From assembly GCA_947175195.1 (NCBI GenBank), contig CAMWLQ010000004.1, forward strand, positions 1 to 64,000: 64,000 nt of DNA, in the 5' to 3' direction. The position numbers and the translations under genes are program-made. Positions within the stretch are counted from its first letter, which is position 1, and each line of letters opens with the position of its first letter. The DNA comes from an uncultured Clostridia bacterium (GTDB taxonomy: Bacteria; Bacillota; Clostridia; Christensenellales; Pumilibacteraceae). Below are positions 1 to 64,000 of the stretch, one piece after another. The notes under the pieces were generated by a model. That model did no database searches and had not been told where the DNA came from. It worked only from the letters and a program-made list of their open reading frames with translations.

Positions 1-276
1 CGATACTTGTTACACTATTCGGTATCTCTATACTCGTTAAACTACTGCAATTATAGAATGCACTGTCTCCGATACTTGTTACACTATTCGGTATCTCTAT
101 ACTCGTTAAACTACTGCAATTATAAAATGTACTATCACCGATACTTGCAACACCGTTAGGTATCTTTATGCTCGTTAAACTGCTGCAACCAAAGAATGCA
201 TCATGCCCGATACTCGCTACATTGTTACCTATCTTTACACTCGTTAAGTCGCTGCGACCGCTGAATGCAGAATTTG
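1..276 (-). repeat. 69-bp tandem coding repeat (23-aa LRR_5-type units)
   Basis: Units starting CGATACTTG/CGATACTCG recur at 1, 70, 139 and 208 (69-bp period); first two are nearly identical. Confidence 0.9.
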
Positions 277-526
277 AAATCATCGTAACGGGCTTACCTT
301 TATAATTGGACGGAATAACTATATCCGTGTCCATTTCAGCGCCGATTCCGTCAACGCGATAAGCTATTACATTCTGTTTATAATCTTTTATCGCAGAATA
401 CTGCAACCTTGATTCGCCGTTTTTATCATCACCGCCGCACGCCACAAGGCACACGGTGCACAAAACGGATATAATTATTGCGGAAATAACAAGCAATAGT
501 CTTTTTGTTCTAAACGCGTTTCCCAT
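1..526 (-). CDS. BspA-like leucine-rich-repeat lipoprotein, partial (3' end outside window)
   Basis: Reverse-strand reading from ATG at 526: MGNAFRTKRLLLVISAIIISVLCTVCLVACGGDDK... (lipobox LVAC) then 23-aa units such as SIGDSAFYNCSSLTSIEIPNSVT; open at the window edge. Confidence 0.85.
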   Translation of the reverse strand, partial: MGNAFRTKRLLLVISAIIISVLCTVCLVACGGDDKNGESRLQYSAIKDYKQNVIAYRVDGIGAEMDTDIVIPSNYKGKPVTMISNSAFSGRSDLTSVKIGNNVASIGHDAFFGCSSLTSIKIPNGVASIGDSTFYNCSSLTSIEIPNSVTSIGDSAFYNCSSLTSIEIPNSVTSI

Positions 527-726
527 TCTTCACCCCTCCCCAAAAAACAGAACATGTAACATCCATACAATACCAAACATTCACGTAAAAGTCAATAATA
601 TTTTTCAAAAAACAAGCATCCCCACTGCAAATAGTGAGGACGCTTGACCTTATTATTTAATTCTTAATTCTTATAACCACACCCGCCCTACGGGCACCCT
701 CTCCCGCGGGGAGGGCTGAATATGGT

Positions 727-2472
727 TTAGTATCTATCGCGCTTTACGTACGTGGTGTGAAGCACCTCGTGCGCCTTGTGGCTGTTGGGCTCGCCAAAGT
801 ATTCCTTGTAAAGCGTTTTTACAATCGGGTTTTCGTGGCTCTTGCGGAGCACGTCCTTTTTGTCCTTTTTGTAAAGCACGCCTGCACGGGTCTTGGCTAC
901 GTCCACAAGATTGCGGGTTTGCGAATCGACAATGGGCTGACCGCCGCCGTTGACGCAACCGCCGGGGCAAGCCATAATCTCGATAAAGTGATACTTGCTC
1001 TTGCCCGCTTTGATCTCGTCCATAAGCTTACGGGCGTTGCCTAGTCCGCTTGCGACGGCAATGTTGATTTGCTTGCCGTTGAGCGTGACGGTGGCCTCTT
1101 TTATGCCCTTGGTGCCGCGAACGGCTTTGAAATCGATATTGTCGAGCGTCTTGCCCGTTGCAACCTCGGCAACAGTACGCAACGCCGCCTCCATAACGCC
1201 GCCGGTAGCGCCGAATATAAGACCTGCGGTACTGCCCTTTCCGATCGGGTTGTCAAACTCGGTCTTGGGATCGAGCTTGGCAAAGTTGATGCCGTAGTTC
1301 TTTATCATGCGCGCAAGCTCTCTTGTGGTGAGCGACGCGTCTATATCGGGCACGCCCGCCGCGCTTTGGTCATCACGGGTAAGCTCGAACTTTTTGGCAA
1401 TGCACGGCATAATCGTTACGACAGCCAAGTTTTTGGGATCGATACCCATCTTTTCGGCGTAGTACGTTTTCATGATAGCGCCGAACATTTGCTGCGGCGA
1501 TTTGCACGAGGAAAGATTGGGCAACAGCTCGGGATAGTTGTACTCTATAAACCTAATCCAGCCCGCGCTGCACGACGTAATCATAGGCATAACGGCTTTC
1601 GGGTTGTTGAGCCTGCCGAGGAACTCGGTGCCTTCTTCCATAATTGTCATGTCAGCCGCCATATCCACGTCGAACACCTTGTCAAAGCCGATAGCCTTGA
1701 GCGCGGCAACCATTTTGCCCTCGGTGTCCGTGCCGATGGGATAACCGAACTCCTCGCCGAGCGCGGCACGCACCGACGGCGCAGTACCGACAATGACGGT
1801 CTTGTTGGGATCGGCAAGCAGCTTTTCCACCTCGTCTACGCTGTCCTTTTCGCGCAAGGCGCCCGTGGGACAAACGTTAATGCACTGACCGCATGCTACG
1901 CACGGAACGTCGTTCAACGACTTGCCGAACGGGCTTGCAATCTTGGTGGCGAAACCGCGGTTGCCCGCGTCGATAACGCCTACCGTTTGCACCTTGTTAC
2001 ATACGGCGACGCAACGACGGCAAAGTATGCACTTGTTGTTGTCGCGTACAAGGTACGGAGTAGCGTCGTCCACGTTGTAATCGTTCATTTCGCCGTTATA
2101 CTTGGCATAATCGCAGCCGTATTCGGTGGCAAGGGTTTGCAGCTCGCACTTGCCACTACGCACACAGCTGAGGCATTCCTTGTGGTGGTTGCTGAGCATA
2201 AGCTCGAGCGTGATTTTGCGCGAGGCGCGTACCTTGGGCGTATTGGTGAACACTTCCATGCCCTCGGCGACAACGGTGGAGCACGCGGTCATGAGCTTGC
2301 GGTTGTTTTTGATTTCAACAACGCAAACACGGCAGCTGCTTTCGTTGCAAAGGTCTTTCATGTAGCACAGCGTGGGGATGTTAAAGCCCGCTTTGATTGC
2401 TGCGTCCAGTATGCGTGTGCCTTCCGGAACGGTTACGGGCACGCCGTTGACTTTTAAATTTACGTTTTTCAT
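727..2472 (-). CDS. hydA: [FeFe] hydrogenase catalytic subunit (HydA/HndD-type)
   Basis: N-terminal 2Fe-2S domain, ferredoxin-like CxxCxxC clusters, H-cluster motifs TSCSAGW, MPCIAKKFE, EIMACPGGCVNGGGQP. Confidence 0.95.
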   Translation of the reverse strand: MKNVNLKVNGVPVTVPEGTRILDAAIKAGFNIPTLCYMKDLCNESSCRVCVVEIKNNRKLMTACSTVVAEGMEVFTNTPKVRASRKITLELMLSNHHKECLSCVRSGKCELQTLATEYGCDYAKYNGEMNDYNVDDATPYLVRDNNKCILCRRCVAVCNKVQTVGVIDAGNRGFATKIASPFGKSLNDVPCVACGQCINVCPTGALREKDSVDEVEKLLADPNKTVIVGTAPSVRAALGEEFGYPIGTDTEGKMVAALKAIGFDKVFDVDMAADMTIMEEGTEFLGRLNNPKAVMPMITSCSAGWIRFIEYNYPELLPNLSSCKSPQQMFGAIMKTYYAEKMGIDPKNLAVVTIMPCIAKKFELTRDDQSAAGVPDIDASLTTRELARMIKNYGINFAKLDPKTEFDNPIGKGSTAGLIFGATGGVMEAALRTVAEVATGKTLDNIDFKAVRGTKGIKEATVTLNGKQINIAVASGLGNARKLMDEIKAGKSKYHFIEIMACPGGCVNGGGQPIVDSQTRNLVDVAKTRAGVLYKKDKKDVLRKSHENPIVKTLYKEYFGEPNSHKAHEVLHTTYVKRDRY

Positions 2473-2501
2473 ATATATCTATTATCTCCTATTTCCCCAA
2501 A

Positions 2502-4373
2502 TTATTTGCTGATAGCGCCCTTAGGACACTTGGACGCGCACACGCCGCACTTAATGCACTTTTTGGGATCGATAGTGTGCGTTTGCTTGACAGTACCGGA
2601 AATAGCCTTAACGGGACAATTACGCGCGCAAATCGTGCAGCCTATGCACTTGTCGGGATCGACCTTGTAGCTGACAAGCGCTTTGCACACGCCTGCGGGA
2701 CATTTGCCGTTGCAGTGCGCCTCGTACTCGTCGCGGAAATAACGGAGCGTGGACAGCACGGGGTTGGGAGCGGTTTGACCGAGTCCGCACAGCGAGTTGT
2801 CTTTTATGTAGTAGCAAAGCTCTTCCATCTTGTCGAGATCCTCGAGCGTCGCCTCGCCTTTCGTGACCTTGTCGAGCATTTCCAAAAGGCGCTTGTTGCC
2901 GATACGGCAAGGCGTGCATTTTCCGCACGACTCGTCCACGGTGAATTCAAGGAAGAATTTGGCGATGTCGACCATACAGTTGTCCTCGTCCATGACGATA
3001 AGACCGCCGCTGCCCATCATCGAGCCGATAGCCATAAGGTTGTCGTAGTCGATGGGCGTGTCGATAAGCGAGGACGGAATGCAGCCGCCGGACGGACCGC
3101 CGGTTTGCGCGGCTTTGAACTTTTTGCCGTTGGGGCAGCCGCCGCCGATGTCCTCAACTATGGTGCGGAGCGTGGTGCCCATGGGAATTTCCACAAGACC
3201 GACGTTCTCAAGCTTTCCGCCGAGCGCGAACACCTTGGTGCCCTTGCTCTTTTCGGTGCCGACCGATGCAAACCAGTCCGCGCCGTTGAGTATGATTTGT
3301 GTAATGTTGCCGTAAGTTTCTACGTTGTTGATAAGCGTGGGCTTGCCGAACAAACCTTTGATCGCAGGGAACGGCGGGCGCTGACGGGGCTCGCCGCGCT
3401 TGCCTTCCGCGGAATTAAGCAAAGCCGTTTCCTCGCCGCATACGAACGCACCTGCGCCCAAACGCAGCTCAAGGTCGAACTTTTTGCCAAGACCCATAAC
3501 GTTGTTGCCGAGTATGCCGTACTCGCGCGCCTGAGCTATAGCAACCTCCAAACGGTGAACGGCTATCGGGTACTCGGCACGCACGTAAATAACGCCGTGC
3601 TCCGCACCTACCGCATAACCCGCAATCATCATCGCCTCGATAACCGCGTGAGGATCGCCTTCCAAAAGCGAACGGTCCATGAATGCGCCGGGGTCGCCCT
3701 CGTCGGCGTTGCAGGCTACGTACTTTTCGGTGCCCGGTGCGTCGTGAGTAAACTGCCATTTCATACCGGTGGAGAAACCCGCACCGCCACGGCCGCGCAA
3801 GCCGCTCTTTTTGATCTCGTCGATAACCTGCTGTTGCGTCATTGTGGTTACCGCTTTTTCGTAAGCCTTGTAACCGTCGGTAGCAAGGTATTCGTCAATG
3901 TTTTCGGGATCGATAACGCCGCAGTTGCGCAGCACTACGCGGCGCTGGCTACAGTAGAAATCGGTATCGTTAATGCTTTTAAGCTGACCGTGAATGTCCT
4001 TTTCGGCGTGCAGCAAGCGTTCTACGGGATTGCCTCCCACAATATGCTGCTCGACGATTTCCTTTGCGTCCTCGGGTTTTAAGTGTGTATAGAACGAACC
4101 GTCGGGATAAACAACCGCGATAGGACCCTTGGAGCAAAGTCCAAAGCAGCCCGTCATAATAACTTTAACTTCATCTTGAAGTCCGTGCTCTTTAAGCAAC
4201 GCAATAAAGTTATCGTGCAAGATTTTGCTGTTGCCCGACGTGCAGCCCGTACCGCCGCAAACAAGTATCGACTTACGCGGCTGACCCGCCGAAATCTTTG
4301 CACCTTCAGCGCGCTCGGTAATCATCGGTTTAAGACGATCGCGGATTTCCTGTAATTGCTGTAAAGTTTTCAT
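2502..4373 (-). CDS. hydB: NuoF-like NADH-binding hydrogenase subunit (HydB/HndC-type)
   Basis: Thioredoxin-like Fe-S N-terminus, GRGGAGFSTGMKW, ESCGKCTPCRIG, C-terminal 2x[4Fe-4S]; adjacent to hydA. Confidence 0.95.
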   Translation of the reverse strand: MKTLQQLQEIRDRLKPMITERAEGAKISAGQPRKSILVCGGTGCTSGNSKILHDNFIALLKEHGLQDEVKVIMTGCFGLCSKGPIAVVYPDGSFYTHLKPEDAKEIVEQHIVGGNPVERLLHAEKDIHGQLKSINDTDFYCSQRRVVLRNCGVIDPENIDEYLATDGYKAYEKAVTTMTQQQVIDEIKKSGLRGRGGAGFSTGMKWQFTHDAPGTEKYVACNADEGDPGAFMDRSLLEGDPHAVIEAMMIAGYAVGAEHGVIYVRAEYPIAVHRLEVAIAQAREYGILGNNVMGLGKKFDLELRLGAGAFVCGEETALLNSAEGKRGEPRQRPPFPAIKGLFGKPTLINNVETYGNITQIILNGADWFASVGTEKSKGTKVFALGGKLENVGLVEIPMGTTLRTIVEDIGGGCPNGKKFKAAQTGGPSGGCIPSSLIDTPIDYDNLMAIGSMMGSGGLIVMDEDNCMVDIAKFFLEFTVDESCGKCTPCRIGNKRLLEMLDKVTKGEATLEDLDKMEELCYYIKDNSLCGLGQTAPNPVLSTLRYFRDEYEAHCNGKCPAGVCKALVSYKVDPDKCIGCTICARNCPVKAISGTVKQTHTIDPKKCIKCGVCASKCPKGAISK

Positions 4374-4403
4374 AAACCTATGTAACTCCTTATTCCCTTA
4401 TCG

Positions 4404-4871
4404 TTAAGCCTCGTTATACTTAGCGAGGATTTCGTCCACGCTGTCTTCCGTGACCTTGCCGTAAACTTCGCCGTTGACGGTAAGCACAGGCGCCAAACCG
4501 CAGCAGCCTATGCAGCGCGTAGCCTCCAGCGTGAACCTGCCGTCGGACGTGGTATGCCCCGGCTCAACGCTCAAAAGCCTGCTGAACTTGTCTATAACGC
4601 CGCCGCTACCCTTAACGTAGCACGCCGTACCCAAGCACACGGCAATCTTGATTTGCCCCGGCTGCTCCAAACGGAACTGCGAATAGAACGTGGCTATTCC
4701 GTACACCGTTGCAAGCGGCACGCCGAAGTAATCGGCAATCTTGAGCTGGACTTCGAGCGGCAAATAGCCGTAAATGTCCTGCGCTTTTTGCATCGCCATC
4801 ATGACGGGACCGGGAACGTCTTTAAGACTTTCCAGCACCGCGGCGAACTGCATATCTTTCTCGTCGGTCAT
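4404..4871 (-). CDS. hydC: NuoE-like 2Fe-2S hydrogenase subunit (HydC/HndA-type)
   Basis: VYGIATFYSQF, CLGTACYVKG, CIGCCGLAPV motifs; adjacent to hydB. Confidence 0.93.
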   Translation of the reverse strand: MTDEKDMQFAAVLESLKDVPGPVMMAMQKAQDIYGYLPLEVQLKIADYFGVPLATVYGIATFYSQFRLEQPGQIKIAVCLGTACYVKGSGGVIDKFSRLLSVEPGHTTSDGRFTLEATRCIGCCGLAPVLTVNGEVYGKVTEDSVDEILAKYNEA

Positions 4872-5113
4872 TATTTATGCTCCTTTAGTAGGTATTTAAC
4901 TGATTTTTCGGGCGAAGGTAATTTTTTGCATAATAGCAGGTGCGGACTCGCCCACCCGCACTGTTAAATTATAGCATACACAAATTTTATTTTCAAGTAC
5001 TACAAGATAATTTTTGTCAAAGTTCGCCACTGCTAACCACATTATATTGTGCCGTAAGATTATAAACGCCCATGACAATCACTATTATATTCTCCTCGCT
5101 TTTATCGCAAAAC

Positions 5114-5148
5114 AAAACTACCGAGGCAATTTAATCCACGGTAGTTTT
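5114..5148. terminator. Bidirectional intrinsic terminator
   Basis: AAAACTACCG-N15-CGGTAGTTTT. Confidence 0.6.
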
Positions 5149-5175
5149 AGAGTTATCGATTGTATTTAGTCCGAC

Positions 5176-5553
5176 CTAATTATTCGTTATCTCATTCACA
5201 ACGGCGTAGCCCTTCGGCGTGCTGCCCTTCTTTACAAGAGCGAACGTCATTCCGTTTTGGGTAGCTTTCCACATATTTCCGTCTTTGGTGAACTCCTGCG
5301 AATCGCCGTTATACGTGATAGTAAGAGTGTCGCCGCTGACCTTGTAAGTGCCGGACTGTTTGCCGTACGTTACCTTGCCGTCTTTGAGCTCCAACTCCCC
5401 TGCTTTCACGGCAACCTTTTGTCCGTCACTTTCAGACAAGCCGTACATGACGTACGTGCCCTCGTCGATGCTACCGCCGCAAGCGACAAGTCCGAGCACG
5501 CAAGCGCAAACCATTACAAGCGCGGTGATTAAAACCAAAAGTCTTTTTTTCAT
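5176..5553 (-). CDS. Small lipoprotein, unknown function
   Basis: MKKRLLVLITALVMVCACVLGLVACGG lipoprotein signal; GGAG-type RBS upstream of ATG at 5553 supports a shorter start than the ORF track. Confidence 0.75.
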   Translation of the reverse strand: MKKRLLVLITALVMVCACVLGLVACGGSIDEGTYVMYGLSESDGQKVAVKAGELELKDGKVTYGKQSGTYKVSGDTLTITYNGDSQEFTKDGNMWKATQNGMTFALVKKGSTPKGYAVVNEITNN

Positions 5554-5688
5554 TTTTCTCCTCCGTACATAAAAATTTTTTTGCACCATGTGAGAGAATT
5601 TAGCGCAAAACGAATGTACAATCATATTTTATCAAGTCTTATAAGACTTGTCAAGTCTTTTTTGACTTAAAATATATATAATAAAAGT

Positions 5689-5889
5689 ATGAATTTCAGT
5701 GAAAGATTAAAAGAATTACGACATTCCAAAAATTTGAGCCAAATGGAGCTTGCGGACAAAACCGGCATAAGTCAATCCGCTATAGCAAAGTGGGAGCTTG
5801 ACAAAACCGAGCCCACCGCGTCCGCACTTATTACCATATCCAAATTTTTTGATGAGTCCGTAGATTATTTGCTCGGACTTAAAGATTAA
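5689..5889 (+). CDS. XRE-family HTH transcriptional regulator
   Basis: MNFSERLKELRHSKNLSQMELADKTGISQSAIAKWELDKTEPTASALITISKFFDESVDYLLGL. Confidence 0.93.
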   Translation: MNFSERLKELRHSKNLSQMELADKTGISQSAIAKWELDKTEPTASALITISKFFDESVDYLLGLKD

Positions 5890-5903
5890 ATTAACAACAA
5901 ACA

Positions 5904-5936
5904 AAAAGCGCGATGTCAAGTCTACATCGCGCTTTT
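5904..5936. terminator. Bidirectional intrinsic terminator
   Basis: AAAAGCGCGATGT-CAAGTCT-ACATCGCGCTTTT between convergent genes. Confidence 0.8.
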
Positions 5937-5947
5937 GTGTTATGTTA

Positions 5948-6958
5948 TCAATCCAACGGCTCGTAGTCGTCCTCAAGCTCGTCAAGCTGTTCGAGCTTAT
6001 CCTCGTCCATTATTGACGCAAGGCGCTTGCCTATTTTGCAAAACTTAATCTTATCGCCCGTTTCGTAATAGTCTTCCGTATATGCGGTGTACTCGTTTTC
6101 GTTTTCGGTAATCGTAACCTTGTACACTACCTTGTTTACCCTTACCGTTCGACTGCCCGTGCTCGAAGTACTCGATACCGTACACAATTTGACTACGCCG
6201 TCCAGCATCTCGCGGTTTTTGCGTTTGCGCGATCCCCAGCTCATCGATATTTTTTGCATTATTACGGTTATGAGTATAGCAAGCAGTATGGTGCCGCCGA
6301 ACAAGCAAAAGCACACTATTGCGCCTACTAAAATGCCCAAAAAGGCAAACACCATTATCATAAAGAAATCGGTAATCAAAAAGCCGAAAAACATCCAACC
6401 GAATACCTTTTGCTTAGCCGAAGAATTTTTGTACGCGTTTGACGTGTGCTGTGCTATATACTCAGCCTCTTTGATTTTGCTGTTGTAGCCGCGCGAGGTA
6501 TTTATATCGGCAAGCCGCTTGTACTCTTTTTCGCGCTCGCCGCCGCTTATGCTGTCCTCCCCGACTCCGACGTCTCTCGCTTGGCTCTCGCCGCCCACGA
6601 CGTCTTTCACCCGGTCATCGCCGTCGCCTATATCTTCCCACTCGTCGTCATCGTCATTTATATCTTCCCATTCGTCGTCATCGTCGGCAGCGGGATTTTC
6701 GCCGTCAACGTTGTTTATTGCATCGCTCGAAGTCGTCTTTTTATCGTCCGAAAGATCGACCTTGCCTGTCATCATCAGCACAAGTCCGACAACCACAAGA
6801 ACGAACATTGTTACAGGTATTCCAGCCGACAGCACCCAACCGCCAATGGAGGCAGCCGTTTGGTTGTCCGCAACGGAGCCGCCGATCAACAGTCCGATAC
6901 CGAGCACAATCGGCACAAACACTATCATACTCATTAAACGCAGTTTTTTCATAAGCAC
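5948..6958 (-). CDS. Membrane protein with acidic low-complexity segment
   Basis: Two N-terminal TM helices, DDDDEWEDINDDDDEWEDI acidic repeat, second TM pair, long continuous ORF. Confidence 0.75.
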   Translation of the reverse strand: MLMKKLRLMSMIVFVPIVLGIGLLIGGSVADNQTAASIGGWVLSAGIPVTMFVLVVVGLVLMMTGKVDLSDDKKTTSSDAINNVDGENPAADDDDEWEDINDDDDEWEDIGDGDDRVKDVVGGESQARDVGVGEDSISGGEREKEYKRLADINTSRGYNSKIKEAEYIAQHTSNAYKNSSAKQKVFGWMFFGFLITDFFMIMVFAFLGILVGAIVCFCLFGGTILLAILITVIMQKISMSWGSRKRKNREMLDGVVKLCTVSSTSSTGSRTVRVNKVVYKVTITENENEYTAYTEDYYETGDKIKFCKIGKRLASIMDEDKLEQLDELEDDYEPLD

Positions 6959-7021
6959 TATTATATAGTATTTTTATACAAATTGCAAGGTAATGGTTTT
7001 AGTTCAATCAAGAATTCGGCA

Positions 7022-8404
7022 TTATGGGCGAATTTTCTTGTCTATTTGTTCGGCAGCATCCTTGCCCGCGCCCATTGCGAGTATGACAGTTGCCGCGCCC
7101 GTAACCGCGTCGCCGCCCGCATACACCATGTCGCGGGTTGTCTTGCCGTTTTCGTCGGTTATTATTCCGCCCCACTTTTGCACGTCTATGCCCGCCGTAG
7201 TGTTCTTTATAAGCGGATTAGGGCTCGTGCCGATTGCGGCTATAACGGTGTCCACCTCCAGCTCAAACTCGCTGTCAGGTATGGGAACGGGTCTACGCCT
7301 GCCCGACGCGTCGGGCTCGCCCAATTCCATTTTTTGACACAACAACGCGCGCACGTTTTTATGCTCGTCGCCCAGCACCTCCACAGGCGCGGTGAGCATC
7401 ATAAACTCAACGCCCTCCTCTTTGGCGTGCTCCACTTCTTCTTTTCGCGCGGGCAGCTCCGCCTCGCTGCGGCGGTACACAAGCACCACGCGCTCGGTGC
7501 CCATTCTGAGTGCGCAACGCGTAGCGTCCATAGCCACGTTGCCGCCGCCCACAACCGCCACAGCCTTGCTGTGCTTGATGGGAGTGTCGGAATCGGTGCG
7601 GTACGCCTTCATAAGATTGACGCGGGTAAGATACTCGTTGGCGGAATATACACCATTTAGGTCCTCGCCCTTTATCTTCATAAAGTTGGGAAGTCCCGCG
7701 CCGCTGCCTATAAACACCGCCTCGTAGCCGTCCTCGAACAGCTCGTCCACCAATAGCGTCCTGCCTATTACGGTATTGACCTCGAACTTAACGCCGCGCG
7801 CCTTTAGGTTCTCTATCTCGTCCGCCACTATCTTTTTGGGCAAGCGGAATTCGGGTATGCCGTACACCAAAACGCCGCCGGCGGTATGTAACGCCTCGAA
7901 CACCGTCACGTCATATCCGCGCGAGCTGAGCTCGCCAGCACAGCTGAGTCCCGCAGGACCCGACCCTACAACCGCCACTCTGTGACCGTTGCTTTGCGGC
8001 TTGTTTACGTTGCCCGATTTGTGAGCGTTGTGGTAGTCGGCTACAAACCGCTCCAGCCTACCGATTGCGACAGGCTCGCCGTTACGCCCACGCACGCACT
8101 TGCTTTCGCACTGCGTTTCCTGCGGGCACACCCTTCCGCACACGGCGGCAAGCGAGCTGGACTTGGCTATGACCTGATACGCGCCCTCGTAGTCGCCGCC
8201 CTTGATTTTTTGTATAAACGCGGGAATATCTATGCCGACGGGACAGCCGCCCTGACAGGGCTTGTTTTTGCAGTTTAAACAGCGTTCCGCCTCGTCCCGC
8301 GCCTGCTGTTCGGTGTAGCCCAACGCTACCTCGTCAAAGTTTTTTGCGCGCGCTTTGGGGTCTTGCACCGGCATTTCGTTTTTCGTTTTGGATAAGTTTG
8401 CCAT
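7022..8404 (-). CDS. NADPH-dependent glutamate synthase small-subunit-like / NfnB-type flavoprotein
   Basis: CLNCKNKPCQGGCPVGIDIPAFI, GSGPAGLSCAGEL, GGGNVAMDATRCA; adjacent to NfnA-like gene. Confidence 0.92.
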   Translation of the reverse strand: MANLSKTKNEMPVQDPKARAKNFDEVALGYTEQQARDEAERCLNCKNKPCQGGCPVGIDIPAFIQKIKGGDYEGAYQVIAKSSSLAAVCGRVCPQETQCESKCVRGRNGEPVAIGRLERFVADYHNAHKSGNVNKPQSNGHRVAVVGSGPAGLSCAGELSSRGYDVTVFEALHTAGGVLVYGIPEFRLPKKIVADEIENLKARGVKFEVNTVIGRTLLVDELFEDGYEAVFIGSGAGLPNFMKIKGEDLNGVYSANEYLTRVNLMKAYRTDSDTPIKHSKAVAVVGGGNVAMDATRCALRMGTERVVLVYRRSEAELPARKEEVEHAKEEGVEFMMLTAPVEVLGDEHKNVRALLCQKMELGEPDASGRRRPVPIPDSEFELEVDTVIAAIGTSPNPLIKNTTAGIDVQKWGGIITDENGKTTRDMVYAGGDAVTGAATVILAMGAGKDAAEQIDKKIRP

Positions 8405-8409
8405 ATTGA

Positions 8410-9249
8410 TTATTTCCCCGCTTTAAACAAATTGCATGCTTTGTCGTATGCGTGCCGCTCGAACTCGGCGTACATTTTGCCGCGCTCGATTGCCTCGTCA
8501 AAGTCCACCTTGTGCCCGTCGAAATCGGGACCGTCCACGCACGCAAATTTCATTTGCCCGCCGACTGTGAGCCTGCACCCGCCGCACATGCCCGTGCCGT
8601 CTATCATGATGGGATTCATGGACACGACGGTCTTTATGCCGTACTGCTCGGTGAGCTTGCACACAAACTTCATCATGACAAGCGGACCGATGGCTATAAC
8701 CTCGTCGTACTCGTTGCCTTGCTCGATAAGCGTTTTGAGCGCATCGGTGACAAGCCCCTTTTGCCCCGCCGAGCCGTCGTCGCTCATAAGCACAAGCTTA
8801 TCGGAAACCGCATCGAACTCGTCGCGCAAGATTACTAAATCCTTGTTGCGAAAACCGATTACCGAATGAACGGTCGCGCCGTTTTGGTGCAATGCCTTAG
8901 CCGTGGGGTACGCAATCGCGCAGCCCACACCGCCGCCGATAACCGCAACCTTTTTCAGCCCGTCAAGCTCGGTGGGATTGCCGAGCGGACCGACAAAATC
9001 GCAAATGCAATCGCCCGCATTAAGCATATTCAGCTTATGCGTAGTCGCGCCCACTATTTGGAAAATTATCGTCACCGTGCCTTTATCGCCGTCATAGTCG
9101 GCAATGGTCAAAGGAATACGCTCCCCGTTCTCGTCAACGCGCAGTATTATAAACATTCCCGCCCGCGCCTTTTTTGCGACGCGCGGCGCGTCTATGACCA
9201 TACGCGTAACGGTGGGATTAAGCGGTTGCTTTTCGAGTATCTTGTACAT
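8410..9249 (-). CDS. Ferredoxin-NADP reductase-like FAD/NAD-binding protein (NfnA-type)
   Basis: MYKILEKQPLNPTVTRMVIDAP..., GGGVGCAIAYPTAKAL, C-terminal MCGGCRLTVGG...CVDGP 2Fe-2S ligands. Confidence 0.92.
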   Translation of the reverse strand: MYKILEKQPLNPTVTRMVIDAPRVAKKARAGMFIILRVDENGERIPLTIADYDGDKGTVTIIFQIVGATTHKLNMLNAGDCICDFVGPLGNPTELDGLKKVAVIGGGVGCAIAYPTAKALHQNGATVHSVIGFRNKDLVILRDEFDAVSDKLVLMSDDGSAGQKGLVTDALKTLIEQGNEYDEVIAIGPLVMMKFVCKLTEQYGIKTVVSMNPIMIDGTGMCGGCRLTVGGQMKFACVDGPDFDGHKVDFDEAIERGKMYAEFERHAYDKACNLFKAGK

Positions 9250-9321
9250 TATTTTTTCCTCTCGTAAGTATTGTACCACAAACAGTGCGCAATATCAAGT
9301 ATTGCAGTATATTAGGTGTGA

Positions 9322-10035
9322 TTAATTGAGTGCGGAAATAGCGCCGACCACATACCGAACATGAACGTACCGAATGTACGACAGCACTGTTTGCGACTGC
9401 GGCAACTCGTATGCGTAAGAGAGTATTGCCGATTTCAGCTTGCTCGACTTTGCGTTTTCGGCTAAGCCGTGCAGCTTGTCTACCGCGCGCATCACCGCAT
9501 ACTCGGCGGCGGATTCCGTTATGTTGCCGCGCTCCAGCTCGGTAGCGGCGTCGGACACCGCGTCAAACCACTCGCCCGTCAGGTAGTCCAATACCGCTTT
9601 GTCCCCGCTCGCGTAATTGCCGCCGGGCAAGCCGAGCGAAAAATAAAACGAATCGGCATTGATAGTCACAAGCGTTTTAACGTCCGACTCGCGATTGTAC
9701 ACTGCGGCGATTATTCGGTACTTGCCGTCGTTGTATACGTAGCCCGCGCCGCCGCGGTCCATAGTGTTTTTGGCGGATACCAAGCTTTGCGTTTTGTCTT
9801 CCGTTTCCGCCGTGCAAAGAAAGTAATACGTTTTGGCATCGGCGGTTGCGGACGCGCCCACGCTCTTGTTGCCGTTGCGCGGCAAGAACACGACAAGCAA
9901 GCATATTGCCGCGGTCAAAAGCAACAGCACGGAAATGAGAATACCCGCCGACCGCCGTGCGCCGCCCCGCCTACGGCTCGAGCTCCTGCGCCCGCCGCGC
10001 TGTATTATGTATGCGTCGTGTTCACTGTATCTCAT
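9322..10035 (-). CDS. Membrane-anchored protein, possible SPOR-like domain
   Basis: Basic N-terminus, one TM, extracytoplasmic region with GGAGYVYNDGKYRIIAAVYNRESDVKTL resembling SPOR repeats. Confidence 0.6.
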   Translation of the reverse strand: MRYSEHDAYIIQRGGRRSSSRRRGGARRSAGILISVLLLLTAAICLLVVFLPRNGNKSVGASATADAKTYYFLCTAETEDKTQSLVSAKNTMDRGGAGYVYNDGKYRIIAAVYNRESDVKTLVTINADSFYFSLGLPGGNYASGDKAVLDYLTGEWFDAVSDAATELERGNITESAAEYAVMRAVDKLHGLAENAKSSKLKSAILSYAYELPQSQTVLSYIRYVHVRYVVGAISALN

Positions 10036-10122
10036 ACTCTTGCCTTTTTCCGCACTTTGTGCTATACTCGATATAGCAAATTACGGATGCTCGTAATACT
10101 ATATTTTATTCTCGGGGAATAT

Positions 10123-10785
10123 ATGCAATACCAAATCCAGACAATGCCCATTTGGGACGCGTACAAAACGCACGACGGCTGTCCGCTGTGCGCAATCTTT
10201 GCCGACCGCGAAAAGCGGTTGGTCGGGCAATACCTTGCCGAAAACGTTATGGATCCCGATTTTCGTTCGACGTCCAACCGCATAGGGTTTTGCCCCGAAC
10301 ACATACGCCAAATGTACGCGGGACAAAACAAACTGGGACTGGCGCTGCAGTTGGAAACGCGCGCCGCGGAAATGGCAAAGCTGCTTAGCAAAGCACCTAC
10401 CGACAAAAAATCGGCAAAAAAGACGGCGGCTATGATAGAAGACCACCGCGGCTGTGTTATTTGCAACGCGCTGAAAGAGCCTATGGAACGGTACTACATG
10501 ACGATTGCGGCAATGTACGCCAACGAGAGCGAATTCCCCGAACTGTTCCGCGAGGCGCACCACTGCTTGGCGCACGCGGCTATGCTGTATGACGCGGCGG
10601 CATATGCGGGCAAGAGCGTAAAGGATTATCTATCCGCACTGACGGACGGAATAAAGCGCGACCTTAAGCGCACGGAAAGCGATATGCGCGCGTTTGCCGA
10701 TTGCTTTGATTTCCGCAACAACCAAAAGCCCGACGCGCAAGCCATTCCCCGCGCTATCGGCGTATTGATTACGGATAAGCTTTAA
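10123..10785 (+). CDS. DUF6062-like protein, Cys motifs
   Basis: MPIWDAYKTHDGCPLCAIFADREKRLV...RIGFCPEHI...CVICNAL; start ATG at 10123 with GGGG upstream. Confidence 0.7.
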   Translation: MQYQIQTMPIWDAYKTHDGCPLCAIFADREKRLVGQYLAENVMDPDFRSTSNRIGFCPEHIRQMYAGQNKLGLALQLETRAAEMAKLLSKAPTDKKSAKKTAAMIEDHRGCVICNALKEPMERYYMTIAAMYANESEFPELFREAHHCLAHAAMLYDAAAYAGKSVKDYLSALTDGIKRDLKRTESDMRAFADCFDFRNNQKPDAQAIPRAIGVLITDKL

Positions 10786-10883
10786 TACGCATACTCACCT
10801 ATTTTGCGGTCGCTTTACCACAAAACGACAGTAATGTCAATAGGTTTTACAAAAATATTGTTGTAAAAATTTTTCTATTACCA

Positions 10884-10912
10884 TTGATATTAATGCGCTG
10901 TACGTATATAAT
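10884..10912 (+). promoter_or_regulatory. Sigma-A-type promoter of the structured ncRNA
   Basis: TTGATA-N17-TATAAT immediately upstream of the ncRNA closing stem. Confidence 0.8.
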
Positions 10913-10918
10913 ATAGGT

Positions 10919-11118
10919 ACATCCTGCGGTGTACGAGATGACGCCTAATTTATAACCTCAACTATAAAAAGGGATGGCGGAGTATGCTTGTATTATGTCG
11001 GGCCTCAGTAATTTTACTTTATGTAAGCAGGGGAAGACAGACGACGGCATCAGCTAACCCACCTGCCATAAGGCGGGTTTGAATTCGGCTATATCTGCGG
11101 CACAAGCGGGATTTTTTT
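10919..11118 (+). ncRNA. Structured ~200-nt ncRNA (raiA-RNA-like candidate; 6S RNA is the alternative)
   Basis: Own promoter; closing helix ATCCTGC.GTGT / GCAC..GCGGGAT; ATGTCG/CGGCAT helix; hairpin ACCTGCC-ATAA-GGCGGGT followed by T-loop-like GGGTTTGAATTCGGC; ends in T-tract; no ORF. Confidence 0.6.
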
Positions 11119-11138
11119 ATTGCAGTGTGTTTATACGA

Positions 11139-11162
11139 AAGCCGCAATCAATGTTGCGGCTT
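11139..11162. terminator. Intrinsic terminator
   Basis: AAGCCGCAA-TCAATG-TTGCGGCTT followed by T-run. Confidence 0.75.
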
Positions 11163-11170
11163 TTTTTGTT

Positions 11171-13261
11171 TTATTTGCGTATTTCTCTAATCCATGAACG
11201 ATGTGACGAATTTACTATAAAGCTCTCGGCTATTCGTATACGTTCCTCGGTGGTTGCGGCGGGGCTTATAAAGTTGTTTATATAGTATTCCAAAAACGAC
11301 AAAAAGTGTCTTTTGTCCCCTATCTTTTCCGCAGCGCGGATTTGCTGAGCTATCGCCTCGAACGGCAAGTGGTCGCCCTTGTACAGCGTATCCAAAACGC
11401 GCATGGAATGGACCACGTCGTCCGTTTTGTACAGGAATACCGCAAGCGTAAGCAAAAAGTCGTCGTCCGAGCCGAGATTGTAAACCTCGCGTTCGAGCGC
11501 CACGTTGCGAGCGCGGGATTTGGTTATATACATACCGTACCGTGCGGCGTTGTAATATGCGCTTTTTTTGCGCCTGAGCTTTTTTAACAGCGCGTTGCTG
11601 CGCTTGAACTCACCCGTCTTTGTGCCGACTATAGCGGCAAGCGCGGCGTACTTGTCGTCGTTTTTAATAGCCCGATATATGTGGTAATAGTTGCGCGCAC
11701 ATTCCGAAAAGTTGCCGAGCAGCAAGTGCGCCTCTCCGCAAACGCTATAACCGTATTCGTTGTCGGGTCGGAGCTTTTTGTATTCCTCCGCGTACCGCGC
11801 TACGGCGTAATACTCGTTGAGCAACGATTCTACGTCGATAAGCAAATACAGCGCGGGCATATACGCGTTGTCCAGCCCGTGCGCCTTTTCCGCAAACTCC
11901 CGCGCCATCCAAAGGTTGTGCGAATTGTATTCTATAAACGCGCGGTAGTACCAGTACTGCTCGTAGTTCTCCTTTGCGGGATGAGCGTTGAGCGCTTGCG
12001 CCGCCTTTTCGTAATCGCCCAGCTCTATATAACACGACGCCTCGTCAAACAGGTTTTCGTACAGTCCGAACTGCGTAGCAAGCAAGTTGTACGCCGCCGC
12101 CGCGTTCGCATATTCCATTACCGACACGCAGCACTCGGCATATTTCATGTGCGCGACGGGATCGTCGGGGCGCAAAGCACGCATGCGTTCTGCAATCTCC
12201 AACGCCTTATCCGAATGTTTTACCAGCAAGTACAGGTCGATAAGCCGCACAAACGCGCCCGCGTAGAACGTGTCCTTTACCTCAAGCGCGTCAAGCATCA
12301 GCTTGATTGCCGATTGGTGGTCGCTGCGTGCGCAAAATATTTCGGCGGCATTGTCGTACACCGACCAAGCCCGCGACAGCTCGCCGCGGTCGGTAACCGT
12401 CTTGCTACATTCCACCGCCGACAAATAGTCGCTAAGCGCGCGGTCTATATCGTTTGCGCAGTGATACGCATAACCGCGGCGCGAGTATGCGCGCAGCCGC
12501 TCGGCGTCGTCGGAGGAATTTTCTATAATCATCGTTTGGCGGGCTACGTTGTTTTCAAACTCCGACTTGCTCGGGTCGTACACGTACAGCTCGCCGTAGG
12601 TAGTTTCCACCTCGACGTCTATCGGGGTGTCATCACGCTTGCCATAATCAATCATGCCGAAGTCGGCGATTATAGCCGTGACCTTGCCGCCCTCGGTCAA
12701 ACCCGCATAGCAATTATACCTGCCGTCACCCCACCCCGCGGAAAACACCGCGTAACGCTTGCCGTACAGTTCTATAGCGGCATGGGTTTGTCCGTCAAGC
12801 ACAATCAGCCCCGCAAGCGGCGGCACCTCGTCCTTTACATGCGAACGGTACAGCTTATAACCCTGCTCGTCCGCAAAACAGCATACACCTGACGGTATGG
12901 GCGTACCGCCCGCGTCAGCGTCCGTCGCAAGCCGCGCAAGCGCGTCCTTGCTTATAAGCGGTTTCCATTCCGTCGCTTTTTCCTCGCCGAATCTAAGTCC
13001 CGCATACGCGACGCGTTCCCCGCCGTCCGTGGCGCAGCCGCAAAAAAACGGGAATGCGATAAGACCGCATTCCACGTCGAAGGGCGCATACTTGTGCGCG
13101 CCCGAATATCCGTCGAACATAACAATCTTGCCGCTGACCTGCATAAAATCGTATTCGGTGTACGACAGTTTAACGCCGCACGCGCTGTGCGCGGTTAAAA
13201 CCGTGCCGAAATCAATAGGCGCGGTTATACGGCTTTTGGGGATTTTGATTGTGATTTTCAC
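11171..13261 (-). CDS. TPR-repeat protein
   Basis: Multiple tetratricopeptide-like units (e.g. RLRAYSRRGYAYHCANDIDRALSDYLSAVE; AHMKYAECCVSVMEYANAAAAYNLLA). Confidence 0.8.
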   Translation of the reverse strand: MKITIKIPKSRITAPIDFGTVLTAHSACGVKLSYTEYDFMQVSGKIVMFDGYSGAHKYAPFDVECGLIAFPFFCGCATDGGERVAYAGLRFGEEKATEWKPLISKDALARLATDADAGGTPIPSGVCCFADEQGYKLYRSHVKDEVPPLAGLIVLDGQTHAAIELYGKRYAVFSAGWGDGRYNCYAGLTEGGKVTAIIADFGMIDYGKRDDTPIDVEVETTYGELYVYDPSKSEFENNVARQTMIIENSSDDAERLRAYSRRGYAYHCANDIDRALSDYLSAVECSKTVTDRGELSRAWSVYDNAAEIFCARSDHQSAIKLMLDALEVKDTFYAGAFVRLIDLYLLVKHSDKALEIAERMRALRPDDPVAHMKYAECCVSVMEYANAAAAYNLLATQFGLYENLFDEASCYIELGDYEKAAQALNAHPAKENYEQYWYYRAFIEYNSHNLWMAREFAEKAHGLDNAYMPALYLLIDVESLLNEYYAVARYAEEYKKLRPDNEYGYSVCGEAHLLLGNFSECARNYYHIYRAIKNDDKYAALAAIVGTKTGEFKRSNALLKKLRRKKSAYYNAARYGMYITKSRARNVALEREVYNLGSDDDFLLTLAVFLYKTDDVVHSMRVLDTLYKGDHLPFEAIAQQIRAAEKIGDKRHFLSFLEYYINNFISPAATTEERIRIAESFIVNSSHRSWIREIRK

Positions 13262-14460
13262 TTGACGGGTTTAAATGCGAGTTTGTTACGCACCTCGGAG
13301 AACTCCTTCCAAAACACCTCAAACCGCTTTACAGCCTCCTCGGTGCGCTCCTTGGTGTTAAACGACGTCAGTCTTATCCAGCCGGCGCCGTTCTTGCCGA
13401 AACCGCTGCCCGGCGTGCAAACAAGCCGCGCCTTCTTAAGGAGATAGTCGAAAAACTCCCACGAATCGATGCCGCAGTAAAACCATATGTACGGCGCGTT
13501 TTTGCCGCCCGTGTATTCGATTTTAAGCTCGTCAAACTTTCTTGTAATGATTTTTGCATTGTTCTTGTAAGTTGCGACCATGCGCTTGCTGTCCTCGTAC
13601 CCGCCGCGCAGCATGCTCTCCGCCATGCGCTGAACAACGTACGACGTGCCGTTAAACTTGATAGCCTGACGGTGCAGCCACATACGGTTGAGCGGCAGGC
13701 TCATAGGTATAATCGTCCAGCCGCAGCGCACGCCGGTAAAGCCTGCCATTTTGGAGAACGAGCAAAACTCCACCGCGCAGTCGCGCGCGCCCACTACCTC
13801 GAATATGGACCGCGCTACGCCGTTGCCCTCAATGTATGCCTCGTAAGCCGCGTCGTACAGTATTATCGCCTTGTTTTCCAGCGCGTAGTCCACCCAAGCC
13901 TTTAACTGCTCCACCGTGTACGCAGCGCCCGTCGGGTTGTTGGGCGAACACAAATATATAATATCCGCTTTTACCTTTTTGGGCGGCATTGCCAAAAACC
14001 CGTTTTCGCGCGTCGCGTCGCAGTATACTATTTTGCGCCCGTCCAGCACGTTGGCGTCAACATACGCGGGGTACACGGGATCGGGTATCAACACAACGTT
14101 GTCCTCATCGAACAAGTCCAAAAAATTGCCTATGCCGTTTTTTGCGCCGTCGGTAACAAACACCTCATCGGCGTTAATGCTGACCTTGCGCATTTGATAG
14201 TAGTCGACGATCGCGTTTTTCAAAAACGGATAGCCGTCGTACGGACCGTAGCCGCGGAAACCTGCGGTAGTGCTAAGGTCTACGCCCGCCGCCTTGCACG
14301 CGTCCACTGCCTTGGACGACAGCGGCAGCGTAACGTCGCCTATGCCTAAGCTTATTACGTCCGAGCCTGGAAAATCGGAGTTGTACTTTTCCACACGCCG
14401 CGCCACCTCGGCGAACAAATAATTCTCTTTAAGGTTGTTAAAGTTTTTGTTGAGTTTCAT
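13258..14460 (-). CDS. dapL: LL-diaminopimelate aminotransferase
   Basis: MKLNKNFNNLKENYLFAEVARRVEKY..., VISLGIGDVTLPL, CSPNNPTGAAYT, PLP-Lys region SFSKMAGFTGVRCGW. Confidence 0.93.
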   Translation of the reverse strand: MKLNKNFNNLKENYLFAEVARRVEKYNSDFPGSDVISLGIGDVTLPLSSKAVDACKAAGVDLSTTAGFRGYGPYDGYPFLKNAIVDYYQMRKVSINADEVFVTDGAKNGIGNFLDLFDEDNVVLIPDPVYPAYVDANVLDGRKIVYCDATRENGFLAMPPKKVKADIIYLCSPNNPTGAAYTVEQLKAWVDYALENKAIILYDAAYEAYIEGNGVARSIFEVVGARDCAVEFCSFSKMAGFTGVRCGWTIIPMSLPLNRMWLHRQAIKFNGTSYVVQRMAESMLRGGYEDSKRMVATYKNNAKIITRKFDELKIEYTGGKNAPYIWFYCGIDSWEFFDYLLKKARLVCTPGSGFGKNGAGWIRLTSFNTKERTEEAVKRFEVFWKEFSEVRNKLAFKPVK

Positions 14461-14602
14461 ACATTATCCTCTTTTTTGATGTAAACGCGCAGTCGCGCGT
14501 CAGACGGGTAACAGTTGGCGAGGTGGCGACGGGCGCGTAGACCCACCTACGCAACCAAGCCGCCGAGCCAAACGTAGCCCGTATCACGCGATGAATGCGC
14601 GT

Positions 14603-16222
14603 TTAGCCTTTGCGATTTTGTTTGTAAGTCTTAGCCGCCGCTATAAACTCGCGAAATATAGGCTGCGGCTTGGCGGGACGGGATTTGAATTCGGGATGAT
14701 ACTGCACGCCCAAGTGGAAAAGATTGTTTGTAATCTCCACCGCCTCGACAAGATTGCCGTCAGGCGATATTCCGCACAGCGTGAGCCCCGCGTTTACCAT
14801 ATCATCGCGCACGGTGTTGCTGAACTCGTAGCGGTGGCGGTGACGTTCCATTACAGACTGCACGCCTTCGCCGTAGCATTTTTCCAGCTTAGTGCCCGGC
14901 TGAATAACGCACTCGTATGCGCCGAGTCGCATTGTGCCGCCCGTGTTTTCGCAGCCGATTTGGTCTTCCATAATGTCTATGACCTTATGCTGGGACGCAG
15001 GATCGAACTCGCGCGAATTGGCGTCGGTAAGCCCGAGCATGTTGCGCGCATATTCTATAACTGCAATTTGCATACCCAAGCATATGCCGAAATACGGCTT
15101 GTTTTTCTCGCGGCAGTATTTGGCTGCGGTTATCATTCCTTCTATGCCGCGGTCGCCAAACCCGCCCGGGACGATTATACCGTCCGCAACGTCCAAATAG
15201 TCGGCAACGGTGGCGTCGGTAAGCTTTTCCGCGTCCACCCATTTAAGATCGATTTTTACGCCGTTGTGTATTCCGCCATGGGTCAGCGCCTCGGCAACCG
15301 ACAAATACGCGTCGTACATTTGCACGTACTTGCCTACAAGCACGATTGTTACGCTGCCACTGCGCGACTTTGCCATTTCCACCATGGCGCGCCAATCGTC
15401 CAGCTGCGGCGCGTTGTCTGGAAGATCGAGCTCGCGCGCAACTATATCGCCTATTCCGCTGTCCAAAAGCTGCAGCGGCACTTCGTAAAGCAAATCGGCG
15501 TCGCGGTTTTCTATTACGCAGTCGGGCTCGACGTTGCAGGACAACGCCAGCCTTTCTTTAAGCTTTTTATCAATCGGCTTGCTCGTGCGCAGCACAACGA
15601 TATTGGGCGAAATGCCAAGCGACCGCAAAGTCTTTACCGAGTGCTGCGTGGGCTTGGTTTTAACCTCGCCGCTCGAGGTAATGGTGGGTGCAAGCGTTAC
15701 GTGAACAAACAAGCAGTTCTCCCTGCCCACGTCGTTGCTGACCTGCCTTATAGCCTCGATAAACGGAAGGCTTTCTATATCGCCTACTGTGCCGCCTATT
15801 TCCGTTATTACAACGTCGGCGTCAATCTTTTTGCCCACCGAATAAATAAACTTTTTGATTTGGTTGGTTACGTGCGGGATTACCTGAACGGTTTCGCCGT
15901 TGTACACGCCGTCACGCTCGTTTTGCAAAACAGTGCTGTACACCTTGCCCGTAGTGAGATTGGAAAACTTGTTGAGATTTTCGTCAATAAACCGCTCGTA
16001 ATGTCCGAGGTCGAGATCGGTTTCCGCACCGTCCTCCGTAACGAACACCTCGCCGTGCTGATACGGACTCATAGTCCCGGGGTCCACGTTAATATACGGA
16101 TCGAGCTTTTGCGCTATCACCTTTAAACCCTTGGATTTGAGTATCAATCCAAGGCTTGCCGCAGTTATGCCCTTCCCCAGTCCGGACACCACACCGCCCG
16201 TGACAAAAATATACTTTTCCAT
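14603..16222 (-). CDS. pyrG: CTP synthase (intact glutaminase domain)
   Basis: [23 protein letters not shown]; GATase nucleophile motif [17 protein letters not shown]. Confidence 0.97.
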
Positions 16223-16316
16223 TGCTTTCTCCGATTGTATTTATGCTAATTCCGAATTCGGAATTCGGAATTAATGAAATAAAATTTTTCCTCAATTACT
16301 ATCACTTATCTCGTAT

Positions 16317-19300
16317 CTACAGCCGCACCGTGCCACGGAAAACCTCGCACGCCTCGCCCGTCAAGTACACCGCCTCGTCGGTGTAGCGAATGATAAGCTC
16401 GCCGCCGGGCAGGCGCACCGATATGTCGGTGTCCTTGTCGCACTTGCCGTTTAGCACCGCCGCAACAGCCGCCGCACATGCGCCGCTGCCGCACGCCATA
16501 GTTTCGCCCGTGCCGCGCTCGTATACGCGCAGCTTGAGGTGCGTCCTGTCTATAACCTGCATAAACCCAACGTTGACGCCCTCGGGGAACAGCGACGTGT
16601 TTTGACCTATCGCTATGCCAATGCCCTGCACGTCGAAGTTTTGCACGTCGGGCACTATTAATGTGCAGTGCGGATTGCCCATAGACGTACACGTAATATT
16701 GAACTTGCCGAGCGGCGTTTCTATCTCCCTGTCGATAATCTTATCGCCGGACAAACGCACGGGAACGGATTTTGGATCGAGCTTTACCGCGCCCATATCG
16801 ACCTTGACCGAATTGACCTTGCCGTCGCGCGCGAACAGCTTGAGCTTTTTTACACCCGACAGCGTGTCAACCGTAATGTCCAGCTTGTCGGTCTTGCCGT
16901 TGTCGTAAAGGTACTTGCCCACGCAGCGTATGCCGTTGCCGCACATTTTGCCCTCCGAGCCGTCGGAGTTGAACATGCGCATTTTGGCGTCGCACGTGTC
17001 GGACGGATAGATGAATATAACGCCGTCGCCGCCCACACTGAAATGCCTGTCCGAAAGATTTACCGCGACCGATTCCATATTGTTTATGGGCTTGGTCAGG
17101 CAGTCGACGTAAATATAGTCGTTGCCGCAGCCGTGCATCTTTACAAAGTTGAGCCGCTGGCGCTCGGTGCGCATATCGTTTATATCCACCAGCTCGGTGT
17201 TGTACTGGCTGTAACGGCTCTTTAACGCACGCGCCAAGGCGTTTGCCGTGTCGATAGCGGTAAGACACGGTATGCCGCGCGTGACCGCCCTGCAACGCAG
17301 GCGCACGTCGTCGTGCGTGGGAATCCTGCCGCGCGTGGAGGTGGAAACAAGGTAATCTATCTTGCCCGAATTAAGCAGCGACATTGTGTTTTCGCGCGAC
17401 GATTCGCTCAGCTTGTCCACTATCGTGACGGTCATACCCGAACGGCTTATCACCTCCGCAGTGCCCGCCGTGGCGTACAAATCAAAGCCCAGCTCGTAAT
17501 AGTTTTTGGCGACGCCCACGATTTCCGCCTTGTCGGAATCGCGCACGGTCATAAGTATGCCGCCGCGGCGTTTCATCTTGTAGTTTGCCGCAACAAGCCC
17601 CTTGTACAGCGCCTCGTCCAGCGTTTTGCCAATGCCGAGCACCTCGCCCGTAGATTTCATTTCGGGACCCAAATGCGTGTCGAGGTCGGTAAGCTTTTCA
17701 AACGAGAATATAGGCACCTTTACCGCAACGTACGGCGCGGACGGATAAAGCCCCGTGCCGTAGCCCAGCTTTTTGAGCTTTTTGCCCACCATACATTCGG
17801 TGGCGAGCTTTATCATAGGCACGCCAGTCACCTTGGATATGTACGGAATGGTACGCGACGAACGCGGATTGACCTCTATTACGTAAATCTTGCCGTCGCT
17901 TATTATGTACTGAATGTTGACAAGCCCCTTGGTGTTTAGCGCCGTTGCGAGCTTGCGCGTGTATTCGATTATTTCTTCCTTGTTCTTGTCGGAAATGTTT
18001 TGCGACGGGTACACAGCAATCGAATCGCCGCTGTGTATGCCCGCGCGCTCTATATGCTCCATTATTCCGGGGATGAGAATATCCTCGCCGTCGCAAATGG
18101 CGTCCACCTCGATTTCCGTACCCATAACGTATTTGTCGATAAGCACTACGTTGTCGGGATTGCCGTCGAGGATTATTTTCATGTATTCCTTTACGTCGTC
18201 GTCCGAAAAGGCAATAATCATGTTTTGCCCACCCAAAACGTACGACGGACGGAGTAGCACGGGATAGCCGAGCGCATTACCCGCCGCCAGCGCCTGTTCG
18301 GTAGTCTTGACGGTATGACCCTGCGGGCGCGCTATGCCGAGCTGTTCGAGCAATGCGTCAAACCGCTCTCTGTCCTCCGCCGCGTCAATCGCGTCGGCAG
18401 GCGTGCCTAAAATCCGCACACCCTTTTCGGATAAATGCTTGGTCAGCTTGATAGCCGTTTGTCCGCCGAACGCCACCACCACGCCGTAAGGGCGCTCGGT
18501 TGCGATAACGTTGTCCACGTCCTCGTCTGTGAGCGGCTCAAAGTACAGCCTGTCCGCAGTGTCGAAATCGGTGGAAACCGTTTCGGGATTGTTGTTGACT
18601 ATTGCTACGTCGTAGCCGAGCTCCTTAAGCTCCCACACGCAATGCACGGACGCATAATCGAACTCTATGCCCTGACCTATACGGATAGGTCCCGATCCGA
18701 AAACTATAACGCGCTTGGCATTGCTCTTGCGTTCCTCGATAAACTCCTTTGCCTCGTTTTCGTCGTCGTAGGTGGAATAGAAATACGGCGTTTCAGCCTT
18801 AAACTCCGCGGCACATGTATCTACCGTTTTGAACACCGCGCGACGGTGCATAGGCAATTCATTGCCCGTTATCTCTTTCAGCGCGCTGTCGGGATAGCCC
18901 ATACGCTTGCCCAGCATATATTCCTTTTTGGTTATTTGCCTGTTTGCTATACTGCGCTCAAAGTCGACAAGATTTTGAATCTTGCACAAAAACCACTTGT
19001 CGATTTTGGTTATATCGGAAATTTTGTCAATGCCTATACCGCGCTTGAGTGCCTCGTATATTATGAACAAACGGTAGTCGGTTGCGGGCATCAGTTTATC
19101 TAAAATTTGCTCGTCGGTCATTGCGGCATAGTGCGCGTTGCTGAGCGTGGTTTGCCCTATCGCGCCGCGTACAGCCTTTAAAAGCCCCGCCTCGAAGGAC
19201 GGCGCAATAGCCATAACCTCGCCCGTAGCCTTCATTTGCGTGCCTAACGTGCGCTTGGCGTACACAAACTTGTCGAACGGCCACTTGGGCAGCTTGACCA

Positions 19301-20360
19301 CGCAGTAGTCTATTGCAGGCTCGAAACATGCGCACGTCTTGCCCGTAACGGCGTTTTGTATTTCGTCAAGCGTATAGCCGAGCGCGATTAGCGTAGCCAC
19401 CTTTGCAATGGGGTATCCCGTCGCCTTAGATGCAAGCGCCGACGAACGCGACACTCTGGGGTTGACCTCTATAACGGCGTATTCGCCCGTCGTGGGATGT
19501 AGCGCGAATTGGCAGTTGCACCCGCCTTCTATTTGCAAGTGCGTAATAATGTCGAGCGCGGCTGTGCGCAGCATTTGATAGTCCTTGTCGGACAGCGTCA
19601 TTGTGGGCGCAACCACTATGCTGTCGCCCGTGTGTATGCCTACGGGGTCGAAGTTTTCCATAGAGCAAACGGTAATGACGTTGCCCACGCGGTCGCGCAT
19701 GACCTCGAACTCTATTTCCTTCCAGCCGTAAATGCTCTTTTCTATAAGCGTTTGATGTATGGGCGAGAGCTCCAGCCCGCCGCGCGCTATCTCTCTAAGC
19801 TCCTTTTCGTTTTCGGCAATGCCGCCGCCCGCGCCACCAAGCGTGAAAGCGGGACGGACAATAACGGGATAACCTATGCTGTTTGCAAACGCGACCGCCG
19901 CGTCCACGTCGGTAACAACGTCGGACGGAACGCACGGCTGATTTATTTCCAGCATCGACTGCTTGAACAGCTCTCTGTCCTCGGCGCGGTCGATAGTGTC
20001 AGGCTTAACGCCGAGTAGGCGCACGCCGTGCTCGCGCAAGAAACCCGATTTGGCAAGCTCCATGGACAGCGTAAGACCTGTTTGACCGCCTAGCCCCGGC
20101 AAGATACTGTCCGGCTTTTCCTTGAGAATAATGCGCTCCAAGGTGGGAATGGTGAGCGGCTCTATGTAAATGGAATCAGCCATTGCCTTGTCGGTCATTA
20201 TCGTCGCGGGGTTGGAATTGACAAGAACAACCTCTATCTTGCGGCTTTTAAGCGTGCGGCACGCCTGCGTACCAGCATAGTCGAACTCCGCTGCCTGTCC
20301 TATAGTAATAGGTCCCGATCCTATGACCAAAACCTTTTTAATGCTTTTATCTCTCGGCAT
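16317..20360 (-). CDS. carB-dapF: Carbamoyl-phosphate synthase large subunit fused in frame to diaminopimelate epimerase
   Basis: Single 1347-aa ORF: complete CarB (two ATP-grasp halves, MGS-like domain) then NFVKMHGCGNDYIYVDC...GKMCGNGIRC...GETMACGSGACAAA, both DapF catalytic Cys present. Confidence 0.93.
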   Translation of the reverse strand: MPRDKSIKKVLVIGSGPITIGQAAEFDYAGTQACRTLKSRKIEVVLVNSNPATIMTDKAMADSIYIEPLTIPTLERIILKEKPDSILPGLGGQTGLTLSMELAKSGFLREHGVRLLGVKPDTIDRAEDRELFKQSMLEINQPCVPSDVVTDVDAAVAFANSIGYPVIVRPAFTLGGAGGGIAENEKELREIARGGLELSPIHQTLIEKSIYGWKEIEFEVMRDRVGNVITVCSMENFDPVGIHTGDSIVVAPTMTLSDKDYQMLRTAALDIITHLQIEGGCNCQFALHPTTGEYAVIEVNPRVSRSSALASKATGYPIAKVATLIALGYTLDEIQNAVTGKTCACFEPAIDYCVVKLPKWPFDKFVYAKRTLGTQMKATGEVMAIAPSFEAGLLKAVRGAIGQTTLSNAHYAAMTDEQILDKLMPATDYRLFIIYEALKRGIGIDKISDITKIDKWFLCKIQNLVDFERSIANRQITKKEYMLGKRMGYPDSALKEITGNELPMHRRAVFKTVDTCAAEFKAETPYFYSTYDDENEAKEFIEERKSNAKRVIVFGSGPIRIGQGIEFDYASVHCVWELKELGYDVAIVNNNPETVSTDFDTADRLYFEPLTDEDVDNVIATERPYGVVVAFGGQTAIKLTKHLSEKGVRILGTPADAIDAAEDRERFDALLEQLGIARPQGHTVKTTEQALAAGNALGYPVLLRPSYVLGGQNMIIAFSDDDVKEYMKIILDGNPDNVVLIDKYVMGTEIEVDAICDGEDILIPGIMEHIERAGIHSGDSIAVYPSQNISDKNKEEIIEYTRKLATALNTKGLVNIQYIISDGKIYVIEVNPRSSRTIPYISKVTGVPMIKLATECMVGKKLKKLGYGTGLYPSAPYVAVKVPIFSFEKLTDLDTHLGPEMKSTGEVLGIGKTLDEALYKGLVAANYKMKRRGGILMTVRDSDKAEIVGVAKNYYELGFDLYATAGTAEVISRSGMTVTIVDKLSESSRENTMSLLNSGKIDYLVSTSTRGRIPTHDDVRLRCRAVTRGIPCLTAIDTANALARALKSRYSQYNTELVDINDMRTERQRLNFVKMHGCGNDYIYVDCLTKPINNMESVAVNLSDRHFSVGGDGVIFIYPSDTCDAKMRMFNSDGSEGKMCGNGIRCVGKYLYDNGKTDKLDITVDTLSGVKKLKLFARDGKVNSVKVDMGAVKLDPKSVPVRLSGDKIIDREIETPLGKFNITCTSMGNPHCTLIVPDVQNFDVQGIGIAIGQNTSLFPEGVNVGFMQVIDRTHLKLRVYERGTGETMACGSGACAAAVAAVLNGKCDKDTDISVRLPGGELIIRYTDEAVYLTGEACEVFRGTVRL

Positions 20361-21438
20361 GGTTTTCCTCCATAAGCTTTACAAACCGATCGAACAAAAA
20401 CTCGGTGTCCTTGGGACCGCCGCAAGCCTCGGGGTGGAACTGCACGGAAAACGCGGGAGCGCACTTGTAGTCTATGCCCTCCACCGTTTTGTCGTTGGCG
20501 TTTATAAACCGCACCTCGGCTATATCCCCGTTCACGCTGTCAGCCTTGACCGCGTAGCCGTGGTTTTGGCTGGTCACGTACGTTTTGCCGCTGACCAAAT
20601 CCTTTACGGGCTGATTGGCGCCGCGGTGACCGTATTTCAGCTTTGTGGTAGTAGCGCCGTAGCTGAGCGCAAGCAGCTGGTGTCCCAGGCATATCCCGAA
20701 CGTGGGAATCTTATATGCGTTGAGTTTTTTGAGTTCTTCGATTATAGCAATATTATCCGCAGGGTCGCCGCCGCCGTTAGACAGCATTATACCATCGGGC
20801 TTGTAGCCAAGCGCCTGCTCGGCTGTCGTATTGTACGGCACGCGCAAAACGCTGCAGCCGTACTTGACGAGCATGCGCTCTATGTTCTTTTTTGCGCCGA
20901 AATCATACAGCACCACGCGGTACTTGTGCGCGTCGTCTATAGGGTTGACCTCGGTTGCCGCCGCGCACGACGTATGTTCGACCGCGGACTTGACCTTGTA
21001 CTTTTTAAGCATTGCCAGCTTTTGCGGCAAGTCCTTTATGCTGTCGGTTATCATTGCGTTCATAACGCCCTGACTGCGTATCTTTCTTGTAAGCGCGCGC
21101 GTATCGACGCCCGCAATGCCCACTATATTGTTCTTTTTGAGGTATTCGTTAAGCTCGCTCTCCTTGCGGAAATTGCTGCCCACCTCGCACAGCTCGCGCA
21201 CGACGTAGCCTGTAAGGTACGGCTTGTCGCTTTCGGCGTCCGTTTCTATCGCGCCGTAGTTGCCTATCATCGGAAAGGTTTGCGTAATTATTTGACCGTA
21301 ATAGCTGGGATCGGTTATGGAAAGCAAGTAGCCGCACATTGCGGTGGTGAACACCGCCTCGCCTACAACGGTGCCGTCGGCGCCAATCGCCGTGCCTGTA
21401 TACACCGTGCCGTCTTTCAAAATCAAGTATCTATCCAT
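20347..21438 (-). CDS. carA: Carbamoyl-phosphate synthase small subunit
   Basis: GATase motif PTFGICLGHQLLALSYGA, FHPEACGGP; overlaps the start of carB by 14 nt. Confidence 0.96.
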   Translation of the reverse strand: MDRYLILKDGTVYTGTAIGADGTVVGEAVFTTAMCGYLLSITDPSYYGQIITQTFPMIGNYGAIETDAESDKPYLTGYVVRELCEVGSNFRKESELNEYLKKNNIVGIAGVDTRALTRKIRSQGVMNAMITDSIKDLPQKLAMLKKYKVKSAVEHTSCAAATEVNPIDDAHKYRVVLYDFGAKKNIERMLVKYGCSVLRVPYNTTAEQALGYKPDGIMLSNGGGDPADNIAIIEELKKLNAYKIPTFGICLGHQLLALSYGATTTKLKYGHRGANQPVKDLVSGKTYVTSQNHGYAVKADSVNGDIAEVRFINANDKTVEGIDYKCAPAFSVQFHPEACGGPKDTEFLFDRFVKLMEENHAER

Positions 21439-21483
21439 TTTTACCTCTTATCGTTGAACAACCGCCATAGCGACGAAAATACG

Positions 21484-22050
21484 TCAGTTTGTTTCGTAAG
21501 TACTAAGTATTTCCATTGCTACCTTGCGGCGCGTTGCACGCATTTCCATTGCGCGTTTTTCTATATACTTGTGCGCCTGCTCCTCGGAAAGCCCGAGCGT
21601 GCGCATAAGCGCAATCTTTGCGCGGTTGACGTACTTTGCGTCCTCCAGCTTGGACGTGAGCTCTTCGTTTTTGGCTTTTAACATACGCACGCGCGCGTTG
21701 GAAACAAGAATCAACCGCACCGATTCCAAAAGCTCGGACTTGGTTATTGGCAGCGACATTGTTATTATGCCGCAGGTGTTAAGCTCCTCCTCGATTTGTT
21801 CGGTGCTTATGCTGTTGCCTATATATATTCCGCCGCAGTCATTGGCGTCGGCTATCGCGACGGCAAGCTCGTTGCCCTGCTCGTCGATAAGCCCGCTGTA
21901 AATGACAAAAAGATCGAAAGGACGGCAGAGTGACGCGCGCCGCGCTTCCGCGGCAGTCGAGCAAACCACGCAATTAATCTTTTCGTGGTGTAACACGTCC
22001 GTCAACGCGTGTTGGCGGGATGGTGTGCTTGCGACTATCAGTGCGTCCAA
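21484..22050 (-). CDS. ANTAR-domain response regulator
   Basis: Receiver-like N-terminus; C-terminal ANTAR helices: NRAKIALMRTLGLSEEQAHKYIEKRAMEMRATRRKVAMEIL. Confidence 0.88.
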   Translation of the reverse strand: MDALIVASTPSRQHALTDVLHHEKINCVVCSTAAEARRASLCRPFDLFVIYSGLIDEQGNELAVAIADANDCGGIYIGNSISTEQIEEELNTCGIITMSLPITKSELLESVRLILVSNARVRMLKAKNEELTSKLEDAKYVNRAKIALMRTLGLSEEQAHKYIEKRAMEMRATRRKVAMEILSTYETN

Positions 22051-22103
22051 AATGCCTCCTTGTGTATTTTATCTTGTACAAGTTTTATCTTGCGTAATTT
22101 GAA

Positions 22104-23306
22104 TTATATATCCGCATGGAATTCAAACAGTTCCCAATCGGTCTTTAACGCCTGCTCGGCGACCGCACGGCGCTTGATAGAGCCCAAAACGTCGTCGAAC
22201 ACGCCGGGGATATACTTGCGCAGCCATTCGCTCTTTTCCGCAAAGTCCAACGACCTGTCTATGGAGCTGAACATGCAGTCGGTGTACTCGCGCTCCTTGC
22301 GCAAAGTGTACTTGTTTTCTATGCCCTCTCTACCCGCCGCGAATATAAGCGCAAGCACGGTAAAGATATTGCATGTGGAGTCGGGCGTGCGTAGCATGAT
22401 GTCATTGTTATCAAAAATACGCATTGCCGAGCCGCGGTCGGCGCTGTACGCGATTTGGAATCCCGAACGTAACCGCCGATAGCTGTTTTGCGTAGGGTTG
22501 GCAAAGCACGATATTTCGCGGTATCTTCTAAGCACGCCCTCCGCAAACGCCTTAGACGCGGCGTCCGAATTCTTGCCGTTGAGTGTTATTGTCAAATGCA
22601 GTCCGCTGCCCGGCTGGCTGCCGACAGGGCGCGGCATAAACGACGCATAAGTGCCGTTTATCGCGCACACGTTTTTGACCGCGGTCTTGAACATTATAAA
22701 GTTGCGTGCCGCCGACGTGGGATCGGCGCTTTCAAAGTCCACCTCGTTTTGTCCCCAACCGCGTTCGTGATGGGACGAAATAGGTTTCAGTCCCATGTCC
22801 TCCAAGCTGACAATAACGTCGCGCCTGAGATTTTCGCACTTGTCAAACGGTGAGCACGCGCAGTAATCGGCGTTGTCGAACGGGACGAGATTGTTGCCTA
22901 CGTCGTCCTTGAACACGTAAAACTCGCACTCCGTAGCCACCTTTGCCTGATAACCGAGCGCGGACAGCTTGTCCACCTCGTTTTGCAACAGCGCCATCGG
23001 ATCGCATACAAACGGCGTACCGTCGGGATTGGCTATGCGGCAAAACACGCTGACCACTCTACCCGCGTGCGGACGCCACGGCAGCACCGAAAGCAATGAG
23101 CCGACGGGGACTATCTTTAAGTCCTTGCCGCCGACGCCTGTGATTGCGCCGCTGTCTATTGCCACGCCGTTTTCAAACGCGTCCTCAAGCTGCGACGACA
23201 ATACCGAAATATTGCGCTGTCTGCCGAGCAAATCGCAAAACGTAAGCTTGACAAACTTAACCTCGTTTTCCATAACGTATTCGAATAAATCCGTTTTCGA
23301 ATTCAT
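22104..23306 (-). CDS. Glutamine synthetase family protein (type I-like, short)
   Basis: KFVKLTFCDLLGRQRNISV, ATECEFYVF, HHERGWGQNEVDF, GSGLHLTITL, NPTQNSYRRL; start at 23306 has GGAGGGG RBS. Confidence 0.85.
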   Translation of the reverse strand: MNSKTDLFEYVMENEVKFVKLTFCDLLGRQRNISVLSSQLEDAFENGVAIDSGAITGVGGKDLKIVPVGSLLSVLPWRPHAGRVVSVFCRIANPDGTPFVCDPMALLQNEVDKLSALGYQAKVATECEFYVFKDDVGNNLVPFDNADYCACSPFDKCENLRRDVIVSLEDMGLKPISSHHERGWGQNEVDFESADPTSAARNFIMFKTAVKNVCAINGTYASFMPRPVGSQPGSGLHLTITLNGKNSDAASKAFAEGVLRRYREISCFANPTQNSYRRLRSGFQIAYSADRGSAMRIFDNNDIMLRTPDSTCNIFTVLALIFAAGREGIENKYTLRKEREYTDCMFSSIDRSLDFAEKSEWLRKYIPGVFDDVLGSIKRRAVAEQALKTDWELFEFHADI

Positions 23307-23326
23307 AACCCCTCCCTTTGTGGGCA

Positions 23327-24955
23327 TTACATAAACTTTTTGGCTTGGTTGAGTATCTTTTCGATACGCTGTTCCCCGCCCGTTGCGGCGGTAATATACA
23401 CCTTGATAAGCGGCTCTGTGCCCGACGGACGGATAATCAGCTTGCTCCCGTCCTCTGCCTTGAACGACAGTACGTTCGATTTGGGCAAATCATATTCCGT
23501 TTGCGACATATAGTCAATCGCCTTTACTACGGGCGAGCCGTCAATATCTTTGGGCGGATTGTTTCTTATTTCCCCAAGCACTTCGCTCATCTTTTGCGCG
23601 CCCGAAATACCTTCGTAGGTAAACGATACCGTGCGGTGGAAATACTTGCCGTACTGCGCAAAAATGCCGTCCAGCACGTCGCCCAACGTTTTGCCCTCGG
23701 CTTTGTAGTCCGCAGCCATTTCCGCGACGAGCATGCTCGCAAGCACGGCGTCCTTGTCGCGCACGTACGTGCCCGAAAGATAGCCGCAGCTTTCTTCGTA
23801 CCCGAACACAAACCTATCGCCCGAGCCCGACTGCTCGAGCTTTTTGATGACCTCGCCTATATACTTAAAGCCTGTAAGCACCTCGCGCACCTCGGCGCCG
23901 TAATGCTCGGCGACGCGCGCAGCAAGGTCGGTGGTAACTATTGTCTTGACAACCACGGGATTTTCGGGCAGCGCTTTTGCGTGCGAAAAAATATAATCTA
24001 TAAGCAGTACGCCCATCTCATTGCCCGAAATCAGCCTATACTCGCCGTCGCTTTGCCTTACCGCCGCGCCCAGTCTGTCCGCGTCGGGATCGGTGCCGAT
24101 AACAACGTCGGCGTTAGTCTTTTTAGCGAGCGCCACGGCAAACTGCAATGCCTCCGCCTTTTCGGGATTGGGATACGGCGTTGTGGGGAAATTGCCGTCG
24201 GGCTGCGCCTGCTCGGCAACGATTTGAACGTTTTTAAACCCGCGCTCACGGAACAACTGCGGCATAATGTATGCGCCCGTGCCGTTAAGCGGCGTATATA
24301 CTATTGAAACGTCGCGGCGTTCGCCCACCGACCGCGCGTACACGCTGTCCAAATACTCGCGCGTCACGTCGGCATACACGATATTGCCCGCTTTTAATGC
24401 GGTATCGAAATCAGCCGCTTTCACGTCGAAAATACTTACCTTTTGAATATACGAAAAAATGTCCGCCGCCGCGGCGTCGGTGACTTGGCAGCCGTCCGAG
24501 CCGTAAACCTTGTAGCCGTTGAACTTGGCGGGATTGTGGCTGGCGGTTATCATTATGCCCGCGTCACAGCCGTAATGCCTGACCATAAAGGAAAGGTACG
24601 GCGTGGGTTGTAGAGTTTCCGTTATGTACGCCTTGACGCCGTTTTGCGCAAGCACGGCAGCGGCATGGCGCGCAAACTCGGTTGAACAGTTGCGCGAATC
24701 GTAGCTTATAGCGACAGTAGCACCCTTTTTGCGCGACAAAAGATAGTCCGCAAGACCTTGCGTAACACTGCCGATGGTATAAATGTTAAGCCGATTTGTG
24801 CCTGCGCCCAAAATGCCGCGCAAGCCCGCCGTGCCGAACTCCAAATCCTTGTAAAAAGCCTCCTTTTTACTGTCCGCGTCCATAGCCTCAAGCTCGGCGC
24901 GGTACTCTTTGGCTCGGCTAAGCCACTCGCTATACTTTACTTCGATTACGTCCAT
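23327..24955 (-). CDS. Phosphoglucomutase/phosphomannomutase
   Basis: ITASHNPAKFNGYKVYGSDG, GTDPDADRLGAAV, RPSGTEPLIKVYI. Confidence 0.95.
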   Translation of the reverse strand: MDVIEVKYSEWLSRAKEYRAELEAMDADSKKEAFYKDLEFGTAGLRGILGAGTNRLNIYTIGSVTQGLADYLLSRKKGATVAISYDSRNCSTEFARHAAAVLAQNGVKAYITETLQPTPYLSFMVRHYGCDAGIMITASHNPAKFNGYKVYGSDGCQVTDAAAADIFSYIQKVSIFDVKAADFDTALKAGNIVYADVTREYLDSVYARSVGERRDVSIVYTPLNGTGAYIMPQLFRERGFKNVQIVAEQAQPDGNFPTTPYPNPEKAEALQFAVALAKKTNADVVIGTDPDADRLGAAVRQSDGEYRLISGNEMGVLLIDYIFSHAKALPENPVVVKTIVTTDLAARVAEHYGAEVREVLTGFKYIGEVIKKLEQSGSGDRFVFGYEESCGYLSGTYVRDKDAVLASMLVAEMAADYKAEGKTLGDVLDGIFAQYGKYFHRTVSFTYEGISGAQKMSEVLGEIRNNPPKDIDGSPVVKAIDYMSQTEYDLPKSNVLSFKAEDGSKLIIRPSGTEPLIKVYITAATGGEQRIEKILNQAKKFM

Positions 24956-25422
24956 AAAAGCTCCTTCCCGTTTTTAAAAAAGAGAAATGTATAACATATA
25001 TACACTTCTCCTTGTGAATTTACTATCGCGGTAAGTTTCCATCAAAGTAATTCTATCAAATTTTGCGCTATATGTCAAGCAATTATAATATAGAATGAAT
25101 GCGGAATTACGGACGGCTCTTACGCGCCTTAATTAAATTATATGAGGCACGAACGAAGTGAGTAATCCATAATTATTAAATTTTATCTCTTAATTTTTAT
25201 CTCTTATCTTAAATAAATTCAGTATAATACTCCAGAGTTCTTTTTCCACCTCCTGGCTCGCACGGACGCGCTATTCCGCAGCAAGCCGCGGTGTATTATC
25301 CCAAATTTGTCGTCGTCGGCAGCCGAATGCTGCGCGATGCTTTGCTTACGTACTCACTTCAATAGAAAATGCAACAAAAGCAAATCAATCTTGATTGCGC
25401 AAGCGGGCAAATTTACTCCTCG

Positions 25423-25460
25423 AATAACAAAACCCACCGCTAAGGGTGGGTTTTGTTATT
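25423..25460. terminator. Strong bidirectional terminator
   Basis: AATAACAAAACCCACC-GCTAAG-GGTGGGTTTTGTTATT, 16-bp stem. Confidence 0.9.
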
Positions 25461-25462
25461 GC

Positions 25463-28400
25463 TTAGAAGTTGTCGGGATCAAATCCGTCGTTGCTCGGCG
25501 GGGTTTGCGGCCGCGCGTTGGGCGCCGATCCCGGAATGTTGTTTATCGTGGGTTGCTGCGGAGGCGGAGTGCCCGTTCCTGCGTTGAGCTGCAAGCTATT
25601 AGGCTGAGGTGCGGTCGAGCCGCCGCCGAGCATCATGCCCGGGTTGACCATGCCCTGCTGCGTAGGAGGCAAGTAGCCGAACGACTGATACTGAACACCG
25701 GACGAAAGACGCATCATCTCCTGTTCGAGCTCGGTTTCGGATTCGAGCAGCGCCTCGATCTCTCTGCGCATCTTGCGCTTTTTGTGAACTACCACGATTA
25801 TTACGATGAGCAGGATTATGAACAGCAGCGCGCCGCCTACGATAATCCAGAACCACATCCAGTTAGCCTCGATGAGCGACATGGTGTCCTCCCACCAAGA
25901 CAGCTCGGGTGCGTCCGTACATTCGACGGTAATGTCGTAGGTATAGCTCCTGCCCGAAAGGTCGACGAGGGTGACGGTTATTACCGATTCGCCGCGACGG
26001 TTGAACTTGAGCATAATGTACGATTGACCGCCTTCCTCGATAGGATCTACCGAGCGCACTGCCTCTACCTTGACGGACTGCGAGGACTTGACTGGAGTAA
26101 TAAACGTCATTACGTCCTCGGCGTCGTAATCCACAAACCAGTCGGTGGGTCTGATCTTGATAGTGCGCTTTTCCTTATCGTCGAGCTGACTTACGGTGTA
26201 GCGGTAGGACGAGGTGTCGTTTTTGAGCTGCGGCTTGTGGTTGGCAACAACGTTGATGGGCAGTATGCGCTCGCGCGTAAGCTCGCCCGTGCTGAACGTT
26301 ACCGTAACCTGCGTATTGACGCTTTCCGTCTTGGCGTAGATGCGCCAGTTGCCGGAAGGATCTTCGTCGGGAGATACGATGGTAAGGTAATTATTGCCGC
26401 CCACCTCTTTTATGTCGGAGATTTCGTAACCCTTGGCGTTGTCCTCGCCCAACAGGTCTTTGGCAAGAACGGTGCGCGTTACGCCGTAGACCATGTCCTT
26501 TTCTTCGAGGATTTCGTCTACGTCGTCGAGCGGGTTGGCAATCGTGATGAACAGCGTGAGCCTGAGCTCTTCACCGTCCAAAATGTCTGCCATCAAGCCG
26601 TCTTCATAGCCTTTATCCCAAATCCTGAGCGTGACCTTTTGTACGCCGTAAATGCCCCTAAGCGGTTCGATACGGAACTTTTGGTGCGCGGCGTCGCCCT
26701 CTACCCAGTTGACCATACACGCCGTGTCAACGGTAATTACCATTTCGGTTTCGCCCGTTTCCTCGTTGGTCGATTCACCCATCAAATTGGGTCCGTACAT
26801 ATCGGGACGGTTGGCCGCCGAATCGTCGTCGCTGGTGTAAACTATAATGTCGTCTACATAGGTGTATGTGGGAGAGCGGTTTGCATTGTTTGCCGACGCG
26901 GGATCGAAGTTGTCGCCGTTGGCGTCGGTGATAAAGTCGAGAATGTTGAATTCCACGTACGCGGCAGCCACCTGCTCGTCGGTAGCGGCGGCGCCTACGC
27001 CCATAACCGTAAGCTCGGTTTTTGCGCCCGGCTTGACGGTGGGAGCGATGTTACCAACGGTAAGGCGGATAGTGAGCACGCTTGTTGCCGACCCGATATA
27101 AGAGTCGCGGAACATAACGTTGCACACAGCCACTGCACCGCGCGAGGTGGATGTACAAGTGAACGTGATGTACGACAGCGTGGAAACCTTGTAGTGGTTG
27201 GTAGCCGACTGGTACGTCACTCTAAACGCACTCTCATCACCCGCACGTATAGTGGAAAGCGTGCTGCCGTCCCTGCTCATAAGGCTGTTTTCGCTGCCGG
27301 TATTGAGCATGACGTATGCGTCCATGTCTATATCCGCGTCGTCGATAATGTCGGATAAAAGCACGCTGCACGCTTTGTCCTTGGCAAGCGTAATGTTCAT
27401 CACGTAGCCGCTTTCGTCGTCGTGCGTCAAGGTGTAGCCGAGCCGCTCGGAATCGAGGCTCTTGAAGTCTTTGTTGCAATCGCCGCAATGAGCCGTGCGC
27501 TCGTTGGTCTGACGCACGTTATCGCTCTTGCCGCAATACGGGCATCTACTGACTATGCCGGTTTGCGCAATTTCGGGACGATCGTTGCAAACGTAGACCA
27601 TGATCTTGGTAACGGTAACTCTGTTCCTGTCGTTTTTGGTAACGCCTGCAACGTTGTTCACGGCGTCAACGGCATAGATGGAAACCTCTATTTGCGTGGG
27701 CTTATTTTCAAGTCCGTTTGCGGGAGGCTGACCTGTCGTAACGTTACGGTTAATCCTGATGGTAAGCTTTTGGTTGTCGCCCTCGCCGTTGCAGCCAATG
27801 CTGAGTACGGGATCGTTGGAGGTGTTGCCCGTTTCGTTAGGCACGGAGTACGAGTAGTCGATGTATTTGATTATTTCTTTGCCGCCGTCTTCCTTGGACA
27901 AATTGATCATATCGTAGTCGTAGTAAAGACCGTGATACATATTCTCCAAATTGTACAGATCCCACGTGAGCGAATCGCCCTTAGAGCCGGTAAAGCTGAG
28001 GAAATCGGAATCGCGCAGGTCTTGCGAGCCTTGTTCCATGGGATAGCCGGCATTAAGCGACGAGCTTGTAGTTGCCATAAGCTTGGAGTTGGCGACCGAC
28101 ACGTCTATTTGCGAGCCCTTGCCCGCCATAGTGCTGACGCCGTCGTCATAGCGCTTTTTGACCACCACGTACAGCGGGATGGACGAAATGCTTGTTCCCG
28201 AACGAACAGTTGCGGCAGTCGGCGTGAACAGCAAGGACTTGCCGTCGGCGGACGCAGTTACGTCAAAGTATTTTTGAACGTATCTCGCCTCTTCGTCGCT
28301 GTTATTAAAGGATTCGGACGAGCCGCTGCGGCTGTAAAGCAGGATGTTGCTGCCGTTTGCGTTGTACATAACGGTGTTCATCGCACCCGATTCACTCTGT

Positions 28401-31400
28401 CTGAGCAGTACGTAAACCTCTACGTTGTACGCAGCGGAAGGTGCGGTTACGTCGGTATCCTTAAACAGCTTAGCGCCGTTATTTTCGACTATGGCAATCT
28501 CTTGAGGCTCACCCTTGTTGACTTCCGCGTCGATATACTCCGCATAGCTCATTATGCTAACAGGCAACGAGCTGCTGGCAGCCACAACCGTGGTGACCTC
28601 GGCGGGTAAGATTTTTACCTTGATGTAAACAGTGTCGGACACGGCGCCGTGAGCATCCTTTACGCGGAAACTTACGGTTGCGCGCTGTTCGCCCTGCTTG
28701 TTGATAAAGTCGGTAGCGGTGATGGTGATTTGATTGTTCTTGTTAGCGTCTTGAGTAACTGCAGCAGTAACAACGGCGTTTTCGCCGGGGTTTTGTATGC
28801 TGAACTTGCTGCCGCCCATGTCGGAGTATACGTCAAGCGCCGCAGCGTCGCCGCTGTCTATGTCGGTCATCAATCCGCTGTTGCCGCCGAGATAAATCGA
28901 CTTGGATTCGCCGTACGAAAGCGCAATGGCATACGTGTTGTCGGTTTCGCGCGTGACGCCGGCAGGCAAGCCTGTGGTCTTTGCCGTAGGCGCGGACGAA
29001 ATAACGTTGACTCTAACAGCAACCTCGACCGTGGCTCCCTTGCCGTCCTGCAGCGTGACTCTGATTACGGTGCTTACAACACCCGAGGCGCTAACAGCCA
29101 AGCGCAAGTGACCTTGCTGACGACCGTTGCCGTAATCCTCGGTATTTACCGACAGCTCTCTGGTTACCGTAACGCGTCCGTTGACGTCGTTGGGAACGTC
29201 TACCTTGACAATGCGGAGCGTGGTGGGCGCGTCGTCCGAGCCGAGTACAAGGCTATTGCCGGTGTACGATTCGGTGCCGTATCTGGACGTGAAGAACATA
29301 AAGCTGTCGCTCATTTCCTTGGCGGTGAGCTCGGTAAGCGTCGTTTCGGAAGAGTACGGGAATTTGTATCTTGTTCCCACCTCGGTGTACGACGTAAAGC
29401 CGCTTTGCGCGTCTTTCGAGAACTGGGTGGAATCGGACGCGTACAAATAGAATGTTTCGCCCGTCTTCATGGAAACGTCTATCGCGTTTGTCGCGCCGAA
29501 CGTATCGGTATTTGCAGTAGGCGCGTCGTTGTTATATTCGCACGAGAACACAATACGGACAGCCGAGTTGTTGGAATCCATAAACGTGTAGCCGAGCTCT
29601 CGAGTATCCTTAAACGCGCACTTTGCTTTGAATATAAGCGTCGTATGAGGCAACGCAATGTAGCTGCCCGTGCCGCCTACGAAAATATCGAAAGGCAAAT
29701 CCGCGTTTGTGGAGGAGTACATAAGACGGGTAAGGTCTACGTAGCTGTCGGCAGCAGGCATGACCAAGTAGTCTCTAATGTACTTCTCTTCCGTGTCCAA
29801 ACTCGTCCAAGCATTGTCCAATACCGTAGCATAGCTGGTGCCGGCAAGCACAATGTCGTCGTCCTTCAACAGCGACGTCACGTCAACGTAGTACGTAGAG
29901 CTTGTGGACAAATTGACCGTGTATTTGGGCACATTCGTGTTCTTATACCCGTCGGGCAAGCTGGCGGAGCCGTTATAACGGAAAGTGCCAGTTACCGCGT
30001 CGGTATTGACCTTGGTTTCGTCGTTCTGAATATATACTCTTATAATTGCCGCATAGCAGTAGCCTTCGGTAAATGCGGAGCCCTTATATTCGTCGTAGAA
30101 CAACACGCGGAAAGGATAGTATACGCCGCCGTTGGCATCTCTTACCAAGTGATACTTATTGTAGTATGCGGTTTTTTCCGCATCGGACATGTTTGCGGTG
30201 ACTGCGGCAAAGTTGGGCGTGGTCTTTGCTTTGGGTATAAACTGCAAAGACTCGGACGAGCCCGATGCCGGCGATACGTCAAAGAACATGCTGTAATCGG
30301 GGTTGGGATTGTAGGTATACGGATTGACGTTTCCTTCACCTTCCTGATCGGTAACCTTATCATCCGTTGCGACGCCGTAGTAGTTCCTTATGGCGTCACC
30401 CTCGGTGCCCAAAAGATGATCGACTTCAGCCCTTGTAAGTCCGCCCTGCACAGTCGACGGCAGGTAGAACTTCATTGTATCTTCTTTGTCGGGGTCGTTG
30501 TAGTAAATTACGCCCTTATCGCCCGTTCCTGCATCCGCCAATGTGCCCGCCTCGTTATACTTATTAACAAGCGTCATTGTGGAAACATAGTTGTTGGTAT
30601 TGTCGGAGGCGTCGCCCGTGTTGCCGATTGTCATAACAACGCGTTGGCTGACGTAATTGTTCGAGCCGTCGTCGGCTTTATTCTCGTTAAAGTTATAGTA
30701 CTTAACAAGCGGTTCGTAATCGAACAGTTTGATTTCAACGTCGACCATTTCGACTGCGCTTTCGGTTTCGATGTCGATTGTTTTAAGCGCAATAGTGAGC
30801 TTTAACAAGCCGGGTGCGCGTTTGCCGCCCGCTTTTTTGTTAATTTCAAAACCGTATTTATCCTCACGGTAATTTATATCTTCGAAAGGCGCAGCTCCGC
30901 CGTCGGCGTTGGTAAGCTTAAACCGTTGATTGTTTACGTACTTGGACGCGAAATTGACGGAAGGACCGGCAACGTATTTGACCGTAATGTACGGGTTGTC
31001 TGTTACGGGATAGGTGTTGACGCCGTCAGACAACGTCATATTCTTGTAGATAAGCGCCAAATTAGCGTTGCTGTTGCCCCATGAGGCGTAATCCTTATCC
31101 AAAAGCTCATTGCCGCCCGAAAGCGTGTTGCCCGCACCCGCGTTTGCAAACGTTACGTGCGTGCCATTCTCCGTATTGCTGCCTACGCCCTTAGGTAACG
31201 CAATAAAGCTCATAGGAACTCTGACCGCGTCATTAGTAGACGAATACTGAATCTCTATGGGTGCATAGCTGAACTTGTTGGTCGATTGCTGATAGCGCTT
31301 GGAGGTGAGATAAGTGCTTGTTACACCGTTTACCACCTGCTCGTAAGTGCGCTCGAAATACCTGTATTTGAACTCGTCTTTGAACTTGACGTGACCCAAA

Positions 31401-34400
31401 ATTTCTTGTCTGGTTTGGGCGCCTGAGATAGTCAAAGAGCTCGCGGCATTATACTGTGCGATTGCAGTTGTTTCGCTTTCGTCAAAGTCAGCCGAAGTTA
31501 CAACGCTTTGGTCGACCAAATATTGCGCGGGCTTGGTGCCGTCCGATTCCTTGACAAGAATCTTGGATTCGGCGTTGCCGTCGGTACGGTAATACGTGTG
31601 CATTGCAAGTATACCGGGTTGTCTGTAGTTGTAATAGAAATTGAGCAGCTTGCGATCGGAGGTATGCGCAACGGTGCTGAGCTGAGCTTTGTCGGGCGCA
31701 GTGTACAGCAGCTTGCCGTGGTGACTGTCCTTGACCGATAAGGCGAACTGAATTTCACGCCTTGTGCCTTGCTCATGAGTGTCGGTTATCTCTATCGCCC
31801 AGTATTCGCAATCGCGTATATCGGCGGTTGTCGCATACTCTTTGAATTCGTTGCCGTCCTTGTAGAAGAATCGAATGGTTACGTTTACGTAAGCGTCGTC
31901 GCCTGCCGAATTGACGTACATGGGCGTGTACAGCACAGCCGCATTCTTGTATGCCTCTTGCGTAAAGTCGTCCGCCGTAATATCCTTGTAGCTTGCGACA
32001 CTTCCGTCGCCGTTGAATACCCTATTCTCGTACTTGGATACCAAGTCGGAACGACCGGAAAACTCCGAGGGATTGAGTATAACGCGCTGTTTGGCGTCGT
32101 AATCGTCAAACAAATATACTTTGTTGTTTTCGGGAATGGATATAGGCGAATTGGTGTTGGATATTAACGATCCCTCGTACAGCTCCTTGCTGTTGAACAA
32201 GTACCGCGGTTGCAGTATTTCGGAGCTGACCTCGTAGCCTATAAGCCATTGATATTTTTCCTGCGTTTGCGCAGTCGCCTCCGTTTTAAGCAGGCTGTCG
32301 CCTACAAAAATGGGTGCGGTGTTGACTACGTTGATAAGCAAGTGAAGGGTAGCCTCTTGCGGCTGAGCTCTATAGCCGTCGCGCATGAGGAACTCTACGT
32401 AAATGGGCAAGTTGAACAGCTCGGTGGACGACAAGCCCGTCAAGCGAATGACGTCCGCGCCTGCCTTGGTGCCGCTGCCCTTGGTTATTACCGCCGATAC
32501 GTATTCGGACAAATTGACGCTCGCGTTGGAATTATCCGCGTCACAGCCATGATACGAACCGTTCTCGTAGTACAAATGTGTGTAATAGTTATTGCCGTCC
32601 TTGGCGACAATGCGCACGCTCTCCGAATCGAACGTAGGTATATCGCCGTCCTTATCGCTGGAAATCTCCTCGGTAGTAAACTCGCGCACATTAGGCGTAA
32701 TCGACGTAGAGGACGCGTCGGGATATGCCGAAAGGTTGTAATAGTCGTTTAAGTCGGGATTGAGCGTAGGTGCGGCGTTGAGTACCGTTACGGTAAACAT
32801 GCAGTTGATCGTTTCCGTACCGTCGGTTATGGTAAAGTGCAGCTGCACTATTGCCGAGGTAGTACGCGATACGCCCGTGATTTTTATAGCGGGAATGGCG
32901 TAGGATGTAGTGGTGCCGTTGGCATTTTTTACAATGCTGTAATCACTTACGCTGACGTTGATATAGTTGCTGTACTGCGCATCGTACGCCGTTATTGCCG
33001 CACGGTTGGCAAAGTCGAGCTTTTGCGCCGACACAGCCGACTTGGTCTTTTGCGACGCGGTAGTCGCAGGCGCGGAAGTGTGCGCCACGCTGTAGGTCTT
33101 TAGTATGTGAGTGGATGCAAGAGTGCCGAAACCTGCGTCCATCGGGTTGGAGTTGAACGTTCCGCTCGCGTTGATTTTGTCGGAGCTGGGATCGATGTCA
33201 AAGTCGTACGCAAAGTCGTACGGGGTGATTTGCACCTCGTCCATAACCTCGATAGTGTAATTGACAACCTTGCCGCCGAGGTTGGCGTTTTGGGCATATT
33301 CGCCGTACGGTGTTTTTCCCAACTCCTTGTTGGCGGTAAGCGCATTAATCTTGTGCGTACCGTCGTCGGGATCGAGTCGAGCCGATACGGCACGGTTTTC
33401 CACCTTTACGCAAATGCTGATAGTGGCTGCCTTATCGTGCGTATCTTTTACGTTTACTCTAAACTGATAGTACTCCCCGTTTGTGGAACGCTTGGCGGTA
33501 ACAGCCAAACCGTTAAACGAGCAAAGAGTATTGCTTTCTTTTGTAATACCGTATGTGGACAAAGCGCTGTCCGGTATCATCTTGAATACCGACCGAGCCG
33601 CGTACAGCTTGACGGTGCGAACGCTGAAGAACGTGCCCGTTTCGGTGTCGCCGTTGTCCAATATCGCGCTATCGCCGCCGTTGATGAACACAAAGTCGTT
33701 TAAGCCTCTCGCGCGCTCGAATGTTTCACCCGTCGCGGCGGCATACATAAATCCGTCCCTATCCAAAGCAAACGGTATCGCGTGACCCACGTTGTCCAAA
33801 TCTTGGGTCGTTTTGCCTATGCCCTGCAGCGTACCCGCAGTATCGACATAGCTTATGGGCGTAAAATACGCGGTTTGACCGTCGCCGCCGTTGGTTGCGG
33901 AAACGTTGGTAAATCCGAGCGAAACATTGGCGAACGTCGCGGGCTCGGTGGGCGTTTGCGACGTGACCTCTATCGCAATGGGGAACCAAATACCGGTATC
34001 AGCCGTGTCCGAAGGATCGACCACGCGGACGAGTATGTAGAAATGTCCTTTTCTCGTAACCCTGTTGCCGCTGGAATCCCTATACTGGTTTTGGGTAGCC
34101 GAACGACCGGTAAATTCTATCGTTTGGCTGTTTACGTAACGATACGTAACGTTTGCCGTTGACGCGGCATTGCTGCCGTTTGCCGCTATGGACGCCGTGT
34201 TAAAGTACGTAGGCGTAGTGCCCTCGCCCGTGGTTGCGCTATTGCTTGCGACCGAGGTCTTGCCTGCGTAGTTACTGCCCACGTTGGTTGCAAGCGGTAC
34301 GGCTATATTGGACGTATCGACCTGAATATATTCGTTGGTAGGAACTTTGAGGTCGTTGGTGCCCTGCGCAAAGGTCGCCCTCAAACCATTGGCACTGCCC

Positions 34401-36424
34401 GTAGTGATAGTGCCGCCGTCGTCCATGTCGTAAAGGAAACTCTTAAGGCTGATTTGTGCCGTCGCACCGGGAGCTACTGTAACAAGCGGCTCGGCAAGCT
34501 TGGTAGCAAGCGCGTTGGTCGAGCCGAAATACGGACGGGTGTTGGAAATTTGGAACACCACATATACCGTATTTACGGTATTACCCACCGCCGCCTTGGA
34601 TGCTGTTTCACTGGATTGCGCGGTGATTTGCAGTACCACGAACGGCGCACCCGAAGGACGGGTACCCGTAGGCTTAATGGTAAGCGTGGAATACAAGCCT
34701 GTTGCGTACGTAGTGTCGGCGGTCAACGACGCGGTGTAATACGCCGACGCATTTACTGACGACAACGTGTTGTTCGAATTAACAACGTAACTACCTACAA
34801 CCGCAGTGCTCTTGAACGCCACTTTATCGTAAGCGGTGTCGGCGTCACTGTAGAATTCCGAGGCACTTAAGGTAATGCCCGCAGTGTCCGTAGGCGAAAT
34901 GGGCTTGGGAATGAATATTGTAGTCAAGTTCTTGCCGTAAGGATTGTAAATCTTTCCGTCGGAATAGCTTGATACAAAGTTGTTTGCATTCTTTTCGGCA
35001 GCCGTTTGGTAATTGGACGTACCGAACTTATACTTGCCGTTGACGTTGCTTGCGCCCTTTACGGTAAGGTTTTGGTTGGTTACGGGAATAGTGAACATGG
35101 CAACGCCCACGCCGCGCGAGGTTGTGCTGCCGAAAGCGTCGCGCACCTTGGTGTACAGCGTAAACTTGCCGTCCGCCTGACCGTCCACGCCCGCACGCGG
35201 CAGTTTGGTTATTGCCGTAATGTTCAACGTGTTTCTTGTAGTGGCTGTGCCGCCGCTCCAGTTATACGTCATGTACGAGCTGGCGTTTACGGTGCACGCC
35301 GAGTTGAGATACAAGCCTGCATTGTTTGCGGGTGCTGTGTCGTAGTTGCTGGACGTACCCGCCGTGAAATATACGTTGTTGATATTACCGCCGCTGATAT
35401 TGGCATAGTCGTTATCTTTGGCAAGCGTAGACGCAGCAATGGAAATGCCTACGCTGGTGCCACGCACTTTTGACGTGGGATAGTTGTAGTTTTGAGATAC
35501 GGGGGCTTGGTTGATGCTGACCGCAGTTACCCTTACCCTGCCGTTGCCCGACGCACCGGAATTGCCCAAAGCGTTGCTTATTTGGGTAAATCCGCTGCCT
35601 ACGTAGTTGGAGCCGCTATAGCTGCTACGAGGGTCGTCGCCGTGTCTGACAGCGCCGCCGTAATAACCGCCGCCGCCGCCACCCTCGTCGTTGGGGTAGC
35701 TTGAAACGTGTCTGGACGAATCTGCACTACCGCCTTGATAAATGGCGTTTGCACTGTGCGCTTGCGTATAGGTAGTGGTATTACCGCCGCCGCCGCCCGC
35801 AGCTACGAGTACGCGAGTATTATAGCTGGACGCGGTTGTAGCCGTGCCTGCCGTCGTGCGTATGTCGGTAGCACCGCCGCCGCCCGAGCCCGCAGTGCCT
35901 ATACCGTTACCGCCGCCGTTATAGCCGCCGTAACGCCACGTTGTGCCGCCGTCTATGCTGCCCGTGCCGCCTGCGCCGGTGCCGCCGCAGTATATGTAAT
36001 ACGTCTTTGCCGCAGTAAGAGTGATTTGAGCCGCAACGTAACCGCCGTAGCCGCCGTTGGCAGTACCCGTGTTTGCACTTGTGCTGCCGCTGTAACCGCC
36101 GCGCGCGCCCCACAGCTCGAACTTCCATGTTCCGCGCGGGAAGGTAACGGAATAATAGCCGCCGTTGTATGTATAATCAACGTAGTTGCCGTTTGTAAAC
36201 GTACCGTTAGTGATATACGTTTGTATGGTAGTTCCCGTTAGGTTGGTGTAGTTCGCCGAAGTCGATACTTCCGCCGAATCCGCACTGTCCACACTCACCT
36301 TTTTGGACGAGTCCAAGGTAAGTGCGCACGTAACGGCTACCGCAAGCGCGGTTATGACCGTTGCAAGCAGCAACAGTACGCGCCGCCCTATCTTGATTCT
36401 GTTTTCACTCGTATGATTGTTCAT
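25463..36424 (-). CDS. Giant (3653-aa) membrane-anchored surface protein with glycine-rich domain and cadherin/Ig-like repeats
   Basis: N-terminal signal, Gly-rich region (YIYCGGTGAGGTGSIDGG..., GSGGGGATDIRT), many repeats with N-x-APT/D-x-D motifs, zinc-ribbon-like CPYC...CGDC, C-terminal TM WMWFWIIVGGALLFIILLIVIIVVVHKKRK and Pro/Gln-rich tail. Confidence 0.9.
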   Translation of the reverse strand: MNNHTSENRIKIGRRVLLLLATVITALAVAVTCALTLDSSKKVSVDSADSAEVSTSANYTNLTGTTIQTYITNGTFTNGNYVDYTYNGGYYSVTFPRGTWKFELWGARGGYSGSTSANTGTANGGYGGYVAAQITLTAAKTYYIYCGGTGAGGTGSIDGGTTWRYGGYNGGGNGIGTAGSGGGGATDIRTTAGTATTASSYNTRVLVAAGGGGGNTTTYTQAHSANAIYQGGSADSSRHVSSYPNDEGGGGGGYYGGAVRHGDDPRSSYSGSNYVGSGFTQISNALGNSGASGNGRVRVTAVSINQAPVSQNYNYPTSKVRGTSVGISIAASTLAKDNDYANISGGNINNVYFTAGTSSNYDTAPANNAGLYLNSACTVNASSYMTYNWSGGTATTRNTLNITAITKLPRAGVDGQADGKFTLYTKVRDAFGSTTSRGVGVAMFTIPVTNQNLTVKGASNVNGKYKFGTSNYQTAAEKNANNFVSSYSDGKIYNPYGKNLTTIFIPKPISPTDTAGITLSASEFYSDADTAYDKVAFKSTAVVGSYVVNSNNTLSSVNASAYYTASLTADTTYATGLYSTLTIKPTGTRPSGAPFVVLQITAQSSETASKAAVGNTVNTVYVVFQISNTRPYFGSTNALATKLAEPLVTVAPGATAQISLKSFLYDMDDGGTITTGSANGLRATFAQGTNDLKVPTNEYIQVDTSNIAVPLATNVGSNYAGKTSVASNSATTGEGTTPTYFNTASIAANGSNAASTANVTYRYVNSQTIEFTGRSATQNQYRDSSGNRVTRKGHFYILVRVVDPSDTADTGIWFPIAIEVTSQTPTEPATFANVSLGFTNVSATNGGDGQTAYFTPISYVDTAGTLQGIGKTTQDLDNVGHAIPFALDRDGFMYAAATGETFERARGLNDFVFINGGDSAILDNGDTETGTFFSVRTVKLYAARSVFKMIPDSALSTYGITKESNTLCSFNGLAVTAKRSTNGEYYQFRVNVKDTHDKAATISICVKVENRAVSARLDPDDGTHKINALTANKELGKTPYGEYAQNANLGGKVVNYTIEVMDEVQITPYDFAYDFDIDPSSDKINASGTFNSNPMDAGFGTLASTHILKTYSVAHTSAPATTASQKTKSAVSAQKLDFANRAAITAYDAQYSNYINVSVSDYSIVKNANGTTTSYAIPAIKITGVSRTTSAIVQLHFTITDGTETINCMFTVTVLNAAPTLNPDLNDYYNLSAYPDASSTSITPNVREFTTEEISSDKDGDIPTFDSESVRIVAKDGNNYYTHLYYENGSYHGCDADNSNASVNLSEYVSAVITKGSGTKAGADVIRLTGLSSTELFNLPIYVEFLMRDGYRAQPQEATLHLLINVVNTAPIFVGDSLLKTEATAQTQEKYQWLIGYEVSSEILQPRYLFNSKELYEGSLISNTNSPISIPENNKVYLFDDYDAKQRVILNPSEFSGRSDLVSKYENRVFNGDGSVASYKDITADDFTQEAYKNAAVLYTPMYVNSAGDDAYVNVTIRFFYKDGNEFKEYATTADIRDCEYWAIEITDTHEQGTRREIQFALSVKDSHHGKLLYTAPDKAQLSTVAHTSDRKLLNFYYNYRQPGILAMHTYYRTDGNAESKILVKESDGTKPAQYLVDQSVVTSADFDESETTAIAQYNAASSLTISGAQTRQEILGHVKFKDEFKYRYFERTYEQVVNGVTSTYLTSKRYQQSTNKFSYAPIEIQYSSTNDAVRVPMSFIALPKGVGSNTENGTHVTFANAGAGNTLSGGNELLDKDYASWGNSNANLALIYKNMTLSDGVNTYPVTDNPYITVKYVAGPSVNFASKYVNNQRFKLTNADGGAAPFEDINYREDKYGFEINKKAGGKRAPGLLKLTIALKTIDIETESAVEMVDVEIKLFDYEPLVKYYNFNENKADDGSNNYVSQRVVMTIGNTGDASDNTNNYVSTMTLVNKYNEAGTLADAGTGDKGVIYYNDPDKEDTMKFYLPSTVQGGLTRAEVDHLLGTEGDAIRNYYGVATDDKVTDQEGEGNVNPYTYNPNPDYSMFFDVSPASGSSESLQFIPKAKTTPNFAAVTANMSDAEKTAYYNKYHLVRDANGGVYYPFRVLFYDEYKGSAFTEGYCYAAIIRVYIQNDETKVNTDAVTGTFRYNGSASLPDGYKNTNVPKYTVNLSTSSTYYVDVTSLLKDDDIVLAGTSYATVLDNAWTSLDTEEKYIRDYLVMPAADSYVDLTRLMYSSTNADLPFDIFVGGTGSYIALPHTTLIFKAKCAFKDTRELGYTFMDSNNSAVRIVFSCEYNNDAPTANTDTFGATNAIDVSMKTGETFYLYASDSTQFSKDAQSGFTSYTEVGTRYKFPYSSETTLTELTAKEMSDSFMFFTSRYGTESYTGNSLVLGSDDAPTTLRIVKVDVPNDVNGRVTVTRELSVNTEDYGNGRQQGHLRLAVSASGVVSTVIRVTLQDGKGATVEVAVRVNVISSAPTAKTTGLPAGVTRETDNTYAIALSYGESKSIYLGGNSGLMTDIDSGDAAALDVYSDMGGSKFSIQNPGENAVVTAAVTQDANKNNQITITATDFINKQGEQRATVSFRVKDAHGAVSDTVYIKVKILPAEVTTVVAASSSLPVSIMSYAEYIDAEVNKGEPQEIAIVENNGAKLFKDTDVTAPSAAYNVEVYVLLRQSESGAMNTVMYNANGSNILLYSRSGSSESFNNSDEEARYVQKYFDVTASADGKSLLFTPTAATVRSGTSISSIPLYVVVKKRYDDGVSTMAGKGSQIDVSVANSKLMATTSSSLNAGYPMEQGSQDLRDSDFLSFTGSKGDSLTWDLYNLENMYHGLYYDYDMINLSKEDGGKEIIKYIDYSYSVPNETGNTSNDPVLSIGCNGEGDNQKLTIRINRNVTTGQPPANGLENKPTQIEVSIYAVDAVNNVAGVTKNDRNRVTVTKIMVYVCNDRPEIAQTGIVSRCPYCGKSDNVRQTNERTAHCGDCNKDFKSLDSERLGYTLTHDDESGYVMNITLAKDKACSVLLSDIIDDADIDMDAYVMLNTGSENSLMSRDGSTLSTIRAGDESAFRVTYQSATNHYKVSTLSYITFTCTSTSRGAVAVCNVMFRDSYIGSATSVLTIRLTVGNIAPTVKPGAKTELTVMGVGAAATDEQVAAAYVEFNILDFITDANGDNFDPASANNANRSPTYTYVDDIIVYTSDDDSAANRPDMYGPNLMGESTNEETGETEMVITVDTACMVNWVEGDAAHQKFRIEPLRGIYGVQKVTLRIWDKGYEDGLMADILDGEELRLTLFITIANPLDDVDEILEEKDMVYGVTRTVLAKDLLGEDNAKGYEISDIKEVGGNNYLTIVSPDEDPSGNWRIYAKTESVNTQVTVTFSTGELTRERILPINVVANHKPQLKNDTSSYRYTVSQLDDKEKRTIKIRPTDWFVDYDAEDVMTFITPVKSSQSVKVEAVRSVDPIEEGGQSYIMLKFNRRGESVITVTLVDLSGRSYTYDITVECTDAPELSWWEDTMSLIEANWMWFWIIVGGALLFIILLIVIIVVVHKKRKMRREIEALLESETELEQEMMRLSSGVQYQSFGYLPPTQQGMVNPGMMLGGGSTAPQPNSLQLNAGTGTPPPQQPTINNIPGSAPNARPQTPPSNDGFDPDNF

Positions 36425-36550
36425 ACTTCTACCTCTCTGGTATTGACGTTGAGTTGATTTTTTGTTAACAATTTGTTCACAATTTTATATATATACAGCT
36501 AAATGTTAACATATTGTTCATATTTTGTCAATACTTTTTGAGGTTTTTGA

Positions 36551-36568
36551 CGATAAATATTAGAACTT
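36551..36568 (+). repeat. Left 18-bp flanking direct repeat (attL candidate)
   Basis: CGATAAATATTAGAACTT, identical to 51212-51229. Confidence 0.85.
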
Positions 36569-36721
36569 GTATTTCCCTATAATTATTGATAGGTCGTAAT
36601 CTTTCCTTTTCTTCCTTTGTTTTACGGCTCGCTGTGGGTGACGGCTTAGTCACCCCCTCTTTGTGCAATAGCCGTTAGGCTTTGTAAATATTATTTTATG
36701 GCGTAAGCCAAAGGAGCAATT

Positions 36722-37042
36722 ATGCAAGTACAGCTTTTTAAGAAAGTCGGTAAGTATACCGACAAGAACGACGGAAAGGAAAAAACCTTTACCAACTTCT
36801 ACGTCAAGTGCGGCGATTCGCTTATACCTGTGGAAGTTTGCTACTTTCCGCAAGACAAATTCGACGGGCGCGACCCGAATTATAACGGTCGCAAGCAAGT
36901 AATGTCGGCGTTTGCCGTAACCCTTCCCGATAAGCCCGACGGCGGCAGTTCGGCACAAGCAACACCGTCGCAAGGCAAACCGCCTGTTCCCGACCAACCG
37001 CAACCTGTGGACGATACCGAAAGCGCGTTAAGTGGATTTTAA
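36722..37042 (+). CDS. Candidate phage ssDNA-binding protein
   Basis: 106-aa beta-rich N-half, Pro/Gln/Ser-rich linker and acidic-aromatic tail DDTESALSGF reminiscent of SSB tails; AAGGAG RBS; sits beside origin and rep. Confidence 0.5.
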   Translation: MQVQLFKKVGKYTDKNDGKEKTFTNFYVKCGDSLIPVEVCYFPQDKFDGRDPNYNGRKQVMSAFAVTLPDKPDGGSSAQATPSQGKPPVPDQPQPVDDTESALSGF

Positions 37043-37070
37043 GCTATAAAAGCTAATAAATCAAAAATAA

Positions 37071-37251
37071 CGTGTAAAACGTGTAAAACTCATATAGGCG
37101 ACAATCGCGAAAAGTACATTAACACGGCAAATATCCCCTTTTACGCTGAAAAACAGCACGTTACGCGCACCGCTTGGGGCTTGTCCAAGCGGTGCGAAAA
37201 AACGTGTAAAACGTGTAAAAAAGCGTGTAAAACTCCGTGTAAAACGTGTAA
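37071..37251 (+). promoter_or_regulatory. Replication origin candidate: iterons flanking a perfect hairpin
   Basis: CGTGTAA at 37071, 37080, 37203, 37212, 37224, 37236, 37245; 12-bp perfect stem CGCACCGCTTGG(37166-37177)/CCAAGCGGTGCG(37185-37196), loop GGCTTGT. Confidence 0.75.
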
Positions 37252-37276
37252 CATTCGTAAATCGAGAGGTTAAATA

Positions 37277-37609
37277 ATGAAATTACGTCAATGTCATATT
37301 GTTATCGATAAAAATAGATTGAGTGTCGATATTAAATCGATTTTCGATAACTACGATATTATCAAAAAATGTGCATACATATTGCACTATCATAACGATA
37401 TTTCGCCGCACTATCATATATGCTTGCATTTCGGGGGCGCGTCGGTCGATATTCAACAGGTCGCAAAGTGGTTTTGCCTCGCATATAAAGACGAGCAAGG
37501 CAACGAGCATGACGGTACACAGTTTATTAACAAAATCAAAGGTCGTTGGACTGATACGTTATTATATCTCGTTCGCGGTATGGATTATGTAACAATGTGC
37601 GTTCGATAA
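37277..37609 (+). pseudogene. Truncated duplicate of the Rep HUH domain
   Basis: 110 aa nearly matching the N-terminus of the next ORF (PHYHICLHFGGASVDIQQVAKWFC), lacks the downstream part and helicase domain; leader CGTAARTCGAGAGGTTAAAYAATG also duplicated. May still be a functional short protein. Confidence 0.65.
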
Positions 37610-37649
37610 TTTAAAAGCGTGTAACGTTCGTAAGTCGAGAGGTTAAACA

Positions 37650-38807
37650 ATGAATTTACGACAATGCGAAATCGTTACCGACGTAGATAAGTTAAACGTA
37701 GACCTGCAAGCAACCTTTATGAAATATAGCACCATTAAAAAATGGGCTTACATAGTACACGACAAAGACGATACCCGTCCGCATTATCATATATGCTTGC
37801 ACTTCGGGGGCGCGTCGGTCGATATTCAACAGGTTGCAAAGTGGTTTTGCCTCGGCTATAAAGACGAACAAGGCAACGAGCATGACGGTACGCAGTTCAT
37901 AAACAAGATAAAAGGTCGTTGGACTGACGTATTGCTATATCTTACTCACGGTAACGAGAGCCAAAAAAACAAACACCAATATTCAGTTTCCGAGGTTACG
38001 GCGAATTTTGATTTTGAAACCGAAATTGAAAGCGCAAAAATTCTCGGTGACTTTGAGCATTATTCATACGCTCAACAACTGCAATATGTCAACAGCTTGC
38101 CGACGGCGGAAAAAGTCAAAGCGTTTTCGCAACTTCGCAAGCTATGGGAGTTACAATGTCAAGTTTTAACTTTGAATACGGATAGAAGTATACAGGTCGT
38201 TTTTATAACAGGTAAAGGCGGCACAGGTAAAACGTATTACGGCAAAAAGCTGTTAACAAGCTTAGGCTATGATTTTTGTATCTCGTCCGCCTCAAATGAC
38301 CCCTTTCAAGACTATTTAGGTCAAAAGGGCATAATCCTTGACGATATGCGCGATTATGCGTTCCCATTTGAGGATTTATTAAAAACGTTAGATAATAATA
38401 CTTCTTCGTCGGTAAAAAGCCGATTTGCAAATAAGGTTTTTAACGGCGAAATGATAATTATAACCTCGTCGGTGCCGCTTGTCTATTGGTTTAAAGGCAA
38501 GGACAATCACGGTAACTATTACAGTCTATCCGCCGAGGATTTAATACAACTTTACCGCCGAATATCCTGTTATGTCGTTATGACCGACAAAGATATATCG
38601 GTATATTCCGAGGGTGTTGACGAACTCGGCAAGCCGAAAGGACGTGCAAGGGTGTTCAAAAACGAGCTTGTAGGCATCAAAGCGGAACAAAAGCCAAAGG
38701 TCGATTTTACGGCAATGTTTGGAAAAATTTGCGCCGATGCCGACAATGCGAGTTTTGATCAACCGACACTCATTCCCGTCGACAACCCCGACGAACTCCC
38801 CTTTTAA
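37650..38807 (+). CDS. rep: Rolling-circle Rep with HUH endonuclease and SF3 helicase domains
   Basis: HUH motif PHYHICLHF; YLTHGN...KHQYS; Walker A GKGGTGKT; Walker B GIILDDMRD; motif C-like MIIITSSVPL. Confidence 0.85.
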   Translation: MNLRQCEIVTDVDKLNVDLQATFMKYSTIKKWAYIVHDKDDTRPHYHICLHFGGASVDIQQVAKWFCLGYKDEQGNEHDGTQFINKIKGRWTDVLLYLTHGNESQKNKHQYSVSEVTANFDFETEIESAKILGDFEHYSYAQQLQYVNSLPTAEKVKAFSQLRKLWELQCQVLTLNTDRSIQVVFITGKGGTGKTYYGKKLLTSLGYDFCISSASNDPFQDYLGQKGIILDDMRDYAFPFEDLLKTLDNNTSSSVKSRFANKVFNGEMIIITSSVPLVYWFKGKDNHGNYYSLSAEDLIQLYRRISCYVVMTDKDISVYSEGVDELGKPKGRARVFKNELVGIKAEQKPKVDFTAMFGKICADADNASFDQPTLIPVDNPDELPF

Positions 38808-38831
38808 ATATATTATTCGAGGTATAAAAGT

Positions 38832-39068
38832 ATGATTGGAAAAAAGGACAAGCCTGCTATTTCTTTCGACGATAAAATGCGTGCGGCAAAATATGACTGC
38901 ATACACAAAGCGTTAAAAGAAATTTTGTCAACGGAAGTGAAAATCACAAATCCAACGACAAATAAAGAGGAAGTAAATTTCGCACAAACAGTTAGCGTAA
39001 TAAAGACACGCGCGCGGCTTGCGCTTGAATTTGTAACTACTCTTGATAAGAATAGCGACGACAACTAA
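38832..39068 (+). CDS. Small unknown protein of the mobile element
   Basis: 78-aa ORF in element codon style, same strand, between rep and structural-like genes. Confidence 0.5.
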   Translation: MIGKKDKPAISFDDKMRAAKYDCIHKALKEILSTEVKITNPTTNKEEVNFAQTVSVIKTRARLALEFVTTLDKNSDDN

Positions 39069-39120
39069 ATCTTTCGCGGCGGCGATAAAACGTAAAAAAT
39101 AAAAAGCGAGGTATAAACCC

Positions 39121-39372
39121 ATGGCAAAGCACGTCACAACTAAATCCGGTAAGAAAATTACCCTACTCAATCCTGCGGAAAAAGGTCGTAAGTTTGCGGC
39201 GGAACTTAAAAGAAATGTTCATGCTACTAACGACCATAAAATCAAGCGCGACGATAACGGCAAAGAAATCCCTTTGACCGACACGCAAAAGGCGTGGCGT
39301 TCGGGCTATTTGGCGGCGCGTAAAGATAACGCAAATTGCCATAAGGCAAAACAACGTTCTTCCAAAAAATAA
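39121..39372 (+). CDS. Small basic protein of the mobile element
   Basis: 83-aa Lys/Arg-rich ORF, AGCGAGG upstream of ATG. Confidence 0.55.
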   Translation: MAKHVTTKSGKKITLLNPAEKGRKFAAELKRNVHATNDHKIKRDDNGKEIPLTDTQKAWRSGYLAARKDNANCHKAKQRSSKK

Positions 39373-39456
39373 ATAACTACGGGCGGCAAAGAAAATCATT
39401 ATAGTTACGGCGGCTGTATTGCTTACGTCCGTGGCTGGGTAAATTGGCGGTGAAAT

Positions 39457-41436
39457 ATGACAAAAACAAAGAAAATTATAATTATCCTACTGTGCGTTTT
39501 GCTTATCGGCGCGGCGGCTGGCGGTATTGTAGGGCTTATTAAAACGAAAAGTGACAAATCCCCTACTACAACTACCAAATGTACGGAACATGTCGAAGTC
39601 ATAGACAAAGGCAAAGCCGCGACGTGCAGGGCAACGGGTTTAACCGACGGAAAACATTGTTCTAAGTGCGGCATTGTTACAGTCAAGCGCACGGTTATTC
39701 CTGTTATAGACCATAATTATGTTTATGGCTCTTGCGTTATGTGCGGCAAAGAAAATCCAAATATGCTGTTAGATGAAGATGCATATTATCTTGTCGGCTC
39801 TATGAACGATTGGGTGTGGACTTCCGATATGTATAAGTTTACGCCTGTCGCTACTAACTTAGCTAATGTTACGTCGCAGTATAAGTTGACTATATCGCTT
39901 GACGCGCTTACGCAAGTTAAGATTTGGAAAGGCAATAATGATTGGTCGTTTAACAACTTTGAATCCGATTGGGAATACGCATTGCGCGGCGATAATCTTA
40001 CTATAATGGAAAGCGGCACGTATAATTTTTATCTTAAATTTTACATAGATAACGGCAGTTCGGTGTATGTCGAGCAAGTCAATAAGGCTGATAATTCGGG
40101 TATTGCACCCTATAACGACAAAAGCGAATTCGCGGAGGCGTATGCTTCCGCTAATTCGCTTTTAGCTGTTCCGCTGTCTACGGATAGGATTGATACTATT
40201 TCGCGTGTTATGGAAAGCTACGAATATACTAATAACTCCGGTCCTTGGGGTTATTCCGAAAAAGCATTTAAACAGTATGACGGTTTTAAGCTTAGCGTTA
40301 CATTTCCATTTGACCCTTATACTGATTTTGAAACTGACCCCGATAAAATGGGTAATGACGGTCTTTTGTTTTCAGCACAAGCGCGTGATGATACCGACGG
40401 TAGCATGAACGAAGCTATATTTTTTGGCTTTAAAAATTATAATACGAGCGGCGTTTATGGTTATGCGACGTGGGGACGGTATAACGGTTGGGGTCAAGAG
40501 TATGAAATAACGCTTGATATGTCCATTGGAATGTCGATTGAAAATAATTATCCGAATGAACTTGGTTTTTACTTGACGGAAAATGAATTGCGCTTTGTGT
40601 TTGCTGTCTATGGCAATAAGGCGGAAAAAGTCTTTTTGTCGGACAGCGCGGAATATACTGCCTTTTATAATCTCATTGTTTCACATAAGTTGACAGCGGA
40701 TTTTAACAATTCTCATGAGTGTTTAGAATTGTATAATATTTATCCCTTAACTGACCCTGCCGCAAAGGACGGTCATACTTTTGTTGGTTGGTATTACGAC
40801 AGTGCTTTAACTCGTCCGTATGACGGACAACCCATAGACAAGTACGCTACGATTTATCCGAAGTACGAAATAAACCGTTATACGGTAACATTTAATTCTA
40901 ACTGCGAAACCAAAGTAGACCGTCAAATAGTGGATTGGGGTACTTCGGTCAATCTTGTTACTCCTGCCATTAAGGGCTATACGCTATTAGGTTGGTATTT
41001 GTCGGACGGTACGCAATATACTAATCAACCTATAACGGAAAATACTTTATTGTCCGCACGTTGGGAAGAAACTGTATGCACCATAACATTTTTCGTTGAT
41101 GACGAAATTTACTATACCGAACAAGTAAAATATGGTGCGCCCTTATCTACTGTTGTCGATAAAGCTGCTTTAATCAATTTGCAGGTAATGTCGATTTATA
41201 AGTCCGATAATACGCCGATTGTAAACGACGTTAGCGAAATGGCAGTGTTGGACGATTTCAATGTAGTAGCCGTTGAAATGTACGGCGTGGAAAAGGTAAA
41301 GAATACAGCTAAAAATAATGTCGTGCCGATTATTTGCGGCGTTGTCGGCGGCGTTGCTTTGATTGCGCTTGTAGCGATCGTTTGCAAATGCGTTATACGC
41401 AGTGGCAAAAGCGTTAAGCGCAAAAAACATATATAA
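39457..41436 (+). CDS. Multidomain surface/adsorption-like protein (pIII-analogue candidate)
   Basis: N-terminal hydrophobic helix; CTEHVEVIDKGKAATCRATGLTDGKHCSKCG domain as in Clostridial surface proteins; InlB-B/Flg_new-type repeats (GHTFVGWYYDSALTRPYDGQPI; GYTLLGWYLSDGTQYTNQPI); C-terminal TM with basic tail. Confidence 0.7.
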   Translation: MTKTKKIIIILLCVLLIGAAAGGIVGLIKTKSDKSPTTTTKCTEHVEVIDKGKAATCRATGLTDGKHCSKCGIVTVKRTVIPVIDHNYVYGSCVMCGKENPNMLLDEDAYYLVGSMNDWVWTSDMYKFTPVATNLANVTSQYKLTISLDALTQVKIWKGNNDWSFNNFESDWEYALRGDNLTIMESGTYNFYLKFYIDNGSSVYVEQVNKADNSGIAPYNDKSEFAEAYASANSLLAVPLSTDRIDTISRVMESYEYTNNSGPWGYSEKAFKQYDGFKLSVTFPFDPYTDFETDPDKMGNDGLLFSAQARDDTDGSMNEAIFFGFKNYNTSGVYGYATWGRYNGWGQEYEITLDMSIGMSIENNYPNELGFYLTENELRFVFAVYGNKAEKVFLSDSAEYTAFYNLIVSHKLTADFNNSHECLELYNIYPLTDPAAKDGHTFVGWYYDSALTRPYDGQPIDKYATIYPKYEINRYTVTFNSNCETKVDRQIVDWGTSVNLVTPAIKGYTLLGWYLSDGTQYTNQPITENTLLSARWEETVCTITFFVDDEIYYTEQVKYGAPLSTVVDKAALINLQVMSIYKSDNTPIVNDVSEMAVLDDFNVVAVEMYGVEKVKNTAKNNVVPIICGVVGGVALIALVAIVCKCVIRSGKSVKRKKHI

Positions 41437-41450
41437 GGCGGTGGTTGATT

Positions 41451-41999
41451 ATGGCAAAATCGAGTAAAACAATATCCACCGTTATTTCGGTTGTGTTTGT
41501 CGTGCTTATTGTGGCTTTGTTAGTCGGCGTTATCTTTACTGTTCGCGGCGTAACTGAAAACGGTCAACGCAATTTCTATGTTCAATATGGCAATGAAAAA
41601 GTCGGTGCGTTAAAAAAGGACATTAAGCTTGAAACCGGCTCGGCGCATGTTTTTTACTGCGGCACGGTAACGGGTCAATCGGTGGACTATGACGTAGAAA
41701 TATACGTCAATACGGATAACTTTGACAACTTCGATTTTGAAGTCGATAGTCGATATAAAAACTTCAAGAAAGAATTATCAACGTATGATTGTTCGGCTTT
41801 ATTCGGGGTTGTTAAAAACGATACGTGTTTTTTTGTTAGTATGCCGTCCGAATTGACTATGTATGCGATTATTCAGTCTAAATATGACGATTCTACGGTT
41901 ACGGGTATTCCCGATTGCGAATTATCTAAACCTAATAGTTTTATTCTTTCTATAACGGATAGAGTGGAAAAAACAACAACTCAAATATACTTTTGTTAA
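41451..41999 (+). CDS. Signal-anchored protein of unknown function
   Basis: MAKSSKTISTVISVVFVVLIVALLVGVIF helix then extracytoplasmic domain. Confidence 0.65.
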   Translation: MAKSSKTISTVISVVFVVLIVALLVGVIFTVRGVTENGQRNFYVQYGNEKVGALKKDIKLETGSAHVFYCGTVTGQSVDYDVEIYVNTDNFDNFDFEVDSRYKNFKKELSTYDCSALFGVVKNDTCFFVSMPSELTMYAIIQSKYDDSTVTGIPDCELSKPNSFILSITDRVEKTTTQIYFC

Positions 42000-42010
42000 G
42001 TTGGTGGACT

Positions 42011-44068
42011 ATGGAAAAACAACAAACAATTTTAAATAAAATACTTCTTATCGTGCTTGTTAGCATTATAGCAGTAATGACCGCTATAAGCGGTATATTT
42101 ACACGTTCCGTATATGCCGATACGGATATTGACGTAGTGGCGGCTTTTGAAAAGCAGGACGCTATGGTTGATTTGCAAAATTCGACAATCGGCGGCAATG
42201 CTTTTAATATTGACGATTATCCTTATCGTGCCGACGGTAAACCGCAAATTATTTCATTTGTCGAATTTGGGTATTCTTTGTATGCGGATAAGCAGTCCGA
42301 TTTTGGGCTTTACGTTTACGTTTATAATCCGCAGGATAAAGCAATCGACACAAATACCGAGCGCAATCGTATACAGTTTACATACGGGAATAATGCCGCA
42401 TACTTAAAGCCTACGCTTAAATTTTTAAATTATTCTAAACAAGTCGGTTACGAAGGGCGTTTTTATAAATTCCGTATCATGCTTACATATGATGAGCGCG
42501 AACAGCTTTTAAATAACGTTGCAAAGCATGGTCGTGTGTATCAAATAATTGGTATTGAGTTGTCTTATAAGGGCGTTGTCACTGATTATAAGCACGCGCA
42601 AACTTATACGTACAGCGGTTACGCCAAAGGGTACGGCTCGGAACTTGCCGAAACCGATACCCTATCTTGCGTTGTTGACGGCTTTGATACAGTTGTTGAA
42701 CTTGACGTAAAGCATAGTGAATATCGCCAAAAGGGTGATTATTATTACGGTGAACAGTCGCAACTTAACAGCGTGTATTTTCGTGTCCCTAATAGGTTTT
42801 TTGAAGATTACGGTGTATTATCCGAAATAGATTGCGAGTGGTGGGAATATTTTACAAAGCCCATGTTGGTTGTAGAGAATAAAAACCGTGGTACTGCAAG
42901 CGCGATAAATTCTCTATACGGTAGAAACACAAGGGAACTGCCTACGGATAATTACTATGTCTTTATGGCGTTTTGGGATAATCTCAAATCGGGTTGGTTT
43001 GGAAGTAAAACGGAACAGGATTTTCTTTGGACTTCTAATTACAATTACTATGGAAAGAATTATCATTTTGATTTTCTTTGGGCGGCTGACGTTCCTGCGT
43101 TAACGAAACATGATGATTGGGGCGGATTTGCGGCGGCTTTCACGGTAGATAGTTTGAAAGACTTTTACGTAAGCGGTGAAACAGTCCAAAAGAAACTTCT
43201 TGAACATAGCGAGAAGTTAGGCGGCGAAAAAGTGCGAGATAGATATAGCAAGGCGTTGTTTGAAGATTATGTCCAAGACGGTTACGATATGGGTTACAAT
43301 CGCAAACCTATTAAGGCTGACGATAAAATGACTTTGTTTGTTAACCACATGAAAACTCAATCTATGTGGCAAAAAATCTTTGGCAGTGATTATGCCGTCA
43401 CGACTGACTATTTTGATATGGACGCTATTATAACGATTGACGGTGACGATTTAAAAGGCACGAATAGCGAAATAGCGAATGAATTGTGCATAAATGCACG
43501 TGACGTCGATAGCTTAAAGGCTGAATACGCAAAGGCTGAATTACTTGATGAAACCGTTGTCCTTTTTCGGTTTAGTACAACAAAATATTTTGCTTGTAAG
43601 GGTGCTTATTCGTCCTGTAAGAAAGCGGATATTAACAGTGGTACGTCGGACGGCGAAATACTTATAAATGACTGTTATTATCGTTGGAAAGATAGTAATT
43701 GGAACTGCGAAATTGTTCAGGAAACTGTATATCTTGATTTTGATATAATTTCGCTTACATATACAAATGATGACGTGGAAACTGTTATTCCTGTTGTATC
43801 TTCCCCTATTGACATTTTCGGCGGATTAGACCCGTCGCTCGACGATCCGCGCGAAAATGGCAATGGTGACAATTTACTTTTAAAGATACTTCAAGCGATA
43901 TTGATTATTCTTGTTGTAATTCTTTTGGTATGGATTTTAGCGGCTACGGGGTTGTTACCTACTGTTATACACGGCATTATTTGGGTCGTGTGTTTGCCGT
44001 TCCGTTTGATTAAAGCGACCGTTGACGGCGTGAAAAAATCCGTCGATAAAAATAAAAAGGGAAAGTAA
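42011..44068 (+). CDS. Large secreted/membrane structural-like protein
   Basis: Signal peptide MEKQQTILNKILLIVLVSIIAVMTAISGIFTRSVYA; C-terminal TM NLLLKILQAILIILVVILLVWILAATGLLP plus basic tail. Confidence 0.7.
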   Translation: MEKQQTILNKILLIVLVSIIAVMTAISGIFTRSVYADTDIDVVAAFEKQDAMVDLQNSTIGGNAFNIDDYPYRADGKPQIISFVEFGYSLYADKQSDFGLYVYVYNPQDKAIDTNTERNRIQFTYGNNAAYLKPTLKFLNYSKQVGYEGRFYKFRIMLTYDEREQLLNNVAKHGRVYQIIGIELSYKGVVTDYKHAQTYTYSGYAKGYGSELAETDTLSCVVDGFDTVVELDVKHSEYRQKGDYYYGEQSQLNSVYFRVPNRFFEDYGVLSEIDCEWWEYFTKPMLVVENKNRGTASAINSLYGRNTRELPTDNYYVFMAFWDNLKSGWFGSKTEQDFLWTSNYNYYGKNYHFDFLWAADVPALTKHDDWGGFAAAFTVDSLKDFYVSGETVQKKLLEHSEKLGGEKVRDRYSKALFEDYVQDGYDMGYNRKPIKADDKMTLFVNHMKTQSMWQKIFGSDYAVTTDYFDMDAIITIDGDDLKGTNSEIANELCINARDVDSLKAEYAKAELLDETVVLFRFSTTKYFACKGAYSSCKKADINSGTSDGEILINDCYYRWKDSNWNCEIVQETVYLDFDIISLTYTNDDVETVIPVVSSPIDIFGGLDPSLDDPRENGNGDNLLLKILQAILIILVVILLVWILAATGLLPTVIHGIIWVVCLPFRLIKATVDGVKKSVDKNKKGK

Positions 44069-44069
44069 A

Positions 44070-44219
44070 ATGCAAAACAAAAATAGTAAATTAAATAAAG
44101 TCGTTAAAGGTACAGGCATAGCCGTTAAGGTTGTGCTTGTACTCTTAGGCTTAGCTACGGCGGCGTTTTTCGCTTGGATTGCCTATTCTCTTTATACATT
44201 GTTGTTGGGGGCATTGTAA
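44070..44219 (+). CDS. 49-aa single-TM protein, coat-protein candidate
   Basis: Translated by eye: MQNKNSKLNKVVKGTGIAVKVVLVLLGLATAAFFAWIAYSLYTLLLGAL; tightly packed between flanking genes; absent from ORF track (below cutoff). Confidence 0.65.
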   Translation: MQNKNSKLNKVVKGTGIAVKVVLVLLGLATAAFFAWIAYSLYTLLLGAL

Positions 44220-44220
44220 T

Positions 44221-44883
44221 ATGTTTGGAAAAAAGAATAATAATCGTGGCGGTAATCGACCGCATTTCCATTGTTCAAGCAAACAGCAAGAAAAGGCTAT
44301 TAAAGCTAATTATTGGCGGCGTAGTGGCAAGGCGCAAACACCGCAACAATCACAACCAAAAGCAAAACAAAATGTGGGCGAACAAGCTAATAAGGCTGTT
44401 GCGGCGCGTCCTGCTTTTAAATTGCCGTTACAAGACGGTGGGCATTGTTGGAATATTTATAAAGTATCAAATAAGATACTTAACGGTAAACAAGATAATG
44501 ACGTTCATGGCGGTTTAGTATTAGCCGAGGAAAACGATAATGTTATACTCGTTGAAGTTACGCATAGTCCAAAGCATACTAAACGTAATAATATTCCGAT
44601 AAAAAATAAAGTAAGTACCGATAAAAAGAAAGACCCACAAACAGGCGAAGAACTTGACGAATTGCAAGAAAGTTATTTGCGCCGAAAACTTGTTGTTTCT
44701 ATTGAAACAAAAAATGGCGTTGAAGGTATTAATGTTCGTGCTTTAAATAATCAAATGAATGATTTGCAATTTACTGACGAGGAAAAAGAAGAAATATTAA
44801 ATAAATTAAGTCATTTATCTACTGCGGAAAGTCAATACATACTCTTTAAAAAATTAGCGACAAAGAAAAATACCGACACTTGA
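44221..44883 (+). CDS. Unknown mobile-element protein
   Basis: ATG at 44221 one base after preceding stop: MFGKKNNNRGGNRPHFHCSSKQQEKAIKANYWRR...; basic N-terminus, charged C-terminal half. Confidence 0.6.
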   Translation: MFGKKNNNRGGNRPHFHCSSKQQEKAIKANYWRRSGKAQTPQQSQPKAKQNVGEQANKAVAARPAFKLPLQDGGHCWNIYKVSNKILNGKQDNDVHGGLVLAEENDNVILVEVTHSPKHTKRNNIPIKNKVSTDKKKDPQTGEELDELQESYLRRKLVVSIETKNGVEGINVRALNNQMNDLQFTDEEKEEILNKLSHLSTAESQYILFKKLATKKNTDT

Positions 44884-45002
44884 TGTCGGTATTTAGCAAG
44901 GTCTACCTGCAAATTATTGCTGCTGACCGCCGTTCTTAAAGGTCGAGTAATTTAAGATGCCTTTGCCGTTTACACACCCCTCGTAAAGGAACGTCAACCA
45001 TT
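44862..45002 (-). ncRNA. Antisense-strand small RNA candidate inside the prophage
   Basis: Minus-strand promoter TTGATT(45037-45032)-N17-TATAAT(45014-45009), ~140 nt, ending at AAATACCGACA-TCAAG-TGTCGGTATTT + TTTCTTT terminator. Confidence 0.5.
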
Positions 45003-45083
45003 AAATATATTATACAGTAACATATAAAAAAAATCAAGCGTTTTACGCAAATAAAAAATTCATCTTAAATAAGGAATTATATT

Positions 45084-45242
45084 ATGCAAAAGACACAAAA
45101 GACGTTTAGTCCGCTCGATTGTAGCCTATGCAAATGCTATGACTGCAAGTATCGAGCAAAGTTTGAACAGCTTTACAGTGTCGGGTTTAAGATACCTATT
45201 AAGGACTGCATCCGGCTACAAAAACAACGAGGTAAACGATAA
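45084..45242 (+). CDS. 52-aa Cys-rich mini-protein
   Basis: MQKTQKTFSPLDCSLCKCYDCKYRAKFEQLYSVGFKIPIKDCIRLQKQRGKR; stop overlaps next ATG (TAATG). Confidence 0.5.
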   Translation: MQKTQKTFSPLDCSLCKCYDCKYRAKFEQLYSVGFKIPIKDCIRLQKQRGKR

Positions 45243-45334
45243 TGAAAACTTGGAAAAAGCTTTTATATGTTGCTCTCGGTATAACAATTTTAATAGTAAT
45301 AGGATATTTTATTTATACGGCGGTACAGCTATGA
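45242..45334 (+). CDS. 30-aa single-TM mini-protein, coat-protein candidate
   Basis: MKTWKKLLYVALGITILIVIGYFIYTAVQL; overlaps upstream stop (TAATG) and downstream start (ATGA). Confidence 0.55.
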   Translation: MKTWKKLLYVALGITILIVIGYFIYTAVQL

Positions 45335-47511
45335 CAAATGCCAAAAGGCTTAAAATTATAAATCACTTTATATGTATGGCAATAACGCTCGGCATATTGT
45401 TGTTGGGCGTTTTCGTGTTCTCTAATGCTCTCGGTAGACTTATCGAGAGTATTAGAGATCTCGGCTATTCTATTGGATATTTCTTTGCCGAGCTGTTTGG
45501 CATCGAGCATACAATAACACCGACCGTCAATGAGTTTGCTAAAATTCCGTTCTTTGATTTTTCCATATCGAGCGACACACCGTCTACTTCCCTGCCCGAT
45601 ACATGGTCGGGCTTTCAATCCTCATGGGGCGCATATTGGCGGCTGTGGGCTACGGCCGACAATTTTACAGGTTATATCAGTTTTCTCGGTGATATTTTAT
45701 TTTATGTGTGCATGGCGGTTTTAGTAATAATGCCGTTTGCGCTGTTGCTGTATTTATATCTTGGTCGGTATACTAAGCAACAAAACAACGACTATGATAT
45801 AGATAGTAAACCGCTCCGCGCGTTTAAATGGTTGACTGCACATACATATATACCGATACGCAATTTTATATATCAGCTTGTAGATTTCGTTAAAGAACAT
45901 AAGCGGTATTATGGTATATGGATATTTTTATTATTGTTGTACGCTAATGTATTTACCATAGTTATTGAGTTTATAGCGTTCTATTTTTACTTCGTTATCT
46001 CGTTCGATTTAAGCGGTATCTATCGGCAAGTATACAAACTGTTTGTTGACCTCGCCGTGCCGTTCTCGGTCATTCCTGTATGGCTTTGGGTTATAATAGC
46101 GTATTTGATATTAAGCTATATAAGCAAAAAAATAGCGTATAATCGGCTGTATCATAATGAGCTTATGAACCGTGGATTTATTAACGAGCGCGGCGTTGTT
46201 ACAATCGTTTACGGCGCAATGGGCGTTGGTAAAACCACGCAAATAACGGATATGGCACTTTCTACGGAAATACAATTTCGTGACACAGCGTTTGAAATAA
46301 TCCTTGAAACGGATATGCAATTCCCATACTTTCCGTGGTGCAACCTTGAAAACGAATTAAAATGCGCTTTGAATTACCACGTTGTTTATGATATTCATTC
46401 GTGCCGCCGTTGGGTACGAAAAAAGGCTAAGCGTTGGAAAAAGTACCGTTGCCGACAAAAGATATTCGACTATGACTATGAGCGTTACGGACTTCAATAT
46501 GATGATAAATTAAAACTTATTGATATTTGGTCGGCAATCGAGGACTATGCCTGTGCGTATCTCATTTATACCGTACAATCGTCTTTGCTTATTTCCAACT
46601 ATTCTATTCGCTCCGATAATCTTATGTCGGACTTGGGTAACTTCCCTTTGTGGAATACGGATTTTTTCAAGCGCGACAGTCGGCTTATTGACAGCTATTC
46701 GCGGCACGCGCATATACTTGATTTTGATATGTTGCGGCTCGGCAAGCAAATGCTAAAAGATAATCCTAATAGAAACGCATTAGGCTTTGGCGTTTACATA
46801 GTAAGCGAAATAGACAAAGAACGCAAAAACACGCCTGAATTAAAAGACAAGAAAATCGACGCGACGGCTGACGATTGCAACCAAAAAAACGATTTATTCA
46901 ATATCTTACTCAAAATGATACGTCACGCTTGCGTGGTTGCAAACAAGGTGTTTGTAAAGGTCTTTGCCGATTTGCAACGACCTTCAAGCTTAGGCGCGGA
47001 CGCGCTTGAATTGGGCGAAGTTGTTGACATAGTAAGCGCAGGCGATATGTTCCCGACACTCCCCTTTTTCTCGCCGTTTTGGCTGTTCGATTTACTGTTC
47101 AGCTTTTTAAAATCTAAGTTTGATAATTTTTATATAAGCTATCGTTATGTTCGCGCCGACAATACTTTATTGCTTTATTTATTCAAAAGCATTACCGCAA
47201 AGCTAACGCATTACCACGACGGTATGTATAATCTTTTCGGTAGCCAAACCCTCGCGCTCCAAGTAGAACGAGGATCGCGCGAGGGTGAATTTATGTCGCG
47301 GAAGTATTACCGTATGCCGAAAAAGATTTATAGCAAACGGTACGCAACGGATTGTTTGTCGGGTATCTTTGAAAATCGTGCGGCGGCGAATTATGTCGGT
47401 ATTGACGATTTAGCGGAATATGCCGATATTATGGCAACGCCTGTTGAGCTTGCTGCTCAAAATTCGCACTTCCAAAAAGAAATCAAAACTCTCAATTCGG
47501 CTGATGCGTAA
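45331..47511 (+). CDS. Multi-TM P-loop ATPase, pI/Zot-like morphogenesis protein candidate
   Basis: Several N-terminal TM helices then GVVTIVYGAMGVGKTTQITDMAL (Walker A) and GFGVYIVSEIDKER (Walker B-like); start at 45331 fits overlap with previous mini-gene. Confidence 0.65.
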   Translation: MTNAKRLKIINHFICMAITLGILLLGVFVFSNALGRLIESIRDLGYSIGYFFAELFGIEHTITPTVNEFAKIPFFDFSISSDTPSTSLPDTWSGFQSSWGAYWRLWATADNFTGYISFLGDILFYVCMAVLVIMPFALLLYLYLGRYTKQQNNDYDIDSKPLRAFKWLTAHTYIPIRNFIYQLVDFVKEHKRYYGIWIFLLLLYANVFTIVIEFIAFYFYFVISFDLSGIYRQVYKLFVDLAVPFSVIPVWLWVIIAYLILSYISKKIAYNRLYHNELMNRGFINERGVVTIVYGAMGVGKTTQITDMALSTEIQFRDTAFEIILETDMQFPYFPWCNLENELKCALNYHVVYDIHSCRRWVRKKAKRWKKYRCRQKIFDYDYERYGLQYDDKLKLIDIWSAIEDYACAYLIYTVQSSLLISNYSIRSDNLMSDLGNFPLWNTDFFKRDSRLIDSYSRHAHILDFDMLRLGKQMLKDNPNRNALGFGVYIVSEIDKERKNTPELKDKKIDATADDCNQKNDLFNILLKMIRHACVVANKVFVKVFADLQRPSSLGADALELGEVVDIVSAGDMFPTLPFFSPFWLFDLLFSFLKSKFDNFYISYRYVRADNTLLLYLFKSITAKLTHYHDGMYNLFGSQTLALQVERGSREGEFMSRKYYRMPKKIYSKRYATDCLSGIFENRAAANYVGIDDLAEYADIMATPVELAAQNSHFQKEIKTLNSADA

Positions 47512-47656
47512 CCCGAAAATGGTTAGGGTTTTCGGAAAGTGGTCGAGCGGCATGGGATTTGTTATAGGTCGAATGGTCTATAACATACTCTTGCCGCGAA
47601 GTAGGGATTGCGTGGAACGCGCTCCGGCTTGGGCTTTGGGCGTGGTTGGGCAAGCA

Positions 47657-47684
47657 AAAAGGACGGTCTATTGACCGTCCTTTT
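47657..47684. terminator. Intrinsic terminator after the structural/assembly module
   Basis: AAAAGGACGGTC-TATT-GACCGTCCTTTT followed by ATTTTT. Confidence 0.9.
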
Positions 47685-47689
47685 ATTTT

Positions 47690-47884
47690 TCAAACAGTGT
47701 AATATTTTTTGCCTATCGCTTTTGCCATTGCTTTACCGTATTGGTCTATTTTCTTTGAAATAAAATCGTGTTCTTTTTCGGTAAAGCACTCAAATAAATC
47801 TTCCGTATCAAGGTCGTAGTAGGCTCTTGCGATTGCGTGTAACAAAATTTCTTTTGCTTTTTCGTTCATTTCTTTTTTTGTCAT
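47690..47884 (-). CDS. Small accessory protein
   Basis: MTKKEMNEKAKEILLHAIARAYYDLDTEDLFECF...; 64 aa, ATG at 47884. Confidence 0.55.
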   Translation of the reverse strand: MTKKEMNEKAKEILLHAIARAYYDLDTEDLFECFTEKEHDFISKKIDQYGKAMAKAIGKKYYTV

Positions 47885-47923
47885 TTTATCCTCCGCCCGT
47901 TTTGCCGATAGCACAGCAGTTTT

Positions 47924-48388
47924 TTATTTATCTATGTTGTTTTTGGCTATTGCCCGTGGGTACTGTTTTTTTAGTTCCTTGTATCGCTTAATTGCGATAT
48001 GTCGTTCTTTGCCTTTGTAATCCTCGTCAATAATCTTTTCAAATGGTTGACCGCCTTTTTTATAGCCTTTGAATACGCACACGGAATAGTATATTTTGTT
48101 GTGGTAGTAGTCTACACGGCGTAATAGCTGTATGTGTATGTCGTAAATGATTTGCGCCTCTCGCATTTGGTTATACAGTGTATACAGTTCGTCGCGGTAG
48201 CTTTTCATGTCCTCTATAAGTTGCTCGGCGGTTTGTATAATGCGCTGTGCGCTTTTGTCGCTTTCGGCTATCCGTTCGAGCGTGTCGAGCTTTTCGGGGT
48301 TCCATATTCCCCCGATAAAATACATATCGGGGGTTATGTACTCCGTTCGCCCATAATGCTTGAATTTATCTATTAGATTGCTTGTCAT
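47924..48388 (-). CDS. Accessory protein, unknown
   Basis: ATG at 48388: MTSNLIDKFKHYGRTEYITPDMYFIGGIWNPEKLDTLERIAE...; chosen to avoid overlap with the J-domain gene. Confidence 0.55.
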   Translation of the reverse strand: MTSNLIDKFKHYGRTEYITPDMYFIGGIWNPEKLDTLERIAESDKSAQRIIQTAEQLIEDMKSYRDELYTLYNQMREAQIIYDIHIQLLRRVDYYHNKIYYSVCVFKGYKKGGQPFEKIIDEDYKGKERHIAIKRYKELKKQYPRAIAKNNIDK

Positions 48389-48420
48389 TGCTCTTGCACT
48401 CCTTTCGGTATCGTAGGCGG

Positions 48421-48900
48421 CTATACAGCCGCCTGCAATCGCCTTTTCTCTTCTTCCTTGATTATTTCCGAGCCGTGCAAGCGGCGGATTTCGTCGAGTG
48501 TCAAGCGGTATTTGTTGTTTTTCGGGTCTTGCGCCCATGCCCATGCTTTTTTGCTACTGCACCAAAAAAAGCCGAGTTCTTTAAGCTGTTGGCGGTAGGC
48601 GTACGCGCCGAATACCCATAACCACTTGCCGCAAAGTTCTATTGTACAATCAAATGTAATGATAGCATCTATAATTTTGCGGAAATCGTCGGGCGCGTTC
48701 GCCGCCTGTTCTTTGGTGTACTGCTTGCCGTCCGCCGTTTCGTGTATGTTCTTTACACGTTCAAAAATTATATCGTATTCCGCGTTGATGGCTTGCATGT
48801 CCTCTACATTGCCGCCCCTGTCGGGGTGATGCTTAAAGGCAAGCGTTTTGTATTGGCGTTTTAATTCGTCTACGGTGTTTACATTGTTAAAATACTTCAT
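48421..48900 (-). CDS. J-domain (DnaJ-like) protein
   Basis: MKYFNNVNTVDELKRQYKTLAFKHHPDRGGNVEDMQAINAEYDIIF with HPD signature. Confidence 0.85.
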   Translation of the reverse strand: MKYFNNVNTVDELKRQYKTLAFKHHPDRGGNVEDMQAINAEYDIIFERVKNIHETADGKQYTKEQAANAPDDFRKIIDAIITFDCTIELCGKWLWVFGAYAYRQQLKELGFFWCSSKKAWAWAQDPKNNKYRLTLDEIRRLHGSEIIKEEEKRRLQAAV

Positions 48901-48926
48901 GATATACTCCTCTTTGATATTGTTCT

Positions 48927-49109
48927 TTATTTTGTCTTGATTGTGATAATTTCCGCGCGTGTTATTTCGCTTTGCGCGTATTCCTTGTCTATATTAGCAA
49001 GTGCCTTTTGCGCGGCTTTTCGCGTGTTATACACTTCGGAGAACGTGCGCGATATGTTCCCGTTAAAGCTGTTGCGTGTGATTTCGTAAATAAGCTTATA
49101 CTTTGTCAT
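48927..49109 (-). CDS. Small accessory protein
   Basis: MTKYKLIYEITRNSFNGNISRTFSEVYNTRKAAQKALANIDKEYAQSEITRAEIITIKTK. Confidence 0.5.
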   Translation of the reverse strand: MTKYKLIYEITRNSFNGNISRTFSEVYNTRKAAQKALANIDKEYAQSEITRAEIITIKTK

Positions 49110-49163
49110 TGTTCTTGCTCCTTTCATTGATAGGTTGTCAACCTTGATTACCCTTATATTATA

Positions 49164-49197
49164 TATGATTTTTCTAATAATGTCAAGTAAAATCATA
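49164..49197. promoter_or_regulatory. Inverted-repeat operator candidate between divergent genes
   Basis: TATGATTTT (49164-49172) ... AAAATCATA (49189-49197). Confidence 0.5.
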
Positions 49198-49314
49198 TAC
49201 TTTTTCTAAAAAATATTATATTTTTCATATATTTATTTGAAAATGCTTGACATTATAAGATATTTAATGTTAAAATGGGCGTACTTTATAAAGGAAGGTG
49301 TACGACCAAAGGCA

Positions 49315-49527
49315 ATGATAAATTTAACTGAAAAATTGCGTATAGCAATGATAAAACAAGAAGTAAATCAAACGACATTAGCGACGAGAACAGGTCAAAA
49401 ACAATCTAATCTTTCACAAAAGTTTATAACTAATAACTTTAAATTATCCGAGTATGCAAAACTTGTCGAGGCTCTCGGCTGTACCCTTGAAATAAATATT
49501 GTCTTACCAAGTGGCGAAAAGGTATAG
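49315..49527 (+). CDS. XRE-family HTH repressor-like protein
   Basis: MINLTEKLRIAMIKQEVNQTTLATRTGQKQSNLSQKFITNNFKLSEYAKLVEALGCTLEI. Confidence 0.8.
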   Translation: MINLTEKLRIAMIKQEVNQTTLATRTGQKQSNLSQKFITNNFKLSEYAKLVEALGCTLEINIVLPSGEKV

Positions 49528-49957
49528 AACAGCCACGCATTAAGACCAACCGACAACGGTCTATCCTTTTAGATTGCAAGAGGCAAAGAAACAGCCAAAC
49601 CACCGACCAAGCAAGCATACGCTTTGCCGCGGTATAATGACAAGTCCGAAAGCGACCACAAAGGTCTATCCTTTTGAGTTGCTTTCGGCAACCCGAAAGG
49701 ACTGCGGCAAATGCGATTTGTCAAGCACACCGTGGAATAAATTTTTATGCCGCGAAAGGTGCTTGACAAATTGCAAGTATGCGAGATTAGAACGGTCAAG
49801 TTTGACGGTAGGACGTGGGCGACCGCAAGCGAGTTAGCGCGGCGCCCACGCTCCGCAAACTCTATCCGATTGGCTCAGCAAAACAAGCCGTCCGTGTTTG
49901 ATACATTCAAGCATGGGCGGTTTTTTACGCGGTTACGCAAATAAGGACATAATTGCC

Positions 49958-51010
49958 ATGAAACTAAAAGGAACAAAAAATTTAACCTACACACAACGCC
50001 TACAAATAGAACAATGCTTTAATGCAGGATTAACAAGACAAGCCATAGCCGATAAGCTTGGAATAGGCATAGCTACCGTCTACCGCGAATTACGCCGCGG
50101 CAAATATGAGCATAAAGTAAAAAGTTATTATGATTGTATCGGTGAGCCGATATATAAAACCGAAACACGGTATAGCCCCGAACTTGCTCAATCTAAATAC
50201 GAAATCAACAAAACAAGCCACGGGCCACAACTCAAAATCGGCAACGATTTTGAGTTTGTCCGCTACGTGGAAAAGCGCATAATAAAAGACCATATATCCC
50301 CTTGCGCGGTATGCGGCGAAATAAAACGCAATAAGCTATTTAAAACAACTATTAGCAAAACAACAATGTATCGGTATATCGAAATGGGTATATTTATGAA
50401 TATAACTATGTCACATTTACCTGTTGGATTGCGAAAAAAGCAATACCGCAAGGTAAAAGAAAAACGTCCACCTCGCGGCACAAGTATAGAAAAACGTCCA
50501 AAAGAAATAGCCGAGCGGAATACGTTCGGGCACTGGGAAATGGATTGTGTTGTTGGAAAGCAAGAAACAAAAAGTGTTTTGCTTGTTCTCACTGAAAGAT
50601 TAACGCGCTACGAACTTATATTTAAAATGCCAAATAAAAAAGCTGAAAGCGTTGTTAAATGCCTAAATAAATTAGAATATAAATACGGTAAGGATTTCCG
50701 TAAAATATTCAAAAGTATAACGGTAGATAACGGTACGGAGTTTAGCGATTTCAACGGTATAGAGCGGTCAATATATAAAGGCAAGCGTGTAGACGTTTAT
50801 TATTGTCACCCCTATTCTTCGTGTGAACGTGGGAGCAATGAGCGGATCAACCGCGATATACGCCGTCTACTGCCGAAAGGTACAAACTTTACGCCGTGTA
50901 CCGACGAGGAAATACAAGCTGTACAAGATTGGGTAAACGATTATCCACGCGCTATATTCGGCTATGAAAGTGCGGCGGTAAAGTTTGCCGAGCAGTTAGC
51001 GGCGATATAA
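49958..51010 (+). CDS. IS30-family transposase
   Basis: MKLKGTKNLTYTQRLQIEQCFNAGLTRQAIADKLGIGIATVYRELRRGKY; DDE residues in HWEMDCVVG, ITVDNGTEF, CERGSNERINRDIRRLLPKGTNF. Confidence 0.95.
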   Translation: MKLKGTKNLTYTQRLQIEQCFNAGLTRQAIADKLGIGIATVYRELRRGKYEHKVKSYYDCIGEPIYKTETRYSPELAQSKYEINKTSHGPQLKIGNDFEFVRYVEKRIIKDHISPCAVCGEIKRNKLFKTTISKTTMYRYIEMGIFMNITMSHLPVGLRKKQYRKVKEKRPPRGTSIEKRPKEIAERNTFGHWEMDCVVGKQETKSVLLVLTERLTRYELIFKMPNKKAESVVKCLNKLEYKYGKDFRKIFKSITVDNGTEFSDFNGIERSIYKGKRVDVYYCHPYSSCERGSNERINRDIRRLLPKGTNFTPCTDEEIQAVQDWVNDYPRAIFGYESAAVKFAEQLAAI

Positions 51011-51099
51011 TCGCGTGTTCCGCTCCGGCACGGTAAGCGTAAAAATACGCTTGCCTATTTTGTCATATTCTTAATTCTCTATTCCCTGTATTAAGCGCA

Positions 51100-51129
51100 T
51101 ACAATCCCCTTGCTCGCAAGGGGATTGTA
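51100..51129. terminator. Intrinsic terminator
   Basis: TACAATCCCCTTG-CTCG-CAAGGGGATTGTA. Confidence 0.85.
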
Positions 51130-51211
51130 TTTGTTTTCAGTCTTTAATAGATTGTATTATATCACAGTTTTAAAATTTTTTTAATAAATTATCAAAACCT
51201 ACTTGACAATT

Positions 51212-51229
51212 CGATAAATATTAGAACTT
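51212..51229 (+). repeat. Right 18-bp flanking direct repeat (attR candidate)
   Basis: CGATAAATATTAGAACTT, identical to 36551-36568. Confidence 0.85.
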
Positions 51230-51286
51230 TAATATAATATTTTCTCTTATAAGGCAATGTTCGTATAATATTTGTGCTCAACTTGC

Positions 51287-51315
51287 TTGACTTACCTTCC
51301 GATATATTGTATAAT
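51287..51315 (+). promoter_or_regulatory. tRNA-Leu promoter
   Basis: TTGACT-N17-TATAAT, 17 bp upstream of the tRNA. Confidence 0.8.
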
Positions 51316-51332
51316 TCCAGTGTAATACGTGC

Positions 51333-51417
51333 GCGGGGGTGGCGAAATTGGCAGACGCGCAGGTCTCAGAAGCCTGTGGGTAACTCCGTACGAGTTCAAG
51401 TCTCGTCCTCCGCACCA
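51333..51417 (+). tRNA. tRNA-Leu(CAG), encoded CCA
   Basis: 85 nt; acceptor GCGGGGG/CCTCCGC; anticodon loop CTCAGAA; long variable arm TGGGTAACTCCG; T-arm ACGAG-TTCAAGT-CTCGT. Confidence 0.96.
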
Positions 51418-51420
51418 AAC

Positions 51421-51455
51421 AAAAATCGGCAATGCTGTGTTCATTGCCGATTTTT
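51421..51455 (+). terminator. Intrinsic terminator after tRNA
   Basis: AAAAATCGGCAATG-CTGTGTT-CATTGCCGATTTTT. Confidence 0.85.
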
Positions 51456-51476
51456 GTTTCTTCACTATTATATAAA

Positions 51477-51574
51477 AGGTTGAGATTCCTCGCGTTGCTC
51501 GGAATGACAAAAGTAGTTTTAGCTACTGAACTAATTTCTTTTGTCATACTGAGCGCAGCGAAGTATCTCAACCT
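51477..51574. repeat. REP/MITE-like imperfect inverted repeat
   Basis: AGGTTGAGATTCCTCGCGTTGCTCGGAATGACAAAAG ... CTTTTGTCATACTGAGCGCAGCGAAGTATCTCAACCT. Confidence 0.75.
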
Positions 51575-51607
51575 CTTTTTAATTCTTAATTCCGAATTCC
51601 GAATTAT

Positions 51608-52243
51608 CTATATTTCTTCAAACAAGTCCTTACCCACGCCGCATATGGGACAAAGGTAATCGTCGGGGACCTCGTCACCCTCGTATACGTAGCCGCATAT
51701 GGTGCAACGGTATTTTTTGCCGCTTTGCTGTTTTTCCGTTTGCTGTTCCTCAACGTACGTGGGTGCGGTCTTGGGCGCGCCGCCCTTGATCACCTTGTGA
51801 TAGTAGTCGTACGTCATAGGCGTTTTGCTGCCGAAGGTATCCGCCGCGACCAGCTTGCCCAAAAACACGGTGTGCGTGGGCGTTTCCATTTGGTCTATCA
51901 CATCGCAAACGATATATCCGCAGCTGTCGCTCAGCACGGGCAGGCGCGACTGCACCGAATAGTCCACGCCCTCGAACTTGTCCACTTCCCTGCCCGACTT
52001 AAAGCCGAACATGCCGATCAGCTTAGGGTCGGAGCTTTCGGCAAGCACGGATATTGCAAACTTGCCTATATCCCTTATGCACGCGTTGGTAAAGTTGTCG
52101 CGGTTAATGCTGACCGCAAACGTGGCGGGCTCGGCGGTCACTTGCATTATGCTGTTGGCTACGCAGCCGACGGGACGACCCTCCGACCAAGTGGTGACGA
52201 TATACACGCCGTACGACAGTTTTGTTATAATGTTATTGTTCAT
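51608..52243 (-). CDS. Flavin reductase-like domain fused to rubredoxin (flavoredoxin/Hrb-type)
   Basis: [14 protein letters not shown]...[12 protein letters not shown]-terminal [32 protein letters not shown]. Confidence 0.92.
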
Positions 52244-52384
52244 AATTGATTTCTCCTTTTCTTTTATATTATATATATTGTGTGTCAACTTGTAAAGTCA
52301 TATCACCTTCTTTTCATTGACTTTTTTTACAAAATGCGGTACAATTATATGCGTAAAATATTGTATTTTGTAGGGTTATCGACA

Positions 52385-55300
52385 ATGTATAGAATAGGAT
52401 TAGACATAGGATCTACCACAATAAAAACAGCCGTGTTGGACGACAACGGAACGCTTGTCAGGTCCAACTATCAACGGCACAATTCGGACGTTCGCGCGAC
52501 AATGTACGGCGAGCTGAAAGAGCTGTTAAAGCTATACGACCGGTTCACCATTACGGTGACAGGCTCGGGCGGCATTTCGGTGTCCGAATGGCTGGGGATC
52601 CCGTTTGTGCAAGAGGTCATAGCGGGCGTTGAGGCAATTAAGCGGCTTATACCCGAAACGGACGTTGCAATCGAGCTGGGCGGCGAGGACGCAAAGATAA
52701 CATATCTCGGCGACAGCCTTGACCAGCGCATGAACGGCACGTGCGCGGGCGGAACGGGCGCGTTTATCGACCAAATGGCGGTGCTGTTGAACACCGACGC
52801 GTCGGGACTTAACGAGCTTGCCAAGTCCGCAACCATCATCTACCCTATCGCGTCGCGGTGCGGCGTATTTGCCAAATCGGATATTCAGCCGCTCATCAAC
52901 GACGGCGCGCAAAAGTCGGACATTGCCGCGTCCGTATTCCAGTCGGTCGTCAACCAAACCATATCGGGCTTGGCATGCGGCAAGCCCATTCGCGGCAACG
53001 TGGCGTTCCTCGGCGGACCTTTGCACTTTTTGAGCGAGCTGGGCGCTCGATTTGTCGCCACCATTCGCCCGACCAAAGCGATATTCCCCGAAAACTCGCA
53101 GGTGTTTAACGCAATCGGCGCGGCGTACAAGTCGGACAAGGTTTTTACAGCCGCCGAGCTTTCCAAAAAACTCGAACAGGTCAAGGACATAGCGGAAAGC
53201 GAGGTCACTCGCCTCGACCCGCTGTTTAAGGACAAGCACGAGCTTACCGATTTCCGCTTACGGCACAGCAAGGTGTCCATTCCGTTTGCCGACATAAAGG
53301 CGCACAAGGGCGCGACATTCCTCGGCATTGACGCCGGCTCTACCACCACCAAGGTTGCGCTAATCGACTCCGACGGCGGGCTTTTATATTCCTGGTACGG
53401 CTCCAACTCGGGCGATCCGCTCGCATCCGTTACCGAAATAATCAAGCAAATTTACGACATACTCCCCGATGACGCATACATAGGCTACGGCACTATCACC
53501 GGCTACGGCGAAAGCCTGATAAAAACGGCGCTCAACCTCGACAACGGGGAAATCGAAACAATGGCGCACCTTACCGCATCGCAAACCATTCTTCCGGGAG
53601 TGGACTTTTTGCTCGACATCGGCGGTCAGGACATGAAATGCCTGCGTATAAAGGACGGCGTAATCACCGACATACTGCTAAACGAGGCGTGTTCGTCGGG
53701 CTGCGGCAGCTTTATAGAAACGTTTGCGCGCGCTATCGGCATGAACGCCGAACGGTTTGCCAAAGTCGGTTTGGACTCCGCCGCGCCAGTCGATCTCGGA
53801 TCGCGCTGCACGGTGTTTATGAACTCGCGCGTCAAGCAGGCGCAAAAGGAAGGCGCGTCCGTCGCGGATATTTCCGCAGGTCTCGCCTATTCGGTTGTCA
53901 AAAACGCACTGTTCAAGGTTATCAAGCTGCGCGACGCCGCCGAAATGGGCGAAAAGATTATCGTTCAGGGCGGTACGTTCCTTAACGAATCGGTACTGCG
54001 CGCGTTCGAGCTGGTGTCGGGGCGCGAGGTAGTCCGCCCCAATCAGGCGGGACTTATGGGCGCTTACGGCGCGGCGCTTATCAGCCGCAACAACTACACA
54101 GGCGGCAAAAGCACAATCAAGACCAAAGCCGAGCTGGACAAGTTCCGCGTAATCAAGTCGTCGCGGCGTTGCGAAAAATGCGGCAACCACTGCCTGCTCA
54201 CCGTTTCCGAATTCGACGACGGCAGGACGTTCATTTCCAACAACCGTTGCGAACGCGGCGGCAACGCGCCCGAAAAGACTGTGGAAAAGCTGCCCAATCT
54301 TTTCGACGAAAAATACAAGCGGCTTTTTGCATACTACCGTCCACTGCCCGAGGACAAAGCGCCGCGCGGCGTGGTCGGCATTCCGCGCGTGCTTAATATT
54401 TACGAAAACTATCCGTTTTGGTTTACATTCTTTACCGAACTCGGCTACTCCGTCAAGTTGTCCCCGCGCTCCTCGCGCGACGTGTATTCGCGCGGCATAG
54501 AAACGATGCCGTCCGAATCGGTGTGCTACCCCGCGAAGATAGCGCACGGGCACATTCAGTCACTTATCGACGCGGGCGTAAAATTCATATTCTACCCCTG
54601 CCTGCCGTACGAGCGCAAAGAGGACGAAAAAGCGGACAATCACTATAACTGTCCAGTCGTCGGCTCGTACCCCGAGGTTATTCGGCTTAATATGCGCGAC
54701 GAGTTCAAGGCGAATGACGTCAAGTTTGCAGCGCCATTCCTGCCCATTGCAACGCCCGCGCGCATGACGGCAAGGCTCAAGCAGGAGTTCCCCGAAATTT
54801 CGGGACGGCAAATCGCCCGCGCGGTAAAAAAGGCGTACATAGAACAAACCGAATTCAACGATTGGTCGCGTAGGCGCGGCGAGGAAATAGTCAAGCTTAT
54901 CGACGAGAACGGCGGACACGGCATTGTGCTTGCGGGACGCCCTTACCACCTCGATCCCGAAATCAACCACGGCGTGCCGCAAATGATAAATTCCTACGGC
55001 TTTGCCGTACTAACCGAGGACAGCGTGGCGCACCTACACAAAGCGCCCCGCCCGCTGCGCGTGGTCGACCAGTGGACGTACCATTCGCGGCTGTACAGCG
55101 CGGCAAACTTTGTGCGCACGCGCAACAACATAGACCTTGTTCAGCTTAATTCGTTCGGGTGCGGACTGGATGCCGTCACCACCGACCAAGTGCAGGAGCT
55201 GCTCGAGGCGGCAAACAAGGTGTACACCCTGCTCAAAATAGACGAGGTGTCCAACCTCGGCGCGGCGCGCATACGCATACGCTCGCTTATGGCGGTAATC

Positions 55301-56650
55301 AAGGACAGGCAGGTCAAAGCCATTCATGCCCAAACCCCGCCGCCGCAAACGGAGCGCGTACTGTTCACCAAAGATATGCGCGAAAACTATACCATTCTCG
55401 CGCCGCAAATTTCGCCCTACCACCTCAACCTCGTCCAGCCTGCAATGCGGGCACGCGGCTACAACGTGGAAGTGCTACCCGATGAAAAAGCGTCGGTCGC
55501 TACTGGTCTTAAGTACGTAAACAACGACGCGTGCTACCCTACCATTATCGTCGTCGGGCAAATAATGAGCGCACTGCTTTCCGGCAAGTACGACCTTGAC
55601 CGTACCGCCGTCATTATGACGCAAACGGGCGGTGGCTGCCGTGCTACCAACTACATAGCGCTCATACGCCGCGCGCTTAAAAGCGCGGGCATGCCGCAAA
55701 TCCCCGTCGTATCGCTTTCGGCGCAGGGCTTGGAGAAAAACCCCGGATTCAAAATCGGACTGAAAGAACTTATCCCGCTTGTAAACGCACTGATATACGG
55801 CGACCTGCTTATGCGCTGTTTGTACCGAGTAAGACCGTATGAGAGTAACAGCGGCGAAACGTGGAATACATACCAAAAATGGGACAAGATTTTGCAGGAC
55901 GAATTTTTACTCGGCAACGTTCCCGTCAAAAAGTACAGCAAGCAAATAGTAGACGACTTTAGCGCCATTCCCGTGCGCGACATCGTCAAGCCGAGAGTCG
56001 GCATTGTCGGCGAGATTTTGGTCAAGTTCCACCCGCTCGCCAACAACTACGTTGTAGATCTTGTGGAGCGCGAGGGCGGCGAGGCCGTTTGTCCCGACCT
56101 ACTCGATTTCTTTATGTATTCGTCATACGACAGCACAATCAAGTACGATTTGTTGGACGGCAAATATTCGAGCAAGTTTGTATCGGATATTGCAATAGCG
56201 TTTCTCGAGCATTTGCGCAAGCCGATGATAGACGCCTTGCGCGGCACCAAGTTCGGCGCGCCCACGCATATAAAGAAACTTGCCGAAAGCGCAAAGGCAG
56301 TCACCTCGCTCGGCACAATGGTTGGCGAGGGCTGGTTCTTGACCGCGGAGATGTTGGAGCTTATCCACGAGGGTGCGCCTAACATAATTTGCATGCAGCC
56401 GTTTGCATGCCTGCCCAACCACGTCACAGGCAAGGGCGTCATGAAGGAGCTTAAACGCCGCTATCCCCAAGCGAACATTGTCGCGGTGGACTACGACCCC
56501 GGCGCAAGCGAGGTCAACCAAGTAAACCGCATTAAGCTGATGATGTCCGTCGCGCACGAAAACGTGAACAAAGCGGATATTAACGGCTTTGGTCATAAGG
56601 ACGAAACACAGCCTATGGACGAGGCGGCCGCCGTCGACGATGACGATTAA
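52385..56650 (+). CDS. 2-hydroxyacyl-CoA dehydratase activase-like protein (double BadF/BcrA-type ASKHA + DUF2229-like)
   Basis: [22 protein letters not shown] and second [44 protein letters not shown]; start at 52385. Confidence 0.92.
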
Positions 56651-56695
56651 AAACAGCTAACTATTCCATATAATACAATTTCGGAGGTTAGAATT

Positions 56696-57967
56696 ATGAA
56701 CACGATAGCGCTTATAGGAGCACAGTGGGGCGACGAGGGCAAGGGCAAGTATATAGACATTCTTGCAAGCTCGGCGGACTATGTGGTACGCGCGACGGGC
56801 GGCAGCAACGCGGGACACACCGTTGTGCGCGGCGACAAAGCGTACAAGCTGCACCTTATCCCCAGCGGCATACTCTACCCCGACACAGTCAATATTATCG
56901 GCAACGGCGTTGTGCTCGACCCCCAAATGGTATTGGCGGAAATGGATGAGCTTGCCGCAATGGGCGTTAAGTTCGATAACCTTTTGATCGACCTTCGTGC
57001 GCATATCGTCCTGCCCTATCACAAGGAGTTTGACGAGCTGGCGGAAATCGCCAAGGGCGTAAACGCAATCGGCACGACCAAGCGCGGCATAGGTCCGTGC
57101 TACGCCGACAAGTGCGACCGCATAGGTATTCGGCTTGTCGACCTTTTGGACGAAAACACTTTTGCGCAAAAGCTCAAGCAAAACCTGCAGCTTAAAAACA
57201 AAATCATCACCGCGGTTTACGGCGGCAAGCCGCTCGACTACGACGAAATATATACCGAATACTGCGGCTATGCTAAACGGCTACAGCCCTTTGCGCGGGA
57301 CACAGGCGCGTTGCTCTACGACGCGGTCAAAGCGGATAAGCGCGTGGTATTCGAGGGCGCGCAGGGCACGCTGTTGGATTTGGACAGCGGCACCTACCCG
57401 TTTGTCACCAGCTCCCACCCTATAACGGGCGGGTTTTGCGCGGGCGCGGGCGTCGGACCAACCGCAATCAAGGAATGTTTGGGCATAGCCAAATCGTACA
57501 CCACGCGCGTGGGCGCAGGTCCGTTCCCCACCGAGCTCGACGACGAAGTGGGCAATCACCTGCGTGACGTCGGACACGAGTACGGCGTTACCACCGGCAG
57601 GGCGCGGCGGTGCGGCTGGCTGGACACAGTTATACTGCGGCTTGCCGTGCGCATAAACGGTTTGACCGCGCTTGCCATAAACAAGCTCGACCCGCTTACC
57701 GGACTTAAAACAATCAAAGTGGCAGTCGGCTACGAATTGAACGGAAAAATCCTAAAGGATTTCCCAGCCGATATAAGCATACTCGAAAGGTGCACGCCGA
57801 TATACGAGGAGTTCGAGGGCTGGACGGAGGACATAACGGCTTGCCGCAGGTTTGAGGATCTGCCCAAAGCGGCGCAAAGGTATGTGCTCGCTATAGAAAA
57901 GTTAGTCGACTGCCCCGTCACAATGATAGGTGTCGGACCTGACAAAGAACAAAATATTGTAAGGTAA
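56696..57967 (+). CDS. purA: Adenylosuccinate synthetase
   Basis: MNTIALIGAQWGDEGKGKYIDILA; TTKRGIGPCYADK; FEGAQGTLLDLDSGTYPFVTSS. Confidence 0.97.
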   Translation: MNTIALIGAQWGDEGKGKYIDILASSADYVVRATGGSNAGHTVVRGDKAYKLHLIPSGILYPDTVNIIGNGVVLDPQMVLAEMDELAAMGVKFDNLLIDLRAHIVLPYHKEFDELAEIAKGVNAIGTTKRGIGPCYADKCDRIGIRLVDLLDENTFAQKLKQNLQLKNKIITAVYGGKPLDYDEIYTEYCGYAKRLQPFARDTGALLYDAVKADKRVVFEGAQGTLLDLDSGTYPFVTSSHPITGGFCAGAGVGPTAIKECLGIAKSYTTRVGAGPFPTELDDEVGNHLRDVGHEYGVTTGRARRCGWLDTVILRLAVRINGLTALAINKLDPLTGLKTIKVAVGYELNGKILKDFPADISILERCTPIYEEFEGWTEDITACRRFEDLPKAAQRYVLAIEKLVDCPVTMIGVGPDKEQNIVR

Positions 57968-57968
57968 T

Positions 57969-59717
57969 ATGAAAAAGAAAAATAATCAAAATTTGCTCGT
58001 GCGGTTTGCAAGGTACTACAAGCCGCACAAAACGTTGTTTATTATAGATATGTTATGCGCCTTTACCATATCGGCGTTCAACCTTGTATACCCGTATATC
58101 ACCAAGGAAATAATAAACAACTACGTACCGAATAAGCTTATTACCATGCTGCTCGGCGCTGCAGGGTTTTTGCTGGGCTTTTACATAATCAAGGCGGGGC
58201 TAAATTACTTTTTGACCTGTTGGGGACATATAGTCGGCGTGCGTATTCAGTCCGATATGCGGCGCGAGCTGTTTATTCATCTCGAAAAGCTGCCCTTCTC
58301 CTACTTTGACAACAACAAGACGGGCGTAATTATGAGTCGCATGACCAACGACCTGTTTCAGGTTTCCGAGCTTGCGCACCACGGTCCCGAGGACGTGTTT
58401 TTGTCGCTGATTACGCTTATAGGCGCATTTATAATGCTTGCGTTGATGAACGTTTATCTCGCGCTTATCGTGTTTGCGTTCATACCGTTTTTTGCGCTAT
58501 TCCTAATCCTTGTCCGCAAAAATATGAAAAAGGTGTATGCCGAAACACGCGTTGCACAGGGCGAGGTAAACGCCGATATAGAAAGCGCGATTTCGGGTAT
58601 GCGCGTATCGCGCGCGTACACCGCAAGCGAGCACGAGCTGCAAAAGTTCGACAATGGCAACGACCGTTTTGTTCAAAGCCGTTACAGGCAGTTCAAGCTG
58701 CTCGGCAAGTTCCACTCGACAATGACCTTCTTTATGGACTTTTTGTACTTTGCGGTACTGCTGGCGGGCGGACTGTTCTTTTACTACGGAATAATCGACG
58801 TGGGCGACTTTACGGCGTTTGTGCTGTACATATCCACGCTGATTACGCCAATACGCACGCTCGTCACTATTTACGACCAAATCCAAGAGGGAGCGACGGG
58901 CTTTAAACGGTTTTGCGACATAATGGACGAGCCGACCGAAATCGAAAGCGATACTGCGCTTTGTCCCGATAAGCTTAACGGCGATATAGAATTTTGTAAC
59001 GTCACGTTCGGGTACAGCGAGGGCGACGAATCTACCAAGGTAATCAAAGACTTTTCGCTCAAGATTCCCGCGGGCAAGACCGTCGCGCTTGTCGGTCCGT
59101 CGGGCGGCGGCAAAACCACGCTGTGCCACCTTATCCCCCGCTTTTACGAGATTGACAGCGGCTCGATAACGGTGGACGGCTACGACGTAAAACAGCTGGC
59201 GCGCAGCTACTTGCGCAAGAACATAGGCATAGTGCAGCAGGACGTGTTTTTGTTTAACGGCACGGTCAAGGAAAATATCGCCTACGGCGACTTTACCGCA
59301 AGCGACGATATGATTATAGCGGCGGCAAAGCGCGCCAACATTCACGACTATATTATGAGCCTGCCAAACGGCTACGACACCGAGGTCGGTGAACGCGGCG
59401 TAAAGCTGTCGGGCGGACAAAAACAGCGCATATCCATTGCGCGCGCGTTCCTTAAAAACCCGCCCATACTCATACTGGACGAGGCTACATCAGCACTGGA
59501 CAACGCCACCGAAATGCTTATTCAATCGGCGCTTGAGGAGCTGCAAGGCGGCAGGACGACCCTTGTCGTGGCGCACCGCCTTTCCACTATAAAGAACGCC
59601 GACGAGATTATTGTAATAACCTCTAACGGCGTGGAGGAGCGCGGCAATCACAACCAACTCATCGCCCAAAACGGCATATACAAAGAATTGTACGACTACC
59701 AGTTTAAAAATCTTTAA
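57969..59717 (+). CDS. ABC transporter, fused permease/ATPase
   Basis: Six-TM half-transporter, VGPSGGGKTTL Walker A, LSGGQKQRISIARAFLKNPPILILDEATSALD. Confidence 0.95.
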   Translation: MKKKNNQNLLVRFARYYKPHKTLFIIDMLCAFTISAFNLVYPYITKEIINNYVPNKLITMLLGAAGFLLGFYIIKAGLNYFLTCWGHIVGVRIQSDMRRELFIHLEKLPFSYFDNNKTGVIMSRMTNDLFQVSELAHHGPEDVFLSLITLIGAFIMLALMNVYLALIVFAFIPFFALFLILVRKNMKKVYAETRVAQGEVNADIESAISGMRVSRAYTASEHELQKFDNGNDRFVQSRYRQFKLLGKFHSTMTFFMDFLYFAVLLAGGLFFYYGIIDVGDFTAFVLYISTLITPIRTLVTIYDQIQEGATGFKRFCDIMDEPTEIESDTALCPDKLNGDIEFCNVTFGYSEGDESTKVIKDFSLKIPAGKTVALVGPSGGGKTTLCHLIPRFYEIDSGSITVDGYDVKQLARSYLRKNIGIVQQDVFLFNGTVKENIAYGDFTASDDMIIAAAKRANIHDYIMSLPNGYDTEVGERGVKLSGGQKQRISIARAFLKNPPILILDEATSALDNATEMLIQSALEELQGGRTTLVVAHRLSTIKNADEIIVITSNGVEERGNHNQLIAQNGIYKELYDYQFKNL

Positions 59718-59736
59718 AATGTATTTAATACTAAAT

Positions 59737-59772
59737 AAAAAGCGCACCGACTTAGTTAGACGGTGCGCTTTT
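59737..59772. terminator. Bidirectional terminator
   Basis: AAAAGCGCACCG-N12-CGGTGCGCTTTT. Confidence 0.85.
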
Positions 59773-59781
59773 ATCGTTTCT

Positions 59782-60309
59782 TTATCTAAATTTTTCATAC
59801 ACTTTTCTTATATAAGCGATTATTTCACTTTGTGTCATGCCATAAAAAGGATTATATTCTTCTTGCCATAGGTTTACAATTTTCAATCCCTTTTCTTTGG
59901 CATAACACAAAGCTTTTTTTGCCCCACTGATACAATGTTTTTCATCTACATAACAAATAAGAGTATCACATTCGTCAATCATTTGCCTATTGCTCATGCT
60001 AATCCGCCGCTTGAAGTGAACATCCTCAATATCGTACATAACTGTTTTTATATCGGAATATGGCACAACATCCCATTCATCATATTTATCTAATGCATGT
60101 AAGCTTGTCAATACTACTTCTACATCTAAATTTGCATACTCTTTTCGTAACTGCTTGCAAACCAAAAGCGCAAGAGTATCAAACTGTCCGTGCGTACCCA
60201 TGATAAACGAGCTACACCCATACCTTATTTCGGTTTTAATAGCCCCTATGAGCCGCTCATCAAGATTATCAACAAAAATTTTTCTATGTCCTACGAAAGC
60301 CGTTTTCAC
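59782..60309 (-). CDS. SLOG-family (DUF1273/YpsA-like) protein
   Basis: VKTAFVGHRKIF...AIKTEIRYGCSSFIMGTHGQFDTLA...CDTLICYVDEKHCISGAKKALCYAKEKGLKIVNLW; GTG start at 60309 likely. Confidence 0.75.
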   Translation of the reverse strand: MKTAFVGHRKIFVDNLDERLIGAIKTEIRYGCSSFIMGTHGQFDTLALLVCKQLRKEYANLDVEVVLTSLHALDKYDEWDVVPYSDIKTVMYDIEDVHFKRRISMSNRQMIDECDTLICYVDEKHCISGAKKALCYAKEKGLKIVNLWQEEYNPFYGMTQSEIIAYIRKVYEKFR

Positions 60310-60326
60310 AATCAACTCCCTATAAG

Positions 60327-60442
60327 GGTGTAAATACAACCTTAGTATAACATAACACATTAAATTTTACAAGTGCTTAGGGTTGTAAATATGTCCCTAT
60401 GTTTATAATTATGTTTGGTAAAATATAGTTGTAAAAACAACC
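60327..60442. promoter_or_regulatory. Repeated operator-like sites in divergent promoter region
   Basis: GGTGTAAATACAACC (60327), GGTTGTAAATATG (60381), GTTGTAAAAACAACC (60428): variants of a GTTGTAaatACAAC palindrome. Confidence 0.55.
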
Positions 60443-60454
60443 ATAGAGGAATAC

Positions 60455-60697
60455 ATGAAATTAAGTACGGCAGTTGCATTGCGAATAAGCAATATCTTAC
60501 GGGAAAGGAATATGTCGCAGTACCGTTTGGAAAAGAATATTGCTATGCCGCACAACACAATGAAAACTCTTATGAGCGAAAGGAACAACGGCGTCAATCT
60601 CAAAACCGTAATGCAAATAATTCGCGGCTTGGATATGACTACGGCACAATTTTTTGATGACCCGCTGTTTGAAAATCCCGATTTGGAAATAGAATAA
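60455..60697 (+). CDS. XRE-family HTH regulator
   Basis: LRISNILRERNMSQYRLEKNIAMPHNTMKTLMSERNNGVNLKTVMQIIRGLDMTTAQFFDDPLF. Confidence 0.88.
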   Translation: MKLSTAVALRISNILRERNMSQYRLEKNIAMPHNTMKTLMSERNNGVNLKTVMQIIRGLDMTTAQFFDDPLFENPDLEIE

Positions 60698-60710
60698 TTT
60701 AAGCACACAA

Positions 60711-60744
60711 AAAGCGCACTGGTTTGATTATGCCAGTGCGCTTT
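60711..60744. terminator. Bidirectional terminator
   Basis: AAAGCGCACTGG ... CCAGTGCGCTTT. Confidence 0.8.
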
Positions 60745-60758
60745 ATTATACGTATTTA

Positions 60759-62333
60759 TTAACCGTTTTGCAGGCTGATGACCTTGATGAACTCGGCGAA
60801 CAGCGGATGCGTGTTGAGCAATCTCGAACGGTATTCGGGATGGAAAATCGTGCCGATAAAGAATTTGTTGGTGGGTATCTCGAACGCCTCGGGAACGCCC
60901 GTCGGCGAGTGTGCCGAAAATACCAAGCCGTTCCTTAAGAAAAGCTGTTCGTAAGTTCCCGCAATGTCAAACCTATGGCGGTGACGCTCGGCAGCCATTT
61001 GAGTGCCGTAAATCTTGCTCAAATACGTGCCCGGGGTTATCATTGTGGGGAATGCGCCTTTTTTGAGCATTGGCGGCTCTACGCTTGCCACCACGCTGTA
61101 CGGCGTGTCAGGCGTAAATTCCTGCGAGTCCGCACCCGTCATCGCGCACACGTTGCGTGCAAACTCTATTATGCCCGCCTGCGCGCCCAGTCCTATCATA
61201 AGGCAAGGAATGTCGTTTTCGCGCGCGTACTTTGCCGCAGCTATCTTGCCGTCGAACCCGCGCACGCCAAACCCGGGCGCTATTACTATTCCGTTATACC
61301 CGTCCAGCACGCTCGGATTGTTTTGCACGTCCGCGCTGTAAACAAGCGTAATATCCACAGCCTCGCCACGCAGCAGTCCCGCCGTGGTAATCGCGTCGGT
61401 TATAGACTGGTACGCCGTGGCTTTTTCCACGTACTTGCCCACGACCGCCACCTTGATGCGGTTTTGCGCGTTGCTCACTTCCTGCGCCTTGTTGCACATA
61501 TCCGTCCATGCGCCGAGCTGCGGATCACGCTCTTCCAGTTTGAGCTTTCTTAGCGCGACGCCCTCAAAGCCCTGTTCGTGCAGCTTGAGCGGCACTTGAT
61601 AAATATTATCGGTGGTTACGCTCTCTATTATGCCGCTCTTGTCCACGTTGCAAAACTGTGAAATCTTCTTTTTTGCGCCGTCGTCAAGCGGCAAATCACT
61701 GCGGCACACTATTATATCGGGCTGAATACCTATGTTTTGCAGCTCCTTGACCGAGTTTTGCGTCGGCTTGGTTTTGTGTTCGCCGCTCATCTCGATAATA
61801 GGCACGTACGTAATATGTATATACACCGCGTTGCCCTTGCCCAGCTCGCCGCGGCATTGGCGTATAGCCTCCAGGTACGGGTGGTTTTCTATATCGCCTA
61901 CCACACCGCCTATCTCGCACACCACCACGTCAGTTTCGGGACGGTTGAGCGTGTACAGCGTGCGCTTAATCTCGTCGGTAATGTGCGGCACGACCTGCAC
62001 GGACTCGCCGTCATACGCGCCCTCGCGCTCCCTGCGTATTACTGCGGAATAAATTTTGCCGCTGGTGATGTTGCTGTTTTCGGTAAGGTTTTGATCCAAA
62101 AACCGCTCGTAGTGACCGAGCACCAAATCGCCCTCGCCGCCGTCGTCGGTGACAAACACTTCGCCGTGCTGATACGGACTCAAGTACAGCGAATCCACGT
62201 TAAAGTACGGGTCGAACTTGATAATATCGACCGAATAGCCCTGCGCCTTGATTAGCATTGCCATGCTTGCCGCCGTTATTCCCTTGCCTAAGCCCGACAC
62301 CACACCGCCGGTAACAAAAATATATTTAGACAT
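60759..62333 (-). CDS. CTP synthase paralog with degenerate glutaminase site (Cys to Gly)
   Basis: [21 protein letters not shown]..., EIGGVVGDIEN; GATase region reads LMIGLGAQ instead of FGICLGMQ (GGA codon where the nucleophile Cys is expected); FHPEYRSR retained. Confidence 0.93.
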   Translation of the reverse strand: MSKYIFVTGGVVSGLGKGITAASMAMLIKAQGYSVDIIKFDPYFNVDSLYLSPYQHGEVFVTDDGGEGDLVLGHYERFLDQNLTENSNITSGKIYSAVIRREREGAYDGESVQVVPHITDEIKRTLYTLNRPETDVVVCEIGGVVGDIENHPYLEAIRQCRGELGKGNAVYIHITYVPIIEMSGEHKTKPTQNSVKELQNIGIQPDIIVCRSDLPLDDGAKKKISQFCNVDKSGIIESVTTDNIYQVPLKLHEQGFEGVALRKLKLEERDPQLGAWTDMCNKAQEVSNAQNRIKVAVVGKYVEKATAYQSITDAITTAGLLRGEAVDITLVYSADVQNNPSVLDGYNGIVIAPGFGVRGFDGKIAAAKYARENDIPCLMIGLGAQAGIIEFARNVCAMTGADSQEFTPDTPYSVVASVEPPMLKKGAFPTMITPGTYLSKIYGTQMAAERHRHRFDIAGTYEQLFLRNGLVFSAHSPTGVPEAFEIPTNKFFIGTIFHPEYRSRLLNTHPLFAEFIKVISLQNG

Positions 62334-62359
62334 AATAGTTAAGCGTAACGCTTGTCCTC

Positions 62360-64000
62360 CTACTTGTTTGACGAAGATTGTTTGTTGATATTATAATTGA
62401 TCTCTTTAAGCTTTTTCGCGTTGTATTCCACAACGTCCAGCAAATGCTCGAATATCTTTTGCGCCGTGGCGCGTTCGGGGATAGAGCGCGAAACGTTGCT
62501 GTCCGTGTTGTCCGAGTGCGCAAAAAAGTTGCGCTGCGCAAAGTATTCCGAATATAACGCCACCAGCACCTCGGGGTAAATTACGCTCTTCATGCGCTGG
62601 GTATAGCCGCTTTTTAGAATGTACTTGCCGCTGTCGTCCTTGTCGAACGCCTGACCTATCATCTTGACCTTGATGCCCTCGGCGCACTGAAGGTCGAATA
62701 CAAACCGCTCCAGCCCCCTAAACGCAGGCACCAGCAACACCGAGTAATCGGACAAATGCAGTGAGCTTTGCGAAAAGTCATGTATGCCGTAAGAAAAGTC
62801 AATGCGCGATTGCTCGGACAAATAATCGTATGCCGTGGGCAGGCGCTTTTTCAGCTTGTTTTGTACGTCCGAAACCTTTTTGCCACCGCCCGATTCCTCT
62901 ACATAGTTTTCGAGCGCCGACGAATAGTCGCTGTAATTGCTGACCTGCGACATGACCTCGCCGAACAAATTGCTGCGCTTGCCTTGCAGCTGGAGCGTCA
63001 TGCGCTTTGTCGCGTACCTGAGCAGCACCCTTTGACCTGCGGCGTCCGATACGGTGTAATTCTTTACCTCTTGCACCGTGCCGGCAAACTCCGTTTCGCC
63101 TGACGCCACAGTCTTGCCGTATGACTTTAATCTATTAAGCGCCCCGTCCAGCGCGTCAAACGGAAAGTTCTTTACCGAATATCCGTTTTTGTATTCGGGC
63201 GTGGGCACTATGTCCGCCGTTATTTCCTCTTTTTTTGCCTTGGGCGGTCTACCGCGCTTACGCTTTTCGGTCGGTTGCTGCGACGCCTGCTGGGTAGGCT
63301 GCTGTGCAACGGCTTTGGGCGGCCTGCCACGCTTGCGCTTTTCCGTCGGCGCTTGCTCGGCTTGCTGCGGTTGTTGCTGCGGCCTTGTATTGATTTTAAA
63401 CAACGTGCCGTCGTCCTTACCCGAATCCTCCGAGCCGAATGATATTCGAGGCGAATCCGTGCGCGAACGATGACCTATCGATATAGCCAAGCCGCCCGAA
63501 TCGGAACGCTTGTCCATGCGCGGGCTTTGCGAATACTCATACGTGCGCACCGATTGCGGCGCTGTTTGAACGCGCGTGCCGTTAAACGGCGCATTTGCGT
63601 TTTGCTGCGCGCCGTTGAACTGCGGGCCTTGCTGCTCCAACCGCGTTTCGCCGTATGACGGCAACGTGCGTTTTTTTATTATTTGCGGCGGATATATAAT
63701 GCCCCCGCCGTTGACGTCCGACTGCTCCCGAACAGGCGCTTTTTTCTTTATAGTTTGCGGCGGGTAAATTTCATCGGTGGAAATTTCCGCGCCCTTGGAC
63801 GAAACAAACAGCGTGGGTACGGGCGCGAACTCAGTTCTACGCCGTATGCTGTCGGGCGAAACAAACAGCTTTGCGCGCGTAGAGCCGTCGTTTGACTGCT
63901 TTACGATAACCTTTTGCGTCGGCTGAGTGCCCTGTGCCGGCACGGAGGAACGCTTGATCGACTTACCCGTAGGCGCGTACAAGTCCAGCAATCCTTGCGC
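62360..64000 (-). CDS. RnlA-like HEPN ribonuclease with AT-hook motifs, partial (5' end outside window)
   Basis: C-terminal VPAFRGLERFVFD and RNFFAHSD (HEPN Rx4H), upstream TLQLQGKRSNLFGEV; two TEKRKRGRPPKA AT-hooks; disordered N-terminus; frame stays open to the window end. Confidence 0.75.
   Translation of the reverse strand, partial: AQGLLDLYAPTGKSIKRSSVPAQGTQPTQKVIVKQSNDGSTRAKLFVSPDSIRRRTEFAPVPTLFVSSKGAEISTDEIYPPQTIKKKAPVREQSDVNGGGIIYPPQIIKKRTLPSYGETRLEQQGPQFNGAQQNANAPFNGTRVQTAPQSVRTYEYSQSPRMDKRSDSGGLAISIGHRSRTDSPRISFGSEDSGKDDGTLFKINTRPQQQPQQAEQAPTEKRKRGRPPKAVAQQPTQQASQQPTEKRKRGRPPKAKKEEITADIVPTPEYKNGYSVKNFPFDALDGALNRLKSYGKTVASGETEFAGTVQEVKNYTVSDAAGQRVLLRYATKRMTLQLQGKRSNLFGEVMSQVSNYSDYSSALENYVEESGGGKKVSDVQNKLKKRLPTAYDYLSEQSRIDFSYGIHDFSQSSLHLSDYSVLLVPAFRGLERFVFDLQCAEGIKVKMIGQAFDKDDSGKYILKSGYTQRMKSVIYPEVLVALYSEYFAQRNFFAHSDNTDSNVSRSIPERATAQKIFEHLLDVVEYNAKKLKEINYNINKQSSSNK

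Follow-up and report, generated by a model that had tools for sequence, protein, structure and literature searches.

The toxins of toxin-antitoxin systems are thought to need an antitoxin. The characterised members of the RnlA group, RnlA and LsoA, are anti-phage RNases (PMC3710099; PMC5308261). RnlA of E. coli is activated by RNase HI, which binds its NRD, and rnlA without rnlB is deleterious in this host (PMC5308261), so an active enzyme without the antitoxin needs some other restraint. The TBP-like domain of RNase HIII is cited as binding RNA:DNA hybrids, and hybrid binding has been proposed for RnlA relatives as well (PMC3710099). Fluorescently labelled RnlA localises to polar foci in E. 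coli (PMC8406201). An RnlA relative with an intact active site that is a single-copy core gene without RnlB, such as the one described here, lets a housekeeping role of the toxin fold, and its restraint, be tested. The version of the protein with AT-hooks suggests control through DNA location.

The rnlA-like gene, which comes from a gut bacterium, lies at the end of the window, the whole stretch of 64,000 nucleotides that was analysed, where an open reading frame on the minus strand (62360..64000; residues 74-619 of 619, plus stop) runs off the last base. The earlier note had called for the missing 5' end, and the contig, which continues for another 219 bases to the 5' end of the gene, supplied it: the gene spans C4:62360-64219 on the minus strand and encodes 619 aa from an ATG start. 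Four regions follow one another in the protein: an N-terminal TBP-like domain (residues 1-85), whose end (residues 74-85) lies at 63965..64000 while residues 1-73 fall outside the window; a disordered basic linker (residues 86-340; 63201..63964); a second TBP-like domain equivalent to the NRD of RnlA (residues 345-448; 62876..63187); and an RnlA-type HEPN/DBD domain (residues 450-610; 62390..62872), all on the minus strand. A TBP-like segment had been noted ahead of the HEPN domain, and it is present there; that account was incomplete, since a second one forms the N-terminus, mostly outside the window.

Assignment to the RnlA-type HEPN proteins, first proposed from the letters alone, was borne out by several methods. 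Pfam places PF19034 (RnlA-toxin_DBD, a HEPN domain) at residues 450-568 (1e-8, 36 bits versus a cut-off of 27). The single protein matched LsoA (5hy3) at 4.6e-5 in phmmer, and a profile of 44 orthologs did so at 4.9e-13 across NRD and HEPN domain. Profile alignment to classic RnlA with hhalign gave 98% for the HEPN domain and 95% (E 3e-8) for the second TBP-like domain, which the LsoA alignment also covers. The two TBP-like domains of the protein resemble each other (hhalign 86.5%, E 4.6e-6); against the NTD of four classic RnlAs the N-terminal domain scored 0.4%, below significance, and matched its own NRD instead. An AF2 model of an 83%-identical ortholog had pLDDT of about 88 in the N-terminal domain and mostly 25-35 in the linker, and a model of the C-terminal half of the window protein had a mean of 69. 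In the structural comparison with RnlA that the earlier note had advised, Foldseek searches with these models of modest confidence returned ten PDB matches each below E 0.001, all of them RnlA or LsoA (7aex, 5hy3, 4i8o, 6y2p-6y2s), at probability 1.00 and with TM-scores of about 0.5 at best. NCBIfam and PADLOC gave no match for the protein.

Two motifs that had been read as a HEPN active site are present and align with LsoA: FRGLERF (residues 500-506; 62702..62722, minus strand), which holds R501 and E504 of the R-x2-E pattern, and RNFFAHSD (residues 563-570; 62510..62533, minus strand), which holds R563 and H568 of the R-x4-H pattern. All 59 orthologs share E504, R563 and H568; R501 is kept in 57/59 and N564 in 56/59. 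The 44-ortholog profile sets RGLE over RAIE and RNFYAH over RHGLFH of LsoA, and R501, E504, R563 and H568 align with the catalytic positions of RnlA. The RnlA mutants R255A and R318A are among the Foldseek matches, and the spacing of R255 and R318 (63) is near that of R501 and R563 (62); E258 and H323 complete the RnlA active site. Non-catalytic RNA binding has been proposed for some HEPN domains (PMC3710099), and the protein could in principle bind nucleic acid through a retained but inert HEPN fold. This reading is highly improbable, as inactive HEPN domains lose Rx4-6H whereas the active-site E, R and H are found here in all 59 orthologs across many genera.

Of the 74 genomes in the GTDB family, 65 have PF19034, always in a single copy; it is present in 42 of 43 high-quality genomes and in 14 of 18 genera. 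It is present in 27/297 genomes of a sample of the order, 22 of them in the family, which leaves 5/275 outside, and in 9/392 genomes of a sample of the class (8/391 when the genome of the window is set aside). The isolate Anaerocaecibacter muris (L041; Pumilibacteraceae in NCBI taxonomy) also has the gene, which is therefore not a binning artefact. A profile search of a sample of the phylum recovered the rnlA-like gene alone, at limited sensitivity, as the same profile missed the classic RnlA of G387.

The surroundings of the gene are conserved as well. In the window, pyrG (CTP synthase; 60759..62333, minus strand) lies 26 bp downstream on the same strand and is probably an operon partner. Long flanks were compared for 21 loci in 14 genera. 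Of these loci, 20 have the gene of a large secreted surface protein upstream, and 14 have pyrG downstream, with a gap of <=80 bp or an overlap in 13 of the 14; farther upstream, many of the 21 also have coaX, an ECF-type membrane gene and homoserine dehydrogenase. The surface protein and the rnlA-like gene are about 3 kb apart in genus g7. A hairpin separates the surface-protein gene from the rnlA-like gene, which may thus head a separate transcript together with pyrG. The surface protein just past the window end (L002:4424-7807, minus strand) has 1127 aa, a weak Ig-like match and a C-terminal membrane helix with an RFRK tail. Beyond pyrG, on the opposite strand, 60455-60697 encodes an 80-aa Cro/C1-type HTH protein (HTH_26).

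HEPN domains of the family are monophyletic (99/99) on a long stem, in a tree whose deep branches are long and uncertain. Close orthologs give dN/dS values of about 0.09-0.13 for the three folded domains and 0.19-0.24 for the linker, and judged from these ratios the gene is under purifying selection. An origin from phage or plasmid was set aside: no relative was found in phages or viral contigs, and the single distant plasmid RnlA carries RnlB. Also rejected was the idea that the rnlA-like protein replaces a missing RNase H, since 19/19 family genomes tested have both RNase HI and RNase HII.

RnlB (PF15933) was found in 0/74 family genomes. As a control, it was detected in 8 of 10 PF19034-carrying genomes outside the family; in two of these, G074 and G205, RnlB adjoins an RnlA of 345-346 aa, and a Bacillus plasmid has the same pair. 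Nor did any small conserved neighbour emerge as a candidate antitoxin within about 7 genes (ORFs from 40 aa, blastp 1e-6). A mobile toxin-antitoxin module with an overlooked RnlB is rejected by the contrast between family and outside control, and this single-copy core gene, with its conserved locus, does not show the patchy distribution of a mobile module. A diverged, distant or unrelated antitoxin is possible. Context lends no support to the description of the RNase as toxin-like: the gene is core throughout the family, has housekeeping neighbours at a conserved locus and lacks RnlB. The protein might nonetheless still serve in defence or dormancy, as a core chromosomal RnlA-type RNase that is freed on phage infection and otherwise restrained by some inhibitor, whether unrelated to RnlB, unlinked or acting in cis. 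The anti-phage activity of RnlA and LsoA (PMC3710099; PMC5308261) and the intact catalytic site fit such a role, and the added N-terminal domain and linker could be inhibitory; presence at one locus in 42/43 high-quality genomes rather than in patches, slow evolution under strong purifying selection, and the lack of both RnlB (0/74) and a small conserved neighbour make it unlikely, though it deserves to be taken seriously.

The linker is strongly basic, with a net charge of +20 and a pI of 10.3 over residues 82-345. It varies from 26 to 331 aa across the family and is net positive in 59/59 orthologs (median pI 10). PTEKRKRGRPPKA occurs twice within it, and these two copies are the AT-hooks: AT-hook 1 at residues 294-304 (63308..63340, minus strand) and AT-hook 2 at residues 319-330 (63230..63265, minus strand), each with the core RKRGRPPK and each kept in the genus. 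The earlier note had placed two AT-hooks in a disordered region, and they hold up. The Pfam family AT_hook (PF02178) matches in two stretches at 19.6 bits versus a cut-off of 17.4; only 7 of 20000 linker shuffles contain at least two [KR]GRP; and [KR]GRP recurs, one or two per protein, in 18/18 sequences of the window's genus type, among them the MAG HAN098, so the motifs are not a product of chance. AT-hook matches were confined to the rnlA-like protein in the four genus genomes scanned. The 41 sequences from other genera have [KR]GRP in 0/41 and a hook-less linker rich in K, P, A and Q. The reported fusion of AT-hooks to an RNase is thus real but belongs to one genus. As the linker is basic in every ortholog and the hooks occur in one genus only, these sequence patterns indicate that the trait of the family is a basic tether, with AT-hooks a refinement at genus level.

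AT-hooks had been described as mostly eukaryotic, a view to be qualified by bacterial examples such as WhiB7 (PMC11354804). Our literature search, which reached few subscription papers, found no report of an AT-hook joined to a HEPN RNase, and the titles and abstract openings of the AT-hook and toxin-antitoxin literature named no such fusion. Short motifs conserved in the genus, VPAQG, RAK-FV-PD and STDEIYPPQ, occur in the linker at 63700-63964, with ISFG further along, and the G006 linker has TDEI-PPD copies in tandem; these are possible partner-binding motifs. That the DEIYPP motif is common to other proteins was rejected, as within G000 and G001 it is present in the rnlA-like gene alone. 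The ortholog in HAN098 (L043:6001-7479) keeps AT-hook and HEPN domain and is missing most of the NRD; this absence may be genuine or an error of assembly.

An alternative is a housekeeping RNase whose basic linker and motifs resembling AT-hooks contact RNA or ribosomes instead of DNA. It would fit the basic, hook-less linkers of 41/41 sequences from other genera, which suit general polyanion binding. The conserved islands of the window's genus are, however, canonical RKRGRPPK AT-hooks above the Pfam cut-off, the best-known minor-groove motif, and RNA or ribosome binding is in our judgement distinctly unlikely.

The explanation we favour, though with a confidence that is evenly balanced, is a domesticated, antitoxin-less endoRNase of RnlA type that would be tethered through its linker to nucleic acid, which in this genus would be nucleoid DNA; its activity is predicted from the conserved site and its DNA binding from the motifs. 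The data suggest that a toxin fold has been recruited for routine work in the cell. An RnlA-type HEPN endoribonuclease would have become a vertically inherited single-copy core gene of the family, its RnlB antitoxin having been lost or never present. The HEPN domain would dimerise and cleave RNA. The TBP-like domains of the protein would either read nucleic acid, possibly RNA:DNA hybrids in the manner of RNase HIII, or contact partners like RNase HI; by analogy with E. coli RnlA, an RNase HI partnership is possible. Through its linker the enzyme would be tethered to polyanions; where AT-hooks are present, as in this genus, they would anchor it in the minor groove of AT-rich DNA of the nucleoid. 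The enzyme would then cleave RNA close to the DNA, whether nascent or in hybrids, and location and partners would limit activity in place of an antitoxin. A more specific proposal, which we put forward tentatively as one possibility, is that a toxin-family RNase was domesticated into a housekeeping enzyme bound to the nucleoid. It would trim or degrade nascent transcripts or R-loops where they meet the template DNA, and DNA location would take the place of the antitoxin. Several points weigh on the favoured explanation. The harm done by rnlA without rnlB in E. coli means that the enzyme, if active, needs a restraint other than RnlB, and no such restraint was found; the structure models have modest confidence and TM-scores of about 0.5. 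The GC content of the window is about 49%, which does not make AT-rich targeting obvious; genera without AT-hooks mean that hook-based DNA tethering cannot be the core function of the family; and, given the polar foci of E. coli RnlA, localisation to the nucleoid would depart from the parent protein.

With RnlA/RNase LS (RnlAB of E. coli K-12; 4i8o, 6y2p, 7aex) and LsoA (5hy3) the rnlA-like protein shares the NRD and HEPN domain, and the R-x2-E and R-x4-H patterns at the same positions. It differs in having a gene without RnlB that is core and syntenic, whereas RnlA is sporadic; in an extra basic linker, with AT-hooks in one genus; and in an N-terminal domain that is similar to the protein's NRD, with no detectable likeness to the NTD of RnlA. 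Classic rnlA-rnlB modules (G074 and G205 of the Clostridia; Bacillus plasmid NZ_CP152438.1) have PF19034 in common with it, and several an NRD-like region, but encode an RnlA of about 345-365 aa with no basic linker and RnlB directly downstream. In genus g348, HEPN-only ORFs of 161-165 aa with PF19034 (L114, L115, L116) were observed. Genus g346, sampled in G716 and four other genomes (loci L103, L117, L118, L119, L120 in all), has an RnlA-type HEPN domain in 5/5 genomes and, like the family protein, an N-terminal segment and a lysine-rich linker, AAKKE-like in the four full-length copies. RnlB was not detected in G716, the one g346 genome searched. This protein belongs to a different family of the class and has no AT-hooks, and its grouping with the present family is unsupported (84/38); it is a second linker-type RnlA, possibly of independent origin. 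With the bacterial AT-hook proteins, represented by the transcription factor WhiB7, the rnlA-like protein shares the minor-groove motif built on an RGRP core.
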